NCBI GenBank assembly: GCA_951394045.1
Contig: OX595992.1
Span: 1,054,001-1,118,000, forward strand
DNA: 64,000 bases
Reading direction: 5' to 3'
Source: Nitzschia sp. DOCU1
Taxonomy: Eukaryota > Bacillariophyta > Bacillariophyceae > Bacillariales > Bacillariaceae
Position 1 is the first letter of the stretch. Each line of letters opens with the position of its first letter. A model generated the notes under the pieces. The model searched no databases and had not been told where the DNA came from. It saw only the letters and a list, made by a program, of their open reading frames with translations. A program made the position numbers and the translations under genes. Shown here in pieces: positions 1-64,000 of this stretch.

Positions 1-441
1 ACCAGATCCTGAAAATACCTGCAAGTGGGCCTCAAATCGTCCAGGCGGGCTCTTGTTTGGCAGGATGATGTACGGTAGTCCGTTGGGCAAGGTTCCACTC
101 CGCACGTTTGGGTGAATGGGGAGAGGTTCAGAGGTAGTTTCTTTCTGCTTATCAGGCCCCAATCGATTGAGAGGAGAAATGTGAGGCAAAACACTTGGAT
201 GGGGTTCCATCTTGTTGCCTCGCAGTGTCGGCGTCGATTGACCGTTGCCCCCGTTTTCTCCACCGAATAAGTTGGTAAGCGAAAAGGCTCCCGATTTTCC
301 ACCATTACTGGACATTTTCAGCGGTGTACGTCTCGTCTGCATGCTGCTGCTCGTCGTCCAAGCGGAGGTTGTATAAGATAAGGCCATGGGAGTGGCGGTT
401 GACGCCGCCACTGCCACCAGGATTGCCGAGGAGATCTTCAT
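1..441 (-). CDS. M16 zinc peptidase, plastid (stromal processing peptidase-like), N-terminal part
   Basis: The first 147 codons of a gene read from 441 leftwards and run off the window edge. The protein opens with a hydrophobic signal segment (MKISSAILVAVAAS), then a Ser/Thr-rich stretch that could be a transit peptide. At about residue 118 the insulinase-type start appears: an NG-L-PY-I-L-PN pattern followed by PPGRFEAHLQVFSGSG. This matches the opening strand of M16 peptidases, and the PPGRF-AHL wording is typical of the plastid stromal processing peptidase branch. The Zn motif HxxEH lies outside the window, so catalytic competence cannot be judged. If it is the stromal processing peptidase, it removes transit peptides from imported plastid proteins. 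No intron is needed in this part. Another M16 member (PreP-like or an orphan) is possible. Confidence 0.75.
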   Translation of the reverse strand, partial: MKISSAILVAVAASTATPMALSYTTSAWTTSSSMQTRRTPLKMSSNGGKSGAFSLTNLFGGENGGNGQSTPTLRGNKMEPHPSVLPHISPLNRLGPDKQKETTSEPLPIHPNVRSGTLPNGLPYIILPNKSPPGRFEAHLQVFSGSG

Positions 442-1596
442 GATTGTTGTTGTGTGTCTTGCCGCAAACCTGGTTTCTTTCCGACCACTATGTGCTTTGC
501 TGAAACAGAGAACACTACCGACCGATAACCCAAGCAGAAACGATTGCAACTACAGTCCGAGGATGTCAATTGCAGAGTAGTGATACTTGATGATGTCCAG
601 CTGACAGTGGAATCTGAAATGTTTCTATCCACTTGAGCGGAAAGGAGATGGATCTCCTCGTGGCGCCTACAATCCAAGTGCATCATCAGCGTTGGCAGGA
701 GCATAAAGGGTCGGCAGCAAGCGCAAAGGTCTGCCCGTTGTTGCAGCAAATCGAAAGCGAGTGACGTAGTTTTTGTTGGGAGCTCGTCGTGCGTGCGTCT
801 TGCGCGGCTGTCGGCTTCCTTGCACGTGGAAGCAAACTTGTCGGACACCATACCCTTCCCGGACCTTATCGGACACCCTAAACGACCTCTCGGACCACTC
901 TTGACTTGATTGTGCTTCAATTCAAGACTATGAGACGAGAATTTGGCGCTATTTAGTGCTGAAATCACCCCAGCTTCTTAAATGTCCGGTTGAATAGTCT
1001 CAGTCCCTTACCGTCCGTTGCTACCGGTACCTATCGAAAGCGGGCATAGTACTTTTAAGAGAGAGAAGTATGTATCATTCAGCAAAATACCGGTAGCTCA
1101 GCCGATGTCACGATCCAAATCGATCGCGGTTGTAAACGGCGCGCCGGAAAGGCAGAGGACCAATCAAACGGCGGGACGAAGAAAAAGTTCTGTGGCGTCA
1201 TGTCGACGTCATACAGATGGCCTTCGATTTGAAACACGGATACTTCGTCACAGAGCCGATCACTGAAGAATTTCCTCTGTGTGAAAGCTATCGAGATGGC
1301 CCTCTTCACCATCGGCTTTGGATCAGAATTTTCCAAAAGTTCTGTTTCGACGTTTGTCGAGCGCGACCAGCTGTCGCCTTATCGGAGGACACTTCCGCCA
1401 ATGCCCATCAAATCGCATTTGTTCGAAAGGCCATCAGCAGGCTGGGCGGCCATCAATCAACTCGCTCGCCTCCTTCGCTTGAAGATTTTCTTCTCTTCTT
1501 GCAAGTCAAAATCGGCTCACAAATCCAGTGGCATTGCCCCCCGCTATATTCCTGATCATTGTTGGTGGCAAGTCACTCTTTCCTTCATTCTTAACG
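442..1596. other. Intergenic stretch between two divergent plastid-protein genes
   Basis: About 1.15 kb between the minus-strand M16 start and the plus-strand repeat-protein start. Several open frames of 60-170 codons occur on both strands, but none has a recognisable domain, an acceptable splice structure or codon use like the neighbours. It probably holds two promoters and 5' UTRs. I see no clear repeat or RNA gene. Confidence 0.5.
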
Positions 1597-3492
1597 ATGT
1601 TATCATCTCCTTTGTTCTTGGCAGCCGCAGTGGCTGTCATTCATACCAATGCCTTTGTCTTGACAAGTACCCCTCGCTTACCATCAAGTCTTGGCTTGAG
1701 TTATGATCCCTATCAAGGCAACGATTCGTCGTCGTCTCGCGATGCCTTGAAGGCTCGCACGGACATTCGAAACTTTTTGACGCAACGATCGATCCAATCC
1801 TTTGTCTTTTTGTTGAATCAGTGCCATGAAGAACACACGGTGCGCTGGTTAGAGGTACGTCGACTATACATGATCCGCGACTGATATTCAATCGTGAAAT
1901 CAGTCTTTCTCACTTCTCCCTTAGAACAAATTGGACTTTAAAAAAGTGGACAGCTTTCATGGAACGGGGGCCTTCAATCTGACGCTCTTTCCCGAATGGG
2001 ATTCGTTGTTTCTCGACTTGGCTACTCAAGATGCCGAAACGGTCATTATTGAAGTGGTCCAAAAGACGACCCACCGAGGATGGGGACATCAGGCAAATTA
2101 TGTCAACAGTATCAGCAGTAATACTGGAGGCGATGATGCAGAATCATCATCATCATCCAACCCGTGGACCCCACCAGCACCGTCACAAAAGTGGCCACCA
2201 GCACGAGGTAATCAAGCTGTCAAGAACTATTTGGCAAACCTCAATACTGCATCTTCTGAGAAGAAAGAGCCGTCAGATCCTCCCTCCAAAAAGCCAGTCC
2301 CCAAGGCTTTTGGCGCGCAAGCAAGTTACCTAGAGAGTCTCAGCCAGCCGCAGCCAAAAAAGGAAGAGGCACCCGAAGAAAAGCCCGCCGAAAACAGCAA
2401 GAAGCCCTCCTCGACGTCCGCCAAGAAGTGGGGTCCTCAACGCAACTACCTGGAATCTCTGTCGAGCAACACTATTGATGCGTCGTCAACGCCAACAGAA
2501 CCACCTTCGACGGAACTTCGGGTCAACCCACACATGGAAGAGGTACGTCAGGCATAACTGATATTTCTACAGGATTGCAACCTGTGACAAATGCCATCTC
2601 ACCCTGACTTGTCTTCCGTTCTGTATAGAAAACAAAAGAGTACCATTTTGAGATTGATCCCCCGTCTCTTGTGACTCGCATCATCTCGGTTCGAGAACAA
2701 ATTTCCAAAGAATGGAAAGAAGATTTGGACACTTTGGTACGAACTAACGACCGTATCCTGGACGAATACGAAGAGAACCAGCTTAAGGCCGAAGCAGCTG
2801 CTGATCTAGAAGACGACGATGAGGATGACGACGAAGAAGAGTCGGCCAAGGAAAAGGCCGCCAAGGGTAACAAGATGATGCCCAGTCCCTACAGCGCTTC
2901 TCAAGATGGCAAGACGTTGCTTTATGATCGCAGCGCCATGGCGTACTTGACTAACTCCATTGCTAGTCAAGACCGCGACTCATCGCCCTTTCGAAAGTCC
3001 AATTTTGATTTACTCTTGTTGCTCTGTACGCAAGAGAGTGTGCATCGCGTCTTGCGGGAGTATCTCGAGGATACCGACGATGAAATGTACATGGACAAGT
3101 ACGAGTGGCTCAATAACTTTTACAAGGCCAACGTCAAAGAATACTTTGATGGACATGAGTATTCTTTTGGTCGTGCCGACAAGTTTCTAGAGACCTTGTT
3201 GGTGCAGGCGCCCGTGGCTCGTGAAACGCGAACAGGAGGACTATATCTTATTAGCCCCATTGCTATGACGGAGGATATTCTTCGTGAGCGCTCCATGGTG
3301 GCCCGAGAATGGAAGTCGATTGTTGGCACTATCCCGGATGAGCACTTGGATCTTCGAAGAATCTTATTTTCACGTCATCTTATGGAAGCTACTACCGACT
3401 GGAAGCTGGATGGCATTAGCGCCGACACCCTTTACATCCCGGAGTCTTCCTTTTCGTTTCCTTCGAATGCTACCGTTGGTACCTTTGAGTAA
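1597..3492 (+). CDS. Predicted plastid protein with four short WGxQxxYLxSLS repeats; function unknown
   Basis: Three exons, 1597-1854, 1925-2542 and 2629-3492, join in phase 0 to give 579 residues. Both introns (70 and 86 nt) have GTACGT donors. The start at 1597 gives a signal peptide (MLSSPLFLAAAVAVIHTNAF) with an Asn-Ala-Phe junction, suggesting import into the secondary plastid. Residues about 35-145 form a compact domain of unknown family. A low-complexity linker follows, carrying four related motifs: GWGHQANYVNSISSN, KWPPARGNQAVKNYLANL, KAFGAQASYLESLS and KWGPQRNYLESLSSN. An acidic/coiled stretch with a DDDEDDDEEE run and an alpha-helical C-terminal domain end the protein. I do not recognise the C-terminal domain. 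Spaced aromatic motifs in a disordered linker recall sticker repeats that bind a multimeric partner, but that is inference. Confidence 0.8.
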
Positions 3493-3924
3493 ACGACCAA
3501 CAAAGGTACATTTCGTGTTTCGCCACCATTCACAAGCCATGTCGAGACAAACCGCTCGTGTCCTACCATATTTCACACATCGCTCCGTTGAAAAAATGAC
3601 CTCCTACGAATGAATGGACATTACTCACTTTGGAGTTACGCGGGTTGGGAGCTCGCCGAACTACACGGATCAATCAATCATCGCTTCAACACAAGTATGG
3701 CTCACCCCGGATTGACCGTTCCAAACCTGATCCTGGCTCGGAGCTACGAGAGGAACTCAATTTTATTAAAACCACACACACATCACCTATAACACTTATA
3801 GTTCGTCTACTAAGCATGTGCGAGGCGTAGTGTTGGCTCAATGACTTTTTCTTTAGTAGCATCTGGGTTCCGTATATAAAAGTGCCAGTCTATGAAGCCA
3901 ACGTTAGCACCAAGTCCTGCCTAG
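3493..3924. other. Convergent intergenic stretch
   Basis: 432 bp between the stop of the repeat protein (plus) and the stop of the K+ channel (minus). Nothing coding is supported; it likely contains the two 3' UTRs. Confidence 0.5.
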
Positions 3925-6900
3925 CTAGTAGTGAGTGGAGTTGTTTCTCCTGTGAGCGTATTCATAAGGTTGAAACGAAAAGGGCGTCGACGTCAGCTCT
4001 GACTTGGTCGTCGCTGCAGAGCTTGTGTTATCAGGCGTGCTCGAGTCAAAAGTACCACCAATGCTACTAACAACTTCGTTCGTCGGGGTAGTAGTGGGAA
4101 CAAAGATATTGGTACCAAATCCACTGCCCCAAGCATAGAAAGGTTGAGACCCACCTATCGAAGCTTTCGAGTGTGTACTTCGATTAGATATGGTCTGTGA
4201 CTCGCTTTCTGCCATTTTGGCCAGGTTGAGATTGGAACGGTGCCGTTGAATCATTCCGGCAATAATGGCCTTACTGTTCAATACTTTCTCGTCGTTGAGA
4301 TCGAGCTTCTTGAACGCCGCAAATGTGAGCTTGATGTCCTCCTCCGTGACCTTCCCGAGACGTACTAGCATGGCCAGACAGAACATTTCCCTTGTACACT
4401 CGTCGAGTCCACCAGGATTTTCGGTCGCTAAATTGAGCCGCCGGACCAACGGGCCGGTGGCTAGCTCACGAAGGGCACTATCATCAAGTGCATCTCCAAA
4501 TTGGGTCAAAACGGCTCTCTCGGTTCTACGTCGGCGCAGCTCTAGCGGAATCATACTGATCATGGACATGTTGTTGAGGAGAATGGTCCCGGCGACAAGA
4601 ATGTAAATCGTCGCAAACAACTTCCCTCCTTTGGTATACGGACAAATATCGCCATATCCCACTGTCTATTTTTCAGCAAACGACGACAAGGGCAAAAGGA
4701 GACGATTAGCGACGCTTCCGTAGAAAGAATCATTGCAGGCGACCACTACTGCCAGGACTTACCGTCAACAGAACCGTCGTAAAGTACCAACTATCGATGA
4801 AAGAAAAACCCTCGATAAAGTAGAATCCAAAACATCCAGTCCCAATGATAACAAGGGAGTTGATCAACGCCTCTCGTAGGGTCAGAAAGACATATCTGGC
4901 ATTCTTCACTCCATTGAATTCATCTTCCAAGTCTACCGATTCCGATGATTCGGAACTCGAGCTCTCGCTACTAGAACAGCTCGACTCGTCGTCATCGCCG
5001 TCGTTGTCCTCCTCGTCGGGAGATTCTGTCGTGCTACCCTTCGAACTTTCGTTGTAGTCGTTCTCGGATTGCGGCGGCGGGGGTATGTCCATTGTAGTGC
5101 CCGTCCCTTCTAGAATGGTGGCTGGCACACCGAGATCGGCGCTATACCGTCGGATTCCAGTCTTCCCTCCTAGACCGAGATTCAAATTACCGCCTTGCAT
5201 GACAAAAGACTCATGCCGAGAGTGCGTTTGGCGATGCAAGATTTGGCTGGTGGATGGCGATGGTGGCGTGTATCGGGGGGAATTCTGGGTCAGCGGCACG
5301 CTGCGACTAGATGGTGAGTCGTCGGGCAATGTTGCGACAGTCGGTATGGGACTGTGGACCCCCAAGGTTGGCGACGTTTCCAAATCAGCCGACGCGCTCT
5401 TCTTGAAATTGTTTCCATTTCGTTCAAGCGGGGGCGTGCAAGGCATGCCGCGCTCACTAAATGCAAATCCCTGAACCTGTTCTTGGAAAGTTCCTCGGTG
5501 TTCACGTTTCATTCGCTTTGAAGAATGACCAGGAGGGTCACCGTCACCATTGATTTCGGCCGACGGGGTGAAATTCTGTTGGTACTCCTTCTTTTGCCTA
5601 CGGAACTGCTTGCGCCTTCGCTCCGCAGCGTCCCGAATGTTCTGGAGACGAACACAGTTGGGACAAGACTTAATCCGATTGGCCCGAGCCGCTCGGAAGG
5701 AGCTCTCATCCAACATTCCTGCAATGTAAGAACCAAGCAACAAACCAATACATGCCACACCAAAGTAGATGAAAATGGAACAAACCACCTTGGCACCATC
5801 CGAAGTAGGTACGAAATCGCCGAGACCTTTAATAGAAAAGTACAATGGTTCAGCCTCCCGCAAGTAATTGCAATTCGCCTCCACGGCTACAGGGTTAAAT
5901 TGACGTACCTGCCGTGGTCAAAGTTATGACTGCAAAGTAAATGCAATCTAACTTGCCCCAACCTTCTTGCAGCCCAAAGATATATAAAGCAGCAATCACA
6001 TAAACTCCAAAGTAAAAAGCAATGTAACCCGAAGCACTTTCGAATTGCTTTGGCGCGTTGGTCACTGTAAAGAATTCACGCTGACGCGTCTTACAGACAG
6101 GGCATACAAAGGTAGGGTACTTCTCGTTGTCGTCGTCAAATCCCGATTCCGGCAAGAAACGACGTCGGTCGGGTTTGCTGAAACGTCTCGTCACGTTCGA
6201 AAAAGGAGCTGATTCCAAAACTTTCTTGCCACCTTCCAGAAGTGGTTTAAAATTGACCGCCCTCCTGGCTTTTTCTAGTCCGTCTGGTTCAAACTCATAC
6301 GGGTGAATCTTATCGTCGACAGTGTTTTTCGACTGTTTTTCCCCGTTATAACTCTTGAGTCCAGTTCCCAACAGTGGAGACATCTCCGAGCTGGGGAAGA
6401 AAGAATCTGAGACATCATGATTTCTGCCAGATAGCCAAGAGAAGGAAGTTTCAATGGAGCCAGTGCTGTTGTGACCCCAGGCGTTCATGGCACTCCTCAT
6501 CCGAGAATCGTTCCCGGGAGCACCTGCGTCCACACTATAAGTTCTGTTGGGAATCTCAATGTCCGTGTGGTAGCGGCCGGCGAAATCCAAACTATTCGCC
6601 CGCATGGGCGGATAGGGGCGGAGCATAGGTGCCCCGGGCACTTGCCATTGGGGGGCTGCATTGGGATCTATGCCCGAGCTTGGTGTGCTTCCTGAATGAT
6701 GCGACGATAGGGGCGACCAAGAAAACGGGTGACTGGTTTTCCGAACATGCTGACGTGTCTGCGGCAAGCTCCAGTCGGGGCTTGGCATGTAGCCTCCAAA
6801 GGTAGAAGTCGGGAGGGAGGAATGTAAAACATGAGGATCGCCCGACGCCAATGAGGAAGAATCCTCTGAATCCAACATCAAACCAGGGGCCGACTTTCGA

Positions 6901-8444
6901 CCTCGATAAGAATCTCGTCGTTGTCGGACACGGAAAGATCGGCGTTGTGTGGCTGGTCCCTCGTGCATTCCCGTACCAAGAGCAAACGTGGAAAATTGAT
7001 TCATAGCATCTTGCTTGGCGGGTACACGTGTTTGTCCCGACGAGACCTGACTTTCCTTACTTCCCTTGCCATGCGCCTGACTTTCTATATTTCCCTTGCC
7101 ATCATCCTTGTTCGTTGCTTCCACCTGCCGAGATTTGTTGCGATTGCTACCATTCACTGGCTTGTTACCGATTTGATGAACGTAATCATCATCGTCGTCG
7201 TCGTCATGAGCACCCGGCGCAGGCGGCAACGGAATCCTGTCCTGTTCCATACCTCTCCATTCTTTGCTTCCCGTCGACAGAGTGGCTGCTGCAGCATCTC
7301 CTGATCGTTGCCGTCGATGTCCTCGTCCACTTGCCGATGTGCCGCTACGACCTCCACCCCCTCCTCGGCCACTCGAACTACCACTGGATTTAGAAAAGCG
7401 TATCGCCGTACGATAAGACCGCCGTCCCGTCGTTTTTTCATCATCCGCCGATGCCTTCTCCTCCCAGTCCAATGGTTGCGTATGAGTGGAGCCTTCCGCA
7501 GTCTGCTTGGTTTCATCCCCCGAGTCGTCCGATAAGACCATCACAACCGTCTCGTCGGTAGTCCCTTTGGCCTCTCCTTCCCCAGAACTGCCGATATTCT
7601 CCATAACGGCCGTATCCATACTTGATAATCGTGCCTGTAATTGTGGCTCGTGCTGATTCGTGTTTGGTTGCTTTCGTAAAATTCCATTAATGTCAAGGGC
7701 TTTTTGGGTGGACGATCCAAATGACATGTTGGTGGTCGTCTCCTGCACCTGTACCTGTCCCTGACTACTGACTCTCAAATCATCCAGAAAAGCATCCAAA
7801 CGTCGAAGGTGTCCCTCTGATGCAGGTGATGTGGAATTGGAAGACTGGACGTAACTTCGCTCTGGGGTTTTGGCATCCGCAGACGGGGGAATTAAACCAG
7901 ATGCGAGATACGGATCAGGGTGCTGGAGATGTTGAGGTAAGTGGGAATAATAAGTAGGCATTCGTTGCTGGGAATAAGGAAAATGTTGTTGTTGTTGTTG
8001 CTGCTGCTGCTGATTGCTCTGTACAGAAGAGCCTGCCTTGTGTGACAAAGAATCTCCTCCCGGCGAAAAATGCAAATGTATTCGATGCTGATTCAGGTGC
8101 GGACTTTCCCACGAACTGAGACTGGTATTTCCCGGCGAGGATGGAGCCATGGGCGCCAACAAACGGGCTGGAGGTGGTGGGGGCGGGGGGAGATAATCCG
8201 CCTCCCCATGACCATCCTCGTCTTCTGTAGTAAAACTCCCCAGTGGTGACAACAATCGCATGTGATGATCCGATGACTCGTCAGCTTCACTGACGGACGG
8301 TTCGCTCATGAAGAGGTTGTGGCTGTCGTCATCTTCCACACCGTAGCCGTTTCCTTTCCACTTTGGAGCCGGATTTCGTTGCTGCAATAAATCGGCTTTG
8401 AGGTATTGCAGCTTTTCCGAGTTATCCTCTGAAGAATCCCCCAT
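3925..8444 (-). CDS. Two-pore-domain potassium channel with long disordered N-terminus
   Basis: Exons 8444-5909, 5826-4763 and 4665-3925 give 1446 residues; the introns are 82 and 97 nt. Both introns interrupt or abut the codons of the two selectivity filters. Filter 1 is TTAGLGDFVP (about 843-852), preceded by TM1. TM2 is CSIFIYFGVACIGLLLGSY. After a ~290-residue acidic/Ser-rich linker come TM3, filter 2 TTVGYGD (about 1200-1206) and TM4. This is the M1-P1-M2/M3-P2-M4 plan of TPK channels. The C-terminal tail has a helical segment with an AFKKLDLND element that resembles a degenerate EF-hand. The first ~780 residues are low complexity, with poly-Q, poly-P and Ser/Gly tracts. A CPVC pair at about 781 and a CPNC pair at about 900 flank the first pore unit. 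It should be a K+ channel in the vacuolar or plasma membrane; location is not evident. Confidence 0.88.
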
Positions 8445-9410
8445 ATTATTCTGTGATAATAATAATGTAGCACAGACCTCCCGTTCGAATTCACAGCACC
8501 GTTAATCTTCGAGTAGAACGCGCGTATCGATTTGAGATCATGGAAGTCCGATAGAGAAACAGAATAGTAACGGGAACAATCGTTGACGTCTTGGTCTCAA
8601 CAACGAAAACTAACGAAAAGTTAGACTTTCGAGAAAGACGAAGAGGCGCAGAGGAAAACGCTTCTGCAGCCTCAATAAGTCGCTTTGGTTGATACAATGG
8701 GTCTGCTGCGACCTTCTTCCGTGTTGTTTCAGTATCAATGACTGTCGAAAACAACACCCACGACCACAAAATTGTCGTCAGACAGAGTCGTAAAGGGGTG
8801 GGATGGAAGTGAAAGAGCGCGGAAGGGCGGCAAAAAAGCCCGTGGTGACGCCAAATTTCTCGCGGCAATCGTGCAGGGCATGTGATGTCGTCGTCGTGCC
8901 GTGGCTACTTTTCTCACCACCGATTTCAGCTTCAAAGTTTACGGACGGACGGTAGGCTAACAAGCGCGCGACGCGCGATCACAAAGAATTATTTGATTCC
9001 TAGGACTGCAAACCCGTGTAGAGGAAGAGGAAACCTTTTTTCATCATCCCGCACCCACTGTAGTTGTGGCCTGCTCAAGCTCTCAGATTCGGACGATGAC
9101 AGTGGTACCGAGTAAGAAAACTATTGTGAATTTTTAATGAAGCGATGCATGATTGGATTATGGATGCCTGCACAATCGTGGCTCGGAGGGAGAATCTCCG
9201 TCCACCGTCTAGCATCCCTGGCAACAAAGATAGCAAATGCGTGCGAGAAGGATTGGCAATTCAATATGTTAACGATGATGAGGCTTTGGACAAAGCCCCT
9301 AGGTGCGTACATTTTTGCATTTGATATACTCGAAGCGGAGGGTGTTGCTTTTCGGAGACCCACTTTCAACTCGCCAGCTAGCGACTGGTACCAGCCTTTT
9401 TGCGGAAACG
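8445..9410. other. Intergenic stretch upstream of the K+ channel
   Basis: 966 bp between the channel start and the stop of the lumen protein (both minus strand). Open frames here (for example 8491-8868 minus) show no domain and no neighbour-like structure. It presumably carries the channel promoter and 5' UTR. No repeat or RNA gene is seen. Confidence 0.5.
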
Positions 9411-10154
9411 CTATGATCGGTTCTTCCATGGCAAAACTACCGGATTGTAGACTCCAGCATCCGCATCCCCATCATATTCTTCTCGGTTTAGCACGTTTTC
9501 TTCTTCTACTCGTTTCCGTGCTGCTTGCAGCTTGTCTTGGGGCATGTACTTGAGAAAGATGAATAAGTTTTCCCGACAGTTTTGCATGGAAGATGTAAGA
9601 AAGGATCTTTGCGCATCGGACAAGGGACCTTCACCCAAATTATCCTTGACAAAATCAATGGCTCCTTGTAGCGCGTCGACGGCTTCGTATCCGGCTTCGC
9701 TGGCCGTCACCAACTCATCCTTGGGGTTGACAAAACTGGAAGCATAGTTTATTTGATCCAGGAGACGGTAGTTCTTTTCCACTAGTTTGAGAGTGAGCTT
9801 CATTTTGGCTTTGAGATCTTGTTGTTTGGTAGCCTTATTCACAAATCGTTCTTGCTGTACAGTTGCTTCTTGGACTCGACTGATCAGGTAGAGCGATTCT
9901 TGCAGCTTGTCGGGGTCGGGGGTGTAGGCATTTGCTGGCTTGACGCAAGCCATTGTCAAAAATGCTGCAGTAGATGATATCAAGTAATCTCGCCTTGCCA
10001 GTTCAGCAACGAACGACGCATCCAAAAGCTTGTCATCTGCTGCCGGCCGATGGACCTTACGCACTGTTGGTTGCATCCATGCTTCCGACCCACTGCAAAG
10101 GAAGGCCAGTTTCAAGACACAGAGGAATTCGACAAATGTCCAAAGCGTGGTCAT
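9411..10154 (-). CDS. Predicted thylakoid lumen protein with twin-arginine signal
   Basis: I chose the ATG at 10154 rather than the upstream in-frame ATG at 10211. From 10154 the protein begins MTTLWTFVEFLCVLKLAFLC, a clear signal peptide ending SEAW-MQP, an Ala-Trp junction of the ASAFAP type. About 40 residues later a second targeting segment appears: ELARRDYLISS, a hydrophobic stretch, then PANA-Y. This twin-arginine plus Ala-x-Ala site predicts Tat export into the thylakoid lumen. The mature part (about 170 residues) is alpha-helical, with repeated Leu/Lys helices, like small lumenal PSII-associated four-helix proteins. I cannot assign it to PsbQ or another named family. It has 247 codons and no intron. 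Confidence 0.75.
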   Translation of the reverse strand: MTTLWTFVEFLCVLKLAFLCSGSEAWMQPTVRKVHRPAADDKLLDASFVAELARRDYLISSTAAFLTMACVKPANAYTPDPDKLQESLYLISRVQEATVQQERFVNKATKQQDLKAKMKLTLKLVEKNYRLLDQINYASSFVNPKDELVTASEAGYEAVDALQGAIDFVKDNLGEGPLSDAQRSFLTSSMQNCRENLFIFLKYMPQDKLQAARKRVEEENVLNREEYDGDADAGVYNPVVLPWKNRS

Positions 10155-10367
10155 TGTTGAGCTGCCAATACACTTTCGTCTATGATGAATAAAGATGAAC
10201 AATAGACGCAATGGTGACCATGGTCAAAGAACACGTCGCCGCCGAAAAACAAAAAGATGAGGAGAGAGGCCCGCTGACGTTTTTGTTGGCGGGGCGGTGC
10301 AATCAAACGGTCGAAGATGTCGATTATCGAATAAGTGGATTAAAAACCACTTTGCGAGAGTATTTCG
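10155..10367. promoter_or_regulatory. Left remnant of the promoter region between the lumen protein and the retroelement
   Basis: 213 bp from the lumen protein start to the first base of the retroelement. It must hold the lumen gene's proximal promoter. Together with 17350-17664 it would form a ~530 bp divergent intergenic region before the insertion. An open frame at 10211 runs into the element and is not supported as a gene. Confidence 0.45.
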
Positions 10368-10540
10368 TGACGCAAGCGTCAAGCTACTCCCGTCGACTAC
10401 TAGACGGTTGCCCGATGTACTAGTGCTACTGGTAGTCGTGCCTTGAGGTGTTTCAAATGGCCTAAGCCCCCTTTTCGGGCTTCCCCCTCAAAGTCCATCG
10501 CCTTGCCTCGATTGCTCAAGGTTTAAGGGATGGTGGGCGG
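10368..10540 (-). repeat. Split direct repeat B2 (outer copy)
   Basis: 173 bp beginning TGACGCAAGCGTCAAGC on the plus strand and ending GGGATGGTGGGCGG; identical by eye to 10730-10902. It forms the 3' end of the element in coding direction. The first 15 bases contain a GACGC-AA-GCGTC palindrome. Confidence 0.9.
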
Positions 10541-10729
10541 GTTTTTAAAACGCTACAGCTAGACGCAAGGGGCGATGACTCTTCGTTTCCGATGAGATTG
10601 TGACTTCTCTCTCACTCTCTCATCGGGTCGCCCCTCCGAAGCTAGTCTCTGGCTTCCGGTCATTCCGATAGTTTGTGGCCAGAACTTCTTCGGGGCTTCT
10701 GTCCGTCCGTCCGTCGCCGGGAGTATACA
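10541..10729 (-). repeat. Split direct repeat A2 (internal copy)
   Basis: 189 bp from GTTTTTAAAACGCTACAGC to CGCCGGGAGTATACA on the plus strand, matching 17161-17349. It lies between the two B copies, so A2-B1 here has the same junction that a circular intermediate would have (GTATACA|TGACGC). Confidence 0.9.
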
Positions 10730-10902
10730 TGACGCAAGCGTCAAGCTACTCCCGTCGACTACTAGACGGTTGCCCGATGTACTAGTGCTACTGGTAGTCG
10801 TGCCTTGAGGTGTTTCAAATGGCCTAAGCCCCCTTTTCGGGCTTCCCCCTCAAAGTCCATCGCCTTGCCTCGATTGCTCAAGGTTTAAGGGATGGTGGGC
10901 GG
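10730..10902 (-). repeat. Split direct repeat B1 (inner copy)
   Basis: 173 bp second copy of B. After it (10903 onward) unique sequence starts, followed within 72 bp by the stop of the recombinase ORF at 10975. Confidence 0.9.
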
Positions 10903-10974
10903 CCAGTGAACTCCCGATGTGACTCAGCTCCCTTAAGCCTTCTTCTTGGATCGTGTGTTGACTTCTTCGTCCCA

Positions 10975-12273
10975 CTAGAAATCTAGTCTCATGTCTGCCT
11001 GGTCCGTCATGGTGTACGTGGCGGCATTCTCCACCATGTCTCCGGCTAGGTTGCTTGTCAGCTCCAGTATCTGGGGTCGTATGTATGCTAGGAAGGCGTC
11101 AGATTTCCATCTTCCCAGTGTCTTGATTTTTAAGTCTGGGTGGTTCTTGGGACTGAGCGCCAACGCCATTGCGGCCCCTGATCTGAGGGAGCGGTTTCCA
11201 ATCTCGGATGGGTCGAATCCAAACTCTTTGCTCCCCCCGTAAATTCTACATATGCTTCGCACCGTTTCTAGGGCGATCTCTTCTGTGATTCTCAACACAT
11301 TCGACTCCCTCCCTATTGTGCACAACTCGGTGTCTCCACTCCAGTCTTTCACGCGTCGTTTGATTCTGAGCACAGCGTACCCAAGTCGTGAGACGGGGTC
11401 CAATATTTTGTTCCCGGTTCTCCCTTGGGTTCGGCTCTCGCCTTTGACGCGGTTCTTTTGGTCCTTAAATCTGAGAGTGACATACTTCGCCATATCAAGG
11501 CTCATTTCGTTATCCACCGTCATTACGAGTCTTTGATCATCTCGAAACGTTACATCTGCCACTGTCAGGCGTTTGGTTCTCCCTGCTTCTTTTGTGACGC
11601 AATACTCGCAGCACCTTCCCGCAAAGAAGAACATCCCTAAGTAGAGATCCACAAAATGGGCGTTCATAGTGTCGCCGAGGTTTCGTCCATCATCATCGAC
11701 AAAGTGCTTGTACATGGTCATCAAGAACTTGGGCGTGATGGATCTTTGGCTCTTCTTTGGCGGGTCCACGCTTTGGTATGCAGCTATGAGCTCTCCCAGT
11801 GCTGGTCGGATCCTTCCTTCATTGTCGTGAAAGGGGCTCCTCTTGAGATGGCGCCGTAACGCCGAAGCCACTGCGCTTGCGGCACCTCGGACTGTACTCG
11901 CTGCCACTGGTCGATCACGCTTCCCAACCAATTGTCCTCCTTCATCGAATCGGCCAGTTCTAACAGTTTCCAGGAAGGCCTTTCCGAATACGTCTTTCTC
12001 TTGTTCGGATAACTGATCGATCTCGTCGTAATCAAGGTCCATTGACTTGACGTATCGACGAAATCTTCTCCAGTACCTGTCCTCTCTCTCGTTCGACGAC
12101 TCTCTTCTTGCGTCAAGGATGATTCGAGAGTTCGCAGTACGAACACTATCCAGGAGAGCTTCTCTGGCTCTAATGGGGATATTCGAAAGCCGTCTGGAAT
12201 CATCTGTGGAAAGTATTCGTGGAAGCGATGTGTTAGAGTGACATTGTCCGGGTAGTCCTCGGTAAGTGGACAA
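10975..12273 (-). CDS. Tyrosine recombinase of the DIRS-order element
   Basis: Open frame of 432 codons in the retroelement. The N-terminal half (about 30-170) is a helical core-binding domain. The catalytic part contains FFFAGRCCEYC (first Arg, near residue 220), a Lys-bearing beta-hairpin region, NRSLRSGAAMALAL (second Arg at 364), LGRWKSDAFLAYIRPQ (Trp 389, nucleophile Tyr 397). The family normally has His two positions before that second box (HSLRSG); here it is Arg 361. The frame starts without an ATG (first codon TTG), and its N-terminal ~490 bp overlap the RT ORF in another frame, so expression by frameshift, reinitiation or splicing is likely. The enzyme integrates the circular cDNA. 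Confidence 0.88.
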   Translation of the reverse strand: MSTYRGLPGQCHSNTSLPRILSTDDSRRLSNIPIRAREALLDSVRTANSRIILDARRESSNEREDRYWRRFRRYVKSMDLDYDEIDQLSEQEKDVFGKAFLETVRTGRFDEGGQLVGKRDRPVAASTVRGAASAVASALRRHLKRSPFHDNEGRIRPALGELIAAYQSVDPPKKSQRSITPKFLMTMYKHFVDDDGRNLGDTMNAHFVDLYLGMFFFAGRCCEYCVTKEAGRTKRLTVADVTFRDDQRLVMTVDNEMSLDMAKYVTLRFKDQKNRVKGESRTQGRTGNKILDPVSRLGYAVLRIKRRVKDWSGDTELCTIGRESNVLRITEEIALETVRSICRIYGGSKEFGFDPSEIGNRSLRSGAAMALALSPKNHPDLKIKTLGRWKSDAFLAYIRPQILELTSNLAGDMVENAATYTMTDQADMRLDF

Positions 12274-14918
12274 GACCCTTCCTCCCGTTCCTCCCCTTCG
12301 AACGACAGCCAGTCGGCAACCTTGTTCTCCTCTCCTTTTATGTGTTGGCGACCCAGGCAGACGTCCGCCTCGTAGACCAATGTCGCTATCTTCCGGGCGA
12401 TGATCTGCACAACCTCAAAGTAGGGGGAATCTTTTCGCAGGCTCCCGGCTTTGAACATCCACCCAAGGGCACTCGTGTTGTCTGCCACGGCTAGGAGGCA
12501 GTCATGCTCCCCTGACTCGGCCTCTTCGCACATGATCCACACGGTGATGGCCAGCGCTAAGAACTCAAGGACATTGTTTGCCACACTTCCTTTTCGAATG
12601 CGAGTTCCTCTGGGTACTCTGACGCGCCAAGCTCTCCCAGATAGAGAGAATCCTCCTAGTCCTACAGGACATGAATCCGAAACTCCAATCTTGGTTGGCT
12701 TCCTGTGGACTAGCAGGTTCAGGGACATTCCCCGATTCGCTTTCTTCAAGAACAGAGAAAATTGTTCAAGGTCGTCGACGTCGGCTCGACTGAGCTGTGC
12801 CTTACCCCAGCGACGGTTCAGCGTGTCTACCTTCTCTCTCAGACGAGTGAGGAAATGCCGGCCGAGGGGTAGAATGGATGCGGCATGGTTCAGCCGACCA
12901 ATAAGCGATTCGAGTTCCTTAATGGTGAGCACCATGTCCTTGGCGGCGTTGCCCAGATCGTCGCTCCAGGCTAGATACTTGTCGTCCGGCAGTCTCAGAG
13001 TTAGAGCTTTTCCATCCAATTCCCAACCTAGAACCATCTGTACTTCGGCGTGTGTTCCTTCCGCGGCGATCTTGTCGGGACTGAGGTTTGGACGGCGCTT
13101 GATTGGTTCCTTCTCTCCTGCGTATGGTCTGCTTGTGACGTGTACGGCAAGTGGCACACAGATGCCGCTGCGGCGCAGCCACTCACTGTCGTCAATACAG
13201 GAGTTGATCAAGTCGTCAACGAAATCGTCAGTTCTCGAGGGGATGGTCACTGGTATCCCGTAGGCCATCTCTCTAGCCTGGCCCACGGTCCTGGATGGGC
13301 TGTTTCGTATTGGTCCTGGGATCGTTTCTCGGCCAGGTGGGAACGTCTTTGCTGGGTCCCAATTCGAGTCAACCAAGAGTTCATTTGACAGATCCGTCAC
13401 GGCTTCTGATATCGTGGTCCACCCGGCGGGATTTGGGGTCCCGCCAAACGCCATTCGCAACATGATCAGTGCCATCTTCCCCAAGGCGATGATTTGCATG
13501 AGTGCCGTGGCCCCGTTGTGGTGCAAGCGGCGATACGCATCCGAGTAGTCGAATTTTGCCGTGAAGATTGTCTTGTCTGGGTGCTTCAGCCGCAGCGCCA
13601 CCACGAAGTGAAGTACCCTCTGTAAGCAGTGCCCGTAGATTAGTTCGTTGTAGGCTTGTTCGTCGATTCGATCGTTCACCGACCGCCTGTCCTTTGTGAA
13701 GTTGAACGAGCTGTCGTGTGTCAGCCGTAGTTTCTCCACCCTCTGACCTGTGGGTGTGAGTGTCGACTGCTTCGCCGCTCCCATGGGCTGCAAGATGGCG
13801 CCAGGGATGTCTTCTAGGCGTTCCTTGGGAATAGGTAGTGCAAATCCGTGCTCTACCTCTTTCTTCAAAAGTCTTTCCACCTCGGCTTCTTCCTTTGTGG
13901 CTGACTTGTGGTTGCCATAGTCCATGGCCAGTCGTAGGTCTTCTTTTCGTTCTTCTTCTGTTATCTCTCGCTTGAAGTAGAAAGAGACTCCTCTCGTCAT
14001 GTACTCTTTAATCCTTGGCCAGCTTGGGTGCCTCTCGTATATTCTTGAAAGATCTTTCAGCGGTCGGAATTCCTTCCCGTACGCTATTGTTGTCGACTCG
14101 TGTCGGCGTATCAACGCATCCAGGTCATAGTTGAATTCTTTCAGCTTGGCGATGTTGTGTAGTTGTGCTTCTTCTCCCGTGTCGAAGATGAAGGGTGGCG
14201 CGTCCGGAACCGCTACGTCGGAGCCATTGATCATCTGGACGGACTGGGCCAGCCACGGGGGTGGTTGAAAGAAGTCGTCTGGGGCGGGGAGGGTGGGAAA
14301 GATTTCGTGTACTGAGCTATACTTACTGATGATTCTTGTGTCTCGTGCGTTGAGCGCGATGATTCGGTGTAGATTTCGTTCTTGTGATCGATGATGAGCA
14401 AGCTGTGACGGGCTACCAACGATTTGCGCCGTGACCCACGGCGTCGATTGCATCTTGCCGATCGGGCCCTCAGTTTTGTGGCCGTGCATGGCGGTCGCCA
14501 GAGGAGTCGGGTTTGTAGTCGTAGCATGCGTCATCATGGCTGGGCTCGAGTGTTGCGACGCTTTTTGATATTGTTGTCTGGCCGTGTCCAGCTCTTGGGC
14601 CCTGGCCTGGTGCATGGCGCGCAGGGCCTGGACAGCTGCTTGTCGTTCGGATAGTTCGCGTGTGGGTGTAAGTGCTGACTGGCGCAGTTCGTGCCGGGGC
14701 CCCTGCTGTGATGATGGTGGCGCGTGCAGGGCAATACGCGAGGTTCGTTCAGTAGTAAGTGCAGTCTGGGGGCGTGCAGTTTGGTTTGATGCAGTATGTG
14801 GGAGTGCAGTGAGGGGGCGTGCAGTTTGGGATGCAGTATCTTGAAATGCAGTGAGAGTATGGTGAAATGCAGTGAGAGGACGTGCAGTTTGTGTAGAATG
14901 GTGGCGGCGTGTAGTCAT
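11784..14918 (-). CDS. Reverse transcriptase-RNase H polyprotein of the retroelement
   Basis: 1044 codons from an ATG at 14918. Residues 1-130 are low complexity with a repeated TARPLTA unit and a Gln/Ala coiled segment. The RT domain spans about 330-620: FDYSDAYRRLHHNG (catalytic Asp near 457-460), LRMAFGGTPNPAGW, and TDDFVDDLINSC (the YADD-equivalent, Asp pair near 568). RNase H follows from about 740 (IGVSDSCPVGLGGFSLSGR) and includes a later LAVADNTSALGW and HIKGEENKVADWLS. No methyltransferase domain is visible after RNase H, unlike DIRS1. The last ~163 codons overlap the recombinase frame. The role is copying element RNA to cDNA. Confidence 0.92.
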   Translation of the reverse strand: MTTRRHHSTQTARPLTAFHHTLTAFQDTASQTARPLTALPHTASNQTARPQTALTTERTSRIALHAPPSSQQGPRHELRQSALTPTRELSERQAAVQALRAMHQARAQELDTARQQYQKASQHSSPAMMTHATTTNPTPLATAMHGHKTEGPIGKMQSTPWVTAQIVGSPSQLAHHRSQERNLHRIIALNARDTRIISKYSSVHEIFPTLPAPDDFFQPPPWLAQSVQMINGSDVAVPDAPPFIFDTGEEAQLHNIAKLKEFNYDLDALIRRHESTTIAYGKEFRPLKDLSRIYERHPSWPRIKEYMTRGVSFYFKREITEEERKEDLRLAMDYGNHKSATKEEAEVERLLKKEVEHGFALPIPKERLEDIPGAILQPMGAAKQSTLTPTGQRVEKLRLTHDSSFNFTKDRRSVNDRIDEQAYNELIYGHCLQRVLHFVVALRLKHPDKTIFTAKFDYSDAYRRLHHNGATALMQIIALGKMALIMLRMAFGGTPNPAGWTTISEAVTDLSNELLVDSNWDPAKTFPPGRETIPGPIRNSPSRTVGQAREMAYGIPVTIPSRTDDFVDDLINSCIDDSEWLRRSGICVPLAVHVTSRPYAGEKEPIKRRPNLSPDKIAAEGTHAEVQMVLGWELDGKALTLRLPDDKYLAWSDDLGNAAKDMVLTIKELESLIGRLNHAASILPLGRHFLTRLREKVDTLNRRWGKAQLSRADVDDLEQFSLFLKKANRGMSLNLLVHRKPTKIGVSDSCPVGLGGFSLSGRAWRVRVPRGTRIRKGSVANNVLEFLALAITVWIMCEEAESGEHDCLLAVADNTSALGWMFKAGSLRKDSPYFEVVQIIARKIATLVYEADVCLGRQHIKGEENKVADWLSFEGEEREEGSCPLTEDYPDNVTLTHRFHEYFPQMIPDGFRISPLEPEKLSWIVFVLRTLESSLTQEESRRTRERTGTGEDFVDTSSQWTLITTRSISYPNKRKTYSERPSWKLLELADSMKEDNWLGSVIDQWQRVQSEVPQAQWLRRYGAISRGAPFTTMKEGSDQHWESS

Positions 14919-14954
14919 GTCATTGTTTTCTACTATGTCGTGACGACTACTACG

Positions 14955-15025
14955 GCCGATCCGGTCGGAATCAACGCGTAGCGAGCGATCGTTGAGCCAA
15001 GAACTGTTGGCCCGACCGGATCGGC
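14955..15025. repeat. Perfect 14-bp inverted repeat between gag-like and RT ORFs
   Basis: GCCGATCCGGTCGG at 14955-14968 and its exact reverse complement at 15012-15025 enclose a 43-nt loop. The pair lies in the only gap (114 bp) between ORF1 stop and ORF2 start, so the element RNA should fold a strong GC-rich stem there. Confidence 0.9.
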
Positions 15026-15032
15026 TTGCCGT

Positions 15033-17153
15033 TCAGCTGCTGGCTCCGTCGGCCGTGTTGGCTCGCTCTTGTTCGTAGAAGGCTACACCTTCTCGAATCT
15101 TCGACTCGATTACCTCTTTCTCCTCACGAGTCAGCAGGTTGCTTGGCTTGTGTGCGAGGCGGCAGGCTTTGCGGCAGAGGCCTTCCGTCTGATAACGGAT
15201 ACACAAGTATTCAGTGTCGCCCGTTCGATGGTGCGCGGCCTTGGGCCATCCCATACAAAACGGACGTTTCCTTGGGTTTTCGAAGTCGAACACCATGGTC
15301 CACTGCGCCGGTAGCTTCCACGCCGCTACAGGGGCTGGGTTCTTCGCGTGCCAAAGGGTCCCTCGCCTGGTTGGGGTGTCCGATTCGTTGCTTCCCGTGG
15401 GATTGGACGCAGGCGAAGCGGGCGTTCTTTCCCCCCTAGTCGATGGAGGACTCATGATGACTGCCGGCATGTGAAGTTTTGGCAAATGTCCAAACTTGAC
15501 AAGTGCGAAGATGGACGCGATGTCGGTACTCATCTCCCATTGGAGCCGCTCTCGCCCCAACTCGATGGCGGATTCTCCCGTCGGCGTCTCAGCGATGACG
15601 TCGAGGAAGCTTCGCAAGAAAGACTGGAAGACTGTGTCCATCATGAAGGCTAACTTTGCCCACATTCCCTTGTTCTCTTGGGCCTCGATCATCGCCAGGC
15701 TAGTCTGGTGCTTAATGATCTGCCCCAGTCCCATCTGGTAGCCTTGAATCGCGATGTTCTCTTCTCCATTAAGGAGTTTGAGGAGGCCTAGTAGCGTTTC
15801 GAGTTGCTTCTGTAGTTCATCGGACGTTTTGGGGATGTAGAGGTCCGTTTTTGCGAACAGTTTCACCCCCTCGTCACCTAGGTCTTCTCCGCCAAACGCA
15901 GAACGAATGAGGAATTCTCTTTCCTTCTGAGGCAGAGCTTTGGGTACAGTCTTGGGCCTGCACATGAACAGAGTGATGCCGCTTGGGGCGACTCTGAACT
16001 CACGCGATATGTAGCCTTGGGAAAAGAACTGCACAAGGCAGCCAGTGTTCAGAACGCAGGGCAGTTCCATTCGTTCGACTTCTCCCTGAACGTACTCGAG
16101 TGCCCTGGCTGGGTCCTTGTCGCTGAGGAGCCGTTCGGTGAATCGCGTCACTTCGGGGTCGAGGTCCTGCCAGTTCTTCGCCGCCAACAGACGGAACAAC
16201 TCCTTGTTCTCATCTGTGTAGCGATGAGTCATCTTCTTCCGTTCGCGATCTCTCACCTGGTTCCTCAAGACCTCTTCTTGTACATTCGCCATGGCACGAA
16301 GTGCGTCTCTCAACGCCGCATCGTTGGCTTGCGCGGTTGGCGCCTCTCCTGTGTTAATCAACACCGGATTACTGGCCGATGTCCCCTCCGGAGGTGCCTT
16401 AAGTTTCATCCCCATCTCGAAAAAGGCTTGGTCAACGGTTGGGGATCCGTTGAACTCTTTGGTAGAGCTTTTGACAACTCGATTTGCCACCATCCACAAC
16501 CAGGTCAGAAAGTTCTTCAACTCCTTCTGTTCCTCGGACGGGGCGTATCCAATCACTCCGTCGTCTCCCTCTCCCTCTTTCACGCTATCTAGTCCGAAGT
16601 TTTGGAGCAAAGTCCACGCCACGTCCTCTCCGGGAATGGGAATAGTTGGCATCAACTTCCACAACTTCGGGTGGATCCAGAAGATTCCCACAGCTTCTTG
16701 GTACCTTTCGGCGAGAACTTCTCCATCTTCTCCCGCTTTCACACTCTTGAACTCGCCAGCTGACTTGGCCCTGACAAGGTCGTCCAACGAAGGGGCCTTT
16801 GCGGCCAAACGAGTACGGTGCCCCAGTTCTCCCTTGACCGCATCCGAGTCGATGACTACAGGAGTGGGCGTGTGTCCCAGTCCCGAAACACCGATGACCA
16901 AATGATCGTTGCCGCTATCCTTCACAACGCGCAGGTTATGGACGAAGCGGACTTTTCCTTCAGGTTCGGCCACCAAGATGGCCCCGTCGTCTCGGGCTAC
17001 AGCCACCTCGAACACAAACTCCTCGAACTTTCCAACGTTCGCGTCGAGGGCGGACAGGGGCTCATGCCACACGGACTTCGGCCAGGTACCGTCGCTACTG
17101 GTACGACCAACTAGGTAGTCGAACCACTTGAGGGTAGATGGAGGGAACACCAT
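15033..17153 (-). CDS. Gag-like ORF1 of the retroelement
   Basis: 706 codons; the ATG at 17153 lies 8 bp inside repeat A1. I see no similarity to a named capsid domain. The body is alpha-helical. Near the C-terminus (about 651-668) is a metal-binding pattern C-x8-C-x3-C-x3-H (CIRYQTEGLCRKACRLAH), close to a CCCH zinc finger rather than the retroviral CCHC knuckle, followed by a basic/acidic helix. Position first in the element and a nucleic-acid-type zinc motif near the end support a gag role: packaging of element RNA. Confidence 0.75.
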   Translation of the reverse strand: MVFPPSTLKWFDYLVGRTSSDGTWPKSVWHEPLSALDANVGKFEEFVFEVAVARDDGAILVAEPEGKVRFVHNLRVVKDSGNDHLVIGVSGLGHTPTPVVIDSDAVKGELGHRTRLAAKAPSLDDLVRAKSAGEFKSVKAGEDGEVLAERYQEAVGIFWIHPKLWKLMPTIPIPGEDVAWTLLQNFGLDSVKEGEGDDGVIGYAPSEEQKELKNFLTWLWMVANRVVKSSTKEFNGSPTVDQAFFEMGMKLKAPPEGTSASNPVLINTGEAPTAQANDAALRDALRAMANVQEEVLRNQVRDRERKKMTHRYTDENKELFRLLAAKNWQDLDPEVTRFTERLLSDKDPARALEYVQGEVERMELPCVLNTGCLVQFFSQGYISREFRVAPSGITLFMCRPKTVPKALPQKEREFLIRSAFGGEDLGDEGVKLFAKTDLYIPKTSDELQKQLETLLGLLKLLNGEENIAIQGYQMGLGQIIKHQTSLAMIEAQENKGMWAKLAFMMDTVFQSFLRSFLDVIAETPTGESAIELGRERLQWEMSTDIASIFALVKFGHLPKLHMPAVIMSPPSTRGERTPASPASNPTGSNESDTPTRRGTLWHAKNPAPVAAWKLPAQWTMVFDFENPRKRPFCMGWPKAAHHRTGDTEYLCIRYQTEGLCRKACRLAHKPSNLLTREEKEVIESKIREGVAFYEQERANTADGASS

Positions 17154-17160
17154 TGAACTT

Positions 17161-17349
17161 GTTTTTAAAACGCTACAGCTAGACGCAAGGGGCGATGACT
17201 CTTCGTTTCCGATGAGATTGTGACTTCTCTCTCACTCTCTCATCGGGTCGCCCCTCCGAAGCTAGTCTCTGGCTTCCGGTCATTCCGATAGTTTGTGGCC
17301 AGAACTTCTTCGGGGCTTCTGTCCGTCCGTCCGTCGCCGGGAGTATACA
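17161..17349 (-). repeat. Split direct repeat A1 (outer copy)
   Basis: 189 bp identical by eye to A2 at 10541-10729. It is the 5' end of the element in coding direction and should contain its promoter. It borders the host sequence AATTCATCATG at 17350. Confidence 0.9.
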
Positions 17350-17664
17350 ATTCATCATGTACATTTATATAAACTCAATGATACCTTTCTGCTAAGGGGT
17401 CCGTCATCGGTTCATCGCTCCCGCCACAGCATCCACACACATACTGGGATCGTACTGGTACAAAAGAGTCAAAGGAGAACACTTGCGATATTCACACCCG
17501 CGCCGCACCATCGACGATGGGACGAGGAACAATGCAGATGCTGCCATTCAAATCGTCACACTTTTCGGCAGCAGCAATCTCCTTTGGGTTCTCATTCATT
17601 CAGAGGTATTCCTTGCCCGCGAGTCCACGGTCAAATTACTTTCAAAGACACTCGAAGCCTCACT
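17350..17664. promoter_or_regulatory. Right remnant of the promoter region upstream of the RBR ligase
   Basis: 315 bp between the retroelement and the RBR start. It must include the 5' UTR and promoter of the ligase. The frame is open upstream of 17665, back into the repeat, but without ligase-like sequence. I see no clear motif. Confidence 0.45.
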
Positions 17665-19837
17665 ATGGCGGAAAATCATCCATTGGACCTGTGTTCGTCT
17701 TCGGAAGACGAAGGCAATGTGAAAATCCTCAACTCCAATTCTTCATCAGGCAAACGCCGCGGCCGCCGCGATCAGAAAAGAGTCGCATTTGCTAGTGGCG
17801 CTCATCTACCGGCTGGCGTCATTAGTCTAGTAGAAAACGGCAATGATGATAATGATGGAGAGTCGAATCTCGATTTGAAGGTTGCGGCAAAACCCAGCCC
17901 GAGGGATCGGCGCAAACGAAACCGAGAGCAACCAGAAATCATTGAAATCTTATCAGTGTCCCCTCCCGCCAAACGGCAAAGCGTGCCTGCTGTCGCCAGG
18001 CTTCCAGCTCGAAACACAACCCATGATGTGGAAGTCGTTCTACCGGTGGGACCTCCAAAACCCAAAACGCCGTTTATGCGAGTTTTGGAAGTTTTCCCTG
18101 ACGTCGAACAAAGCTACGTCGAAAAGTTGCTGAGAGACTGCAAACACAATCTGGAAATGGCAATATCTATACTGGCAGATCGAACATATCCGAAAAGCAA
18201 AACATGCGATTCTACTCCACGTTCCAGTGTCGGCCCTTCCTCGTCTGTTCTAGTGAAGAGAACAACCAAGGTGCAACCGAAATATGATTACAACTCTCCG
18301 TCTTCCTTTACACCAACTGAAGAATACATTCAAGGGGCACTTTGTCAGCTAGGATACGAATTCTCCTTTTTAAAACTGAACGGAATTCACCACTTTTTGC
18401 ACGAGGGTAAGAATCATTATTCTATTGCTCGACGTCGATTGTTGACTCTCCTCAAGCAGACAGGCCCCAAAGCGGCCCCTGGAGAGGACAAGGAAATTCA
18501 GTACTATATCAATCTCAAGACAGTTTGGGCTACCAAACGTCCTTCGCGTGATCAAATGAAAGCGATTGGAATGGATTACTGTCTCAAACGCACAACTGCC
18601 CGGACCAAGCCTATCATTACGGATCCAATGTTGAAAGATGAAGTGGAATATGCCACAATGCAACTGGACGAATGGATGTCCACTGTCGAGGAAAAGAAAA
18701 AGCGCCAAGAAGCTCGCAAGCGCTCAGAATCTAGCGGTGACGGTGTAGAGTGCGGGTGTTGCTTTGATCGCGTACCTATTGAAGACATGGTGGCCTGTCG
18801 CAACGAAGGCCATTTATTTTGTGTCGATTGCATAGAGAACTATGCCAACACTGCCGTTTTTTCGAATGGCAGTCTCGGCGTGCTCAAAGCAACGGGGAAA
18901 CCAGCCTGTGAATTGCTATGTTGCGATTCGAGTGGCTGTCAATCGGGGTTTCATGAAGAACATTTGCAAAAGGCCTTGCCTATCAGGACACTAGAAAAGT
19001 ACAATGAATTGCAGTTCCGGGCAAATATGGAAGCAGCGGGGATATCTGACGAAATCTGGTAAGAAGGGGCCTCTGGGGGTATCTGTGTTGCTGCTGCGGA
19101 GACCATTATGGCAGCTTTTTACTAACGTTGATTGTGATTTGCTTTGTAGCACTTGCCCTAAGTGTGGATTCCAGGCAGATCTGCCTCCAAATCTGACTGT
19201 GTTTCAATGTCCTGTCGACGATTGTCGATACGAGTCTTGCCGAAAGTGCGGCAAGGCTGCTCACATCCCACTTCGCTGTGAAGAAGTAGTTCAAAAGAAG
19301 CGCGAAGACGAAGGCCGGCTCAAGGTCGAAGAAGCTATGGCCGAGGCCAAGATCCGAAAGTGCCACAAATGCAAGACATCCTTTGTCAAATCTGATGGGT
19401 GCAACAAGATGACTTGTCGATGCGGTGCCAAAATGTGCTATATCTGCCGCGCACCTCTGTCCGGTAACAATCCCTACACGCATTTTTGTCAGGTACCTCA
19501 TTGCGACCACACCAAGTGCGGCAAGTGTAAATTGTACTCCAATGCGGATGAGGACGACAAGCGGGCTATGCGAGAGGCTGGTTTGACAGCTGCGCAGACA
19601 TACCGTGAAGAAGTCAAACAACAGGAAGGCAATGTCGAGGTGAACATTGATGTAGACAAAATCATGACCAATGGAGTCAGATCTACGGCTTCAGCAGCAG
19701 TCGCCCGTCCCGGCGGTGGAAGGCCACCAGCTGTCGGCGTTCAACCGCCCGTATTGGTCCCACCGGTGAGACGTGGCCACGTTGTTGTCGGACCTGTAGC
19801 CGGACAGGGCCGCGTCCGACGCGGAACGTTTCACTAG
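17665..19837 (+). CDS. RBR-type E3 ubiquitin ligase, RNF216 (TRIAD3)-like
   Basis: Exons 17665-19058 and 19150-19837 (91-nt intron, split Cys codon) give 693 residues. The N-terminus is acidic/disordered (SSSEDEGN). A CUE-like segment near 135-175 (FMRVLEVFPDVEQSYVEKLL) may bind ubiquitin. RING1 starts near 362 (CGCCFDRV, HLFCVDCIENY). The IBR includes CPKCGFQADL and CPVDDCRYESCRKCGKAAH. RING2 is KCHKCKTSFVKSDGCNKMTC, with the presumed thioester Cys in GCNKM, then CRCGAKMCYICRAPL and an extra Cys/His tail (HCDHTKCGKCKLYSN). The RING2 wording and the tail match RNF216. The C-terminus is Pro/Gly/Arg-rich. It transfers ubiquitin through a RING-HECT hybrid mechanism. A second coding-like frame continues past the stop to 19997 (see findings). 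Confidence 0.88.
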
Positions 19838-20058
19838 CTGGCGACCGATCAGCTACGCTGTTCAAAATCATGTCCATGGACCGCCAGCGGTGATAAACCC
19901 ACCGGTGGCACCTGGTGCAGGGGCCCGGGTCACTCCGGCGACGCCGTTGCAGTTGAGGCATCACGTTTCTTTCGGGTCGCTGAGTTTTCATGGGTAAAAT
20001 GGGTAAAATTTCCAATTACTATAGAATCACAATTCTATGAAACTTCTGTAGAACTCGA
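19838..20058. other. Short convergent gap with a possible displaced C-terminus of the RBR ligase
   Basis: 221 bp between the RBR stop and the EMC1 stop. In the +1 frame, codons after 19802 read a Pro-rich peptide (NHVHGPPAVINPPVAPG) up to a TAA at 19995-19997. It resembles the composition of the annotated tail. GGGTAAAAT is tandemly doubled near 19992. Confidence 0.4.
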
Positions 20059-23000
20059 CTATTGCCATCCCTGTTTCAAAACCTTTTGCGAGCCCATTCG
20101 TTTGACGACGAATAGTACAACTACCAATCCAATGCTGACAATGGATACAAGAATGCGGCTGAAACTGTCAGGTAACAAATCAAAGCCCTTGGAAGGCGAC
20201 GTACGGGTAAAGAAGAGATCGGGACCACCAAACGCCAAGATCAGGGCCTGCGACTCCAAAGATGTGGGTGCCGAGACGACTGATGCGACCGACTCAATGG
20301 TATGATTGTACGTAATGACGTGAAAGGGAACCTGTGGAATCAATTCCGTGTAGGCAAACAATCCTTCCATCTTCTCAACATCCTTGACTTCTCCCATGGG
20401 TCGTCGAGTCTCCAGCATTATTCGACCAACCGAAGTAATTTTACCATCATCGCTGGCAATCAGGATATTTCGGCTACTAATTCCTCCACGCGTCGCCGTA
20501 ACACCGAGGGCCGTGATATGCTTGGGAAAGGTGTATGTCTTGGACAGGACCACAGGCTTGGATTCACGAGCGTCAAAGCTGGAAAAGCTGGTCGTTTGTT
20601 CGGGGGATTTGAACAAGCTGATGCCTTTACTGTCAATCATACCTTCATGCAAAGTCAAGACACCCAACTCCGTGCGGCGACTAATAGCATTGGTAAATGA
20701 GTAAATGACCCAATTTTCCGAAATGAGAGCGGTCACAGGCTGATTCACATCAGCGTTAGCATGACTGGCACGGTGCAACACGCGACCTGACACTGTATCA
20801 ACCAGATTAACGAAGAGATTGGAGACCATCTCGTCGGGCTTTTCCGCCGCGTTGTCGGCCGCATCCCCAGCACCCACGGGCTTGCGTTTGGGTCCAGCAC
20901 CTCGACTTTGTTCGATCGCGGCGGCCAGGCTCGTCTTGGACGAAGCATCGTCTACGACAGTAACAATGACTGCTAGGTGCGGGTTGATGTACTTGAGCAG
21001 CAAGGAGTTGTCACCAAGAATGGTGGTCATTGTTTGGATGATTTCATCTCGCAGGGGATAGGTCACCTTGACAATGCGCTCCCCAGTAAAAGAGGTGCGC
21101 CCGACTTGTCGGGCCAACAAGCCTCCCACACCCGACACTTGGAAAGATTCGAGTTTGCTGTTCACCTTGTCCACCAAGTGCGCGTACATGCCGTTAGGCG
21201 TATGAGTAAGATGTTCCTTGACAAGAGCGACAGTATCGGCATCCCCGGGGATAACAGACAAGGTACGGTCATCGTGAAAGAGCAACGAAGTCTGACGGCA
21301 GACTCCAGCGGACACGTAGACTGGGATGACTTGGGCGATTGGTGATGAAATTGGGCTTGCTTCTTGCGCATGGACAACTCCATTGGTGCCGTCGATGCAC
21401 TTCCACTCGACCATATCAGGGGAGGCGGATATCACTAGGATCTCACGACTATGAGTTCCCCCATTGATGCCATGAAGTGCGTTGGGAGAGTTCGTCGTTC
21501 CATGAACCATGGTGTGAAATGAGGCCGTCCTTGGAAGGTCCAAGGACCACTTGACGGATCCTCGGTCGCCACCAGACGTCTTTACCCCCCAGATACGATG
21601 ATTTTTCTGCGACAAGAGGGCGGCAATCTTGACGAATCCAAAGATATGATCCCGAAGGTTGAATTCGCCCAGCTTGGAAGAAAAGATGGACACGAGATCA
21701 TTCATTTGCGCTGTCAAACGCGAGGACAGAGCAAGCTTGTTGGCGACAGTGTCCTTTTCTTCTACCAAATCGTCCGAACCCAAATGGCTGGCGTCAAGGA
21801 CTACGGCAGACGAGACACTCGCTAAACCTTCCTCGGTGGTCCATCCTACAGTGGCCATGACACTCTTCCCGACAAGGGTGAAGCTCATCTGAGTCGTCGT
21901 GCCACCGGCAGTGCTTAGCAACGTTGACATCTTGCCATCAGAGCATTCAATAACCGAGATATCCTCGACAAAGTCACCATCCGGCACAAACATATCTCCG
22001 GACACTGACAGAGGGGACATGGAACCATACTCGTAAGCCTTGAGAGCGTCCAACCCCATGGCCACGACGAGCTTGGCAGCTGGGCAGTACGCAACGCCAC
22101 CATACTTGCTACCAGCCTCCTGGATTTGTGTCCAGCTATTGTCACCCGCCTGAAACAGCCCCATGGTCCGAGTACCTTCGCTGTCCACTCCCTGAACCGT
22201 AATCACAGACGGCGTAGAAGTAGGTTGAATAGCAGAAACACTTTTCCACCCAGGAAGCCACGAGCCGGCACTAATGTCATCGGGATCTTTGCCAGCGAGC
22301 GAAACAGTTACTGCGCTGCTGCCATCCTTGGTGACAGCGAGTCCGTACCAGGAATCTCCTACTAGTTGCACTCGAAAAGAAGACGTATCGATAGGACCCT
22401 TCATCCCACCCAAGCTCTTGGACGACGAGAATTCATCGTTTCCAATATCCATGGATACCGCCCACATCCGATTGCCGTTGGCGCTTCCATCCGCTTGCAC
22501 AAAGGCGACTATGCCTTGCAACGAACCTCCTTGAGGAACAACGGCCAGCCACTTTGGCGTCTCTCCACTCTTGAGCTTTTGATTCAAGGCTTTCAGAGCG
22601 GAAATCTTATCCACGACACTCCCAGTCGCCGCGTTCAACAAGGAAAATTCACCTTCGGTGGCCACTGCCACATAATCCGTGCCCCCCACGGACGACAAGG
22701 CCCAGACTCCTGGAAAACTGCCAGGGACGACAGACGTTTCCCACACTAAATTTCCTTCCTGTAGCGTCCAAGCTCGGGCAATACCACCACTGTCCACTGT
22801 GTAAAAGTGAGAGGAATCTACCGCAAAGGAGTGCGATGTCGAATCTGACGCCGAACTACTGCAAACATTGCGTCGCCAATTCAGACGTCCTGAATCCGAT
22901 TTTCGACTCGCCACATAGCAAGAGGAAGTGACGCCTCCTGCTGCATCAGTGGTCAGAATACTATCCCCTACGGTCGCCACTTGCCGAGTGACTGAGTGAC

Positions 23001-23115
23001 CCGTCGTGGAGATGACAAAATCCAACACGCCCGCATCTTCCCTGTGGAGAGAGGTGACGGCGTCGGGCCGTAACAACATCCAAAAAGCCAACGAGGCTTT
23101 GAACGGAAGCCTCAT
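20059..23115 (-). CDS. EMC1: ER membrane protein complex subunit 1
   Basis: 1018 residues from the ATG at 23115, which gives a signal peptide (MRLPFKASLAFWMLLRPDAV). The frame is open up to 23292, and an ATG at 23217 would add a second hydrophobic segment; I prefer 23115. The large luminal beta-propeller region is followed by the conserved DUF1620 C-terminal part: INPHLAVIVTVVDD, VLHRASHANADVNQPV, ENWVIYSFTN, TYTFPKHITALGVTATRGG and SSRNILIASDDGKI. A final transmembrane helix (RILVSIVSIGLVVVLFVV) and the short tail KRMGSQKVLKQGWQ match the end of EMC1. Length fits the family (about 990 in animals). EMC inserts tail-anchored and multi-pass proteins into the ER membrane. No intron is needed. 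Confidence 0.93.
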   Translation of the reverse strand: MRLPFKASLAFWMLLRPDAVTSLHREDAGVLDFVISTTGHSVTRQVATVGDSILTTDAAGGVTSSCYVASRKSDSGRLNWRRNVCSSSASDSTSHSFAVDSSHFYTVDSGGIARAWTLQEGNLVWETSVVPGSFPGVWALSSVGGTDYVAVATEGEFSLLNAATGSVVDKISALKALNQKLKSGETPKWLAVVPQGGSLQGIVAFVQADGSANGNRMWAVSMDIGNDEFSSSKSLGGMKGPIDTSSFRVQLVGDSWYGLAVTKDGSSAVTVSLAGKDPDDISAGSWLPGWKSVSAIQPTSTPSVITVQGVDSEGTRTMGLFQAGDNSWTQIQEAGSKYGGVAYCPAAKLVVAMGLDALKAYEYGSMSPLSVSGDMFVPDGDFVEDISVIECSDGKMSTLLSTAGGTTTQMSFTLVGKSVMATVGWTTEEGLASVSSAVVLDASHLGSDDLVEEKDTVANKLALSSRLTAQMNDLVSIFSSKLGEFNLRDHIFGFVKIAALLSQKNHRIWGVKTSGGDRGSVKWSLDLPRTASFHTMVHGTTNSPNALHGINGGTHSREILVISASPDMVEWKCIDGTNGVVHAQEASPISSPIAQVIPVYVSAGVCRQTSLLFHDDRTLSVIPGDADTVALVKEHLTHTPNGMYAHLVDKVNSKLESFQVSGVGGLLARQVGRTSFTGERIVKVTYPLRDEIIQTMTTILGDNSLLLKYINPHLAVIVTVVDDASSKTSLAAAIEQSRGAGPKRKPVGAGDAADNAAEKPDEMVSNLFVNLVDTVSGRVLHRASHANADVNQPVTALISENWVIYSFTNAISRRTELGVLTLHEGMIDSKGISLFKSPEQTTSFSSFDARESKPVVLSKTYTFPKHITALGVTATRGGISSRNILIASDDGKITSVGRIMLETRRPMGEVKDVEKMEGLFAYTELIPQVPFHVITYNHTIESVASVVSAPTSLESQALILAFGGPDLFFTRTSPSKGFDLLPDSFSRILVSIVSIGLVVVLFVVKRMGSQKVLKQGWQ

Positions 23116-23625
23116 CTTGCAGCAATTCAATACGTCTAGTATCAATGCCACTACAATGTGGAGCAAGGAAGATAGATACAAAGTTGTGTATGATAGGGCG
23201 CTCCCGAATAGCAGCATGGCAACAGCATTGTGGTGTGGGGTGCAGTGTTTCGGGGATGGCGGCAAGACCGAGCGTACCTGCATCCACATCACGACGCTCT
23301 TGCGATTGGAGTCGATGAGCTCGCTCCGACTACGAGCTCTCCGAAGAAGGAAGAAGTCAATTGAGTCGTCTACCTATCGTTACGCGCCGTCCAAAGGAAA
23401 GATCGGCATAGTTGCTCCATCTAGTAGCTCGGTGTCTTCCTTGAGATTCTTAAAGTACTTTAAAACTATGGTGATACAGAAAGTCCGAAGCATCTTTGTG
23501 AATATGGGGCTTTGCTTGAAAGCTTGCGTTTTCCTGGGAAGCCATGTCGTCATGCTGCCACCACGCCAGCAACGGTTCAAATGGTGCATGAGCATTCAGC
23601 ACAACATATCGTGATTCCTGCATCA
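23116..23625. other. Intergenic stretch upstream of EMC1
   Basis: 510 bp between EMC1 start and the stop of the phytoene desaturase-like gene, both on the minus strand. It holds a 3' UTR and the EMC1 promoter. An antisense plus-strand frame (23006-23614) crosses it, but is mostly the shadow of EMC1. Confidence 0.5.
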
Positions 23626-25672
23626 TCACGTTTTCTGGGGTGAGTCGTTCAACCAACGAGTTGCCCTTTCAGCTACTTGCTTGGCACCAATCAAGACCAG
23701 CGGGACACCGTTTCCAGGTCGTGTGCTCGCTCCGCAAAAGAGCACATTGGAATTCTTGCTACTCTGTTGCCCCGGCCGTGTCAAACTCAGTTGCGCAAAT
23801 CCGTGACTCTAAAGTAAACGACTCTGTTAGCCGTACATCCGGTCCACAAGTCACGGCTGCACGCCATCAACATCCATCACTTACCAGAGCAAAGGGAGTT
23901 CCTGCTGCCAAATGAAATTGTTCGGCCCAGGTTGCTGGCGTATCCACCACCTCGTCTACAATCCACTCCCTTAGATCCTTCAAAGATTCAATAGCACCCA
24001 GTCGCGCCAATACAGCCTCCTTTGCCTGCGCCACAATATCCTTAGAGAACTGTTCTCGATATCGCCGCAAAGCCTCGTCTCGTGAAAGCTTTGAGCACTC
24101 CTCATCTCGAAGCAGAGTCCGACAAGGCACCAGTACCATGATGGAATCGCAGCCCTCTGGCGCTGCGGAAGGATCTGTTTGACCAGCGCGATGCACGTAA
24201 AAGTTAAACGGCGTACCAGGCTTCACGTCGCCGCGATTGGATCGCAAAATTTCCCAGCTGGCTTCTGCTTGAGACCTGGAACCAGCCACCATGAAAACAT
24301 TATGAGTGTTCAAGGCGTCCATTCGCTTGGAAATCGACCAATGAAAGGAAATAACTCCGCTGCTAAATGAAAATTTATTGTCCCAGTCAAAGATTGGACG
24401 ATCCTCTGATGGCACGTCATCAGAAAGTAGACTTTTGGTAGCGTAGGGGAGATCTGCGTTGACGACAATCAAATCAGCCTCCACCATTCTGGATGGACCC
24501 GATGGATCCCTTGCATCCTTCACCACGACGCAATTCGGACGAACACTAGTTACCATGGAATTGCACTGAATGTCTACACCCAAATCGACTGCTAGGCGTT
24601 CCATCGCGTCTGTCACAGCCTGAAACCCTCCAATGGGTGCAAATACTGGCGCATAATAGTCAGCCCACAATCGGAAAACTGCTGTCCCAGCCAATTTCTA
24701 AACTCACCACCAGATTTGTCATTGCTCGGATGCAATTCAATGGCAGCCAAGAGTCCAAAGACAGCAGGTGCGGTGGACTCGAGAACTCCACCTCCGAATA
24801 GTTCTGCGTTGCGATAGGGCTCGAGCCCCACATACAAGTCTTGGAAGGACGCCAAGGCTTTCATTTTGTTGGACGTAAAAATGGCATCCAAAACGTCAGA
24901 ATGAGGCTTCAGCGGCCAAGCTTACTACCGTGTTCCAAGGGCAAGTTGAGACGCAACAGACACAAACATAAATGTTGTTAACTGACGCACGCACCTTGGC
25001 AAAGTCTCGTAGGGCTTCTACAAGAAAGTTTGGCAACGATAATAAATCAAGCCGCTCTTCAATAAAATTCGAAAGGCCTGCGTCCAGAAACGCACTCGTG
25101 GCCCTCATATATTCATCCCACTTCAAGGCACCGTCCTTTTCGTATGAGTTCATCTTTTGTCTTGATTGTAATTCGGCCTGACTCATTCGTTCAGTTGGTT
25201 GTCGAGGATATCCAACGTCTATCGAATCGCCATCTTCGAAGACAACTTGGTACGCTGGTATACACTGTTTCATGGTTAAACCAAAGTCTTCCGCCTTGTC
25301 TTTGGTACAATCCCGGAATACATCCTTGTATACTCTGGGTAGCAGTAGCAGACTGGGTCCTCGTTCGTGTCGAAAAGTTCCGAGCTGATCTACTCGTCGC
25401 TGAAACGATCCGCACCGACCACCAATGCATTCATTCTTTTCCAGAATTGTGACTTGCCACTTTGAATCCTTTTCGTTCTTGCCTGCAGCAGCAATGCGAG
25501 AGGCAACAGCGAGACCTCCGACTCCACCTCCAACAACAACGATTGATTTGGTGACAGATACGGCAGTCTGGATCCGATATCGATGTCGACGATCAAGGAA
25601 CGAATTTGGGCCAAAGGCAATGCATTCGCCAACAAAAGCCGCCAACAGAAGTATGAATAAAGCAATTGGCAT
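23626..25672 (-). CDS. Plastid phytoene desaturase-like flavoprotein (CrtI/CRTISO type)
   Basis: Four exons, 25672-24995, 24906-24708, 24645-23885 and 23808-23626 (introns of 88, 62 and 76 nt), give 606 residues. The ATG at 25672 yields signal peptide MPIALFILLLAAFVGECIAF with an Ala-Phe-Gly plastid junction. The dinucleotide-binding start is IVVVGGGVGGLAVASRIA, then ILEKNECIGGRCGSF and the ERGPSLLLLP motif. The middle is conserved with CrtI-type enzymes (APIGGFQAVTDAMERLA). The C-terminal FAD motif is NVLFCGASTRPGNGVPLVLIGAK. This superfamily includes bacterial-type phytoene desaturases and carotenoid isomerases. Algae have a separate plant-type PDS, so this is likely a desaturase-like paralogue acting on carotenoids or related polyenes. 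The exact substrate is unknown. Confidence 0.85.
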
Positions 25673-25826
25673 TTTGTGCTGTCTTCGGGATTGGGTTCGT
25701 ACGAAAGATAGGTAATAGAAGCGAAGAAGATAACAGTAAAGTATCCGATACACAAAATGTATCCAAAAAATGGCGTCAAAATATCTTTTGTTCAAAAAGG
25801 GACTACGCGCGGCAAAAACGTGAGAG

Positions 25827-25897
25827 GTCCACTCCGGGAATCGAACCCGGGACCTCCTGCACCCAAAGCAGGAATCATGCCTCTAGACCAAGTGGAC
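25827..25897 (-). tRNA. tRNA-Pro (anticodon TGG)
   Basis: 71 nt reading GTCCACT...AGTGGAC with a 7-bp acceptor stem. The A box is TGGTCTAGAGG. The anticodon arm is CCTGC-TTTGGGT-GCAGG with TGG at the 34-36 positions. The T arm is CCGGG-TTCGATT-CCCGG. The body closely follows eukaryotic tRNA-Pro. There is no intron and no encoded CCA. It lies 154 bp upstream of the desaturase-like start. Confidence 0.96.
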
Positions 25898-26838
25898 ACT
25901 CGCCTCTATGTGGAAACATTTACTATATATTGTCTTAATTAAATTATTTGTTTTAACCCTGCAGGCAACAACCACACTTACCCGATGTCTATTACAACTT
26001 CTGATTTGTAACAAGAGCCTGATGGAATTGGGGGCAACGACAGTCATGAACTAGCTGGAATGTAAGAGCGGATGCTCGTTTGAATGGGAGGAAGAGCATA
26101 CTGAACTGCAGTCGTTGGCGATCAAATTTCCGAATGAATCGCCTTCCGACCCACAAACTTGAGAACGCTGACGTTGTTGAGAACGCTGTTCTCGCGATTT
26201 ACATGTCTTCAGCTCGTTGTCTGCTGCCAAGAAAACTGTGTCATGAACATTGCTTTCCCCATCTGCAAGCATTGCATCGTTCAAGCCTGATTTTGTTTGC
26301 TAGCATTCCCGTTCAAGGGCGGTATTTTCAGCAGTGTTGAGTGCTGGCTGAGGCGACGACACATGATACCCAAAATTCAAGATGGCCTGGCCAACATCTC
26401 ATCTCTGTGAAAATTTCAGATGATGATTAATTTGTTGAAATGGAGCGTGGTACCGCAGACTGCTCGAGCATGATTTCCCCCTGCAAATCGATGAATGGTG
26501 CCCACAACCTCCTTCACGAGGTTTCATAGTACCAGGTACTGTATTCCCTCCAAACTCCTTCATGAGCTTTCATACATACTGTAAATTTTATATTTATTAT
26601 AAGAGTTAGCAGGAACAAAGTTTACATCAGTAGTCTACATTGCGTGATGTGGTTTTGTGTGGTGTGATGTTCGTTTGGTGGGAGTAAATAATAGAAGCAG
26701 CGTGATTGATGGGCGACTTGGAGGATCGGTGGCGAGCAATCGAAATCTTGTTGATGTGTGTTGTTATCAATGAGACAAGAGGGATCGTTCCATTGGTGGA
26801 AAATATGAATTGTTGGCATACACTTCCAATAACTGCCA
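25898..26838. other. Gene-free stretch between tRNA-Pro and ClpS
   Basis: 941 bp. I see no supported protein. Near 26508-26576 an imperfect duplication occurs: CTCCTTCACGAGGTTTCATA and CTCCTTCATGAGCTTTCATA, about 45 bp apart. The right end must include the 3' UTR of ClpS. Confidence 0.5.
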
Positions 26839-27339
26839 TTACTCTTTTTCATCGACTGGAACGATGTCAGAAATGATGCCATTCTGTCGAAGCCCATCGT
26901 TGTACATCTCTGCAATTTCGAAGCACCATCGTCCAACTGCTGCAATACCATTCTGGTGGGCTCGCATCATCGTTTGGTAAGCGCTGAATTCAGAGAGACC
27001 GGTTACTTGGACCAGAGATCGCGCTACGTGCTCCCGGGTGTTCATGCCATCGTTGTAGATTCGGACTTCCCAGGTCTCGCTACCAACGTGACTTCGCTCT
27101 TTCGCTGGGCCTTCCTTCTTCTTCCTTTCCTCTGTTTGGGGTCGGTCCAAGACAGCGGGTCCCGCTGTTCGAACTGCCTCTTTCTCAAGGGTTGCTGGCA
27201 TCATTACGACCAAGTCCCTCGATGCCCCATAAACAGCAGTTCTCGATGCTTTGTGAGAAACAAAATCCAACGGCGCAAACGCGCCCACCACAGCGAAGAC
27301 AACCGACAACAGCACAAAGATATTCATATTGCGGATCAT
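26839..27339 (-). CDS. Plastid ClpS-type N-degron adaptor
   Basis: 166 residues, no intron. The N-terminus MIRNMNIFVLLSVVFAVVGAFAP is a signal peptide ending in a near-perfect GAFAP plastid junction. From about residue 88 the ClpS core appears: WEVRIYNDGMNTREHVARSL, a VTGLSEFSAYQTMMRAHQNG helix-turn, then FEIAEMYNDGLRQNG. The MRAH-NG His is one of the pocket residues that hold an N-terminal bulky residue. The usual YNDD is YNDG here, so one acidic pocket residue is absent. ClpS delivers N-degron substrates to ClpC/ClpP, in this case in the plastid stroma. Confidence 0.9.
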   Translation of the reverse strand: MIRNMNIFVLLSVVFAVVGAFAPLDFVSHKASRTAVYGASRDLVVMMPATLEKEAVRTAGPAVLDRPQTEERKKKEGPAKERSHVGSETWEVRIYNDGMNTREHVARSLVQVTGLSEFSAYQTMMRAHQNGIAAVGRWCFEIAEMYNDGLRQNGIISDIVPVDEKE

Positions 27340-27892
27340 TTTCTATTTGTCGTTGTATCCGATAGTGCGTGGAATGAATGAAATTGGGGTGTACAGGGAT
27401 GGAACAGATGCTTTTACTGAAGACGCGCAAGTGGATCGAAAGATGATGTGTTTTCCTTTTCGTGGTTTCGCGGGTTTTCGTCGATGGTGGCTGATTGGCG
27501 ACTGATAGCTTCCTCGTGCGTGGCCAAACTCCGAGGCCCATTTCATGTGTAATACGTCAGTTGCCATTAGCGACACACGTAGAAGCCTCGTACAGGGTGG
27601 TACTGAAGAATCACATAAGTAGCATGCGTTTTATGTCCGGAAGCGACACAAATTTGTCACACATTTGACCATGCATCCTCGCTTTTGTCTATGTAACCTT
27701 AAGCAACTGATGCATGCCTCGCGTGGTTCGGACATGTCAACCATTCGCCGCACTTCGGTCGCACTTGATCGCAGAAATCAATGGCCCTTCCTTCGCTCTG
27801 AGTTGTCCACCAATCAGGTTGAAGCTCTGCGGCTTGGCATCAAGTCAAGTCAAGTCCACAGTCGTTTTGGCAAACTTTTCATTCTCCTGGCC

Positions 27893-28016
27893 GTTCATGA
27901 GAGACAACATAACCTGTTACTCTGGAGATAAAGAATGGCTAAATCGTTCATGAGAGACAACATAACCTATTAATAATCGTTGTACTCTACTAACGAGAAT
28001 GGCTAAATCGTTCATG
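27893..28016. repeat. Interleaved short tandem duplications
   Basis: GTTCATGAGAGACAACATAA (+CCT) occurs at 27893-27915 and 27946-27968. GAATGGCTAAATCGTTCATG occurs at 27933-27952 and 27997-28016. The two units overlap in the middle copy, so this looks like a partly decayed ~55-bp tandem array. Confidence 0.85.
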
Positions 28017-28039
28017 GACACGAAGGATTTAGCCTTTCT

Positions 28040-28520
28040 TTGCTCTTTGATTACTACTACTAGAGATAGCCAGTAGTAGTCATCATATGCCGTGCTGTTA
28101 CTAGCACTACTAGTACTAGTACTAGTAGTGCCTATGACTGCCACCGTCGCAGGTAGGACGATGCACCGCCGAAGGCTTCCGTGGTGCTTTCCAGTCCTCG
28201 TGGCAGTAAAAGTACTACTAGTTGTAGCTGCAGCAGGCTATTAGCTGCCTTTCTACTAGCGCTAGTACAACAACAAGAAAAGCATAGTACTACTAGTACT
28301 AGCTAGGAGTGCTGGTAGTAGTACGCTTAGCTAGTAGTTGAAGGAGTACCTCGCCAGGGGTTGTACTACTACTAGGTATCATAGCACCAGCACTGCTGGT
28401 CCTCCTCCTCGTTTGATACGTGTCGTGGTCGTCCTCGTCCTCTTGCTGCCAGCAGCATCACTAGTAGTACTACTACTATTAGTAGCTAGTAGTAGCAGTA
28501 TACTAGCTATTGTTAGTTGA
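28040..28520. repeat. CTAGTA-rich low-complexity field
   Basis: Many irregular copies of TACTAGTA, CTACTAGT and TAGTAGTA, on both strands because the core is palindromic. Long open frames across it are compositional. It could arise by slippage. Confidence 0.8.
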
Positions 28521-28590
28521 GCCACTGCTACTTTCCCACCTATTAGTATGTAAAAGGAGAGAGGAGTAGCTATCGTATGACTATCATAAT

Positions 28591-28647
28591 ATTCGGTATC
28601 GGTGCGCCCTCTCGGCGCCCCGTCGGCGCACCTTCGCTGCACCGAAT
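28591..28647. repeat. Nested inverted repeat (possible hairpin)
   Basis: ATTCGGT (28591-28597) pairs with ACCGAAT (28641-28647), and inside it GGTGCGCC (28601-28608) pairs with GGCGCACC (28625-28632), leaving a 16-nt loop. It is followed by a pyrimidine run. Confidence 0.75.
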
Positions 28648-28810
28648 TTTTCCCCCTTTTTTTCCGGCCAGGACTACCAAAAAATTGCCCGTTTTTCGGT
28701 GCCTTCAACTTCGTGAAGGACTGCTCGTATGTCAGAATTGAGATATTTTTGGTTCTCGAGCAACCAACGAAAGATACAAGATCCAATCGATCTTTCAACC
28801 GCTTTGGACT

Positions 28811-28989
28811 TTTGCCACATTTCCTGCACAGAGAAAAAACGAAGGAGTTCTGTCGAAGTAAATCCAAGAGTTAACCGAACAACGACGATCATTTTATCTC
28901 TTGGAACATTGCCACAATGCCTGCACAGATGATTCGAAGGAGTTTGCCACATTTCCTGCACAGAGGAAAAGAACAAGTTTGTCGAAGTA
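28811..28989. repeat. Three related ~45-bp direct repeats upstream of the DUF4386 gene
   Basis: TTTGCCACATTTCCTGCACA begins at 28811 and again at 28943, each followed by an A-rich stretch and GTCGAAGTA. A shorter, diverged copy (TTGCCACAATGCCTGCACAG) lies near 28909. The last copy ends 40 bp before the next start codon. Confidence 0.85.
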
Positions 28990-29028
28990 TCATCTTGCCT
29001 CCTTCATCTCATAATTTCACAGGCGGCA

Positions 29029-30094
29029 ATGCCAGAGAACGATCAGATTCTTGATATTGAATTGTTTTCGTCGACGACGTATCAAACGATGGACTACGGA
29101 ACGGTCGTTGCAAAAAAGGATGAGCATTTGACTCCACAGAACAATGCAGAGGAAACTGAGGATAAAAGTCGCAAGCTGCGACGCTGGGGACTCGCTTCTG
29201 GCATCTGCTATGCTATCATTATTGTATGCGGAATTACGGCGGAAGTGGGCATCCGAGATAACATCATTGACTTTACGTCCGCCGAGGCAACCGCCGCAAA
29301 TATTCGAAACCACCCAACAGCTCTTCGATGGAGCATTTTGCTCGAGATGATCATGGCAAGCGCGGATATTGTCGTTTCGATTTTGTTTACTCTCATCTTT
29401 CGTAAGTGGATCTGATTGCTTTGTGTTGATGTCACCTAATTTGCAACTACTGATCGTGTGAGTGTGTATGTTTTGGGGGGCGCAGTGACCGCTGGTGTCG
29501 GTCCATTTTGGTCCGTTCTGTCGTCTGGCTTTCGAGTTATGCAGCAAGCAGTTATAACGGGAAACCTGATGAACATATTTGCTGCTTCAATGCTCTTGGA
29601 CGATACATTGAACCAGTCCCTTCCCGTCGAAAGTGAGATCGAGGCTATGGGTGGTGGGAATGCAAACGCCGCGCAAAGTCTAGCTTTCTTTTTCTTGGCA
29701 ATGCACAAGTATGGATATCTTCTGGCGCTGATCTTTTTCAGTCTTTCTCTCGTGGTCTTGGGCGGTGTGATTTTTGCCTACGGAGTATTGTAAGTGATGC
29801 GTGGTTTGACGTCAGGCGCTGTCTAGTTTTAGAGCTTACCGGCAGATCTTACGTCATTTCTTGTTGCGCTGCTCTTTTGAACTTGTGCGCAGTCCAAAAT
29901 GCCTTGGTGGTTTTATTCTGGCCGCGGGTATCGCGTACTTGATCGACAGCTTGTTGTTCTTCTTGTCGAGTGGCTACAACGGGCAGATCTCACCGTATCT
30001 AATGATTCCCGTGTTTATCGCCGAGTTTGGCTTGACCGGCTGGCTGCTTGTCAAAACTCCCCAAATGTCCGGTGCCACTACAAAGGCCTATTAG
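29029..30094 (+). CDS. DUF4386-family membrane protein
   Basis: Exons 29029-29401, 29486-29789 and 29893-30094 (introns of 84 and 103 nt) give 292 residues. After a ~50-residue polar N-terminus there are about six hydrophobic helices: GLASGICYAIIIVCGITAEV, MASADIVVSILFTLIF, a helix around FWSVLSSGFRVMQQAVI, LAMHKYGYLLALIFFSLSLV, CLGGFILAAGIAYLIDSLLF and MIPVFIAEFGLTGWLLV. The wording PKCLGG-IL-AG-AYLIDS and GFRV closely follows DUF4386. That family is mainly bacterial, with no established function, so its presence here may reflect an old transfer. The direct repeats at 28811-28989 lie directly upstream. Confidence 0.82.
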
Positions 30095-30703
30095 GCTCAA
30101 GTATGCACTGTATCTTGCCATATTACCTAGATGGACTATATGTTTATACACTGCTGCAACAACTAGGAATTAGTAGCTGGAGGAGTGGTAAAGAATATCG
30201 GCCGTTGTTGGTCGCATTCGTTCAGGGAACTGACTAGCTCTACCTTTTATACACCGGATGAAGCAATATCTGCAATCGAGGCCCAAGCTATTACTATAGA
30301 TCGCTGAAGACCCGAGAAGGGGCATGTTACTATTGGGTTGCTACTTCACCTTCGAATGTACTTTCGCTCGGTCGATCGGCCGGGGCCCGATGAATATTGA
30401 TGTTGGTAGCGTATCCACTATGAGTATCTTGGAGGCTTGGTACGGCAACTGAGTGAACGACAAACTCTCTGCCGCCAAGCAAGGCGACGCAACTTTATCC
30501 CACTTTGATTGCATGAACAGCAAGCGCACACAACGCTCAACTCGTTGTTGAACCGCTCGCAATAAAAACAACCATCATTAGACTTTGCGCCATAATTTCT
30601 GCAACGTCTCATCCGTTTCGCTTATTACAACTTCCGACTACACTGGCAACGTTTTTAGCCCCACATTTTCGTCGCCTCATTATCGGAAAGAACAAAAGAC
30701 ACC
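30095..30703. other. Intergenic stretch
   Basis: 609 bp between the DUF4386 gene and the CENP-B-type gene, both plus strand. I see nothing coding. It must contain a 3' UTR and a promoter. Confidence 0.5.
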
Positions 30704-31912
30704 ATGCCGCATAGTACGACTGGTGAAGAATCAGGAGGAGGGTTGCTCCATAGTGACACTCCACCAGGGGGCGCAGCAGCGTTGCTCGTCGACGATGATC
30801 GCAGTTCGATGAATTCTCTTCTAGTCGAGACCAATCAAATGATCCCCAGGTCGGCAAGCAGCACGCACCTGAGCAGCGATACTGCCCCCACGCCTCCTCC
30901 TCCACCCGAAGCAGCAGCCGCAGCTGCTCCTCCTCCAGACTCTGCCACGACGCTGGTCGGTTCTTCTGGCCAAAAGAAACGAAGAGCCTACCGCAAAGAA
31001 TATCCAGCCGGTTTTTGGTACGAAATGTGCGAAAGATTCATGACAAATCAGGACGACTACAACAAATCGCATTTGGAATTTCTAAAATCGCCCGATTCGG
31101 GAGTATTGGACTGTAACGATCGTCAATCCTTTGGGCGGCGTCTCAAACTCTTCAAGGAAGGCAAACTTCCGCGCGACGATTCCATCAAACGGACTCGCAA
31201 AGGCAAATACCAAGACGTGGAACAGTGTTTACTAGCATTTTTGGAGACGCGAGAACAATTCATGGACAAGGGAAAGATGGCAGTATCCTGGCCATTTTTG
31301 ACCGAAATGGCCAAGCGTTTTGCGGTTGCACTGGGGCATAGTCCAGGTGAATTCTCGGGGTCTCCTGGATGGTTGGCGAATACATTGAAGCGTGCCAAAA
31401 AGAAGATTGACTTTGAAATCAGCGAAGACGATGCTCTATTTTATTTGGAATCGATCAAACGATACTGCCGGAAAGCCAAATTAGGAGTTCAGGCTCAGAC
31501 TCTAAGTGCTCAACTTCAGAATATCATCAGGGGCAAGATAGTAGATGGAAACAAAGAGGACATCATTGTTGACGATGATGGCGAGGGTATTCCTGTGGTG
31601 GAGGATGATGTTGTGGGTGGTGTCGTCGATCACCAGCAGAGATATCATCACACTGCGTTTGCTCCCCCACCACATAATCCCCCAAGAGTTGCCGGTCTTT
31701 CACATCGTGCGTTTGATAGTACGAATCTAACTGCCCGTGGCTCATTGTCAGTGGCATCTCTCCACCATCTCCACCCGCAGCACCTCCACCACCACAACCA
31801 GCAGCAACAGCAGCAGCAGAGTGATCGATACCATCCACTGCAGCAACAGCAGCCCAACAATAACAACGTGACCAATTTTCCATTTTGGGCGACGCAGCAA
31901 CAAAACATTTAA
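30704..31912 (+). CDS. CENP-B-type HTH domain protein, Pro/His/Gln-rich
   Basis: 402 residues, no intron. A Pro/Ala-rich N-terminus leads to a basic segment (KKRRAYRKEY). Residues about 95-150 may form a first helix-turn-helix. Residues about 165-235 fit a CENP-B/Tc5-type DNA-binding domain: QDVEQCLLAFLETREQF, a SWPFLTEMAKRFA helix and EFSGSPGWLANTLKRAKKK, the last close to the F-x-x-S-x-GW-x-x-F-x-x-R signature. The C-terminal ~110 residues contain an acidic patch and His- and Gln-rich runs typical of nuclear regulators. There is no DDE transposase domain, so it may be a domesticated pogo/jerky-type DNA-binding protein. Function is not known. Confidence 0.65.
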   Translation: MPHSTTGEESGGGLLHSDTPPGGAAALLVDDDRSSMNSLLVETNQMIPRSASSTHLSSDTAPTPPPPPEAAAAAAPPPDSATTLVGSSGQKKRRAYRKEYPAGFWYEMCERFMTNQDDYNKSHLEFLKSPDSGVLDCNDRQSFGRRLKLFKEGKLPRDDSIKRTRKGKYQDVEQCLLAFLETREQFMDKGKMAVSWPFLTEMAKRFAVALGHSPGEFSGSPGWLANTLKRAKKKIDFEISEDDALFYLESIKRYCRKAKLGVQAQTLSAQLQNIIRGKIVDGNKEDIIVDDDGEGIPVVEDDVVGGVVDHQQRYHHTAFAPPPHNPPRVAGLSHRAFDSTNLTARGSLSVASLHHLHPQHLHHHNQQQQQQQSDRYHPLQQQQPNNNNVTNFPFWATQQQNI

Positions 31913-32344
31913 AAGATAGGAATAACGTAGCTACTACTACGTCTAGCTATCGATTTTAGAAGTAGTTTGTTATCACGCTCCACCGAGGAAATAGCTTCTA
32001 ATCGGAAGAGGACCGTAGCAAATTTTTGGCTGATTGATTGATTCGTTGGACCAAATGATTGGCAGGGAACGTTCAAATGAATTCGAATGAGTCCGTTTTA
32101 CGTCTGTCCTCCGTTTCGCCGTTTCGTCTTGATCCATGCGATTCCAGCTTTGGCATTGGTGCGTGCTGGCTCTCTCGTTTAGTCGTCCAATCCAAACCCC
32201 ATTTCTGCATTCACAAACTGCAGTTTGTGTAAAAGATCTTGCCTCTCTTTCATCAGTGTGTCATTCAAGCTCCCTGGCAACACTAGCGAGAGTACTGCTG
32301 TCACTTGACAGTAAGGGGTCGTTAGTAAAGTTTTGTGGAATCTC
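31913..32344. promoter_or_regulatory. Upstream region of the ether-lipid fusion gene
   Basis: 432 bp between the CENP-B-type gene and the fusion gene, both plus strand. No ORF of interest. The frame of the fusion gene is open from 32333 but the first ATG is at 32345. Confidence 0.45.
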
Positions 32345-35300
32345 ATGTCGCCGCCATTAGAGTCGGCCGCAGCCTCTCTGGATGCCGCTTCCAATCGTTT
32401 GCCAGCCCCACAAGATGTGTTGCAAAGACGTTTTGAGCTGGTAGCCCAGTTGGTGCGAGAGTCGAGTCCCGCATCCACCAACAATAGCAATGACGAAAAA
32501 TTACGCTACTATGGGCTGTACAAGCACATTACACAAGGTCCTTGTAATGACGATGACGCTCCATCTATCTTGAATGTGGTGGCCAGATCCAAATTTATGG
32601 CATGGAAAGATTGCCAGAAATTTTCTAGACAAGAAGCCATGCAAGAGTACATTAATCTGATGACGTCTCGCAATGATCATCTGGGAGAGAAATGTCGAGA
32701 AATCGTCCAGGAGGACTACAACTGTAAAGCTCCGACCACGAAATCGTCAGTGCGGCATTCGAAACAGGTACTTGCTGCCCAAACTACCACTAGTTTCAGT
32801 TTGTCGTTTGACTCCACCACGAAAGTCGCGTCTTTCTCTCTTTGGAAGTATTTTCATGTATGGATGGCATCCTTTGGCATCCAAGTACTGGAATTCCTGG
32901 GAGTCAAACCGTTGATACCTCGGGGTCGACTGGATCTATCCTACTGGGATCTTGTGTATGCGCTAGGACAATGTGGCAAGTGGTGGCAAGAGACCTTGTA
33001 CCACTGCCGGCAGATGAGTGATCAAATTCGTCGCGTTTGGGAGGAAAACGCAGGAGAAGATGGCGTGGTGGCTGGATTATCGGTGCGATCACTCTTGGAT
33101 CTTTATTTGTTAACCAAGAAATTTCCCAAGGGATCTCAAGTTATAATGGTTCCACCCATTAGCGTGCCGGGCATGGTCCTAGTGTTAAAATACCATGATT
33201 TGGAAATTGTCCCCATTGACATGCCGCCAGCAAACGACGACGACAATGGCTCGCTGGAATGGTATGATTTTCATCAAATCCAAGAGGCAATCACTCCGAA
33301 ATCTGTGGCCATAATGTTGGTTCATCCATTTGGTAGACTGGCAGCCTCCGTTACACAAATGCAAGAGTTACGAAGACTGGCAGACGAACATGGTCTGGAG
33401 TTATGGGAAGACTGTGCCGAGTGCTTCATGGGTCTTGGTAAAGAGTGCTACAAGGGATCACCTCTGGCAGATGTACGATTCTTTTCGTTTGGAATGATCA
33501 AAACAAGCACGGCACTGGGAGGAGGGATCGCCACGTTTCGGGACTTGGAATCTCGGCGCAATGTGGAACGTTTACAATGGTCATTGCCTCAATGCCAAAC
33601 AACGTTTCAGTTTCTCTGTCGGGTTCTTTTGGCAATGCTTCTCAATTACATTGCAGACTCGCCTTGGAGAGTCGGACTGTTGGTCCAGGTATGCGCATGG
33701 TTCGGTCTAGACTTTGATCGCGTCGTCACCAACGCTGTGCGAGGCTTTCGGATACAGCAGTACTGCGTGGCTACCGATAAAGAAATAAAGCTGCGTCGTC
33801 GTCAAGGCGAAACGGACCTTATACGTCAGATACGTAAACGCCCCTGCCATGCTCTGCTTGCCTTGATGTATCGACGTTTCTCTCAATCGAAAACTCAAAT
33901 AACCACGTCTGTCCGAGACCGGACCATACAATGCAATCAAATGCAAGCCGTGTTGGCCACGTCCATTCCAAAAGCTCTTTTACCATACGGTCCACATCAG
34001 CGGAATACATATTGGTCCTTTCCTATCATCTGCGATAATCGCGATGACGTTAGTGCCATCTTGGTCGAACAAGGATTCGATGTCGTCAGCGGGGCTTCTC
34101 AGCTTGGCTGTGTGACTAATTGGGCGGAAGCAAATCATGGTTCCTGCCCAGTGGCATCCAAACTCATGAATTCGATCCTGTACGTGCCCATCTCGAGTCA
34201 GCAGCTGCCGCCTAAGGAATTACAACGCCTAGCAGACGGTCTCAAGCACGCGGTTCAAACGGCTGAGTTGACGACCAGCTCCAAAGGCCGTCAAAAAGGG
34301 AAACACAAAGCTTCCATATCTGCGTTGACGCTCGCTGCGTTGATTCCTATCTGGTTCCTTCTGACTGTTCGATTCGGTACAGTCAACTCCTTACTTTGGA
34401 TGGGGTGGCTAGGCTTGAACGTCGCTGTTTCCATGTTCACTGCCTATATTCTTTGGATTGTATGCCTGTGCCTACTTCGCTTCAACATGGCAAGTCTGTA
34501 TTTGGAGGGATCTACAGCATTCGCAGAACATTGCGACATGATTGATGCAGGCACATCGGAACAACCGCATCCAAATCGGTATAAGGGATCCGGGAACGCT
34601 ATTCTTTCACAAATGCCATCCCTACAGATGACCCAGCCCACGGCAGAATCTGCAGAGCGCGCAATTATTCTTACTGGTGCGACTGGGTTTATAGGCTCCA
34701 TGCTACTACATGATTTGCTGTGGCGAAGAAAAGAACTTTCGCTTGATCGCCTTATTCTCATCTGTAGGGGGAGGAAGGGGGATTCAGCTACATCGAGAAT
34801 TTCGGCCTTGCTGCGCAAACCAATGTTCTCCTTTCTGACGGACGAGGACAAAGAGCGATGTGTAGAGGTACTCAATGGGGATGTGTCCCAACCATCGGCC
34901 GGGCTTTCGGACGATGATTTTTCTCGTGTTGTTAACGATCCCAAAATCTCTCATGTCTTCCACTGCGCGGCAGCGGTCGGCTTTACGCAAGAGCTGCCAG
35001 ATGCCGCAAGATCGAATATATCATCCTCCCTAGCAATGCAACAATTGACATCACGATTACCGCGCAAGGGAGCAAAGTTTGTCCACATTAGTACTGCTTT
35101 TGTCCACGGTAGTCTCTGTGGCTCCGTGGAGGCTCCGCTCTCGGAAGGACTTTTCCCGTTGGATCCGTTCAATCCGGAAGAGATATACCAGTCCATGCTT
35201 GGAACTCAGTTCTACGCCTCCAAGGCAATGGCAGATCTGGAGTTTGCGAATTCCTATACTCTGAGCAAGTGCGTCTGTGAGCATTTGCTCCTACGGCGGA

Positions 35301-38300
35301 AAGCAATCGATACTCTAATAATACGGCCAAGTATCGTGGGTCCAGCAGTAGAGGCGCCCTGGGAGGGCTGGGCTGGCGACAAACCCACAACAATCGTGGC
35401 AGCCGCTTGTCTTCATCTTTTGAATCAATGGAATATCTGGTACCTGGAGTCAAATTCTGTTTCCTACATCCCGGTCGACGTACTTTCTCGCTTCATCCTC
35501 GCAAAGTCTTTCGGCGAGTCAAACGATTTCGTTATAAATGCAGATACGGCCTCTTCGTCAAATGGAAGTTATGATAAGGTCAGTAGAGCGACCAGCGACA
35601 GTCAATCCGATTCGGACGAGACGCTTTCGGTGGACAGCAAACCTTCCAGCCCGCAGTCCGGTCATATCTTCAACGCAACCTGGGATACCTCTTCCGATTC
35701 GTCCACATTTTCTTGGCTTGAATTCAGTGTGACCTATCTTCAGCTTGGTTGCGTCCTTGGCTATTTCAGCCGTGGCTTGGCCTACTTGTCTCTGCTGGTT
35801 TCGGCGCATCTTTCGCCACGATATTGCGATAATAGTGGATTGTATCACAAAGTTCATGCTCTGTTGGTTCGGGGACCCATCGAGCTCCTCATTTGGTTCC
35901 TTGAAACGATATATGTCGCAACGGCTGGGATCAAGAAAGTTCTTCCTTTTCTCGATTTGCCACTGCTCTTCTTTCCGTTTGTCCAAAGAACTTTCCACTT
36001 TCGGTCAGGTTTAGTGGCTCCGAGCAACTTCGACTCAAGAAGATACGTGTTCAGCATGGCGGTTGCAGCTCATCGATTCATTTCTGACAAAACTTCGATG
36101 GACCCGAGTGCATCAAATGATGATTCGTCGAAGGAGTGGCTTTCTACGCACAAGATTGGGGGTCAAGGTCATGTCGTGAGAACTGCTGATTTTTTGTGGG
36201 CAGTTACTCAACCACGCGGTGGTTTTGCGGTGCGGTTCTCTGCCTTTGCGTTCTCGAAGATCCTTCAATGCGTATGTTCCATCGTCACCGTTGATCTACC
36301 ATCGTTTCGACGCGTCTTGAGTAGTATCCGCAGCAAAGTCAAAGATGACCAGACGTATTTGATAATGGCTCCGACCCACCGAAGTTTCTTTGATTTCATC
36401 CTCATCAGCTACGTATTGTTTGCTATACCAGAGCTGCAGTTAGACATTCCGTACATAATTGCGGCAGACGAATTCCAGTTCCTCCCCTTCTTGGGGTGGT
36501 TTTGTAGGAAGCTACGGGCATTGTATATACGAAGAGGGCGTGGTCAAGAAGATCCAACCTTGACGACAAAGTTGAGCGAATTCAAAGCAAACGAATTGTC
36601 AGCGAAGGAAACGGCACTCGAAGTTTTTCTGGAAGGTACCAGAAGTCGCGACCGACGATTCGTCGAGGCGAAAACTGGTCTTCTTAAGTGCCTGGATCAG
36701 ACAGGTGGAAATCATGTTATAGTTCCGATAACAATAAACTACGAACGGGTTCCCGAACAAGAGAACCTCTCCTACGAGGCTTCCGGCTCGAGACGAAAGG
36801 GATTGAATTTGCGAGGCTTGCTATCCTGGCTGATCGATGCCATTAGAGGACGAGTGAAGTTGGGAAAGATACACATGTTGGCTGGTGATCCATTGCCCAT
36901 GTTGTGTGAGACCGGTGAAGATTTTGCCGCATTTGCGAAGGAAGTTCAGATACGACAACAGGAAAAAGTTCTTGTATCTGACTATCACTTTCAAGCCGCA
37001 GCGGCGCTATTTGAATTACCCCAATCGACTGTGGTCGAGGCAATGATGAAACTAGGATGCCAAAAGTGGCCAACGGTGTCAGGGGGCGACCGTCTCCCTG
37101 AACTACCGGAAAATATGTCGGAACTGATGTCGATTATTCTGCAAGTTGGTCATCTCATTGCTCCAATGTTTACCAAAAGTCACCCGGGGTGGACCCAGTG
37201 GTTGAGCTGTCATGCGGCCGACCGCGAATTCGACGCTGTCGATGACAACACAAGGAAAATCCATCAAGCCCTCGGCAGCCTTTTCGACGCGGCAACGTCC
37301 GTCGTAACAGAGACAGCCAAACAGCTGCAGGCAGAAGGTTTTCTCCTTCCCACGACCAAGCACCTTTTGCAACTGGCTGAATCGGCTAGTGGAGGAGACG
37401 TGCCGGCTATTTTACTGCATGCGGCAGTTCAAATGCATCTAGCCAAGGGTCGAGAAGGAGATGGCGAAGACACCGATGCTGACATTCGCCTAGAATCTGC
37501 AATGTCCCATGAGAATGCAATGGTCAACGACGACCAGGAACGAGTCGGCTTTTGGGGATTCGTTGACTCTGGATTTGTTTTGCGGAATCAGTCACATAAT
37601 AATGGCCAAACGACAGTTGCAATGAAAGGTGACAAGTATGCACTAAGCGGCTGTTCCCTGTCCAGGCTTTTGCCCTTTATGGAATCCGAAATGAATATCG
37701 AAATTGATGTTTGGCGGGAATTCCCATCGCTGTCATCGACCTGGTTCGCTGCTGACATGAGAAATGACCTTGGTAAGGAAGATGCTGGCTTTCTCCAGAA
37801 TAACTTCTCCCGGACTTCCTTCAAAATGGTAGAAAGGCTTCGTCATGGAACCGGCCATTCACAAGAGGATGTCTTTGCGATCCGTGACGGCCCCATGTTT
37901 CGAATTCCCGATGCGGTGGTTTGGCCTACAACCGAGGATGAAGTTGTTGCATTGGTTCAAGCCAGCAAGGAACGAGGTTGGTGTTTGATACCCTTTGGTG
38001 GGGGTACAAACGTCAGCAGCGCCACAAGATGCCCGGACAAGGCGGTAGAACCCCGACCCATCATTTCCGTGGACATGAAAGAGATGCAACGAATTCTGTG
38101 GGTGAACGATGAGGATGGACTCGCGCACGTCGAAGCTGGAATTATAGGCCGTGATCTTGTTCACGAACTACGACGCTGCGGCTACACAATGGGTCACGAA
38201 CCAGATAGTATCGAATTCAGCACGTTGGGAGGCTGGATTGCCACAAAAGCCAGCGGTATGAAGAGAAGCCGCTATGGGAATATTGAAGACATTGTCAAGT

Positions 38301-39331
38301 CGGTAAGGGTCGTGACTTCCAAAGGCATCCTCTGGAAGGGCTCCAGCGAAGGCAATGCCGCTGTTCATGGCAGAGTCGCCGAGGGGTTTGATCTCCAATC
38401 CCTTGTTATTGGATCTGAAGGATGCCTTGGAATCATCACCAGTGCCGTCATTCGAATATGGCCCTTGCCAGAAGTACAGAGATTCGACAGTTTTATCTTT
38501 CCCAGCTTCGAGGCCGGATTGAGCTTTGTGCGTGGCATTGCCAAGAAGAACAGTTCTCACCTGCCGTCGAGCGTCAGACTTTTAGACAATGCCCATTTCC
38601 GACTCGGGCAAGCTCTCCGTCCAGACGACCCGTCAGCATTGGGCCAGATCAAGGAGACACTCATCAAGGCTGCTACCTCTGCCTTTTTTGCTGGCCGCCT
38701 CGATCCTCACTCCATTGTTTGTGCCACAATTTGCTACGAAGGCAGCAAGGGAGAAGTCGCCGCGCAAGAAGCCACTGTGAAAGAGAGTGTCAAACAGAAT
38801 GGCGGAGTACGACTCGGACCAAAGGTTGGAAAGTCAGGGTATGATCTGACCTTCATGATTGCTTATTTGCGAGATTTTGCCATGACGTATCATGTTCTAG
38901 GAGAATCGTTCGAAACCTTTTGTCCTTGGTCTAAAATTGAGACTTTGATCGAAGCCACGAAAAAGCGCATTCGCGACGAACACCGAGCTCGTTTGCTGCC
39001 TGGGACACCCTTTGTGGGTTGTCGAGTCACGCAACTTTATCACGAAGGCGCTTGCCTTTACTTTTATCTTTGCATCAGTTTTGATCGAGTCCAGTATCCC
39101 AGCGCCGTGTTTTCAGCATTGGAAGCCGCGGCACGCGATGAAATTTTGAAGCAGGGAGGATCCCTCAGTCACCACCATGGCATTGGAAAGCACCGGGCTG
39201 CTCAATGGAAGACTCGGGTTTCTCCAGCTTTGAATGCCTCCATCCGAAACATCAAAGAGGGCATCGACGAGGACAACATCTTCGGCGCACGGAACGGGCC
39301 ATTTGCACCTTCCGGGCCAACACCCAGTTAG
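32345..39331 (+). CDS. Four-domain ether-lipid biosynthesis fusion: DegT-like / fatty acyl reductase / DHAP acyltransferase / alkyl-DHAP synthase
   Basis: One intronless frame of 2328 residues. Residues ~190-600 resemble DegT/DnrJ/EryC1 PLP enzymes: EDCAECF, and FFSFGMIKTSTALGGG with the likely PLP Lys near 386. Two TM helices follow (~660-715). From ~773, ILTGATGFIGSMLLHDLLWR and SYTLSKC (Tyr ~970, Lys ~974) mark a fatty acyl reductase. From ~1320, APTHRSFFDF (HX4D, His ~1345) and EVFLEGTRSRDRRF mark a DHAPAT/GNPAT-type acyltransferase. From ~1770 the C-terminus is an alkyl-DHAP synthase: LIPFGGGTNVSSA (FAD loop, ~1881), GHEPDSIEFSTLGGWIATKA (~1947), VIGSEGCLGIIT and HHHGIGKHRAAQW (~2275). 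The expected chemistry: acyl-CoA to fatty alcohol, DHAP to acyl-DHAP, then exchange to alkyl-DHAP. The C-terminus lacks an SKL-type PTS1, and I see no convincing PTS2. The role of the PLP-like domain is unknown. Confidence 0.93.
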   Translation: MSPPLESAAASLDAASNRLPAPQDVLQRRFELVAQLVRESSPASTNNSNDEKLRYYGLYKHITQGPCNDDDAPSILNVVARSKFMAWKDCQKFSRQEAMQEYINLMTSRNDHLGEKCREIVQEDYNCKAPTTKSSVRHSKQVLAAQTTTSFSLSFDSTTKVASFSLWKYFHVWMASFGIQVLEFLGVKPLIPRGRLDLSYWDLVYALGQCGKWWQETLYHCRQMSDQIRRVWEENAGEDGVVAGLSVRSLLDLYLLTKKFPKGSQVIMVPPISVPGMVLVLKYHDLEIVPIDMPPANDDDNGSLEWYDFHQIQEAITPKSVAIMLVHPFGRLAASVTQMQELRRLADEHGLELWEDCAECFMGLGKECYKGSPLADVRFFSFGMIKTSTALGGGIATFRDLESRRNVERLQWSLPQCQTTFQFLCRVLLAMLLNYIADSPWRVGLLVQVCAWFGLDFDRVVTNAVRGFRIQQYCVATDKEIKLRRRQGETDLIRQIRKRPCHALLALMYRRFSQSKTQITTSVRDRTIQCNQMQAVLATSIPKALLPYGPHQRNTYWSFPIICDNRDDVSAILVEQGFDVVSGASQLGCVTNWAEANHGSCPVASKLMNSILYVPISSQQLPPKELQRLADGLKHAVQTAELTTSSKGRQKGKHKASISALTLAALIPIWFLLTVRFGTVNSLLWMGWLGLNVAVSMFTAYILWIVCLCLLRFNMASLYLEGSTAFAEHCDMIDAGTSEQPHPNRYKGSGNAILSQMPSLQMTQPTAESAERAIILTGATGFIGSMLLHDLLWRRKELSLDRLILICRGRKGDSATSRISALLRKPMFSFLTDEDKERCVEVLNGDVSQPSAGLSDDDFSRVVNDPKISHVFHCAAAVGFTQELPDAARSNISSSLAMQQLTSRLPRKGAKFVHISTAFVHGSLCGSVEAPLSEGLFPLDPFNPEEIYQSMLGTQFYASKAMADLEFANSYTLSKCVCEHLLLRRKAIDTLIIRPSIVGPAVEAPWEGWAGDKPTTIVAAACLHLLNQWNIWYLESNSVSYIPVDVLSRFILAKSFGESNDFVINADTASSSNGSYDKVSRATSDSQSDSDETLSVDSKPSSPQSGHIFNATWDTSSDSSTFSWLEFSVTYLQLGCVLGYFSRGLAYLSLLVSAHLSPRYCDNSGLYHKVHALLVRGPIELLIWFLETIYVATAGIKKVLPFLDLPLLFFPFVQRTFHFRSGLVAPSNFDSRRYVFSMAVAAHRFISDKTSMDPSASNDDSSKEWLSTHKIGGQGHVVRTADFLWAVTQPRGGFAVRFSAFAFSKILQCVCSIVTVDLPSFRRVLSSIRSKVKDDQTYLIMAPTHRSFFDFILISYVLFAIPELQLDIPYIIAADEFQFLPFLGWFCRKLRALYIRRGRGQEDPTLTTKLSEFKANELSAKETALEVFLEGTRSRDRRFVEAKTGLLKCLDQTGGNHVIVPITINYERVPEQENLSYEASGSRRKGLNLRGLLSWLIDAIRGRVKLGKIHMLAGDPLPMLCETGEDFAAFAKEVQIRQQEKVLVSDYHFQAAAALFELPQSTVVEAMMKLGCQKWPTVSGGDRLPELPENMSELMSIILQVGHLIAPMFTKSHPGWTQWLSCHAADREFDAVDDNTRKIHQALGSLFDAATSVVTETAKQLQAEGFLLPTTKHLLQLAESASGGDVPAILLHAAVQMHLAKGREGDGEDTDADIRLESAMSHENAMVNDDQERVGFWGFVDSGFVLRNQSHNNGQTTVAMKGDKYALSGCSLSRLLPFMESEMNIEIDVWREFPSLSSTWFAADMRNDLGKEDAGFLQNNFSRTSFKMVERLRHGTGHSQEDVFAIRDGPMFRIPDAVVWPTTEDEVVALVQASKERGWCLIPFGGGTNVSSATRCPDKAVEPRPIISVDMKEMQRILWVNDEDGLAHVEAGIIGRDLVHELRRCGYTMGHEPDSIEFSTLGGWIATKASGMKRSRYGNIEDIVKSVRVVTSKGILWKGSSEGNAAVHGRVAEGFDLQSLVIGSEGCLGIITSAVIRIWPLPEVQRFDSFIFPSFEAGLSFVRGIAKKNSSHLPSSVRLLDNAHFRLGQALRPDDPSALGQIKETLIKAATSAFFAGRLDPHSIVCATICYEGSKGEVAAQEATVKESVKQNGGVRLGPKVGKSGYDLTFMIAYLRDFAMTYHVLGESFETFCPWSKIETLIEATKKRIRDEHRARLLPGTPFVGCRVTQLYHEGACLYFYLCISFDRVQYPSAVFSALEAAARDEILKQGGSLSHHHGIGKHRAAQWKTRVSPALNASIRNIKEGIDEDNIFGARNGPFAPSGPTPS

Positions 39332-39875
39332 CTCATACAATAGCAAAAGTTATGAATTCATGTCTATTAACAGTCCGTCCAAAGTTCCTCGTCGAGGGTG
39401 CAACTTTCATCTATCAGCATCACAATTTACTGCTCAGGTCGGATGCCAATGATATGAGCCAAAGTGCCGTTCGGCGAAGATCTTGCTTTCGCCGAAAAAG
39501 TGTAGAAGCATCTTTCGGAGAGCTCGAGCATTTGGACTGTGCTACGATTTCTCCGTACTACTTCTACACGTGGAACATTAGATGGAAGATAAGACCTCGA
39601 GAGAACTCGTGGCCACGAAACACGCACTTGCATACAAACTTCAAAACTGCAAGCCGACATTCGTCGCGTCATAACGCGCGTTTGGGCGGGAAGGAAGTTC
39701 GTTGACAGCCGCAGAAAGATCTTGCGCAGAGAGAACCCTCGATGCTCGTCGTCATTCATTCCTCCGCCGATCGTATCCACACCCTACCAACCGACTGTCA
39801 CACAAGCGCTCCGACGATACAATTGCAAAACTGCACATCGCACGCTTCCTGCTATTGTTGTTGTTATTGACCACC
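39332..39875. promoter_or_regulatory. Upstream region of the APS reductase gene
   Basis: 544 bp. The frame of the reductase is open back to 39702, but the upstream codons do not look like a targeting peptide, whereas 39876 starts a textbook signal peptide and is preceded by ACC. It should hold the 3' UTR of the fusion gene and a promoter. Confidence 0.45.
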
Positions 39876-41177
39876 ATGAAGTTCGTTGTTGCCCTTACCG
39901 CCGCCCTTGGCGCCTCTTTCTGCTCGGCATTTGCGCCCGCCCCCGTCGCCTTCAGCCGCTCTGCTGGGTTGAAGATGGCGGAACAGTTCGACCAAGAGCA
40001 ATACATTGCCCAGTCCAAGGAAATGCGATTGAAGCACTTGGAAGAACAAGCCATGTTTGCTCTTAAGATTGCCTGCGAGAACTATGACAATGCCGTTTTC
40101 CCTAATGCTATGATTGCTGGTGACGTTGTTATCACCCACCTTTTGCATCGCATGGGATACCTAAAGGACGGCAAATGCAAAGTCATGGTCGTTGACACCT
40201 TCCACCTTTTCCCCGAGACCATGGAGTTCCTTCGGGAAATTGAGGACTTTTACAACTTCAAGGCCGAGGTGTTTTGCGCCGAAGGCATTCCCGTCGGTGA
40301 CAAGGCTGCCTACGACAAAAAGTATGGTGCCGACCTTTGGAAGGAGAACATTGAGGAATATGACCGAGTCTGCAAGGTCGAACCTTTCCAACGTGGACTT
40401 AAGACTCTTAACACGAACTGCATGATCAATGGCCGAACACGATGGCAAGGATTTGAACGTGCCTGGATCGACCAGTTTGAAAATGCCCCCATCGGTGGAG
40501 GACTTGCCAAGTGCAATCCTATCGCCTACTGGACCCTCGAAGACACTTTCGACTACATCGCCAAGTACAAGGTCCCCCACCACCCTCTGCACGCGAAGGG
40601 ATACCCATCCATCGGCGATGCTAAGGACACCATCCCCATCCCTGAGGATGGCTCTACCCGATTTGTCGACTTTAAGTTCGAGGGAGACAAGACGGCGTGG
40701 CTCGACTATGCTTCGGAGCGTAAGGGACGATTCGTCGGTTTGGCCAATGCCGACGGTTCCACCAAGACCGAGTGTGGTATCCACGTAAACGGTGCCGAGA
40801 GGACTTGGGACCGTGATTTGTGGGTTGCCGGAGAATCCAAGGTGAAGAAACTTGACAGCACTGACGCCGCCCTGGAGGTTAAGAAATCGGGCAAGCCCTC
40901 TGTCATGGTCGTTTACGCTCCTTGGTGCCAATTCTCGCAAAAAATGGAAGATGAATTTGAAAAGTTTGCCTCCGAATATGGCAGCGACATTGATATTTAC
41001 AGCTTCCGAGGAGATGAAGAGCGTGAATTCGTCCAAGCCAACTTGAACACAAAATCGTTCCCCACTGTCAATGTCATCAAGCCCGACGGAACTGCTGTCA
41101 AATACGAGTCTGAAGTTCGCACAGTCGACGCATTCAAGAAGTTCGTGGATGAGACTCTTGCGAAGGAAACTGCTTAA
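39876..41177 (+). CDS. Plastid APS reductase of the APR-B type with thioredoxin-like domain
   Basis: 433 residues, no intron. MKFVVALTAALGASFCSAFAP is a signal peptide with a perfect SAFAP plastid junction. The reductase domain includes DTFHLFPET, GRTRWQGFERA and the catalytic TECGIHVNG box. Plant-type APR carries a Cys-Cys pair that binds a [4Fe-4S] cluster; at the matching place here is VCKVEPF, a single Cys. This fits APR-B, the Fe-S-free APS reductase described from a moss and several algae. The C-terminal thioredoxin-like domain (about 325-430) has VYAPWCQFSQKMEDEF, so the second active-site Cys is Ser. It reduces APS to sulfite in plastid sulfate assimilation. Confidence 0.92.
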   Translation: MKFVVALTAALGASFCSAFAPAPVAFSRSAGLKMAEQFDQEQYIAQSKEMRLKHLEEQAMFALKIACENYDNAVFPNAMIAGDVVITHLLHRMGYLKDGKCKVMVVDTFHLFPETMEFLREIEDFYNFKAEVFCAEGIPVGDKAAYDKKYGADLWKENIEEYDRVCKVEPFQRGLKTLNTNCMINGRTRWQGFERAWIDQFENAPIGGGLAKCNPIAYWTLEDTFDYIAKYKVPHHPLHAKGYPSIGDAKDTIPIPEDGSTRFVDFKFEGDKTAWLDYASERKGRFVGLANADGSTKTECGIHVNGAERTWDRDLWVAGESKVKKLDSTDAALEVKKSGKPSVMVVYAPWCQFSQKMEDEFEKFASEYGSDIDIYSFRGDEEREFVQANLNTKSFPTVNVIKPDGTAVKYESEVRTVDAFKKFVDETLAKETA

Positions 41178-41235
41178 GTACCTGTTCTTATTCAATATTT
41201 CTTTACTCTAGTAGAACCTATTTGCATACGTAAAT

Positions 41236-42990
41236 TTACTTTGCGGGTTCTACGTTTCCATCTGCCGGTAGAAACTTTTGATAGGTTCTCATGGTCAAAG
41301 ATCCCAACGGAGAATCTTTTTCCATTCCGTACCTACAGGCTTCGTAGGCGATCAAGGCACTTTCCAAGCAGGTAAGTGTATTCGCAATGAGTTTGGGGCA
41401 ACTTCTCGTTCTCGCAAAAGTCTCGGCCATTCCCAAGAGCTGGCGCCCTATGCCTTGACCACGGAAATCCTGGTGTACAGCCAGCCGAAAGACCTCTAGG
41501 GTATTGGGGTCATCCTTGCGTTCACAACGTCGTAGACCGACACACCCAACGACTTCTCTTTGGGTGTTTGTGCTGCTATTGGGATAGCGCACCGCCACAA
41601 AGAAACATCCTTGCTGACTTTTGTACCGGGCCGTGATTTCGGACTCAGTCGGATCAATCTTTCCTTCCGACGACGATATAGCGAATTCGTTGTTCATGAT
41701 CCGGTTTACCATTTTCCGAATGGCAGGATAGGTATCAAACAAGTGTGCATAGGTACCACGAAAGATATCTGTCACTGCTTTCTCATCTTTTTCCTCCATT
41801 ACGGTGTAGGCAATGTTATTTTTCAACACTGGTGGAATTTCGGACGCCGCAAAGCAAGAGGGACACATGAGCCTCAATAATACCCCATCAGAACCGTCCG
41901 AAAAGGCCGTGCAGACAATGTAGGATTGAAGATGTAACACCAGGCCCGCGTGTTCATCAAAGACCTCTGGTATTCGAAATTCCGACCCTTTCGTCGCATG
42001 GGCGGCAGCCGTTCCAAGGGAAACCGCGTTTACTCTTGCAAACCCAGCTCGCTGAAAGCGCTCTTCCACAGATGTCACAGTTGCACCGATTGAGTAAAAT
42101 GAATTTTCTTCATTGGACTCTTCTTCAGGAATGTCCTTCTTGGAGGTACTTGATTTTCCTCGTTCCATCTTGTTCAAGAAAAGCCGGCAATAGTCTCTCC
42201 TGTACCCCTGAAGCACCGAAATGATACTACACCTATCAGATTCCATTTCATCGTAACCAAGGGGTTCCAGTGTCATTATGGCGTTGTCAGCGCGGGTTCC
42301 AAGTAATATGGCGCACCATTTCAACAGCTGATCCGTTTTGTCTGGCGGCAAGTAGGCCATCACCAACTCGGAAACGATCAAAGTCGGTGCCACAGATGGG
42401 TCTGAAATGACTCCACGCTCAATTAGCTGATCCAAGGCGGAAATGTTTCTCAAATCAACAGGAGCCAGATAGTAATCCGGAGTGGATGCCTGCTGAGTTG
42501 ACCTTGCTATCCGACCGATCAACGTCTCCTCTGCGTTGTTGACGTCAAAACCCTCCATTTCAACCACCAGGCCTTTGGCAACCAAGAAATCTTTCTTGGT
42601 CTTGCAAACACTTGGCATGTCCAACTCAACAATTCGAATTTGACCATTTGTTTTGGGCAGTGAATGTGCCCACAATCCAATAATGTCGACACCACATCCT
42701 AAAAAGACAATCTGTAGCGTTTCCTGTGGATGGGCATGCTGATGAAATTGAACAAAGCCGTCGATTGCCTGAGAGACTGCCAAGACTCGTACGGAATATC
42801 CAGCGTTGACCAAGGGCGTTTGTCGGCGTAGCTTCCAATCACTGGTCGCTCGCTGGAGAAGATCTCGATAATGCTCTTCATTCCGCACTACCAAAGGTGA
42901 GTAACCCAGCGAGAGAGCCGACTGCTTCGCCTGCAAGGAATCAAAGGCTGTCTTGGCAACAGGAGACGACTGGTTCAGTGATAAAGACAT
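41236..42990 (-). CDS. Leucine carboxyl methyltransferase-GNAT acetyltransferase fusion
   Basis: 584 residues from the ATG at 42990, no intron. Residues ~1-350 are an LCM/PPM1 S-adenosylmethionine methyltransferase: RRQTPLVNAGYSVRV, the SAM loop VFLGCGVDIIGLW, acidic IVELDMP, SELVMAYLP and a late ERFQRAGFARVNAVSL. Members methylate the C-terminal Leu of PP2A (LCMT1) or act in wybutosine synthesis (LCMT2); this one is not clearly either. Residues ~400-575 are a GNAT N-acetyltransferase with VVGCVGLRRCE and the acetyl-CoA loop FRLAVHQDFRGQGIGRQLLG. Two catalytic domains in one chain are unusual for LCM enzymes. It ends 58 bp from the convergent APS reductase. Confidence 0.85.
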   Translation of the reverse strand: MSLSLNQSSPVAKTAFDSLQAKQSALSLGYSPLVVRNEEHYRDLLQRATSDWKLRRQTPLVNAGYSVRVLAVSQAIDGFVQFHQHAHPQETLQIVFLGCGVDIIGLWAHSLPKTNGQIRIVELDMPSVCKTKKDFLVAKGLVVEMEGFDVNNAEETLIGRIARSTQQASTPDYYLAPVDLRNISALDQLIERGVISDPSVAPTLIVSELVMAYLPPDKTDQLLKWCAILLGTRADNAIMTLEPLGYDEMESDRCSIISVLQGYRRDYCRLFLNKMERGKSSTSKKDIPEEESNEENSFYSIGATVTSVEERFQRAGFARVNAVSLGTAAAHATKGSEFRIPEVFDEHAGLVLHLQSYIVCTAFSDGSDGVLLRLMCPSCFAASEIPPVLKNNIAYTVMEEKDEKAVTDIFRGTYAHLFDTYPAIRKMVNRIMNNEFAISSSEGKIDPTESEITARYKSQQGCFFVAVRYPNSSTNTQREVVGCVGLRRCERKDDPNTLEVFRLAVHQDFRGQGIGRQLLGMAETFARTRSCPKLIANTLTCLESALIAYEACRYGMEKDSPLGSLTMRTYQKFLPADGNVEPAK

Positions 42991-43408
42991 CCAAGGCCCC
43001 ACACACCTGCGATTACGTCATGGGCAACGCTTGCAAGAACGCAAGGGTCGTAAATGTTTGTGGTCGGGGAGTGTGAGAAACATTGTGAGAATGATGAGTG
43101 AGGTATCAAGAGCGAAATGAGAGGACGATGAGAGATGAGAGAAAGGATCGCATCGACACCCGGATGTATGCGACACTTAGAGTATCTTTGACTAGACGGA
43201 CTAAAATGACTACCGATAGCGAGCGGAAGATTTTAGCCAAAAAGTAGCCAACGAACGCTGCTTCTCACCGTCGGAATCATTGGATTCTTTGGTAGCCTGA
43301 CTGGGGAAGTGGCACTATTACATAGCTAGTCCATAAAATACACCAATTTAACATCGACGGTTATGCACGAAATTGTAGTACGTGTAGTGTACTAATTGAT
43401 TTCAAATT
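42991..43408. other. Intergenic stretch
   Basis: 418 bp between the LCM-GNAT start and the BUD32 stop (both minus). It contains a purine-rich GAGAATGATGAGTGAGG-type run on the plus strand near 43085-43150, and no ORF of note. Confidence 0.5.
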
Positions 43409-44278
43409 CTATCCAAAGCACTCTCGCTTCCGACCGCGCTGTCTAACTTGTTCAAGACGTTTCAAAGTCGATTGTTGGTTAGGCTTTGTTGATTTATTGG
43501 GATCATCGCTCGTTATCGTCGTGTAACTCCCAAGAACCATATCCAGAAAGTTATCGGGCAAATCCGGGTGTGTCGACTCCAAGGCGCGTTCCAGAACGTA
43601 AAGATCTACCGCTTGCTCCTCGGCACTCGAAGTGGATTTTGCAAGGCCAAAGTCAATCATGACAAGACGAAAGGATTCTTCTGAAGATTCGGCATCACCT
43701 TGCAACACCAGCATATTGGACGTCGTCAGATCCCCATGGACGATCCCCATGTTATGTAGCTTTCCAATCACTTCACCCATCATCCTTGCAAGATCTTCAA
43801 AGGAAATCTTTGACTGATTGTCTTTGTCAAGTAGGTAGGACTTGAGGCTTGGACCATCCACATATTCTATGTAAAGAAGTGGCGCCTCGACGCGAACCAC
43901 TGATGGGACACGAATGTCTGATTTGTTGGCGCACTTCTCCAACACTCTAGCCTCCGAGCGACAACGACTCTTTGTCAACTTCTCATCCAGATCGGGATGC
44001 CGGTAGGCCTTTGAGAAGCGTTCCTTGCAAATGATGGTTTTTTTACCACCTGTAGTGTCGACGTCCATGCCGGATGCGGTCAGTTTCCAGACTCGCGCTT
44101 CGGCGCCTTGACTTAGCAGCGTCCATTCGGCCCGCGGGGCGGGACGAAAACCCTGAGCATTTATTGTACCATTCGTCTCTGACATGTTCTCAAGAGGTTG
44201 ATGAGGCGGATACGAAGCTGTAGGGGTGCGATGATGAGCGCCATCCGTTTCTTCATCATCTTGCACGTGTACCGCCAT
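43409..44278 (-). CDS. BUD32: KEOPS complex kinase/ATPase Bud32 (PRPK)
   Basis: 289 residues, no intron. After a ~50-residue polar N-terminus the small atypical kinase begins: LLSQGAEARVWKL (glycine loop replaced by QGAEA, diagnostic of Bud32), ICKERFSKAYRHPDLDEKL, R-RSEARVLEKC, YIEYVDGPSLKSYLL, GIVHGDLTTSNML (catalytic loop), VMIDFGLAKSTSS, EEQAVDLYVLERALESTHPD and a C-terminal RQRGRKRECFG. All the usual Bud32 motifs are present. In the KEOPS complex it stimulates Kae1 to make t6A at position 37 of ANN-decoding tRNAs. It is divergent from the uridine kinase gene, only 135 bp away. Confidence 0.95.
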   Translation of the reverse strand: MAVHVQDDEETDGAHHRTPTASYPPHQPLENMSETNGTINAQGFRPAPRAEWTLLSQGAEARVWKLTASGMDVDTTGGKKTIICKERFSKAYRHPDLDEKLTKSRCRSEARVLEKCANKSDIRVPSVVRVEAPLLYIEYVDGPSLKSYLLDKDNQSKISFEDLARMMGEVIGKLHNMGIVHGDLTTSNMLVLQGDAESSEESFRLVMIDFGLAKSTSSAEEQAVDLYVLERALESTHPDLPDNFLDMVLGSYTTITSDDPNKSTKPNQQSTLKRLEQVRQRGRKRECFG

Positions 44279-44413
44279 GGTCGTCTCATCGGCGTGAAGA
44301 TTTATGCTTCACAAAGCCCTTTTTTGGCGGGAACTCTCGCCCCCTTTTGCATTCTTCCCCTTTAAATAGAGTCTGACAGGTCGAACATCAATCGACGACT
44401 GACGATTGCGACC
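44279..44413. promoter_or_regulatory. Short bidirectional promoter region between BUD32 and the uridine kinase
   Basis: Only 135 bp separate the two divergent start codons, so both 5' UTRs and core promoters must lie here. It contains TTTAAATAGAG near 44360-44373, a possible TATA-like element for the kinase, but I cannot confirm it. Confidence 0.55.
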
Positions 44414-45389
<976 letters not shown>

Positions 45390-45455
45390 CGAAGATTGGT
45401 ATATTCGTTCAACCCTAGTTGTGACATTCTAGCTTTCGGCAGATCGGATTTCGAT

Positions 45456-46219
45456 TCATTCTATCCTCCGTTTGGAAGAGTTTGCACGGAGAAATCGTTT
45501 GCGAAGGTCAAGCAAGGAGTAAATGGCCCCAAATGGATACTTCTCGCCACGACCATCGGGCAATTGTCGCTCGATTTCGTTCATGTCAATTGTCATGTAC
45601 TGCGATAGATTTGTCTTTTCGGATGGCAGAATGCAAGAATACAAAGGAGGAGGAGCATTCCACTGCTGCTTTTCCTTGTCATACATGTGGCTTCTGTCGG
45701 AACAAAAGTTGTCTACAAAAACCTGGGCATCGACAACCCTGCGGATAGAAAGAAATGAATCATCAGAACCAGACACCTGAAGCGACAACACCTAAACAAG
45801 AATACCTACCGAAAGTAAGGCAAATATTCATCTGGCCATTGAATCTCCGTCGGGAAAACACTCGACAGATAAGTCTCGAGCCCGCAGGGATACGGAAGGT
45901 GACTGTCCATGTCAAGCACTTGAGCTGCCGGCTTATCCTTTTCAGAGTAAGAGATCAAAATCACATGATAATCCCAATAGCACGGCTTCGAAGGGTCTTT
46001 GACTGCTAACTGATGGAACATTGGCACACATTGCATAGGATTTGAAAGGAAGACGACGTAGTACTCCTTGCTGGAACTCTTCGTTTTTCCGTTAAGCATT
46101 CGGTATGCTAATCTCCATACATTTTCTTCGCAATAGCATGGTACACGCAGGCTCTGATCGGATGGGGCGTCGAGTGCAGTTTTCGCCGCGGAATCATCAT
46201 TGGCCGTCGCATGTTCCAT
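45456..46219 (-). CDS. NTAQ1: Protein N-terminal glutamine amidohydrolase
   Basis: Exons 46219-45810 and 45738-45456 (71-nt intron) give 230 residues. PCYCEENVWRL carries the catalytic Cys, CYWDYHVILIS gives the family name WDYHV and the catalytic His, and VLDMDSHLPYPCGL holds the Asp. YFRVV, created by the splice, continues to NFCSDRSHM and the C-terminal APPPLYSCI element. The size matches animal NTAQ1 (about 205). It deamidates an N-terminal Gln to Glu, the first step of the Gln branch of the Arg/N-degron pathway in cytosol or nucleus. Confidence 0.94.
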
Positions 46220-46907
46220 TGGCGGACTGATGGTGATTCAAGAATCAGAGAGATCTACCGACACTTGCACAGGGTAAGGACACACACTTTGCTTGGTTTT
46301 CGGATCGATTCTTTCGGCTCCAAAGTACAAACAGATCTCCGATGCTTCCTATCCGGCAGCGTTATGCCTCAAACAAGCCTCCAGAGTGTCTTTTCGATGT
46401 TGTTCTGCGGAAACAATGGACGGGATTGTTTGGTGGTGGCAAAAGTCAACTTTGTCACGTTCTTTTTGTGTTGGAAAATGACCCTGTCGACGTCATCAGC
46501 GACAGTCCATTTAGTCGTATATCATATCGTTGTGCATGATGCATGCATGCGCGAGCGCGGGCAAAACTGATGGATCGAACAAGTCGACTTTAGACTCAAG
46601 CGAGCGCACATCGCGCAAAATTCTTTTCACGGGACTTGGCCGCAGAGTGCGACATACCGCACGACACGCGGAGTTCTGGTAGCAAATTCTGCAAGCGAGC
46701 GCTTTGGTTCGTTGGGCCTCGCAATTTTTCGTAGGAAAGGCTTGCTCGTCGCCGGCGACGGTGAAACCCGCCAGCAGTCATGATGGGAGCAAACCTGCGG
46801 AATCGCCATCATCGTGTTGTTCGTTGAGCTCAGCAAGTTGAAAACGCAACGAAGACCGAGGCAAGACCCATTATCAGCGCTGTACGGCGCTGCCAACATG
46901 TAATAAA
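46220..46907. promoter_or_regulatory. Divergent promoter region between NTAQ1 and the ATG11-like gene
   Basis: 688 bp. No ORF is supported. Around 46535-46560 is a GCATGATGCATGCATGCGCGAG stretch (alternating purine-pyrimidine). The ATG11-like start has AATAAAATG context. Confidence 0.45.
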
Positions 46908-49649
46908 ATGACATCTTTAACTTCAGTATCATTATCTCAGCCAGTGACTATTCGAGTGCTTGCAGCAAGCACCGGAGTCAGCTATAGAATTTCACTCCAT
47001 CCGTCGGAACTCACGTAAGTTATCATTCATGAATGAATCAAGACAGAAAATTCGATGTTGGTCGTGTGCATGATTTTTGCGTGTTTGAGGCACTTCGAGA
47101 AGCGGTATCAAGTGTGTTTTGACTTCTGTTGATGTGATATGGATGGAATTAATAAAGGTTGATGGTTTGTTATTCTGAACTGGGGGATGCTTCCTTTGTT
47201 TGTTGCCCTCCTCGCGCGGAACATGGCATGTTTCAACAGAAATCCCGTACTTACACATTTCGTACCCACCTCCTTGGACATATAAAGTGTGGCAAATATT
47301 CGAAATCACCTAGCCGCAGCTGTGCCACCTTCCGATCAAATCCTTCTCCTAGGACCGCCGTACAAAGTTCCGAAGGATACCACATTACAATCTGAAGAAA
47401 TCTTAAACTCACTTCGTCTGGGGGATAGAGAAGATGATCCTACTCCGGTAATCGAATCATCGTCCATGTCAGGGGACTCTGAGGAACAATCAAAATCACG
47501 ACGACGACCCATTTTATCAACCACGGAGCGTTCCGGTGCCCGACGTCTCTTCTTGTTCTCAAAACAGGCCCTCTCTGAAAATGCACCGGACCCGCCGCCC
47601 TGCCTTTTGCAGCCCATGGACTTGAATTTACCGAAAGATGCTCCAGGCCCATCTCCACTTAATATGACACAGTCCACAATAGCATCGCAACCACTTCATC
47701 AGGCCTTGTCGGCGTACGAGCGACAATTTATGTTGTACTTATGCCAGGGCAGGGCGCTGGCAGACGGGGCGGACCTGAGGCTTCAAGCGTGCCGCCAGTG
47801 CGTTCAGGAGCAGGCTGTGATGGCTCGAGCTCTACGAGCAGCCGTTTCTAACCTCTCGGATCATTTCAATGGCGCCGCAAGGACACGGGGCGAATTCACT
47901 GCGTTGTTTCAGACGAAAACTGTAGCCCACGCCTCGTTGCTGCAGCGGTTTGAGTCTATTCTGAGTAGCCTGGGAAACATTCCGTTGCACTCATCTCTGG
48001 TCGCCATTGCAAGAGGTTCTGGTCGAATGATGGAGACACTTTTGGATACCGTGCCTGTAGAACGGGAACGAGTGTGGGCTCAGCAATGCCAGATGTCGCA
48101 CGATCGGTTGCTGTCTCTGTTCTCAGAACTGGATTCGGCTTTTAGCAAACTAGGTTCTCCGTCATCTCGGGAAGAGGAGACTAGACAGGATCTACTTGTC
48201 GAGCAAGGGATTCAGAGGTTGGGTGATGAAGTACAGGATGTTGCACAAGCGATTCGAGACCGCCAAGCGAAACGGTTGGAGAAGCTCACGGCTGATCACG
48301 GGACCGTTTTAAAAATAATTATGGATGCGTTCAAATCAGAGACCGAACAAGGGAAAGAGGATGAGGTACAAAAGGCGTTTACCCCGCTTCGACAAATTTC
48401 GAATGACTCGAAGGATGTGGTTCCAGACATGGAAGCAGACGACAAGGTGATGAAAGAGTTCATGCAGAAAGTCGCGGATGCGAAAACGGAGGTCATGAAG
48501 CGGATGAAAGTCAGACTGCGTGAAGTTAGCGTGGCGCAGTCGTCTATCCAAAGGGTTCTTTCCAGTGTCGGCGTCTTGAAGGCGGCCTTGACGCAGCAGG
48601 CAGAGAATATGTTACATTTGGAACACGTTGCGGAGCTATCCAACTCGTATCGCGACTTCCTTTCTGAGCTGCGCCGACGACGTGCCTATGGCCAAGCTGT
48701 GGCATCAAATTCCGCGGCAATGATGGAACGTCTAGCAATTATGAGACATGATGAAGTTCGAGCGAGAGAACGATTTCTTCGAGGTCCAGGGCGACATTTG
48801 ATGCCTCCATTTTTTGAGATGTTTGTTCCCACTCTCGCCACGCCACCGCCGCTTTTCACTCCTCAACTTCCCGCCCTGGTTGAGCTAGACACTCTACCAG
48901 ATGTCGGCCCGGCAGATGTCCCGGATGCTTCGATGCAAGGGGCAAACGATCCTGGAGGTACAAGCAGTGCCTCCTCTCTTACAGCTGACAGCCATCAGGT
49001 CCAGCAAGGCAGGGTTCAACCGGCTTCTGAGGATATGGCCACCGCATCGGCCCAACAAGAGCAGTTGATTGTCAGCGCGGATGAAAATTCAGGAAACGAT
49101 GATGTAATTATGGATCCTGCCACGGGTGCCGACGACGCGGAAAGAAAGACGCTGGCTTATGAAAATGCAATCTTGCGGCAGACTCTAGAACAAATGGGCG
49201 GTAGACCCCCAAAGACATACATCGAGGAGGCTCGCGCCAAAGATGATGCCAGCGAGGAAATCGCTGCTCTGAAAAGGGAGTTGGAGGCGGCCAAGGCTCG
49301 GGCAAAGTCAGCGCAAGAGCTATTGATTGAAGCAAAAAGGGAAAATCCAAAAGAAAGCGACAAGATTAGCCATTCGAGTTTTGAAATTGGCGACGTCGGG
49401 TTGTTTATGCCCACTGGCCGAGGCTCCGGCGGTAAGCGCACGTACTTGGCGTTCCACACCAACTGCCCTCATAGATACCTTTCGACCGACAATATCAAGG
49501 GAAACCCAGACTATGTTTTGGGACGTATTGTCTACCAAGAGGAGTTAGTAGCGGGTGAGACTGGGACGGCTGCTAATCCATACAGTCTCCATGTTGGGAC
49601 GAAGTTTTGGGTGTTGACAGTGGAGGTTTTGACGCCCACCCCACATTGA
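46908..49649 (+). CDS. ATG11/FIP200 (RB1CC1)-like autophagy scaffold
   Basis: Exon 1 (46908-47014, 107 nt) is too short to stand out as an ORF; a 273-nt intron joins it to exon 2 (47288-49649), giving 822 residues. The splice rebuilds a ubiquitin-like N-terminus: TIRVLAASTGVSYRISLHPS, then TVANIRNHLAAAVPPSDQIL and RRLFLFSKQAL, matching the opening of FIP200/ATG11. Residues ~140-530 are a long helical Atg17-like rod, ending in RRRRAYGQA and a RARERFLRGPGRHLMPPFF segment, a signature of this family. A coiled coil follows, and residues ~735-822 form the claw domain: FEIGDVGLFMPTG, YLAFHTNCPHRYLS, DYVLGRIVYQEEL, NPYSLHVGTKFWVLTVEV. It should scaffold the Atg1/ULK kinase and bind cargo receptors through the claw. 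Confidence 0.9.
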
Positions 49650-50068
49650 GTTCCTCAAACATCCGAGGAGCAGAAAGTAAATTAGCATTGCCTGGTATTG
49701 CGGCCCATTAAACACAAGACTACTAGAAACAGAATGGGTGCATGGGGTTGGTTTTCACGATATCATCGTAGAGCAACGTCGCCTGGCAATCTGATCGTAC
49801 GAAGACGCCTAGTAGTGGCAGCGATGAAATATTTCTCAAGCGTACTATTAGTATCGCAAGCCCCTACTCGGGCCCTTGACGCTGTTTTCGCCAATTGCTC
49901 AGTTAGCAGAGACGTAAAAACGAGCTCGTCCCCAAGTCGGGTTTGGGGGTAGGAGTAGTAGGCCTACACCTACTACATCGACCAGCTTTCAAGGTGGACG
50001 GGCAGTTAGGGGTGGATGATGGTCGGTAGCATCGGTGGTGCAGGAAGCTTCGATTGAATCATCCAAAA
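49650..50068. other. Convergent intergenic stretch
   Basis: 419 bp between the ATG11-like stop and the glycosyltransferase stop. A palindromic GTAGTAGG-CCTACA-CCTACTAC hairpin lies near 49956-49977. Nothing coding is supported. Confidence 0.5.
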
Positions 50069-51366
50069 TCAAGCGAGATCCGGGTAAAGGTAACGAATCC
50101 CAAAATTGTTGAACCGATCGAACTGATGAACAACGCGAGACCGCTCTCCATTAAAATCCAAGAAGAAGCCTTTGTGATCGGTCAGATCATAATGGGCTGA
50201 TATCCAGGTCGACTTGGTCTCACCAAAATATCCAGGCAATGAAAACTTGGCTTTTTTCTTGAACTCAACCAGAAACTCGTTGTACTTGATAGCAATGGCT
50301 CCGACCGTATTGACGATTCCTTCCCGTGGATTAAGAACTTGGGGGTTCAAATGGTCTAGGCCCCCGGAGTGGTAGAGATAGTTCAGGACAGCCTGGTCTC
50401 CTCCATGCCATGTCTGATTGTAGCAGTCAGCATTCGACTGCCACTCAAGCATCTCATGATATAAGGCTGTCATGTACTGAATCATGGCATCTCGTGTTCC
50501 GATCGTAGTTCCCGAACATATCATGCTCATGCGGTCAGTCAATTTGAAGTGGGGACGACAAATTTCAAGGCGCCCACGCACAAATCTGTTTGATGCTTTA
50601 ATGAAACGAGGATGTTCCGCAAAGAGTTGCAAACCCGTGATTTCCGGGGCACCATCACCAACAGGATCTCTCTGGAAGAAAACGTCGCGATAGTCGGTAG
50701 CAAGAACCGGGCCAGTACACTGTTTGCAAGCCTGGATGGCGTCTCGGAGAAAGGGAAATCGACTCCACCGGACCTTGATTTCGGGATAAGGATGAATGCA
50801 GGTATTTCCTTCTTGTTGCTTTATTTTGTTTAGAAAACCGGGGAATCTTGTAATGTTAGTTTTGCACTCGACGTATTTGAACTTTAACACGGTCACATTC
50901 ATAGAAAATAGGAATGCTTCCACCTCTGGCGAAGGATCTGGTTCCATGGCTACCATTCTGGGAGAGCGGGAAGAAAAGAGTAAGAAGATATCATCACAAC
51001 ATCAAGGAGTAAACGTCCCCGCAGTCACACTTACATTGTTCCAGAGAATCCTGTCCTTCGGAGACTTCCGACAAACATTCGATGAGCTTTCAGGTCGTAG
51101 CCTCGAGCCATAGCGACAACAGTGGCATCGCTGCTGTCATAGCGACGAGCTGGTTTTTCTAGGCAAGAAGTCTCAGATGAACTCGGTACCTTTCCATTGT
51201 TATGAAGAGGAGGCGTCCATGCAACCGATTGGTCCAGGGAGACCGTGGTACTCGTCGTGCTAAAACAAGTAAAAAGAAGCCTCGCCTGTAGGAGGAAGCC
51301 AAGGAAGGCTGCGCCCAACAGGAACCCCACTATCAAATCTTTGCACCTTTTTTTAGTTGCGTCCAT
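50069..51366 (-). CDS. Type II membrane glycosyltransferase-like protein
   Basis: Exons 51366-51035 and 50957-50069 (77-nt intron) give 406 residues. MDATKKRCKDLIVGFLLGAAFLGFLLQARLL is a short cytosolic tail plus signal anchor, as in Golgi enzymes. The luminal part begins near 80 with VVAMARGYDLKAHRMFVGSL-RTGFSGTIMV, then a second half with VLATDYRDVFFQRDP, whose D-x-x-D following a hydrophobic strand resembles the metal-binding motif of GT-A enzymes. CSGTTIGTRDAMIQYM, GGDQAVLNYLYH and HQFDRF follow, all typical of this nucleotide-diphospho-sugar transferase group. The sugar and acceptor are unknown. The start at 51366 is preferred over the in-frame 51468, which would bury the anchor. Confidence 0.8.
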
Positions 51367-51754
51367 GTTGCGAGATGTGCTGATTAGAAAACAAAGCAGG
51401 ATCTGGATACTGCGCCTGGGGTTGGATGCAGAGGTCAAAAAGGAAAACTTAAAAAATGTTGGCTGCAAAAGTATGTATCATACATACATACTATGTAATC
51501 TCTCCCTTTGGCATAAATACTGGGATCATACACGATACCACGAAGTGGGCGGCAATACAGACAGTATGTACCTGTACAGACAGTCAGTACGTAGTACGGT
51601 ACAAGCCGAAGCAAAAGGAAGCTCGGTGGGAAAAAGCTAAAACGATAACGTGCCTTTTCGCAAGAACTTCATGGAAGTTTCCGTCCATTGCATCCGTCAG
51701 CGGCCCACCGAGGCGATGATGACATAAAATTGAAAAGTCGAGATTCAAGAAGGC
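51367..51754. promoter_or_regulatory. Divergent promoter region between glycosyltransferase and pirin
   Basis: 388 bp. It contains the repeated short words CATACATACATACTATG near 51479-51496 and GTACAGACAGTCAGTACGTAGTACGG near 51573-51600. No ORF is supported. Confidence 0.45.
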
Positions 51755-52654
51755 ATGCTTGCCAAACATACATTCAAGAGCTCCCTTATCACAAACATTG
51801 TCAAACGCAATCACAGTACAATGGCTCCACTAATCACGGTCGTCCCCAGCGAGAAACTGTTCGTATCGGAGCCCAACCCCATGTGGTTCGGCAACGGCCC
51901 GAACCCGGGCTATGATCCCGAATGGACCAACGCCAATTGGCTCAAGTCAAGATTCCACTTTTCCTTCGCTGAATATCACAACCCTGCCAACAGTCAATTT
52001 GGAGTGATGAGAGTGATGAATGATGACCTGGTACAACCCAAACGGGGTTTCGGTACCCATCCTCATCGGGACATGGAAATTATTACCTACATCGTTCACG
52101 GTTCATTGACCCATCAAGACAGCATCGGATCCAAAGAGTCTTTGGGGCGCGGCAGTATCCAGTTCATGACTGCCGGTACTGGGGTCCAACATTCCGAATT
52201 CAACCACTCTGAAAAACCGCTGCGATTCATCCAGACCTGGATCATGCCACGCACCCGAGGCCTAAATCCCAATTACGGATCATACAACGCATCCAAAGAT
52301 TGCGAGACCAAGAAAAATACTTTACAGTATTTAGCCTCTGACACTGAGAAGAAGGATGCTAATACTCCTGTCAAAGTCAACCAAGACGTTGATACATATG
52401 CGGCCGAGTTGGAGTTAGGAAAATCTGTCACAATGGATTTACCCAAGGGCCGACAAGCCTACTTTTTGTGTGTTGAGGGCACCTTGGAAATCAACGGAAA
52501 GAATTTGACCAAGTATGACGGTGCGGAAATTCACGGAGATGGAACACCTTTAGAAATCAAGTCGACTGGAGTGGAACCGACGGAAAACGGCGAGGTCGCC
52601 CACTTTCTCATGTTCAGCATGAAGGAAGACGGATCGGGCCGTCGTGACTTATAA
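51755..52654 (+). CDS. Pirin-family cupin protein, probably mitochondrial
   Basis: 299 residues, no intron. The first ~22 residues (MLAKHTFKSSLITNIVKRNH) are basic and amphipathic with no acid, as in mitochondrial presequences; a second ATG at residue 23 (MAPLITVV) would give a cytosolic form. The cupin metal site is intact: FGTHPHRDMEIITYI (two His) and QFMTAGTGVQHSEFNHS (His and Glu). FIQTWIMPRTRGLNP is conserved in the family. The C-terminal cupin (LPKGRQAYFLCVEGTLEING) completes the bicupin. Family members are quercetin dioxygenases or transcription cofactors; the in vivo substrate is unknown. Confidence 0.92.
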   Translation: MLAKHTFKSSLITNIVKRNHSTMAPLITVVPSEKLFVSEPNPMWFGNGPNPGYDPEWTNANWLKSRFHFSFAEYHNPANSQFGVMRVMNDDLVQPKRGFGTHPHRDMEIITYIVHGSLTHQDSIGSKESLGRGSIQFMTAGTGVQHSEFNHSEKPLRFIQTWIMPRTRGLNPNYGSYNASKDCETKKNTLQYLASDTEKKDANTPVKVNQDVDTYAAELELGKSVTMDLPKGRQAYFLCVEGTLEINGKNLTKYDGAEIHGDGTPLEIKSTGVEPTENGEVAHFLMFSMKEDGSGRRDL

Positions 52655-53416
52655 TTAGTTCCTCGAAGGAAATGCATGAGTGGTCTTGTGCCATACTTTT
52701 TATGACAGCTGCTATGATGTAGTTCTTGGTGTTCAGTGGGAGGCACGAACGAAATCATGCAGGCAAGTCTCTGTAGACTAGTAACTGTCACTTTGTACAG
52801 TAGAATAATGAGTCTTTAAAAGCACCTTATGGCTTTTTTAAAAACTAGATTCTGAAGCAGCAACAAGAGTCCCCCTGCACTATTGTCGAATCGAAGACGC
52901 AATCAGGTTGATAGTTTGTAGCTAATAAAGCGCTTGTTTTGGTCAAGTTAGTCCTGCTGTGAGGTTCCTATTGCGACACACAGTGGGACACGCTGGTACT
53001 TAACATCCCTCTGAACAAAACAAACGACTAAAAAACGCGCCGACGCGCGTCACCGCCGCGGTCGCATCAATGAAGAGAGGTCTCACAATTTCAAATTCAT
53101 GAAATGAACAAAAGCATCAAGGAGCGAAACAGAAGCCATTGACATCAAGTCGAGAAAAGGTCAATCTAGCAAGAGTAAAGTCCTTGGAGGTTTCTTTATC
53201 CCAACATTCCATTCTTTTGTTGCTGCGAAATTCGAAGATTCGTTTCATCACCGAGGAAAGCCTCTGTGATTCGGATTTGACAAGTCCGAATCAATTTTTT
53301 GACGCGTGGCCAGCCATAGAAAACGCCCAACCGACAAGAAGCACAGGTTCCTTCAACCAGCACCAAACCGACGGCACCGCTCCCCGTCATTGAATTGTTA
53401 TAACAAGGCATAGCAA
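52655..53416. other. Intergenic stretch
   Basis: 762 bp between pirin and TLC-domain protein 1, both plus strand. An upstream small frame at 53139-53393 has no recognisable feature. CGCGCCGACGCGCG near 53036 is a GC-rich near-palindrome. No RNA gene is seen. Confidence 0.5.
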
Positions 53417-54388
53417 ATGTCAAACCTTTCTCGATCAACTACAATCGAAGTGATGCCTGAAGACCAATCATCGCCGCCATCTACGCCGCCGCCGGCAAAG
53501 TCACAGAGCAACGGCTTCACGAGCCCCTTTCAATCCCTGAATCGCCTGCGGCAACGAAGAATTGCCCGACGCTCGCGATCAGCGCCCCCGATACTACGGA
53601 CGCCACTCATTGAACAACACTTTCGCGTGGATCCGGAGCGTAAAGTTGTCCTTCCGGGTGTTCCAACGCACGAAGACGACTGGCATCGAGACACGCATGA
53701 TTTCTTCAACCTGATTGTCCTGATACCGATCATTGCTTTGAATGTCATGAACTGGAACTGGGAAAGGATTTTCAATCCAAGAAAGAAGCAGACCATTGTT
53801 GATGCTTGGACAGGAGAGTGGTTTGACGTCTTTCTTGCTGTCACTGTTTCATACTTTGTCATTGATCTGCTCTGGATTCTTCTCATTCCAAAATGCGTCA
53901 AGAGCCCGTCGACGATTATTCAGCACCATCTCGTCACACTAGTCTATATCATGGTTCCCCTCTACACTCCAGAGATCAGATGGTGCATGGGAGCCTGCAT
54001 GAGCGTGGAAATCAATACCTGGTTCTTGATTGCCCGAAGAGTATTCAACAAGGCAGGGTTTCCACCGTGGATCATCGATTTGAGTTTCGTGTCGATTCGA
54101 GTCAAGCTGATTTCAATCTGCTTTTACATTACGTGGGTCGGAATTCGATGCATCATTTACCCGTTAATGATGGGATACATTGTCAAACGATGGCTTACGC
54201 AATCCGAAAAGGTGGGCACGTTCATCAACTTGGATTTAATCCCTCCAGTTCTCCATTCATCATTCTGCATCCTCAATTTCAAATGGACGTATGATCTCAT
54301 CATGTCCAAGATTCGGTACTACAAGCGACGGGCAATGTACCAGAGCAAGGGAATCACAATGGAAGACAAGATGTCCAAAGGGCTGTGA
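53417..54388 (+). CDS. TLC-domain membrane protein 1
   Basis: 323 residues, no intron. A ~90-residue Ser/Pro/Arg-rich cytosolic N-terminus precedes a membrane domain: FFNLIVLIPIIALNVMNW, a WFDVFLAVTVSYFVIDLLW helix, KCVKSPSTIIQHHLVTLVYI with the family HH pair, EIRWCMGACMSVEINTWFLI (the E-x-NT-x-FL motif), VKLISICFYITWVGIRCIIY, and a last helix ending FKWTYDLI. This is the TRAM-LAG1-CLN8 fold, closest in pattern to TMEM56/TLCD4-type proteins, not ceramide synthase (no Lag1p double-His context or homeobox). Such proteins handle membrane lipid composition, but the activity is not defined. A clear paralogue lies at 61735-62811. Confidence 0.85.
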   Translation: MSNLSRSTTIEVMPEDQSSPPSTPPPAKSQSNGFTSPFQSLNRLRQRRIARRSRSAPPILRTPLIEQHFRVDPERKVVLPGVPTHEDDWHRDTHDFFNLIVLIPIIALNVMNWNWERIFNPRKKQTIVDAWTGEWFDVFLAVTVSYFVIDLLWILLIPKCVKSPSTIIQHHLVTLVYIMVPLYTPEIRWCMGACMSVEINTWFLIARRVFNKAGFPPWIIDLSFVSIRVKLISICFYITWVGIRCIIYPLMMGYIVKRWLTQSEKVGTFINLDLIPPVLHSSFCILNFKWTYDLIMSKIRYYKRRAMYQSKGITMEDKMSKGL

Positions 54389-54537
54389 GCACACTTCTAC
54401 TACTACCTGCCAGGGCAAGAGGTTGCCCCACACGCCAGGCTCGTCGGTTACTGGTGTTATTTTAAATTTCCATGATGAACCGCCGCAATACTACTAGGTT
54501 ATCGCAAAGCTTTAGAAAACGATATTTTTGTTTCTAT

Positions 54538-56232
54538 TTATCCACTTTTGCCTTTGAGCTTTGCCATGAGTTTGTTGTTCACCTTTTCCCACCGTTCCAC
54601 CTCTGCAGTTTTACTTGCTAGCTCCTCTTCCAGCCTGGCAATTTTCTGACGGGCCTCTTCCAGATTCTCGTCATCATCGTTGCCCTTGGGTGCATTTGAG
54701 CCCTTCTGGCCGTCCTGTTCTGCCGTGCCACTTTGGCGTCGCTTGCGCGTCATCGTCCGAGCTTGCCAAAATGTTAGCGATTCGGTAGACCGATTGAGCT
54801 TTAGGAACGGTATCGGCGTCAGCGTTGTGGAACTACCCGGGCCACTACTACCACCATTGCTCTGTTGTTGGTCATTCGAGAACTTTTGCAACGGTGGAAT
54901 CAAGTTGGCAACTCCCAGCTGTCCTTTATTGTGAGAAGTAGACGATGATGCAAACATACCACCGGAAGTTGTGGAGGTACCCAACGGCTGACCAATGACC
55001 ATGATGGAAGAAATGGGGTGGTTGGTTGGCGTTGCACCTGATTTGTTATCGTCATTTTTGGCTGCGGCTGCAGCCGCGCCTGTAGACGTATTCGACCACG
55101 GCTGCAATACCTGGACACAAGTCCTGGCTCCGATATCCCAGATACGGATCTGCCCTAACTGGTCACCACTGATGAGTCGCTCCTCGTTGTCTTCCACAAA
55201 CAAGGCAATGGCTGAAATCGAGCGTTCGTGCCCAACGAAGTCGGATCGATACAGTCGCGTGGAAGCACTTTCACCCTCCTTGGTCTTTCCAAAAATCCTT
55301 TCCTCGTCCGTCAAGTATTGTTCTTGTCGTTGTCGCTCCGCCTGGCTCAAGCTGGCGCCGTGCTTTTCGGTTTGATGCATAGCGTACGCATCCAAATCCA
55401 TTGAGAAAATCGTTCCGCCTGTCGTTCCGGCGTACAGGCGACTGTCATGGTAAGCTAGACACGTAATCCCATCCGGGACCTTGATGGTTGACACTGTTTT
55501 CTTGGAGAATAGCTCCATAATTTCGATATGGCCGTCTTCTGCTCCCGACGCCATTCGTCCACTGTCCATGGGTATGAGACAAGTGACAGGAAAATGGTGG
55601 AACGACCATGTGTGCAGAGGCGCAATGGTGCGCTTGGAATTACGACCCGACTGATCCACTAGCTCCATCAAAGAGAACGAATGCACCATTCCATCTTCTC
55701 CTCCAGTCACCAAATAACGCCCACAGTCACTCCATGCCAAGCACGTCACAGATCGATAGTGTGCCTTGAACGCCCGGATCAAAGATCCTTTACCAGTCGA
55801 GCTCCAAACGAAACATGTACCGCTTGCCCCGCCACCAACTACATAGTATCCACAGGGCGATATTGTAAGTCCACCAGTCATATCAGCTTCTGGTAACCGG
55901 CACTTCCAGTGGAGTAGCGGTGGTGAGGCCGCAGCTCGTATTGACAGCAACATGGCGTACGTGTCTCCCTTCTTTGCCTTATTTGACCCATAGGCCATGA
56001 CCAACCGATTGGTGCTATTTTGCAAAACATTTGTAAATGACGGTGGAAACGCTGATATGGTTGAAATTCCAAGGGCGCTTTTCCCAGACATGTCACCTGC
56101 CACTCGTATGGAAGATAGGCAGCCACCTGTGATTGGATCTATCACTGTCATCGATCCGCCACCGCCACTCGGAGAGAGTGACATTGAGGGCTTCGTGGTG
56201 CATACGCAAACGACATATTTGTCAAATGACAT
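54538..56232 (-). CDS. WDR18: WD-repeat protein of the Rix1/rixosome complex (WDR18/Ipi3)
   Basis: 564 residues, no intron. WD-type blades are seen at ADMTGGLTISPCGYYVVGGG, FKAHYRSVTCLAWSDCGRYL with VTGGEDGMVHSFSLMEL, MASGAEDGHIEIMELFSKK, LYAGTTGGTIFSMDLD, and DFVGHERSISAIAL with RLISGDQLGQIRIWDIG. RAFKAHYRSVTCL and the TGGEDG-V-SLMELVD pattern are characteristic of WDR18/Ipi3. The C-terminal ~45 residues form a coiled coil (EEARQKIARLEEELASKTAE), also as in WDR18. A Ser/Gly/Gln-rich insert (about 390-500) is species-specific. The complex acts in processing ITS2 and maturation of the 60S ribosomal subunit in the nucleus. Confidence 0.88.
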   Translation of the reverse strand: MSFDKYVVCVCTTKPSMSLSPSGGGGSMTVIDPITGGCLSSIRVAGDMSGKSALGISTISAFPPSFTNVLQNSTNRLVMAYGSNKAKKGDTYAMLLSIRAAASPPLLHWKCRLPEADMTGGLTISPCGYYVVGGGASGTCFVWSSTGKGSLIRAFKAHYRSVTCLAWSDCGRYLVTGGEDGMVHSFSLMELVDQSGRNSKRTIAPLHTWSFHHFPVTCLIPMDSGRMASGAEDGHIEIMELFSKKTVSTIKVPDGITCLAYHDSRLYAGTTGGTIFSMDLDAYAMHQTEKHGASLSQAERQRQEQYLTDEERIFGKTKEGESASTRLYRSDFVGHERSISAIALFVEDNEERLISGDQLGQIRIWDIGARTCVQVLQPWSNTSTGAAAAAAKNDDNKSGATPTNHPISSIMVIGQPLGTSTTSGGMFASSSTSHNKGQLGVANLIPPLQKFSNDQQQSNGGSSGPGSSTTLTPIPFLKLNRSTESLTFWQARTMTRKRRQSGTAEQDGQKGSNAPKGNDDDENLEEARQKIARLEEELASKTAEVERWEKVNNKLMAKLKGKSG

Positions 56233-56703
56233 TATGGATAAAGATTTGAGACAAATGGAGTGGTCTAACCTGCAATGGAAACTAAAGATCTTTTGGAGAG
56301 AGCGTTGCTTTATCCATTCTCGTTTTTCGGTGGTTGGAAGTTTCGTTCGTCTTGCTGACCATCCGATCCAAAGAATGAGCCACAGGGAAAAACGCGTTGG
56401 CTAAAAATGTCTTCACTGCCTACATACCATTGCTACCTAACGTATCGGAACGTTCCGTACTTAGAGATTGGGCTTCTAGCGATGGTTACATAGGAAAATC
56501 ATTTATTCAGAGTTGAATATGCTGATGGCCCTGGTGGCTCGATTCGCCGGCCGGCATCCAGTTGTCTCCCACTGAGAATCCTCTTGATTTCGTTTTCACA
56601 TTATCCTCTCGCCTCCTTTCGTCGTGGACCTGTTTTCATCGAGTCGATACGTAAAGCATTGTACATTTGGTAATCGGGTTCACCAGGAAAGAGACCGAAA
56701 CAA
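56233..56703. promoter_or_regulatory. Divergent promoter region between WDR18 and the 917-residue protein
   Basis: 471 bp; both genes start at its edges, so both promoters lie here. No conserved motif was recognised. CGTATCGGAACGTTCCGTAC near 56441-56460 contains the palindrome GGAACGTTCC. Confidence 0.45.
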
Positions 56704-59457
56704 ATGAATGAGTTATTAAAGAATCCTGAGATCCTCAAGTTAGACCTGCACGCAAAAAGTTATGACAGCGTAGAAGACATTTGCACCAATTTGAGGGAAC
56801 GTCAGAAGGCATTTCCTTCGCAGCCACGGCAAAGAAGAGATGATCTTCCAGCAGATCCTCTAAGAGACTCTATGAGCAATCATCGTCAACCTATGACAGC
56901 TGTCCGATCTGCAATGGCTAGTAAACGCTTAGCTCGAAGTGAGAGTTACGGTGGTACGGAATCCGCCGAAATGAAAATGGGCAAAAGCGAGGATGAGCAC
57001 TCGAGGTTAACAAATTGGACTGCCCCAGCACGTTCAAATATGATTGGCAATCATCATGATCCGTCAAGAAGGCATCCGTCGAAGAAGCGATGGTCCTTCG
57101 CGGCAGATGCTCCTAACCAAAAGGAAACAAGAAAGGATAGTAGAGGTTTGGGGGCTCCTCCAGGACGCGGGGATCGAAGATCGACGTCCAGGAAAGTCGA
57201 GAAGATGGTATCTCATGGTGATGATGCGAGACGTACAACATGGTCCAAGCATTCTCGGCGCTCCCGGTCGAGAAGTAAAAGTGCTTCCCCAAGGCGACCA
57301 ACGAGGGGGGAGGGTACGTTGCCAGGAAAGACGCCGAGGGCTAAGGACGACCGTTCCGAAGGAACTAGGGATCGGAGGCATAAAATTCAGGAAAGGGAAA
57401 ATACGAACATCCCTGACGGAAGAGACGTTTCTCCTAGCCGACGTACGACTGGAAATAAAATGCCTCCCCAAAGGCCGCCAGACCTTACCGTTGCATCTTT
57501 AATCCGAGAAACCAATCAAAGAGAAGGTGAATTGATTTTCGAGTTTTCCGCTACTAGGAACAATCCAATACCACCAGTAGATAACGCAGTGCAGCCTCAA
57601 GGAATCGTTACCATCGCAACGCTGGTAAAGGAAGCCAACAGAAGAGTGGAAGACGGGTTGAGTTTCACAAGCTCGAAGGACGACCTGCCGCGAAACACAT
57701 CGTTTCGATCGGAAGGTCATTCGCCGTTGAATGATACTCCAGAGGAAGTAAGAAACCATCAAGCTGGTGTTTCACATCCGGAATTGGCAGAGAATTCGTC
57801 CCTTCAGCCACCACGTTCTGCGGGTGTGGACGTGCAACCTGCAGAGACGCATCGATCCGTTGCCAGAGTCTCCAGCCTTCCTCGGACGAAGACAGACAAA
57901 CACTACTCGAAGGAGCCACAAAAGTCATCACAGGAAACATTGAATGATCCCAGTTTCCAAAGGTCTGAAAAAGATGATGACTTTAGGGCGGCTCCGAAGC
58001 CTCCAAGACACCCGTCACCATCTCGCTCAAAGAGACAGAGTGAAGCAAGACAAAGCAAGCAAAGTCAAAAGTCCGCAGCTATCAAACAACCACCAAATTC
58101 TATGGCAAGCGCTCTAAAAGGGATGTTTGCTCGCATGGAATCAAAATCGAAGCATGCAACAGAGACCAACACTTTACCCGAAGAAACGCACGTACGTCCA
58201 GCCAATCAAAAGCGCTCGAAAGCGCCATTGAATTCCCGAGGCGTTCGAAAGAAGGAAACCGACAACAGCTCACGCGCTGGCTCAAAATCTAAGCAAGATC
58301 AACACGACGAGGATAACACGAATGAAGTGGCTGAGGATGGAAGCGTGGTAGTAGGATATGATGTGTACGACTACCTTTCCCACGAAGATAAACGCGCCAT
58401 GAATAAGATTCGAAAATATGTCATTGAAGCGCAGAACCTGATAAACAAGGCAACGATGTTTATGAATATTGATCCGATGGAGGTGGAAGTCCTTACCATC
58501 AAAGCTTTCGCCTATGCCAACGAAGCCGAGAAGGCTGCTACTACGCTTGGTTCGTCTCCTGCCTGGAAAGGGGGCGGTGAATCTGCTTGGTCTTCCAGCG
58601 CGTCTGCTACAACTTCAATCAACGGCTTTACCTTTAAAATGGATCGAGAAGAACACATGCGCCGTTTGCAGCGCCTCTCTAACTCAGGGGTCCTCGATGC
58701 TTGCTTCTGTAACCGACCTGGTGGAAATCCAGCGTCCCCAAAAGACATCAGGAGTCTGGCATTTGAGACGATGCACATCCTTGACACTGTGAACAAGAAT
58801 GTTGAACTTCCGAGCATTATTTCGAACAAAATCAATATGACCATTGCCCCAACGATCAAGCAAAAATGGTTGAACTACGGAAACGATAATTTGACGTCCA
58901 GCGCCTTTTGTGGAAAGAGCAGTACATTCCGCAGCAGTGAAATGTTTGATGATATGGATGGGCTTCCTGAATATCGACCATCGGGGGTGACTGGGGAATC
59001 TCTGCTTCCTGTACGGGAAGAAGTCATTAATAAAAATGATCACGGTGCTTCTTCGGCGGGTTCCTGGCTGGATGTATTATCAAATGATGATTCTATAGTT
59101 CCCGCTCCGCATCGAACTACATCGGCAACTCCTGGTAAGAACCCGTCTTTACCTGCAGATGCCATGATGGATACGTTTTCCGATAACGAGGGTTCGACGC
59201 TCGGAACGGATGGAACAAACACGAATGGTGATTCCTATTACGATTCTCGACGTTTTCGACGAAATGATTCGGTGATTTCGGCTGCCTCAACATCTACCTT
59301 TAGTGCCATGGAAGAAATGTTGGATGTCGTAGCAGTTAATTTCATGGACAAACTATGCGCTGGTCCTCGAGAAGATCAGTGGCATAAAGATAACATGAAC
59401 GACTACGCCCGGCGCGTGGAACGGCACTACCGCCAAAAACGAAAAACGGGAAGGTAG
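56704..59457 (+). CDS. Large, mostly disordered protein of unknown function
   Basis: 917 residues, no intron. The N-terminus (ELLKNPEILKLDLHAKSYDS) looks like a short helix. Residues 35-540 are very rich in Arg, Ser, Lys and Pro, with SR-like tracts (SRRSRSRSKSASPRR). Two related 27-residue segments stand out: LTVASLIRETNQREGELIF near 261 and VTIATLVKEANRRVEDGLSF near 302. A helical domain at about 550-610 (YDYLSHEDKRAMNKIRKYVI, NLINKATMFMNID) is the best candidate for a fold. The C-terminal third has another folded-looking part (HMRRLQRLSNSGVLDACFCN) and an acidic Ser/Thr tail. I do not recognise a family. It converges on gamma-tubulin with 50 bp between stops. Confidence 0.75.
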   Translation: MNELLKNPEILKLDLHAKSYDSVEDICTNLRERQKAFPSQPRQRRDDLPADPLRDSMSNHRQPMTAVRSAMASKRLARSESYGGTESAEMKMGKSEDEHSRLTNWTAPARSNMIGNHHDPSRRHPSKKRWSFAADAPNQKETRKDSRGLGAPPGRGDRRSTSRKVEKMVSHGDDARRTTWSKHSRRSRSRSKSASPRRPTRGEGTLPGKTPRAKDDRSEGTRDRRHKIQERENTNIPDGRDVSPSRRTTGNKMPPQRPPDLTVASLIRETNQREGELIFEFSATRNNPIPPVDNAVQPQGIVTIATLVKEANRRVEDGLSFTSSKDDLPRNTSFRSEGHSPLNDTPEEVRNHQAGVSHPELAENSSLQPPRSAGVDVQPAETHRSVARVSSLPRTKTDKHYSKEPQKSSQETLNDPSFQRSEKDDDFRAAPKPPRHPSPSRSKRQSEARQSKQSQKSAAIKQPPNSMASALKGMFARMESKSKHATETNTLPEETHVRPANQKRSKAPLNSRGVRKKETDNSSRAGSKSKQDQHDEDNTNEVAEDGSVVVGYDVYDYLSHEDKRAMNKIRKYVIEAQNLINKATMFMNIDPMEVEVLTIKAFAYANEAEKAATTLGSSPAWKGGGESAWSSSASATTSINGFTFKMDREEHMRRLQRLSNSGVLDACFCNRPGGNPASPKDIRSLAFETMHILDTVNKNVELPSIISNKINMTIAPTIKQKWLNYGNDNLTSSAFCGKSSTFRSSEMFDDMDGLPEYRPSGVTGESLLPVREEVINKNDHGASSAGSWLDVLSNDDSIVPAPHRTTSATPGKNPSLPADAMMDTFSDNEGSTLGTDGTNTNGDSYYDSRRFRRNDSVISAASTSTFSAMEEMLDVVAVNFMDKLCAGPREDQWHKDNMNDYARRVERHYRQKRKTGR

Positions 59458-59507
59458 TAAGAAGAATGTAATAGACGTTTTATGCTATGCACGGCTGCAT
59501 TTGTTGT

Positions 59508-61076
59508 CTATGATGCAACTCCTACTGCTGATGGGACGCCTCCCCCTGACGACGGATTTGCCTGCATCCCGAAATTCACGTAGTCTGGACGCTCGCAGGC
59601 ACGATATTCATCAATGAGGTTTGCGACCACTTCCCGCGCATGATCGAATTCTTCCAGCGAGTCTTGAAAGACGGCCTCTCTTCGATAGTTGTCCAGAAAC
59701 GCATTTCGGGACTTAATGCGATCGTATTGTTTCAACAATCTCTCGAAGAGCTCGGCCATACTCGTATGGTTGGCGAGCATAAATCCACTCACCTTGTGGC
59801 GATGTGGCAGATATGGAGACTTGCGTGCCAGAGCTACTTGAATGCTGGCAGGGCCCCATGGAATGAAAGGAATTTCAACGTGGCGCTTTTCCCGAATCCG
59901 CTGAAGTGCCTTGTGGATTTGCGTCGGATCAATGTTGTTGCCCTGGATAATATTAAGAATAGAAATATAACAACCACTACCAGATCGGGTGTTGGCGGAT
60001 ACCATGATATTCTTGGGTTGCGTCAAACGTCGCATGACATCAAGAACTGTCGTTTTGCGGATTCCTTGATCGGGTTCACCGGTAACGCTCATTGGCATGG
60101 ACGCAGACGGTTCTCCTGGCAGGACCAGAGGGGTATAGCCCGTCATCAAGAAGTGGCACCGGGGTGTAGGAATGAGGGATGCTAGTAGACCGATCCAATC
60201 ATTGTTCATATACCCCGGGTAACGCAACGTGGTAGTCGAAGCAGCCATGATTGTAGCAACCAACGAGTTGACGTGATCGACCGTCGGATTTTCAATTCGG
60301 AGACGATCCGAAGCAATCCTGTTCAAAGCAGTGTTATCTAGAACAACCGTCGCATCAGCATTGAGTGTCAGACGCTTGAGCGTCAATAGAGAGTTGTAAG
60401 GTTGCACTACAACGTCTGACTGATCCGTCCAACTAGGAAAGACCGAGTAGGTCTGAACTAGTTTTTTGGGGAAGTGATCATTCAGACGTTCCAGCAAGTA
60501 AGACCCCATACCACTTCCAGTTCCACCAGCAATCGAGTGGCACAGGACAAATCCTTCCAGAGAGTCACTATTGTCGCTCTCTCGATCAATCATATCTAAA
60601 ACTTGATCGTAGTGTTCTTCCCCCTGACGATAGCCACTGGCCCAGTTGTTTCCGGCACCTCCTCCCTCCTGGGCGACGAACAAGTTTTCAGGATTAAAGA
60701 GCTTTCGATACGCCCCCATGTGCGCCAGTTTATTGACCACACGGGGTTCTAGATCAATCAGCAACGCCCGCGGAATGTAATGATCGTCATCACTCTGATA
60801 GAAAAAGACGTCTTTGCGATCGTCCACGGCACCCGAGGAAGACGCGCTGCTCCAGTTCGTGCCCGCACTCGAAGGAGTTGCCACCACGTTCATGCGACTA
60901 TCTCGAACCGCAGGTGGATTTCGTGGTGTATGTCCATGGATCGGATTGTACTCCCAAGGATCGCGCAACGTGCCGTCTGGTGTGATTCCGTGCTCCAAGC
61001 AAAGCTGCTTCCAGAACTCTCCTCCGATCTGGTTGCCGCATTGACCGACTTGAAGCGTGATGATTTCACGAGGCAT
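59508..61076 (-). CDS. TUBG: Gamma-tubulin
   Basis: 522 residues, no intron; the family is usually about 450-475. [20 protein letters not shown] is the conserved start (GTP loop). [17 protein letters not shown], which separates gamma- from alpha/beta-tubulins, is present, as is the [15 protein letters not shown] tubulin signature. [11 protein letters not shown] and [12 protein letters not shown] also fit. The extra length comes mainly from a ~35-residue Ser/Ala-rich insertion near residues 55-90, between [11 protein letters not shown] and [15 protein letters not shown], and from the C-terminal tail. It nucleates microtubules in gamma-TuSC/TuRC at the microtubule centre. Confidence 0.95.
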
Positions 61077-61734
61077 AGTGGCGATGGAGAATGAAGAATC
61101 CTTTCAAAAATATTGGGAGCAATGAATACGGTAGAGGTTGCAGGAAAGTGTGGGCTGTTTTCGGAGGCTTCTCGCAGTTCAAACCATCGACGGCATCATC
61201 GTGAAAAAAGCACGTCCGGGTGGGTGCAGGGCAACAATGACGATTTCTGGCGCGTGACTCAGAATGGACTCGACAGGTTCGACCAACATTGGTGATTCGG
61301 CGTTGCACCTTCTTTTTAGCGCGAGCCCCACAACTATCCATCGATGCCGATGGTAGAGCTATCTACAGCTAACTGTTGAGAGTGATGATTCAATCTAAAG
61401 AAACAAGTCATTATCATTACAGAACTTCGATCGTAGGTTTTAAATTGTTTGTTTGGTCGGTTCGGCATTGTCCTTGCTAACACACAGCTTGTGCTCGCAC
61501 CTTCCCCCGTCGGCATCACTGGCGTGTTGCACTCTTTTCATGACCCTCCCTTCCAGGCGACAGCCACAACATGGTTGATACCGATCCGCAGCTAGCTACT
61601 GCCTCTAACACTCATTCGAAACATCGCTGCGTTGCAGCTACCCTCTTAACGTCGTCGTCATCGTCCCAAAGTCACAAATCCGCCTCCACCAAACACAAAT
61701 ATCTTGCCATCATCCAAGCCCCGTGTACCGCAAC
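61077..61734. other. Intergenic stretch
   Basis: 658 bp between gamma-tubulin start and TLC protein 2 stop (both minus strand). It holds a 3' UTR and the tubulin promoter. Small frames only; nothing else seen. Confidence 0.5.
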
Positions 61735-62811
61735 CTACAGGCCATTTTGAACCACGATCGGTTTTGCTCCGATTCCCAACCATCGCTTGACAATCGGTTC
61801 GAACAAATCATACGTCCACTTGATATTCAATAGAACAAGGCCAAAGTGTGTCACAATAAATGACATTTCCATATGCCAGTAGACTCCAGTCTCTTCGATA
61901 CGTTCCGCAGCCAGCTGGAAGAACGTTAACAGCACATTGGGATAAATGACACAACGAGTCAGGATCCATGTCAAGTAGAACATGACCGAGACGAGTTGCT
62001 GAATAGCAGGTGGGACGGGGCTGGATGCCTTGAAGACGACCCGCCGCAAAATGAGAAACCACGTATTAATTTCCACCGATAATAAGGAACCCATGAACCA
62101 ACGATACTGCGGGAAAAAGACTGGACCCATCATATATAACATGGCCACCAAATGATGCTATTATTTCATGAAACACGATCCGAAAAGCGCAAATGTTGAG
62201 ACTTAATGTGCGGTAGACGAAGCAATGCCGAAAGCTAGCAGGGTTCCTACCTGAATAATCACTCCTGGACTTTTCACACAAAGAGGCACCGCAGCAACCC
62301 ATACAAGATCCACAAAAAAATATAATAACACGGTCTGAAAATGACAACAGTGAGCTGGTGCAGTCATGACTGCAACGGAGCACAACCGTCGCATAGGATA
62401 CGTACCGCCCAGTTCAACCAAAAGTGAACGCCGGAGTACCCCGTCGTCCAGAATCCAGATAAACTGCTGAAATCGTAGTTTACCGCCACTGTAGCAATAA
62501 TAATAGGCTGCACAAACAAGAAAGCAACAAAAGAGTAAGAATCCAAGTCTCACCACGACTCGATGATTCGACCACCACCGTAGCACAACAATCGCCAAAT
62601 TCTTCCACAAAGCGCAGATTCGTCTTACCATCACAACGAGATTAAAGTAATCATGCCAGTCTCGGGCTATATCTGCTTCCGTCTGATTCAGCGTGGATGG
62701 TTTTCTCGTGGGGGCAGTGGCGACTCCTTTGTTGTTGCTTCGATCCGATGTCAGAGTCGACGACTCCTTTTCGTAATCGGCTCTTGCGACTATTCGTTGC
62801 CGGGGAGCCAT
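61735..62811 (-). CDS. TLC-domain membrane protein 2 (paralogue of the 53.4-kb gene)
   Basis: Exons 62811-62629, 62507-62406, 62334-62251 and 62157-61735 (introns of 121, 71 and 93 nt; all phase 0) give 263 residues. I used the single-exon paralogue to place the splices. The matching segments are DWHDYFNLVVMPIIIATVAV (exon 1-2 junction), WTTGYSGVHFWLNWATVLLY (2-3 junction), FFVDLVWVAAVPLCVKSPG, VIIQHHLVAMLYMMGP (3-4 junction) and SLLSVEINTWFLILRRVVFK. The final helix ends NIKWTYDLF. Thus it keeps the HH pair and the E-x-NT-x-FL motif. The N-terminal disordered part is much shorter than in paralogue 1. Function as for paralogue 1: undefined membrane-lipid role. Confidence 0.85.
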
Positions 62812-63416
62812 TGTTGTGTATATTCGTAAACTAGTCCTGCTGCAGAGACTATTCTGATCGTCGTAACCTTCTGGTTAGACGTATTCCGGGAAATGCCGAA
62901 AGCTTGTCGATGCGTGTAACACAAGAAGGGTTGTTTGGTTCCGTGTATGGGTGGCGTCGGAAGAAGGAAGGAGTGGAACAAGCGGCCGCCAAGGACAGCT
63001 CGATAGTTTGCTTTTGACGAATAATCATCGCTCTTTTTGCCGACGACGTTGGTTGAAGAGGAATGTCTCGTCATTGTCTTTGCACGTAGATCGCTGTAAA
63101 AAGTCTACCAAGCGATCGTGCCTGGCTTGGTTGGCTCGAGCGCGCGCGGAGAGGCGCGCGCGCATCGCATGCATGCATGCATATGCAATCGTGGGAACTG
63201 ACAAAGTCCTCCTCAAGACTTCTTCGACCTCACAAGGCGAAGTGAGAAAGATGATGACATCACGACGTGTCAACGCACAAATATTTCATCGCAAGAAGAT
63301 GGAAAATCGTCTTCTTCTCGTGTCACGCCTCCTTCCAACACCTTTCCATCTTTTTCTCACGACAGACCTCTACAAAAGACCGCTATCATAGCAATCACAT
63401 CAGCACATCTTTGACC
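62812..63416. promoter_or_regulatory. Divergent promoter region between TLC protein 2 and the GH28-like gene
   Basis: 605 bp. It contains GAGCGCGCGCGGAGAGGCGCG followed by CGCGC and ATGCATGCATGCATATGC (63137-63185), an alternating purine-pyrimidine tract with an internal inverted repeat. No ORF is supported. Confidence 0.45.
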
Positions 63417-64000
63417 ATGTTAGACCGGCGCACTATTTTCCTTACTTTGGTTTTCTCTGGAAGAATATGGGGCTCGTCTCATCATGCCAAGCAGTATCTT
63501 CGAGAGAACGAGAAACGCCCGGCGCCATCAGGGAGAATTATCTCCATTGAGGAATACGGCGGTAAGTGATTCACGGGTGCAATGACTGACTGAGATATCC
63601 AATCCATCTAACGATTATTCACAGCTGTTCCGGATAGATCAATAGTTGAATGGTCGTTCCAGAATTTTATGGACGAGGAGAGTTTTCGTTGGACGGAAAT
63701 TCCATCATCCGATTTGTCTCTCAACGACTGGAACAATGAGCGGGCGATAAAGAACACCAGAGCCTTCAATATGGCCATTGAAGCCGCACAGTCAGGAGAC
63801 GTAGTGGTCGTTCCGGACCAAAAATCCTTCTCATTCACTGGGGGCATTATTGCGAATGGAAAAGAGGGCTTGGTTCTGGACTTTGCGGGCTCATCTCAAT
63901 TTGTGCCTGTGAAATCGATTTGGCCGTTTGCTACCACGCCAAACTCAACCTTTGATGTGAACTTTCGATACGATCCTGCCATTACAATCTATAACTGCAC
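63417..64000 (+). CDS. Secreted GH28-like (polygalacturonase-fold) protein, N-terminal part
   Basis: Exons 63417-63561 and 63625 to the window end (63-nt intron, phase 1). MLDRRTIFLTLVFSGRIWGS is a signal peptide. The splice creates IISIEEYGAVPD, then after an ~45-residue insert NTRAFNMAIEAAQSGDVVVV, PDQKSFSFTGGI, LVLDFAGS. The order [DE]-[FY]-GA-x-x-D, NT-AF--AI, VVVP is the standard opening of the right-handed beta-helix of GH28 and related pectin-type enzymes. The catalytic Asp residues lie beyond the window, so activity is not assessable. It may act on extracellular polysaccharide or mucilage. Confidence 0.75.

Follow-up and report, generated by a model that had tools for sequence, protein, structure and literature searches.

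A single diatom reading frame joining ether-lipid synthesis domains to a DegT-type aminotransferase: a candidate source of aminated ether lipids

One reading frame of a diatom genome encodes an acyl-CoA-binding domain (ACBP), a DegT-type PLP aminotransferase, a fatty acyl reductase (FAR), a DHAP/G3P-type acyltransferase (AT), and an alkyl-DHAP synthase (AGPS), in that order. In animals, making the fatty alcohol, acylating DHAP, and forming the ether take three separate enzymes. We favor the reading, at a probability of about 0.45 and thus somewhat short of even odds, that the diatom protein is an ether-lipid synthase contained in one chain and equipped with its own aminotransferase, in which DegT would aminate the C2 ketone of alkyl-DHAP. 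The original prediction for this frame had named FAR, GNPAT, and AGPS; all three are there, but the list was incomplete, missing the ACBP domain (residues 27-105) and the DegT_DnrJ_EryC1 match (residues 251-410). With an ACBP domain and a complete-looking aminotransferase ahead of FAR-AT-AGPS, the product may be something other than a classical ether lipid, and the aminotransferase hints at one that contains nitrogen.

The reading frame and its domains

The frame lies in a 64-kb window (the whole stretch of DNA analyzed, C8:1054001-1118000) of a genome of 52 Mb in 63 contigs. As predicted, it is a single uninterrupted frame of 2,328 codons on the plus strand, running from an ATG at 32345 to a stop that ends at 39331. 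Its 6,984 coding bases require neither a stop nor an intron, and at window composition the chance of an open run of this length is ~10^-49. The features, in window coordinates, are:

32345..39331, + strand: complete coding frame (2,328 codons and a stop) for ACBP, DegT aminotransferase, a pair of hydrophobic helices, FAR, acyltransferase, and AGPS (open frame and Pfam)
32423..32659, + strand: ACBP domain, residues 27-105 (Pfam PF00887, E 6.3e-20)
32900..34294, + strand: DegT-type PLP aminotransferase domain, spanning about residues 186-650 with the Pfam core at 251-410 (PF01041, E 6.5e-17)
33500..33502, + strand: codon for Lys386 of the SFGMIK motif, predicted to form the Schiff base with PLP (subfamily alignment)
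34313..34477, + strand: a pair of hydrophobic stretches at residues 657-675 and 693-711 (Kyte-Doolittle maxima of 2.07 and 2.44)
34670..35497, + strand: fatty acyl reductase domain (NAD_binding_4), residues 776-1051, with TGATGFIG and Y971xxxK975 (PF07993, E 8.7e-40)
36353..36736, + strand: DHAP/G3P-type acyltransferase domain, residues 1337-1464, with HRSFFD and EGTRSR (PF01553, E 1.8e-19)
37547..39295, + strand: alkyl-DHAP synthase (AGPS) domain, residues 1735-2317, with R2078, Y2239, and HHH 2276-2278 (guinea-pig AGPS 4bby, E 1.2e-133)

Searched with the protein, the whole genome yields a single full-length copy; 5 further matches are short FAD-oxidase or ACBP pieces. The surrounding genes are eukaryotic (EMC1, tubulin, an ATG11/ATG17-like gene, and a PAPS reductase-thioredoxin), and the genome contains 18 silicon-transporter matches above the family cut-off compared with 0 in 14 control genomes, 1 of which matched below the cut-off; this contrast supports a diatom origin. 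Two other frames also hold more than one domain match: G000:C2:4805391-4809131, a single open frame of 1,274 residues, holds two silicon-transporter matches, and window positions 41239-43002 (minus strand) encode leucine-carboxyl-methyltransferase-like and GNAT acetyltransferase domains within one frame.

Pfam divides the translation into five functional parts (ACBP, DegT, FAR, AT, and AGPS). Together, Pfam and the alignments bear out the predicted order of FAR, acyltransferase, and AGPS, and every motif that had been listed is found: TGATGFIG at residue 777, YTLSK at 971, HRSFFD at 1345, EGTRSR at 1430, HHHG at 2276, PFGGGT in the AGPS part, and EPDSIEFSTLGGW in the translation. The domains proposed for these parts were likewise recovered by Pfam, as NAD_binding_4 (776-1051), Acyltransferase (1337-1464), FAD_binding_4 (1855-1997), and FAD-oxidase_C (2042-2314).

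Solved ACBP structures match residues of the ACBP domain, which is presumed to bind acyl-CoA. The FAR domain carries both TGxxGFxG and YxxxK within NAD_binding_4 and ranks first among the genome's 12 NAD_binding_4 matches (2.4e-40; the next is 1.0e-14). The Sterile domain (PF03015) is unmatched in the diatom protein, and it is likewise absent from two bacterial FAR-AT proteins put to Pfam. Immediately after the FAR domain there is a Ser/Asp-rich insert (about residues 1067-1106, window 35543-35662), possibly a regulatory loop. In the acyltransferase, HX4D and EGTRSR fall inside the PF01553 domain, which matches PlsB and GPAT1 among compared sequences that held no GNPAT reference. Compared with an all-bacterial set of 14 FAR-AT proteins, whose genes stand next to AGPS, the FAR-AT part is collinear from end to end; the set has 144 columns conserved to 90% or more, and at 94 of these the diatom residue is identical.

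The AGPS part contains FAD_binding_4 and FAD-oxidase_C and shows full-length homology to solved AGPS; the Dictyostelium enzyme (2uuu) matches residues 1735-2317 at 1.6e-70. In the residue alignment the catalytic Tyr, Arg, and His triplet are kept, and SHHHGIG is present. The diatom protein has Y and R where the rows 4bca and 4bc7 carry F and H; we take these two entries to be solved guinea-pig AGPS mutants, and the positions to be Y578 and R419. The guinea-pig (4bby) and Dictyostelium (2uuu) alkyl-DHAP synthases are thus homologous to the diatom domain across the whole catalytic part with key residues kept, but they are stand-alone peroxisomal enzymes, whereas the diatom AGPS is the C-terminal part of a fusion that lacks a PTS1. 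Of 8 FAD_binding_4 matches in the genome, only that of the fusion resembles AGPS over its length. The fusion gene is the genome's only clear AGPS, and it is also its only strong FAR match. On family knowledge, the last three domains should suffice to make alkyl-DHAP from acyl-CoA and DHAP.

Simple hydropathy suggests that the hydrophobic pair between DegT and FAR is likely a membrane hairpin. The protein ends in TPS, with no PTS1, in contrast to FARAT, which ends in SKL. Pex7, the PTS2 receptor, is missing from the diatoms examined, according to the accessible text of PMC3178647. With neither a PTS1 in the protein nor a PTS2 receptor in those diatoms, a location in the peroxisomal matrix is not obvious.

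The DegT domain and its bacterial subfamily

The PF01041 match includes the PLP Lys and Asp of the DegT family and spans only model positions 52-198 of 360. It covers only the N-terminal half of the domain, in the diatom protein as well as in two bacterial members, L015 and L072; the C-terminal half of the diatom domain, unmatched by this model, is common to the bacterial subfamily. The alignment of 37 bacterial subfamily rows has 47 positions conserved to 85% or more; 41 of them, K386 and D356 included, are kept in the diatom protein. All 36 bacterial rows that have a letter at the Lys386 position have K there, and we take this position to be the PLP lysine of DegT enzymes. A structure of the domain predicted from 3 sequences was poor (mean pLDDT 48.5).

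The subfamily does not group with the ordinary sugar aminotransferases, its clade being set apart from them. In a DegT tree of 44 rows, the 38 subfamily rows split from 6 generic DegT rows at 100/100. The diatom domain, on a long branch, pairs with that of L015 at 88/87, which is below the program's starred support level. Thus, the DegT/DnrJ/EryC1/StrS sugar aminotransferases share the N-terminal half and the PLP motifs with the diatom domain, whereas the subfamily has a C-terminal half unmatched by PF01041, forms its own 100/100 clade, and, at the loci scanned, lies among lipid genes in place of sugar genes.

The bacterial set comprises 37 loci. Subfamily members occur in 6 of 298 genomes of Gemmatimonadota (including that of L015), in 14 of 343 of Planctomycetota, in 1 of 369 from the class of the L072 genome (its own), and, with clear scores, in 16 of 377 of Myxococcota. 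At E 1e-40 the Myxococcota count becomes 37 of 377, the remaining 21 scoring at the level of generic DegT. Acidobacteriota gave 0 of 347 genomes at E 1e-50, an empty answer that had no positive control. One Planctomycetota member, L155:3623-7939, is a frame of 1,439 residues in which the subfamily domain is C-terminal and the ~1,000 preceding residues have no Pfam match. A DNA-pattern search of genome contigs for close DegT relatives matched 18 stretches, none of which encodes a relative. Among viral contigs, the AGPS query found no relative, and the DegT alignment found 1 weak locus (L089) among 151 stretches. Of 679 plasmid records that matched the L015 DegT protein, only 1 reached a coverage of 80% or more in one place. 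The 20 matches listed look like generic sugar aminotransferases and were rejected as subfamily members.

Gene neighborhoods of DegT and AGPS in bacteria

DegT neighborhoods were scanned over ~6-10 kb per side, with several stretches stopping at contig ends. AGPS neighbors DegT at 3 of the 37 bacterial loci (L015, L072, and L102) and is not found at the other 34. At L015 (Gemmatimonadetes) the order is AGPS, FAR-AT, DegT, and a PlsC-family gene, with successive overlaps of 64, 4, and 4 bases; at L072 (Gammaproteobacteria) DegT precedes a PlsC-AGPS fusion with a 26-base overlap. At L102 the two genes adjoin in convergent orientation. There, the other side of AGPS is flanked by a FAR-AMP-binding protein (L102:5284-7614; Pfam finds FAR, Sterile, and a partial AMP-binding domain, and no acyltransferase), and beyond DegT lie genes for GNAT and ketoacyl synthase proteins.

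These pairings are not one inherited block. In an AGPS tree of 77 rows, a 100/100 branch separates the L015 AGPS from that of L072. By sequence match the L102 AGPS is nearest that of Dictyostelium (5e-125), and the AGPS-linked label needs 3 changes on the DegT tree. A single origin of the AGPS-DegT pairing was rejected on the basis of the split and these changes. The diatom AGPS is a long branch in the L015 half of the AGPS tree, with no resolved partner.

Acyltransferases are the more frequent neighbors. Outside Planctomycetota, an acyltransferase gene directly adjoins DegT at 17 of 23 loci. In Gemmatimonadota this is so at 5 of 6 (PlsC at L015, L103, and L104; GNAT, with weak Pfam matches, at L102 and L105), L106 having no acyltransferase directly beside DegT. 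L072 adds one more, and the Myxococcota account for 11 of 16; one of the 11 was put to Pfam (PF01553, 29.3 bits), and at 3 of the 5 loci that have no such neighbor DegT lies at a contig end. Of the Planctomycetota neighbors, part of which were put to Pfam, an acyltransferase-type gene (acyl-CoA:6-APA-acyltransferase-like) is found at 2 of 14 loci, L159 and L160. FAD_binding_4/ALO-type oxidase pieces stand beside DegT at L159 (7728-9311), L160, and L162; this cluster of 3 loci was rejected as AGPS, BLAST giving only 25% identity over a part at 37 bits. A neutral/alkaline ceramidase-like gene (L163:7572-9116, E 6.7e-13) adjoins a subfamily DegT in the same phylum. The other Planctomycetota loci have no consistent context among the neighbors examined.

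Scanning prokaryote genomes with the AGPS part turned up 213 relatives; the 81 AGPS loci considered here are the best 80 of these plus L102. Among the 81, 27 loci that lack DegT carry a FAR or FAR-AT match no more than 6 kb from AGPS, and 13 of these 27 have an extended SDR within 6 kb, in 12 cases directly downstream on the same strand. Only L015 has both FAR-AT and DegT, and its DegT occupies the slot after FAR-AT that the extended SDR fills in the 12 others. Counting both kinds, an SDR lies within 6 kb of AGPS at 42 of the 78 loci that have no DegT versus 0 of 3 that have one, a difference that is not significant (Fisher p 0.107).

HMG-CoA-reductase-like genes, 18 of them in one cluster with Pfam confirming one member, occur in 18 of the AGPS loci, among them L058, L061, L063, L066, L070, L071, L075, L076, L078, L080, L087, and L072 (6636-7922). 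In Marinimicrobia the gene often stands two genes before AGPS, with a short gene, probably PlsC, between. The AGPSs near these genes may use an isoprenoid alcohol.

A proposed pathway, its alternatives, and its relation to known systems

In the favored reading, the ACBP domain would hold a long-chain acyl-CoA. From what is known of their families, FAR would convert one acyl-CoA to fatty alcohol, the acyltransferase would place another acyl group on DHAP, and AGPS, using FAD, would swap that acyl group for the fatty alcohol to give alkyl-DHAP. Alkyl-DHAP has a ketone at C2 that is reduced in the usual pathway (accessible text of PMC13256971). Where the standard pathway uses a reductase, DegT, with PLP and probably glutamate as donor, would instead transaminate this ketone, yielding 1-O-alkyl-2-amino-2-deoxyglycerol-3-phosphate; another enzyme could then N-acylate the 2-amino base to give a ceramide-like ether lipid. 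The amination step, with its substrate and product, is inferred from gene context and chemistry. What suggests it is the presence of a PLP aminotransferase in the chain, together with the linkage of its subfamily to dissimilar AGPSs at three loci and to acyltransferases at most loci outside Planctomycetota. A precedent in chemistry is the N-terminal domain of RtxA (Bradyrhizobium), described in the accessible text of PMC3222319 as a DHAP aminotransferase that yields serinol phosphate; unlike the diatom protein, RtxA is without ether-lipid domains.

A wider proposal, which we hold more tentatively, is that the diatom protein is a one-chain synthase for an undescribed lipid class, the 1-O-alkyl-2-amino-2-deoxyglycerol phosphates, and that the DegT subfamily of Myxococcota, Gemmatimonadota, and Planctomycetota is a wider family of glycerone-lipid aminotransferases, which together with partner acyltransferases would produce lipids resembling ceramides.

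The protein might instead be an ordinary ether-lipid synthase, with alkyl-DHAP reduced by a separate short-chain reductase and with DegT being structural, regulatory, or without a lipid role. The intact FAR, AT, and AGPS domains fit this, as do the SDR-kind reductases that accompany AGPS at those 42 of 78 loci. On the other hand, retention by DegT of the PLP lysine, the aspartate, and most of the subfamily-conserved positions argues against a dead domain, and linkage to AGPS at three bacterial loci also speaks against this explanation, which we regard as unlikely though a serious contender. A different role for DegT is raised by the 34 bacterial loci where no AGPS is nearby, which leave alkyl-DHAP a less than obvious substrate for the whole subfamily and make DHAP or acyl-DHAP alternative substrates. 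DegT would then yield serinol phosphate or its acylated form, leading to an amide lipid parallel to alkyl-DHAP. The acyltransferases that so often adjoin DegT outside Planctomycetota and the reaction of RtxA with DHAP (PMC3222319, accessible text) are in keeping with such a role; however, DegT stands together with the complete AGPS set both in the fusion and in the L015 operon. Moreover, AGPS requires a ketone substrate, and thus amination ahead of AGPS would starve it. We consider this improbable.

Much less probable still is that FAR stops at the fatty aldehyde and that DegT transaminates this to a fatty amine. FAR and DegT do share a chain, the Sterile model (FAR C-terminal) is unmatched, and aldehyde formation was proposed for ElbD (accessible text of PMC9131029), but AGPS would be left without its alcohol, and Myxococcota and L103-L106 have DegT with no FAR match nearby. 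Least credible of all is a gene-model or assembly artefact in which adjacent genes mimic one frame: besides the absence of any need for a stop or intron, there are hydrophobic helices in the linkers, and across the FAR-AT junction the chain is collinear with the bacterial proteins.

The five-domain protein has partial relatives. FARAT (fatA) of Dictyostelium, to which the original prediction had rightly compared the frame, and ART1 of Tetrahymena also carry FAR and, after it, a DHAP-type acyltransferase on a single chain, but neither AGPS, ACBP, nor DegT is described there in the accessible text (PMC7375469, PMC3143110). The accessible text of PMC3143110 places FAR-DHAPAT fusions in Dictyostelium, ciliates, Naegleria, Phytophthora infestans, and others, and none in Thalassiosira pseudonana and Phaeodactylum tricornutum. 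In the MXAN_1676-1674 operon of Myxococcus xanthus, AGPS and FAR-GNPAT are neighboring genes (PMC9131029, accessible text); they are separate, with no aminotransferase, whereas in the diatom AGPS and FAR-AT are fused and DegT is present. The comparison with the myxobacterial ElbD had been loose: this multidomain ether-lipid protein does have FAR-like and acyltransferase domains, but it carries acyl-CoA synthetase and ACP domains and no AGPS (PMC9131029, accessible text), and Pfam finds neither an AMP-binding (acyl-CoA synthetase) nor an ACP domain in the diatom protein. FARAT, ART1, MXAN_1675, and ElbD each hold only part of the domain set. In the literature searched, outside which most subscription papers lay, no paper ties a DegT aminotransferase to ether-lipid synthesis, and neither the five-domain protein nor such a fusion in diatoms is described.

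If the frame is expressed as one protein, the diatom makes the fatty alcohol, acylates DHAP, and forms the ether on a single chain that has its own acyl-CoA-binding part, and the aminotransferase leads to the prediction, concrete and open to testing, that an aminated ether lipid is made. The 1-O-alkyl-2-amino-2-deoxyglycerol phosphates, if the proposal is true, would be analogues of sphingoid bases made from DHAP and fatty alcohol rather than from serine and palmitoyl-CoA. The DegT subfamily, where it lies beside acyltransferases or AGPS, would then serve as a genomic marker for seeking aminated ether lipids in bacteria.
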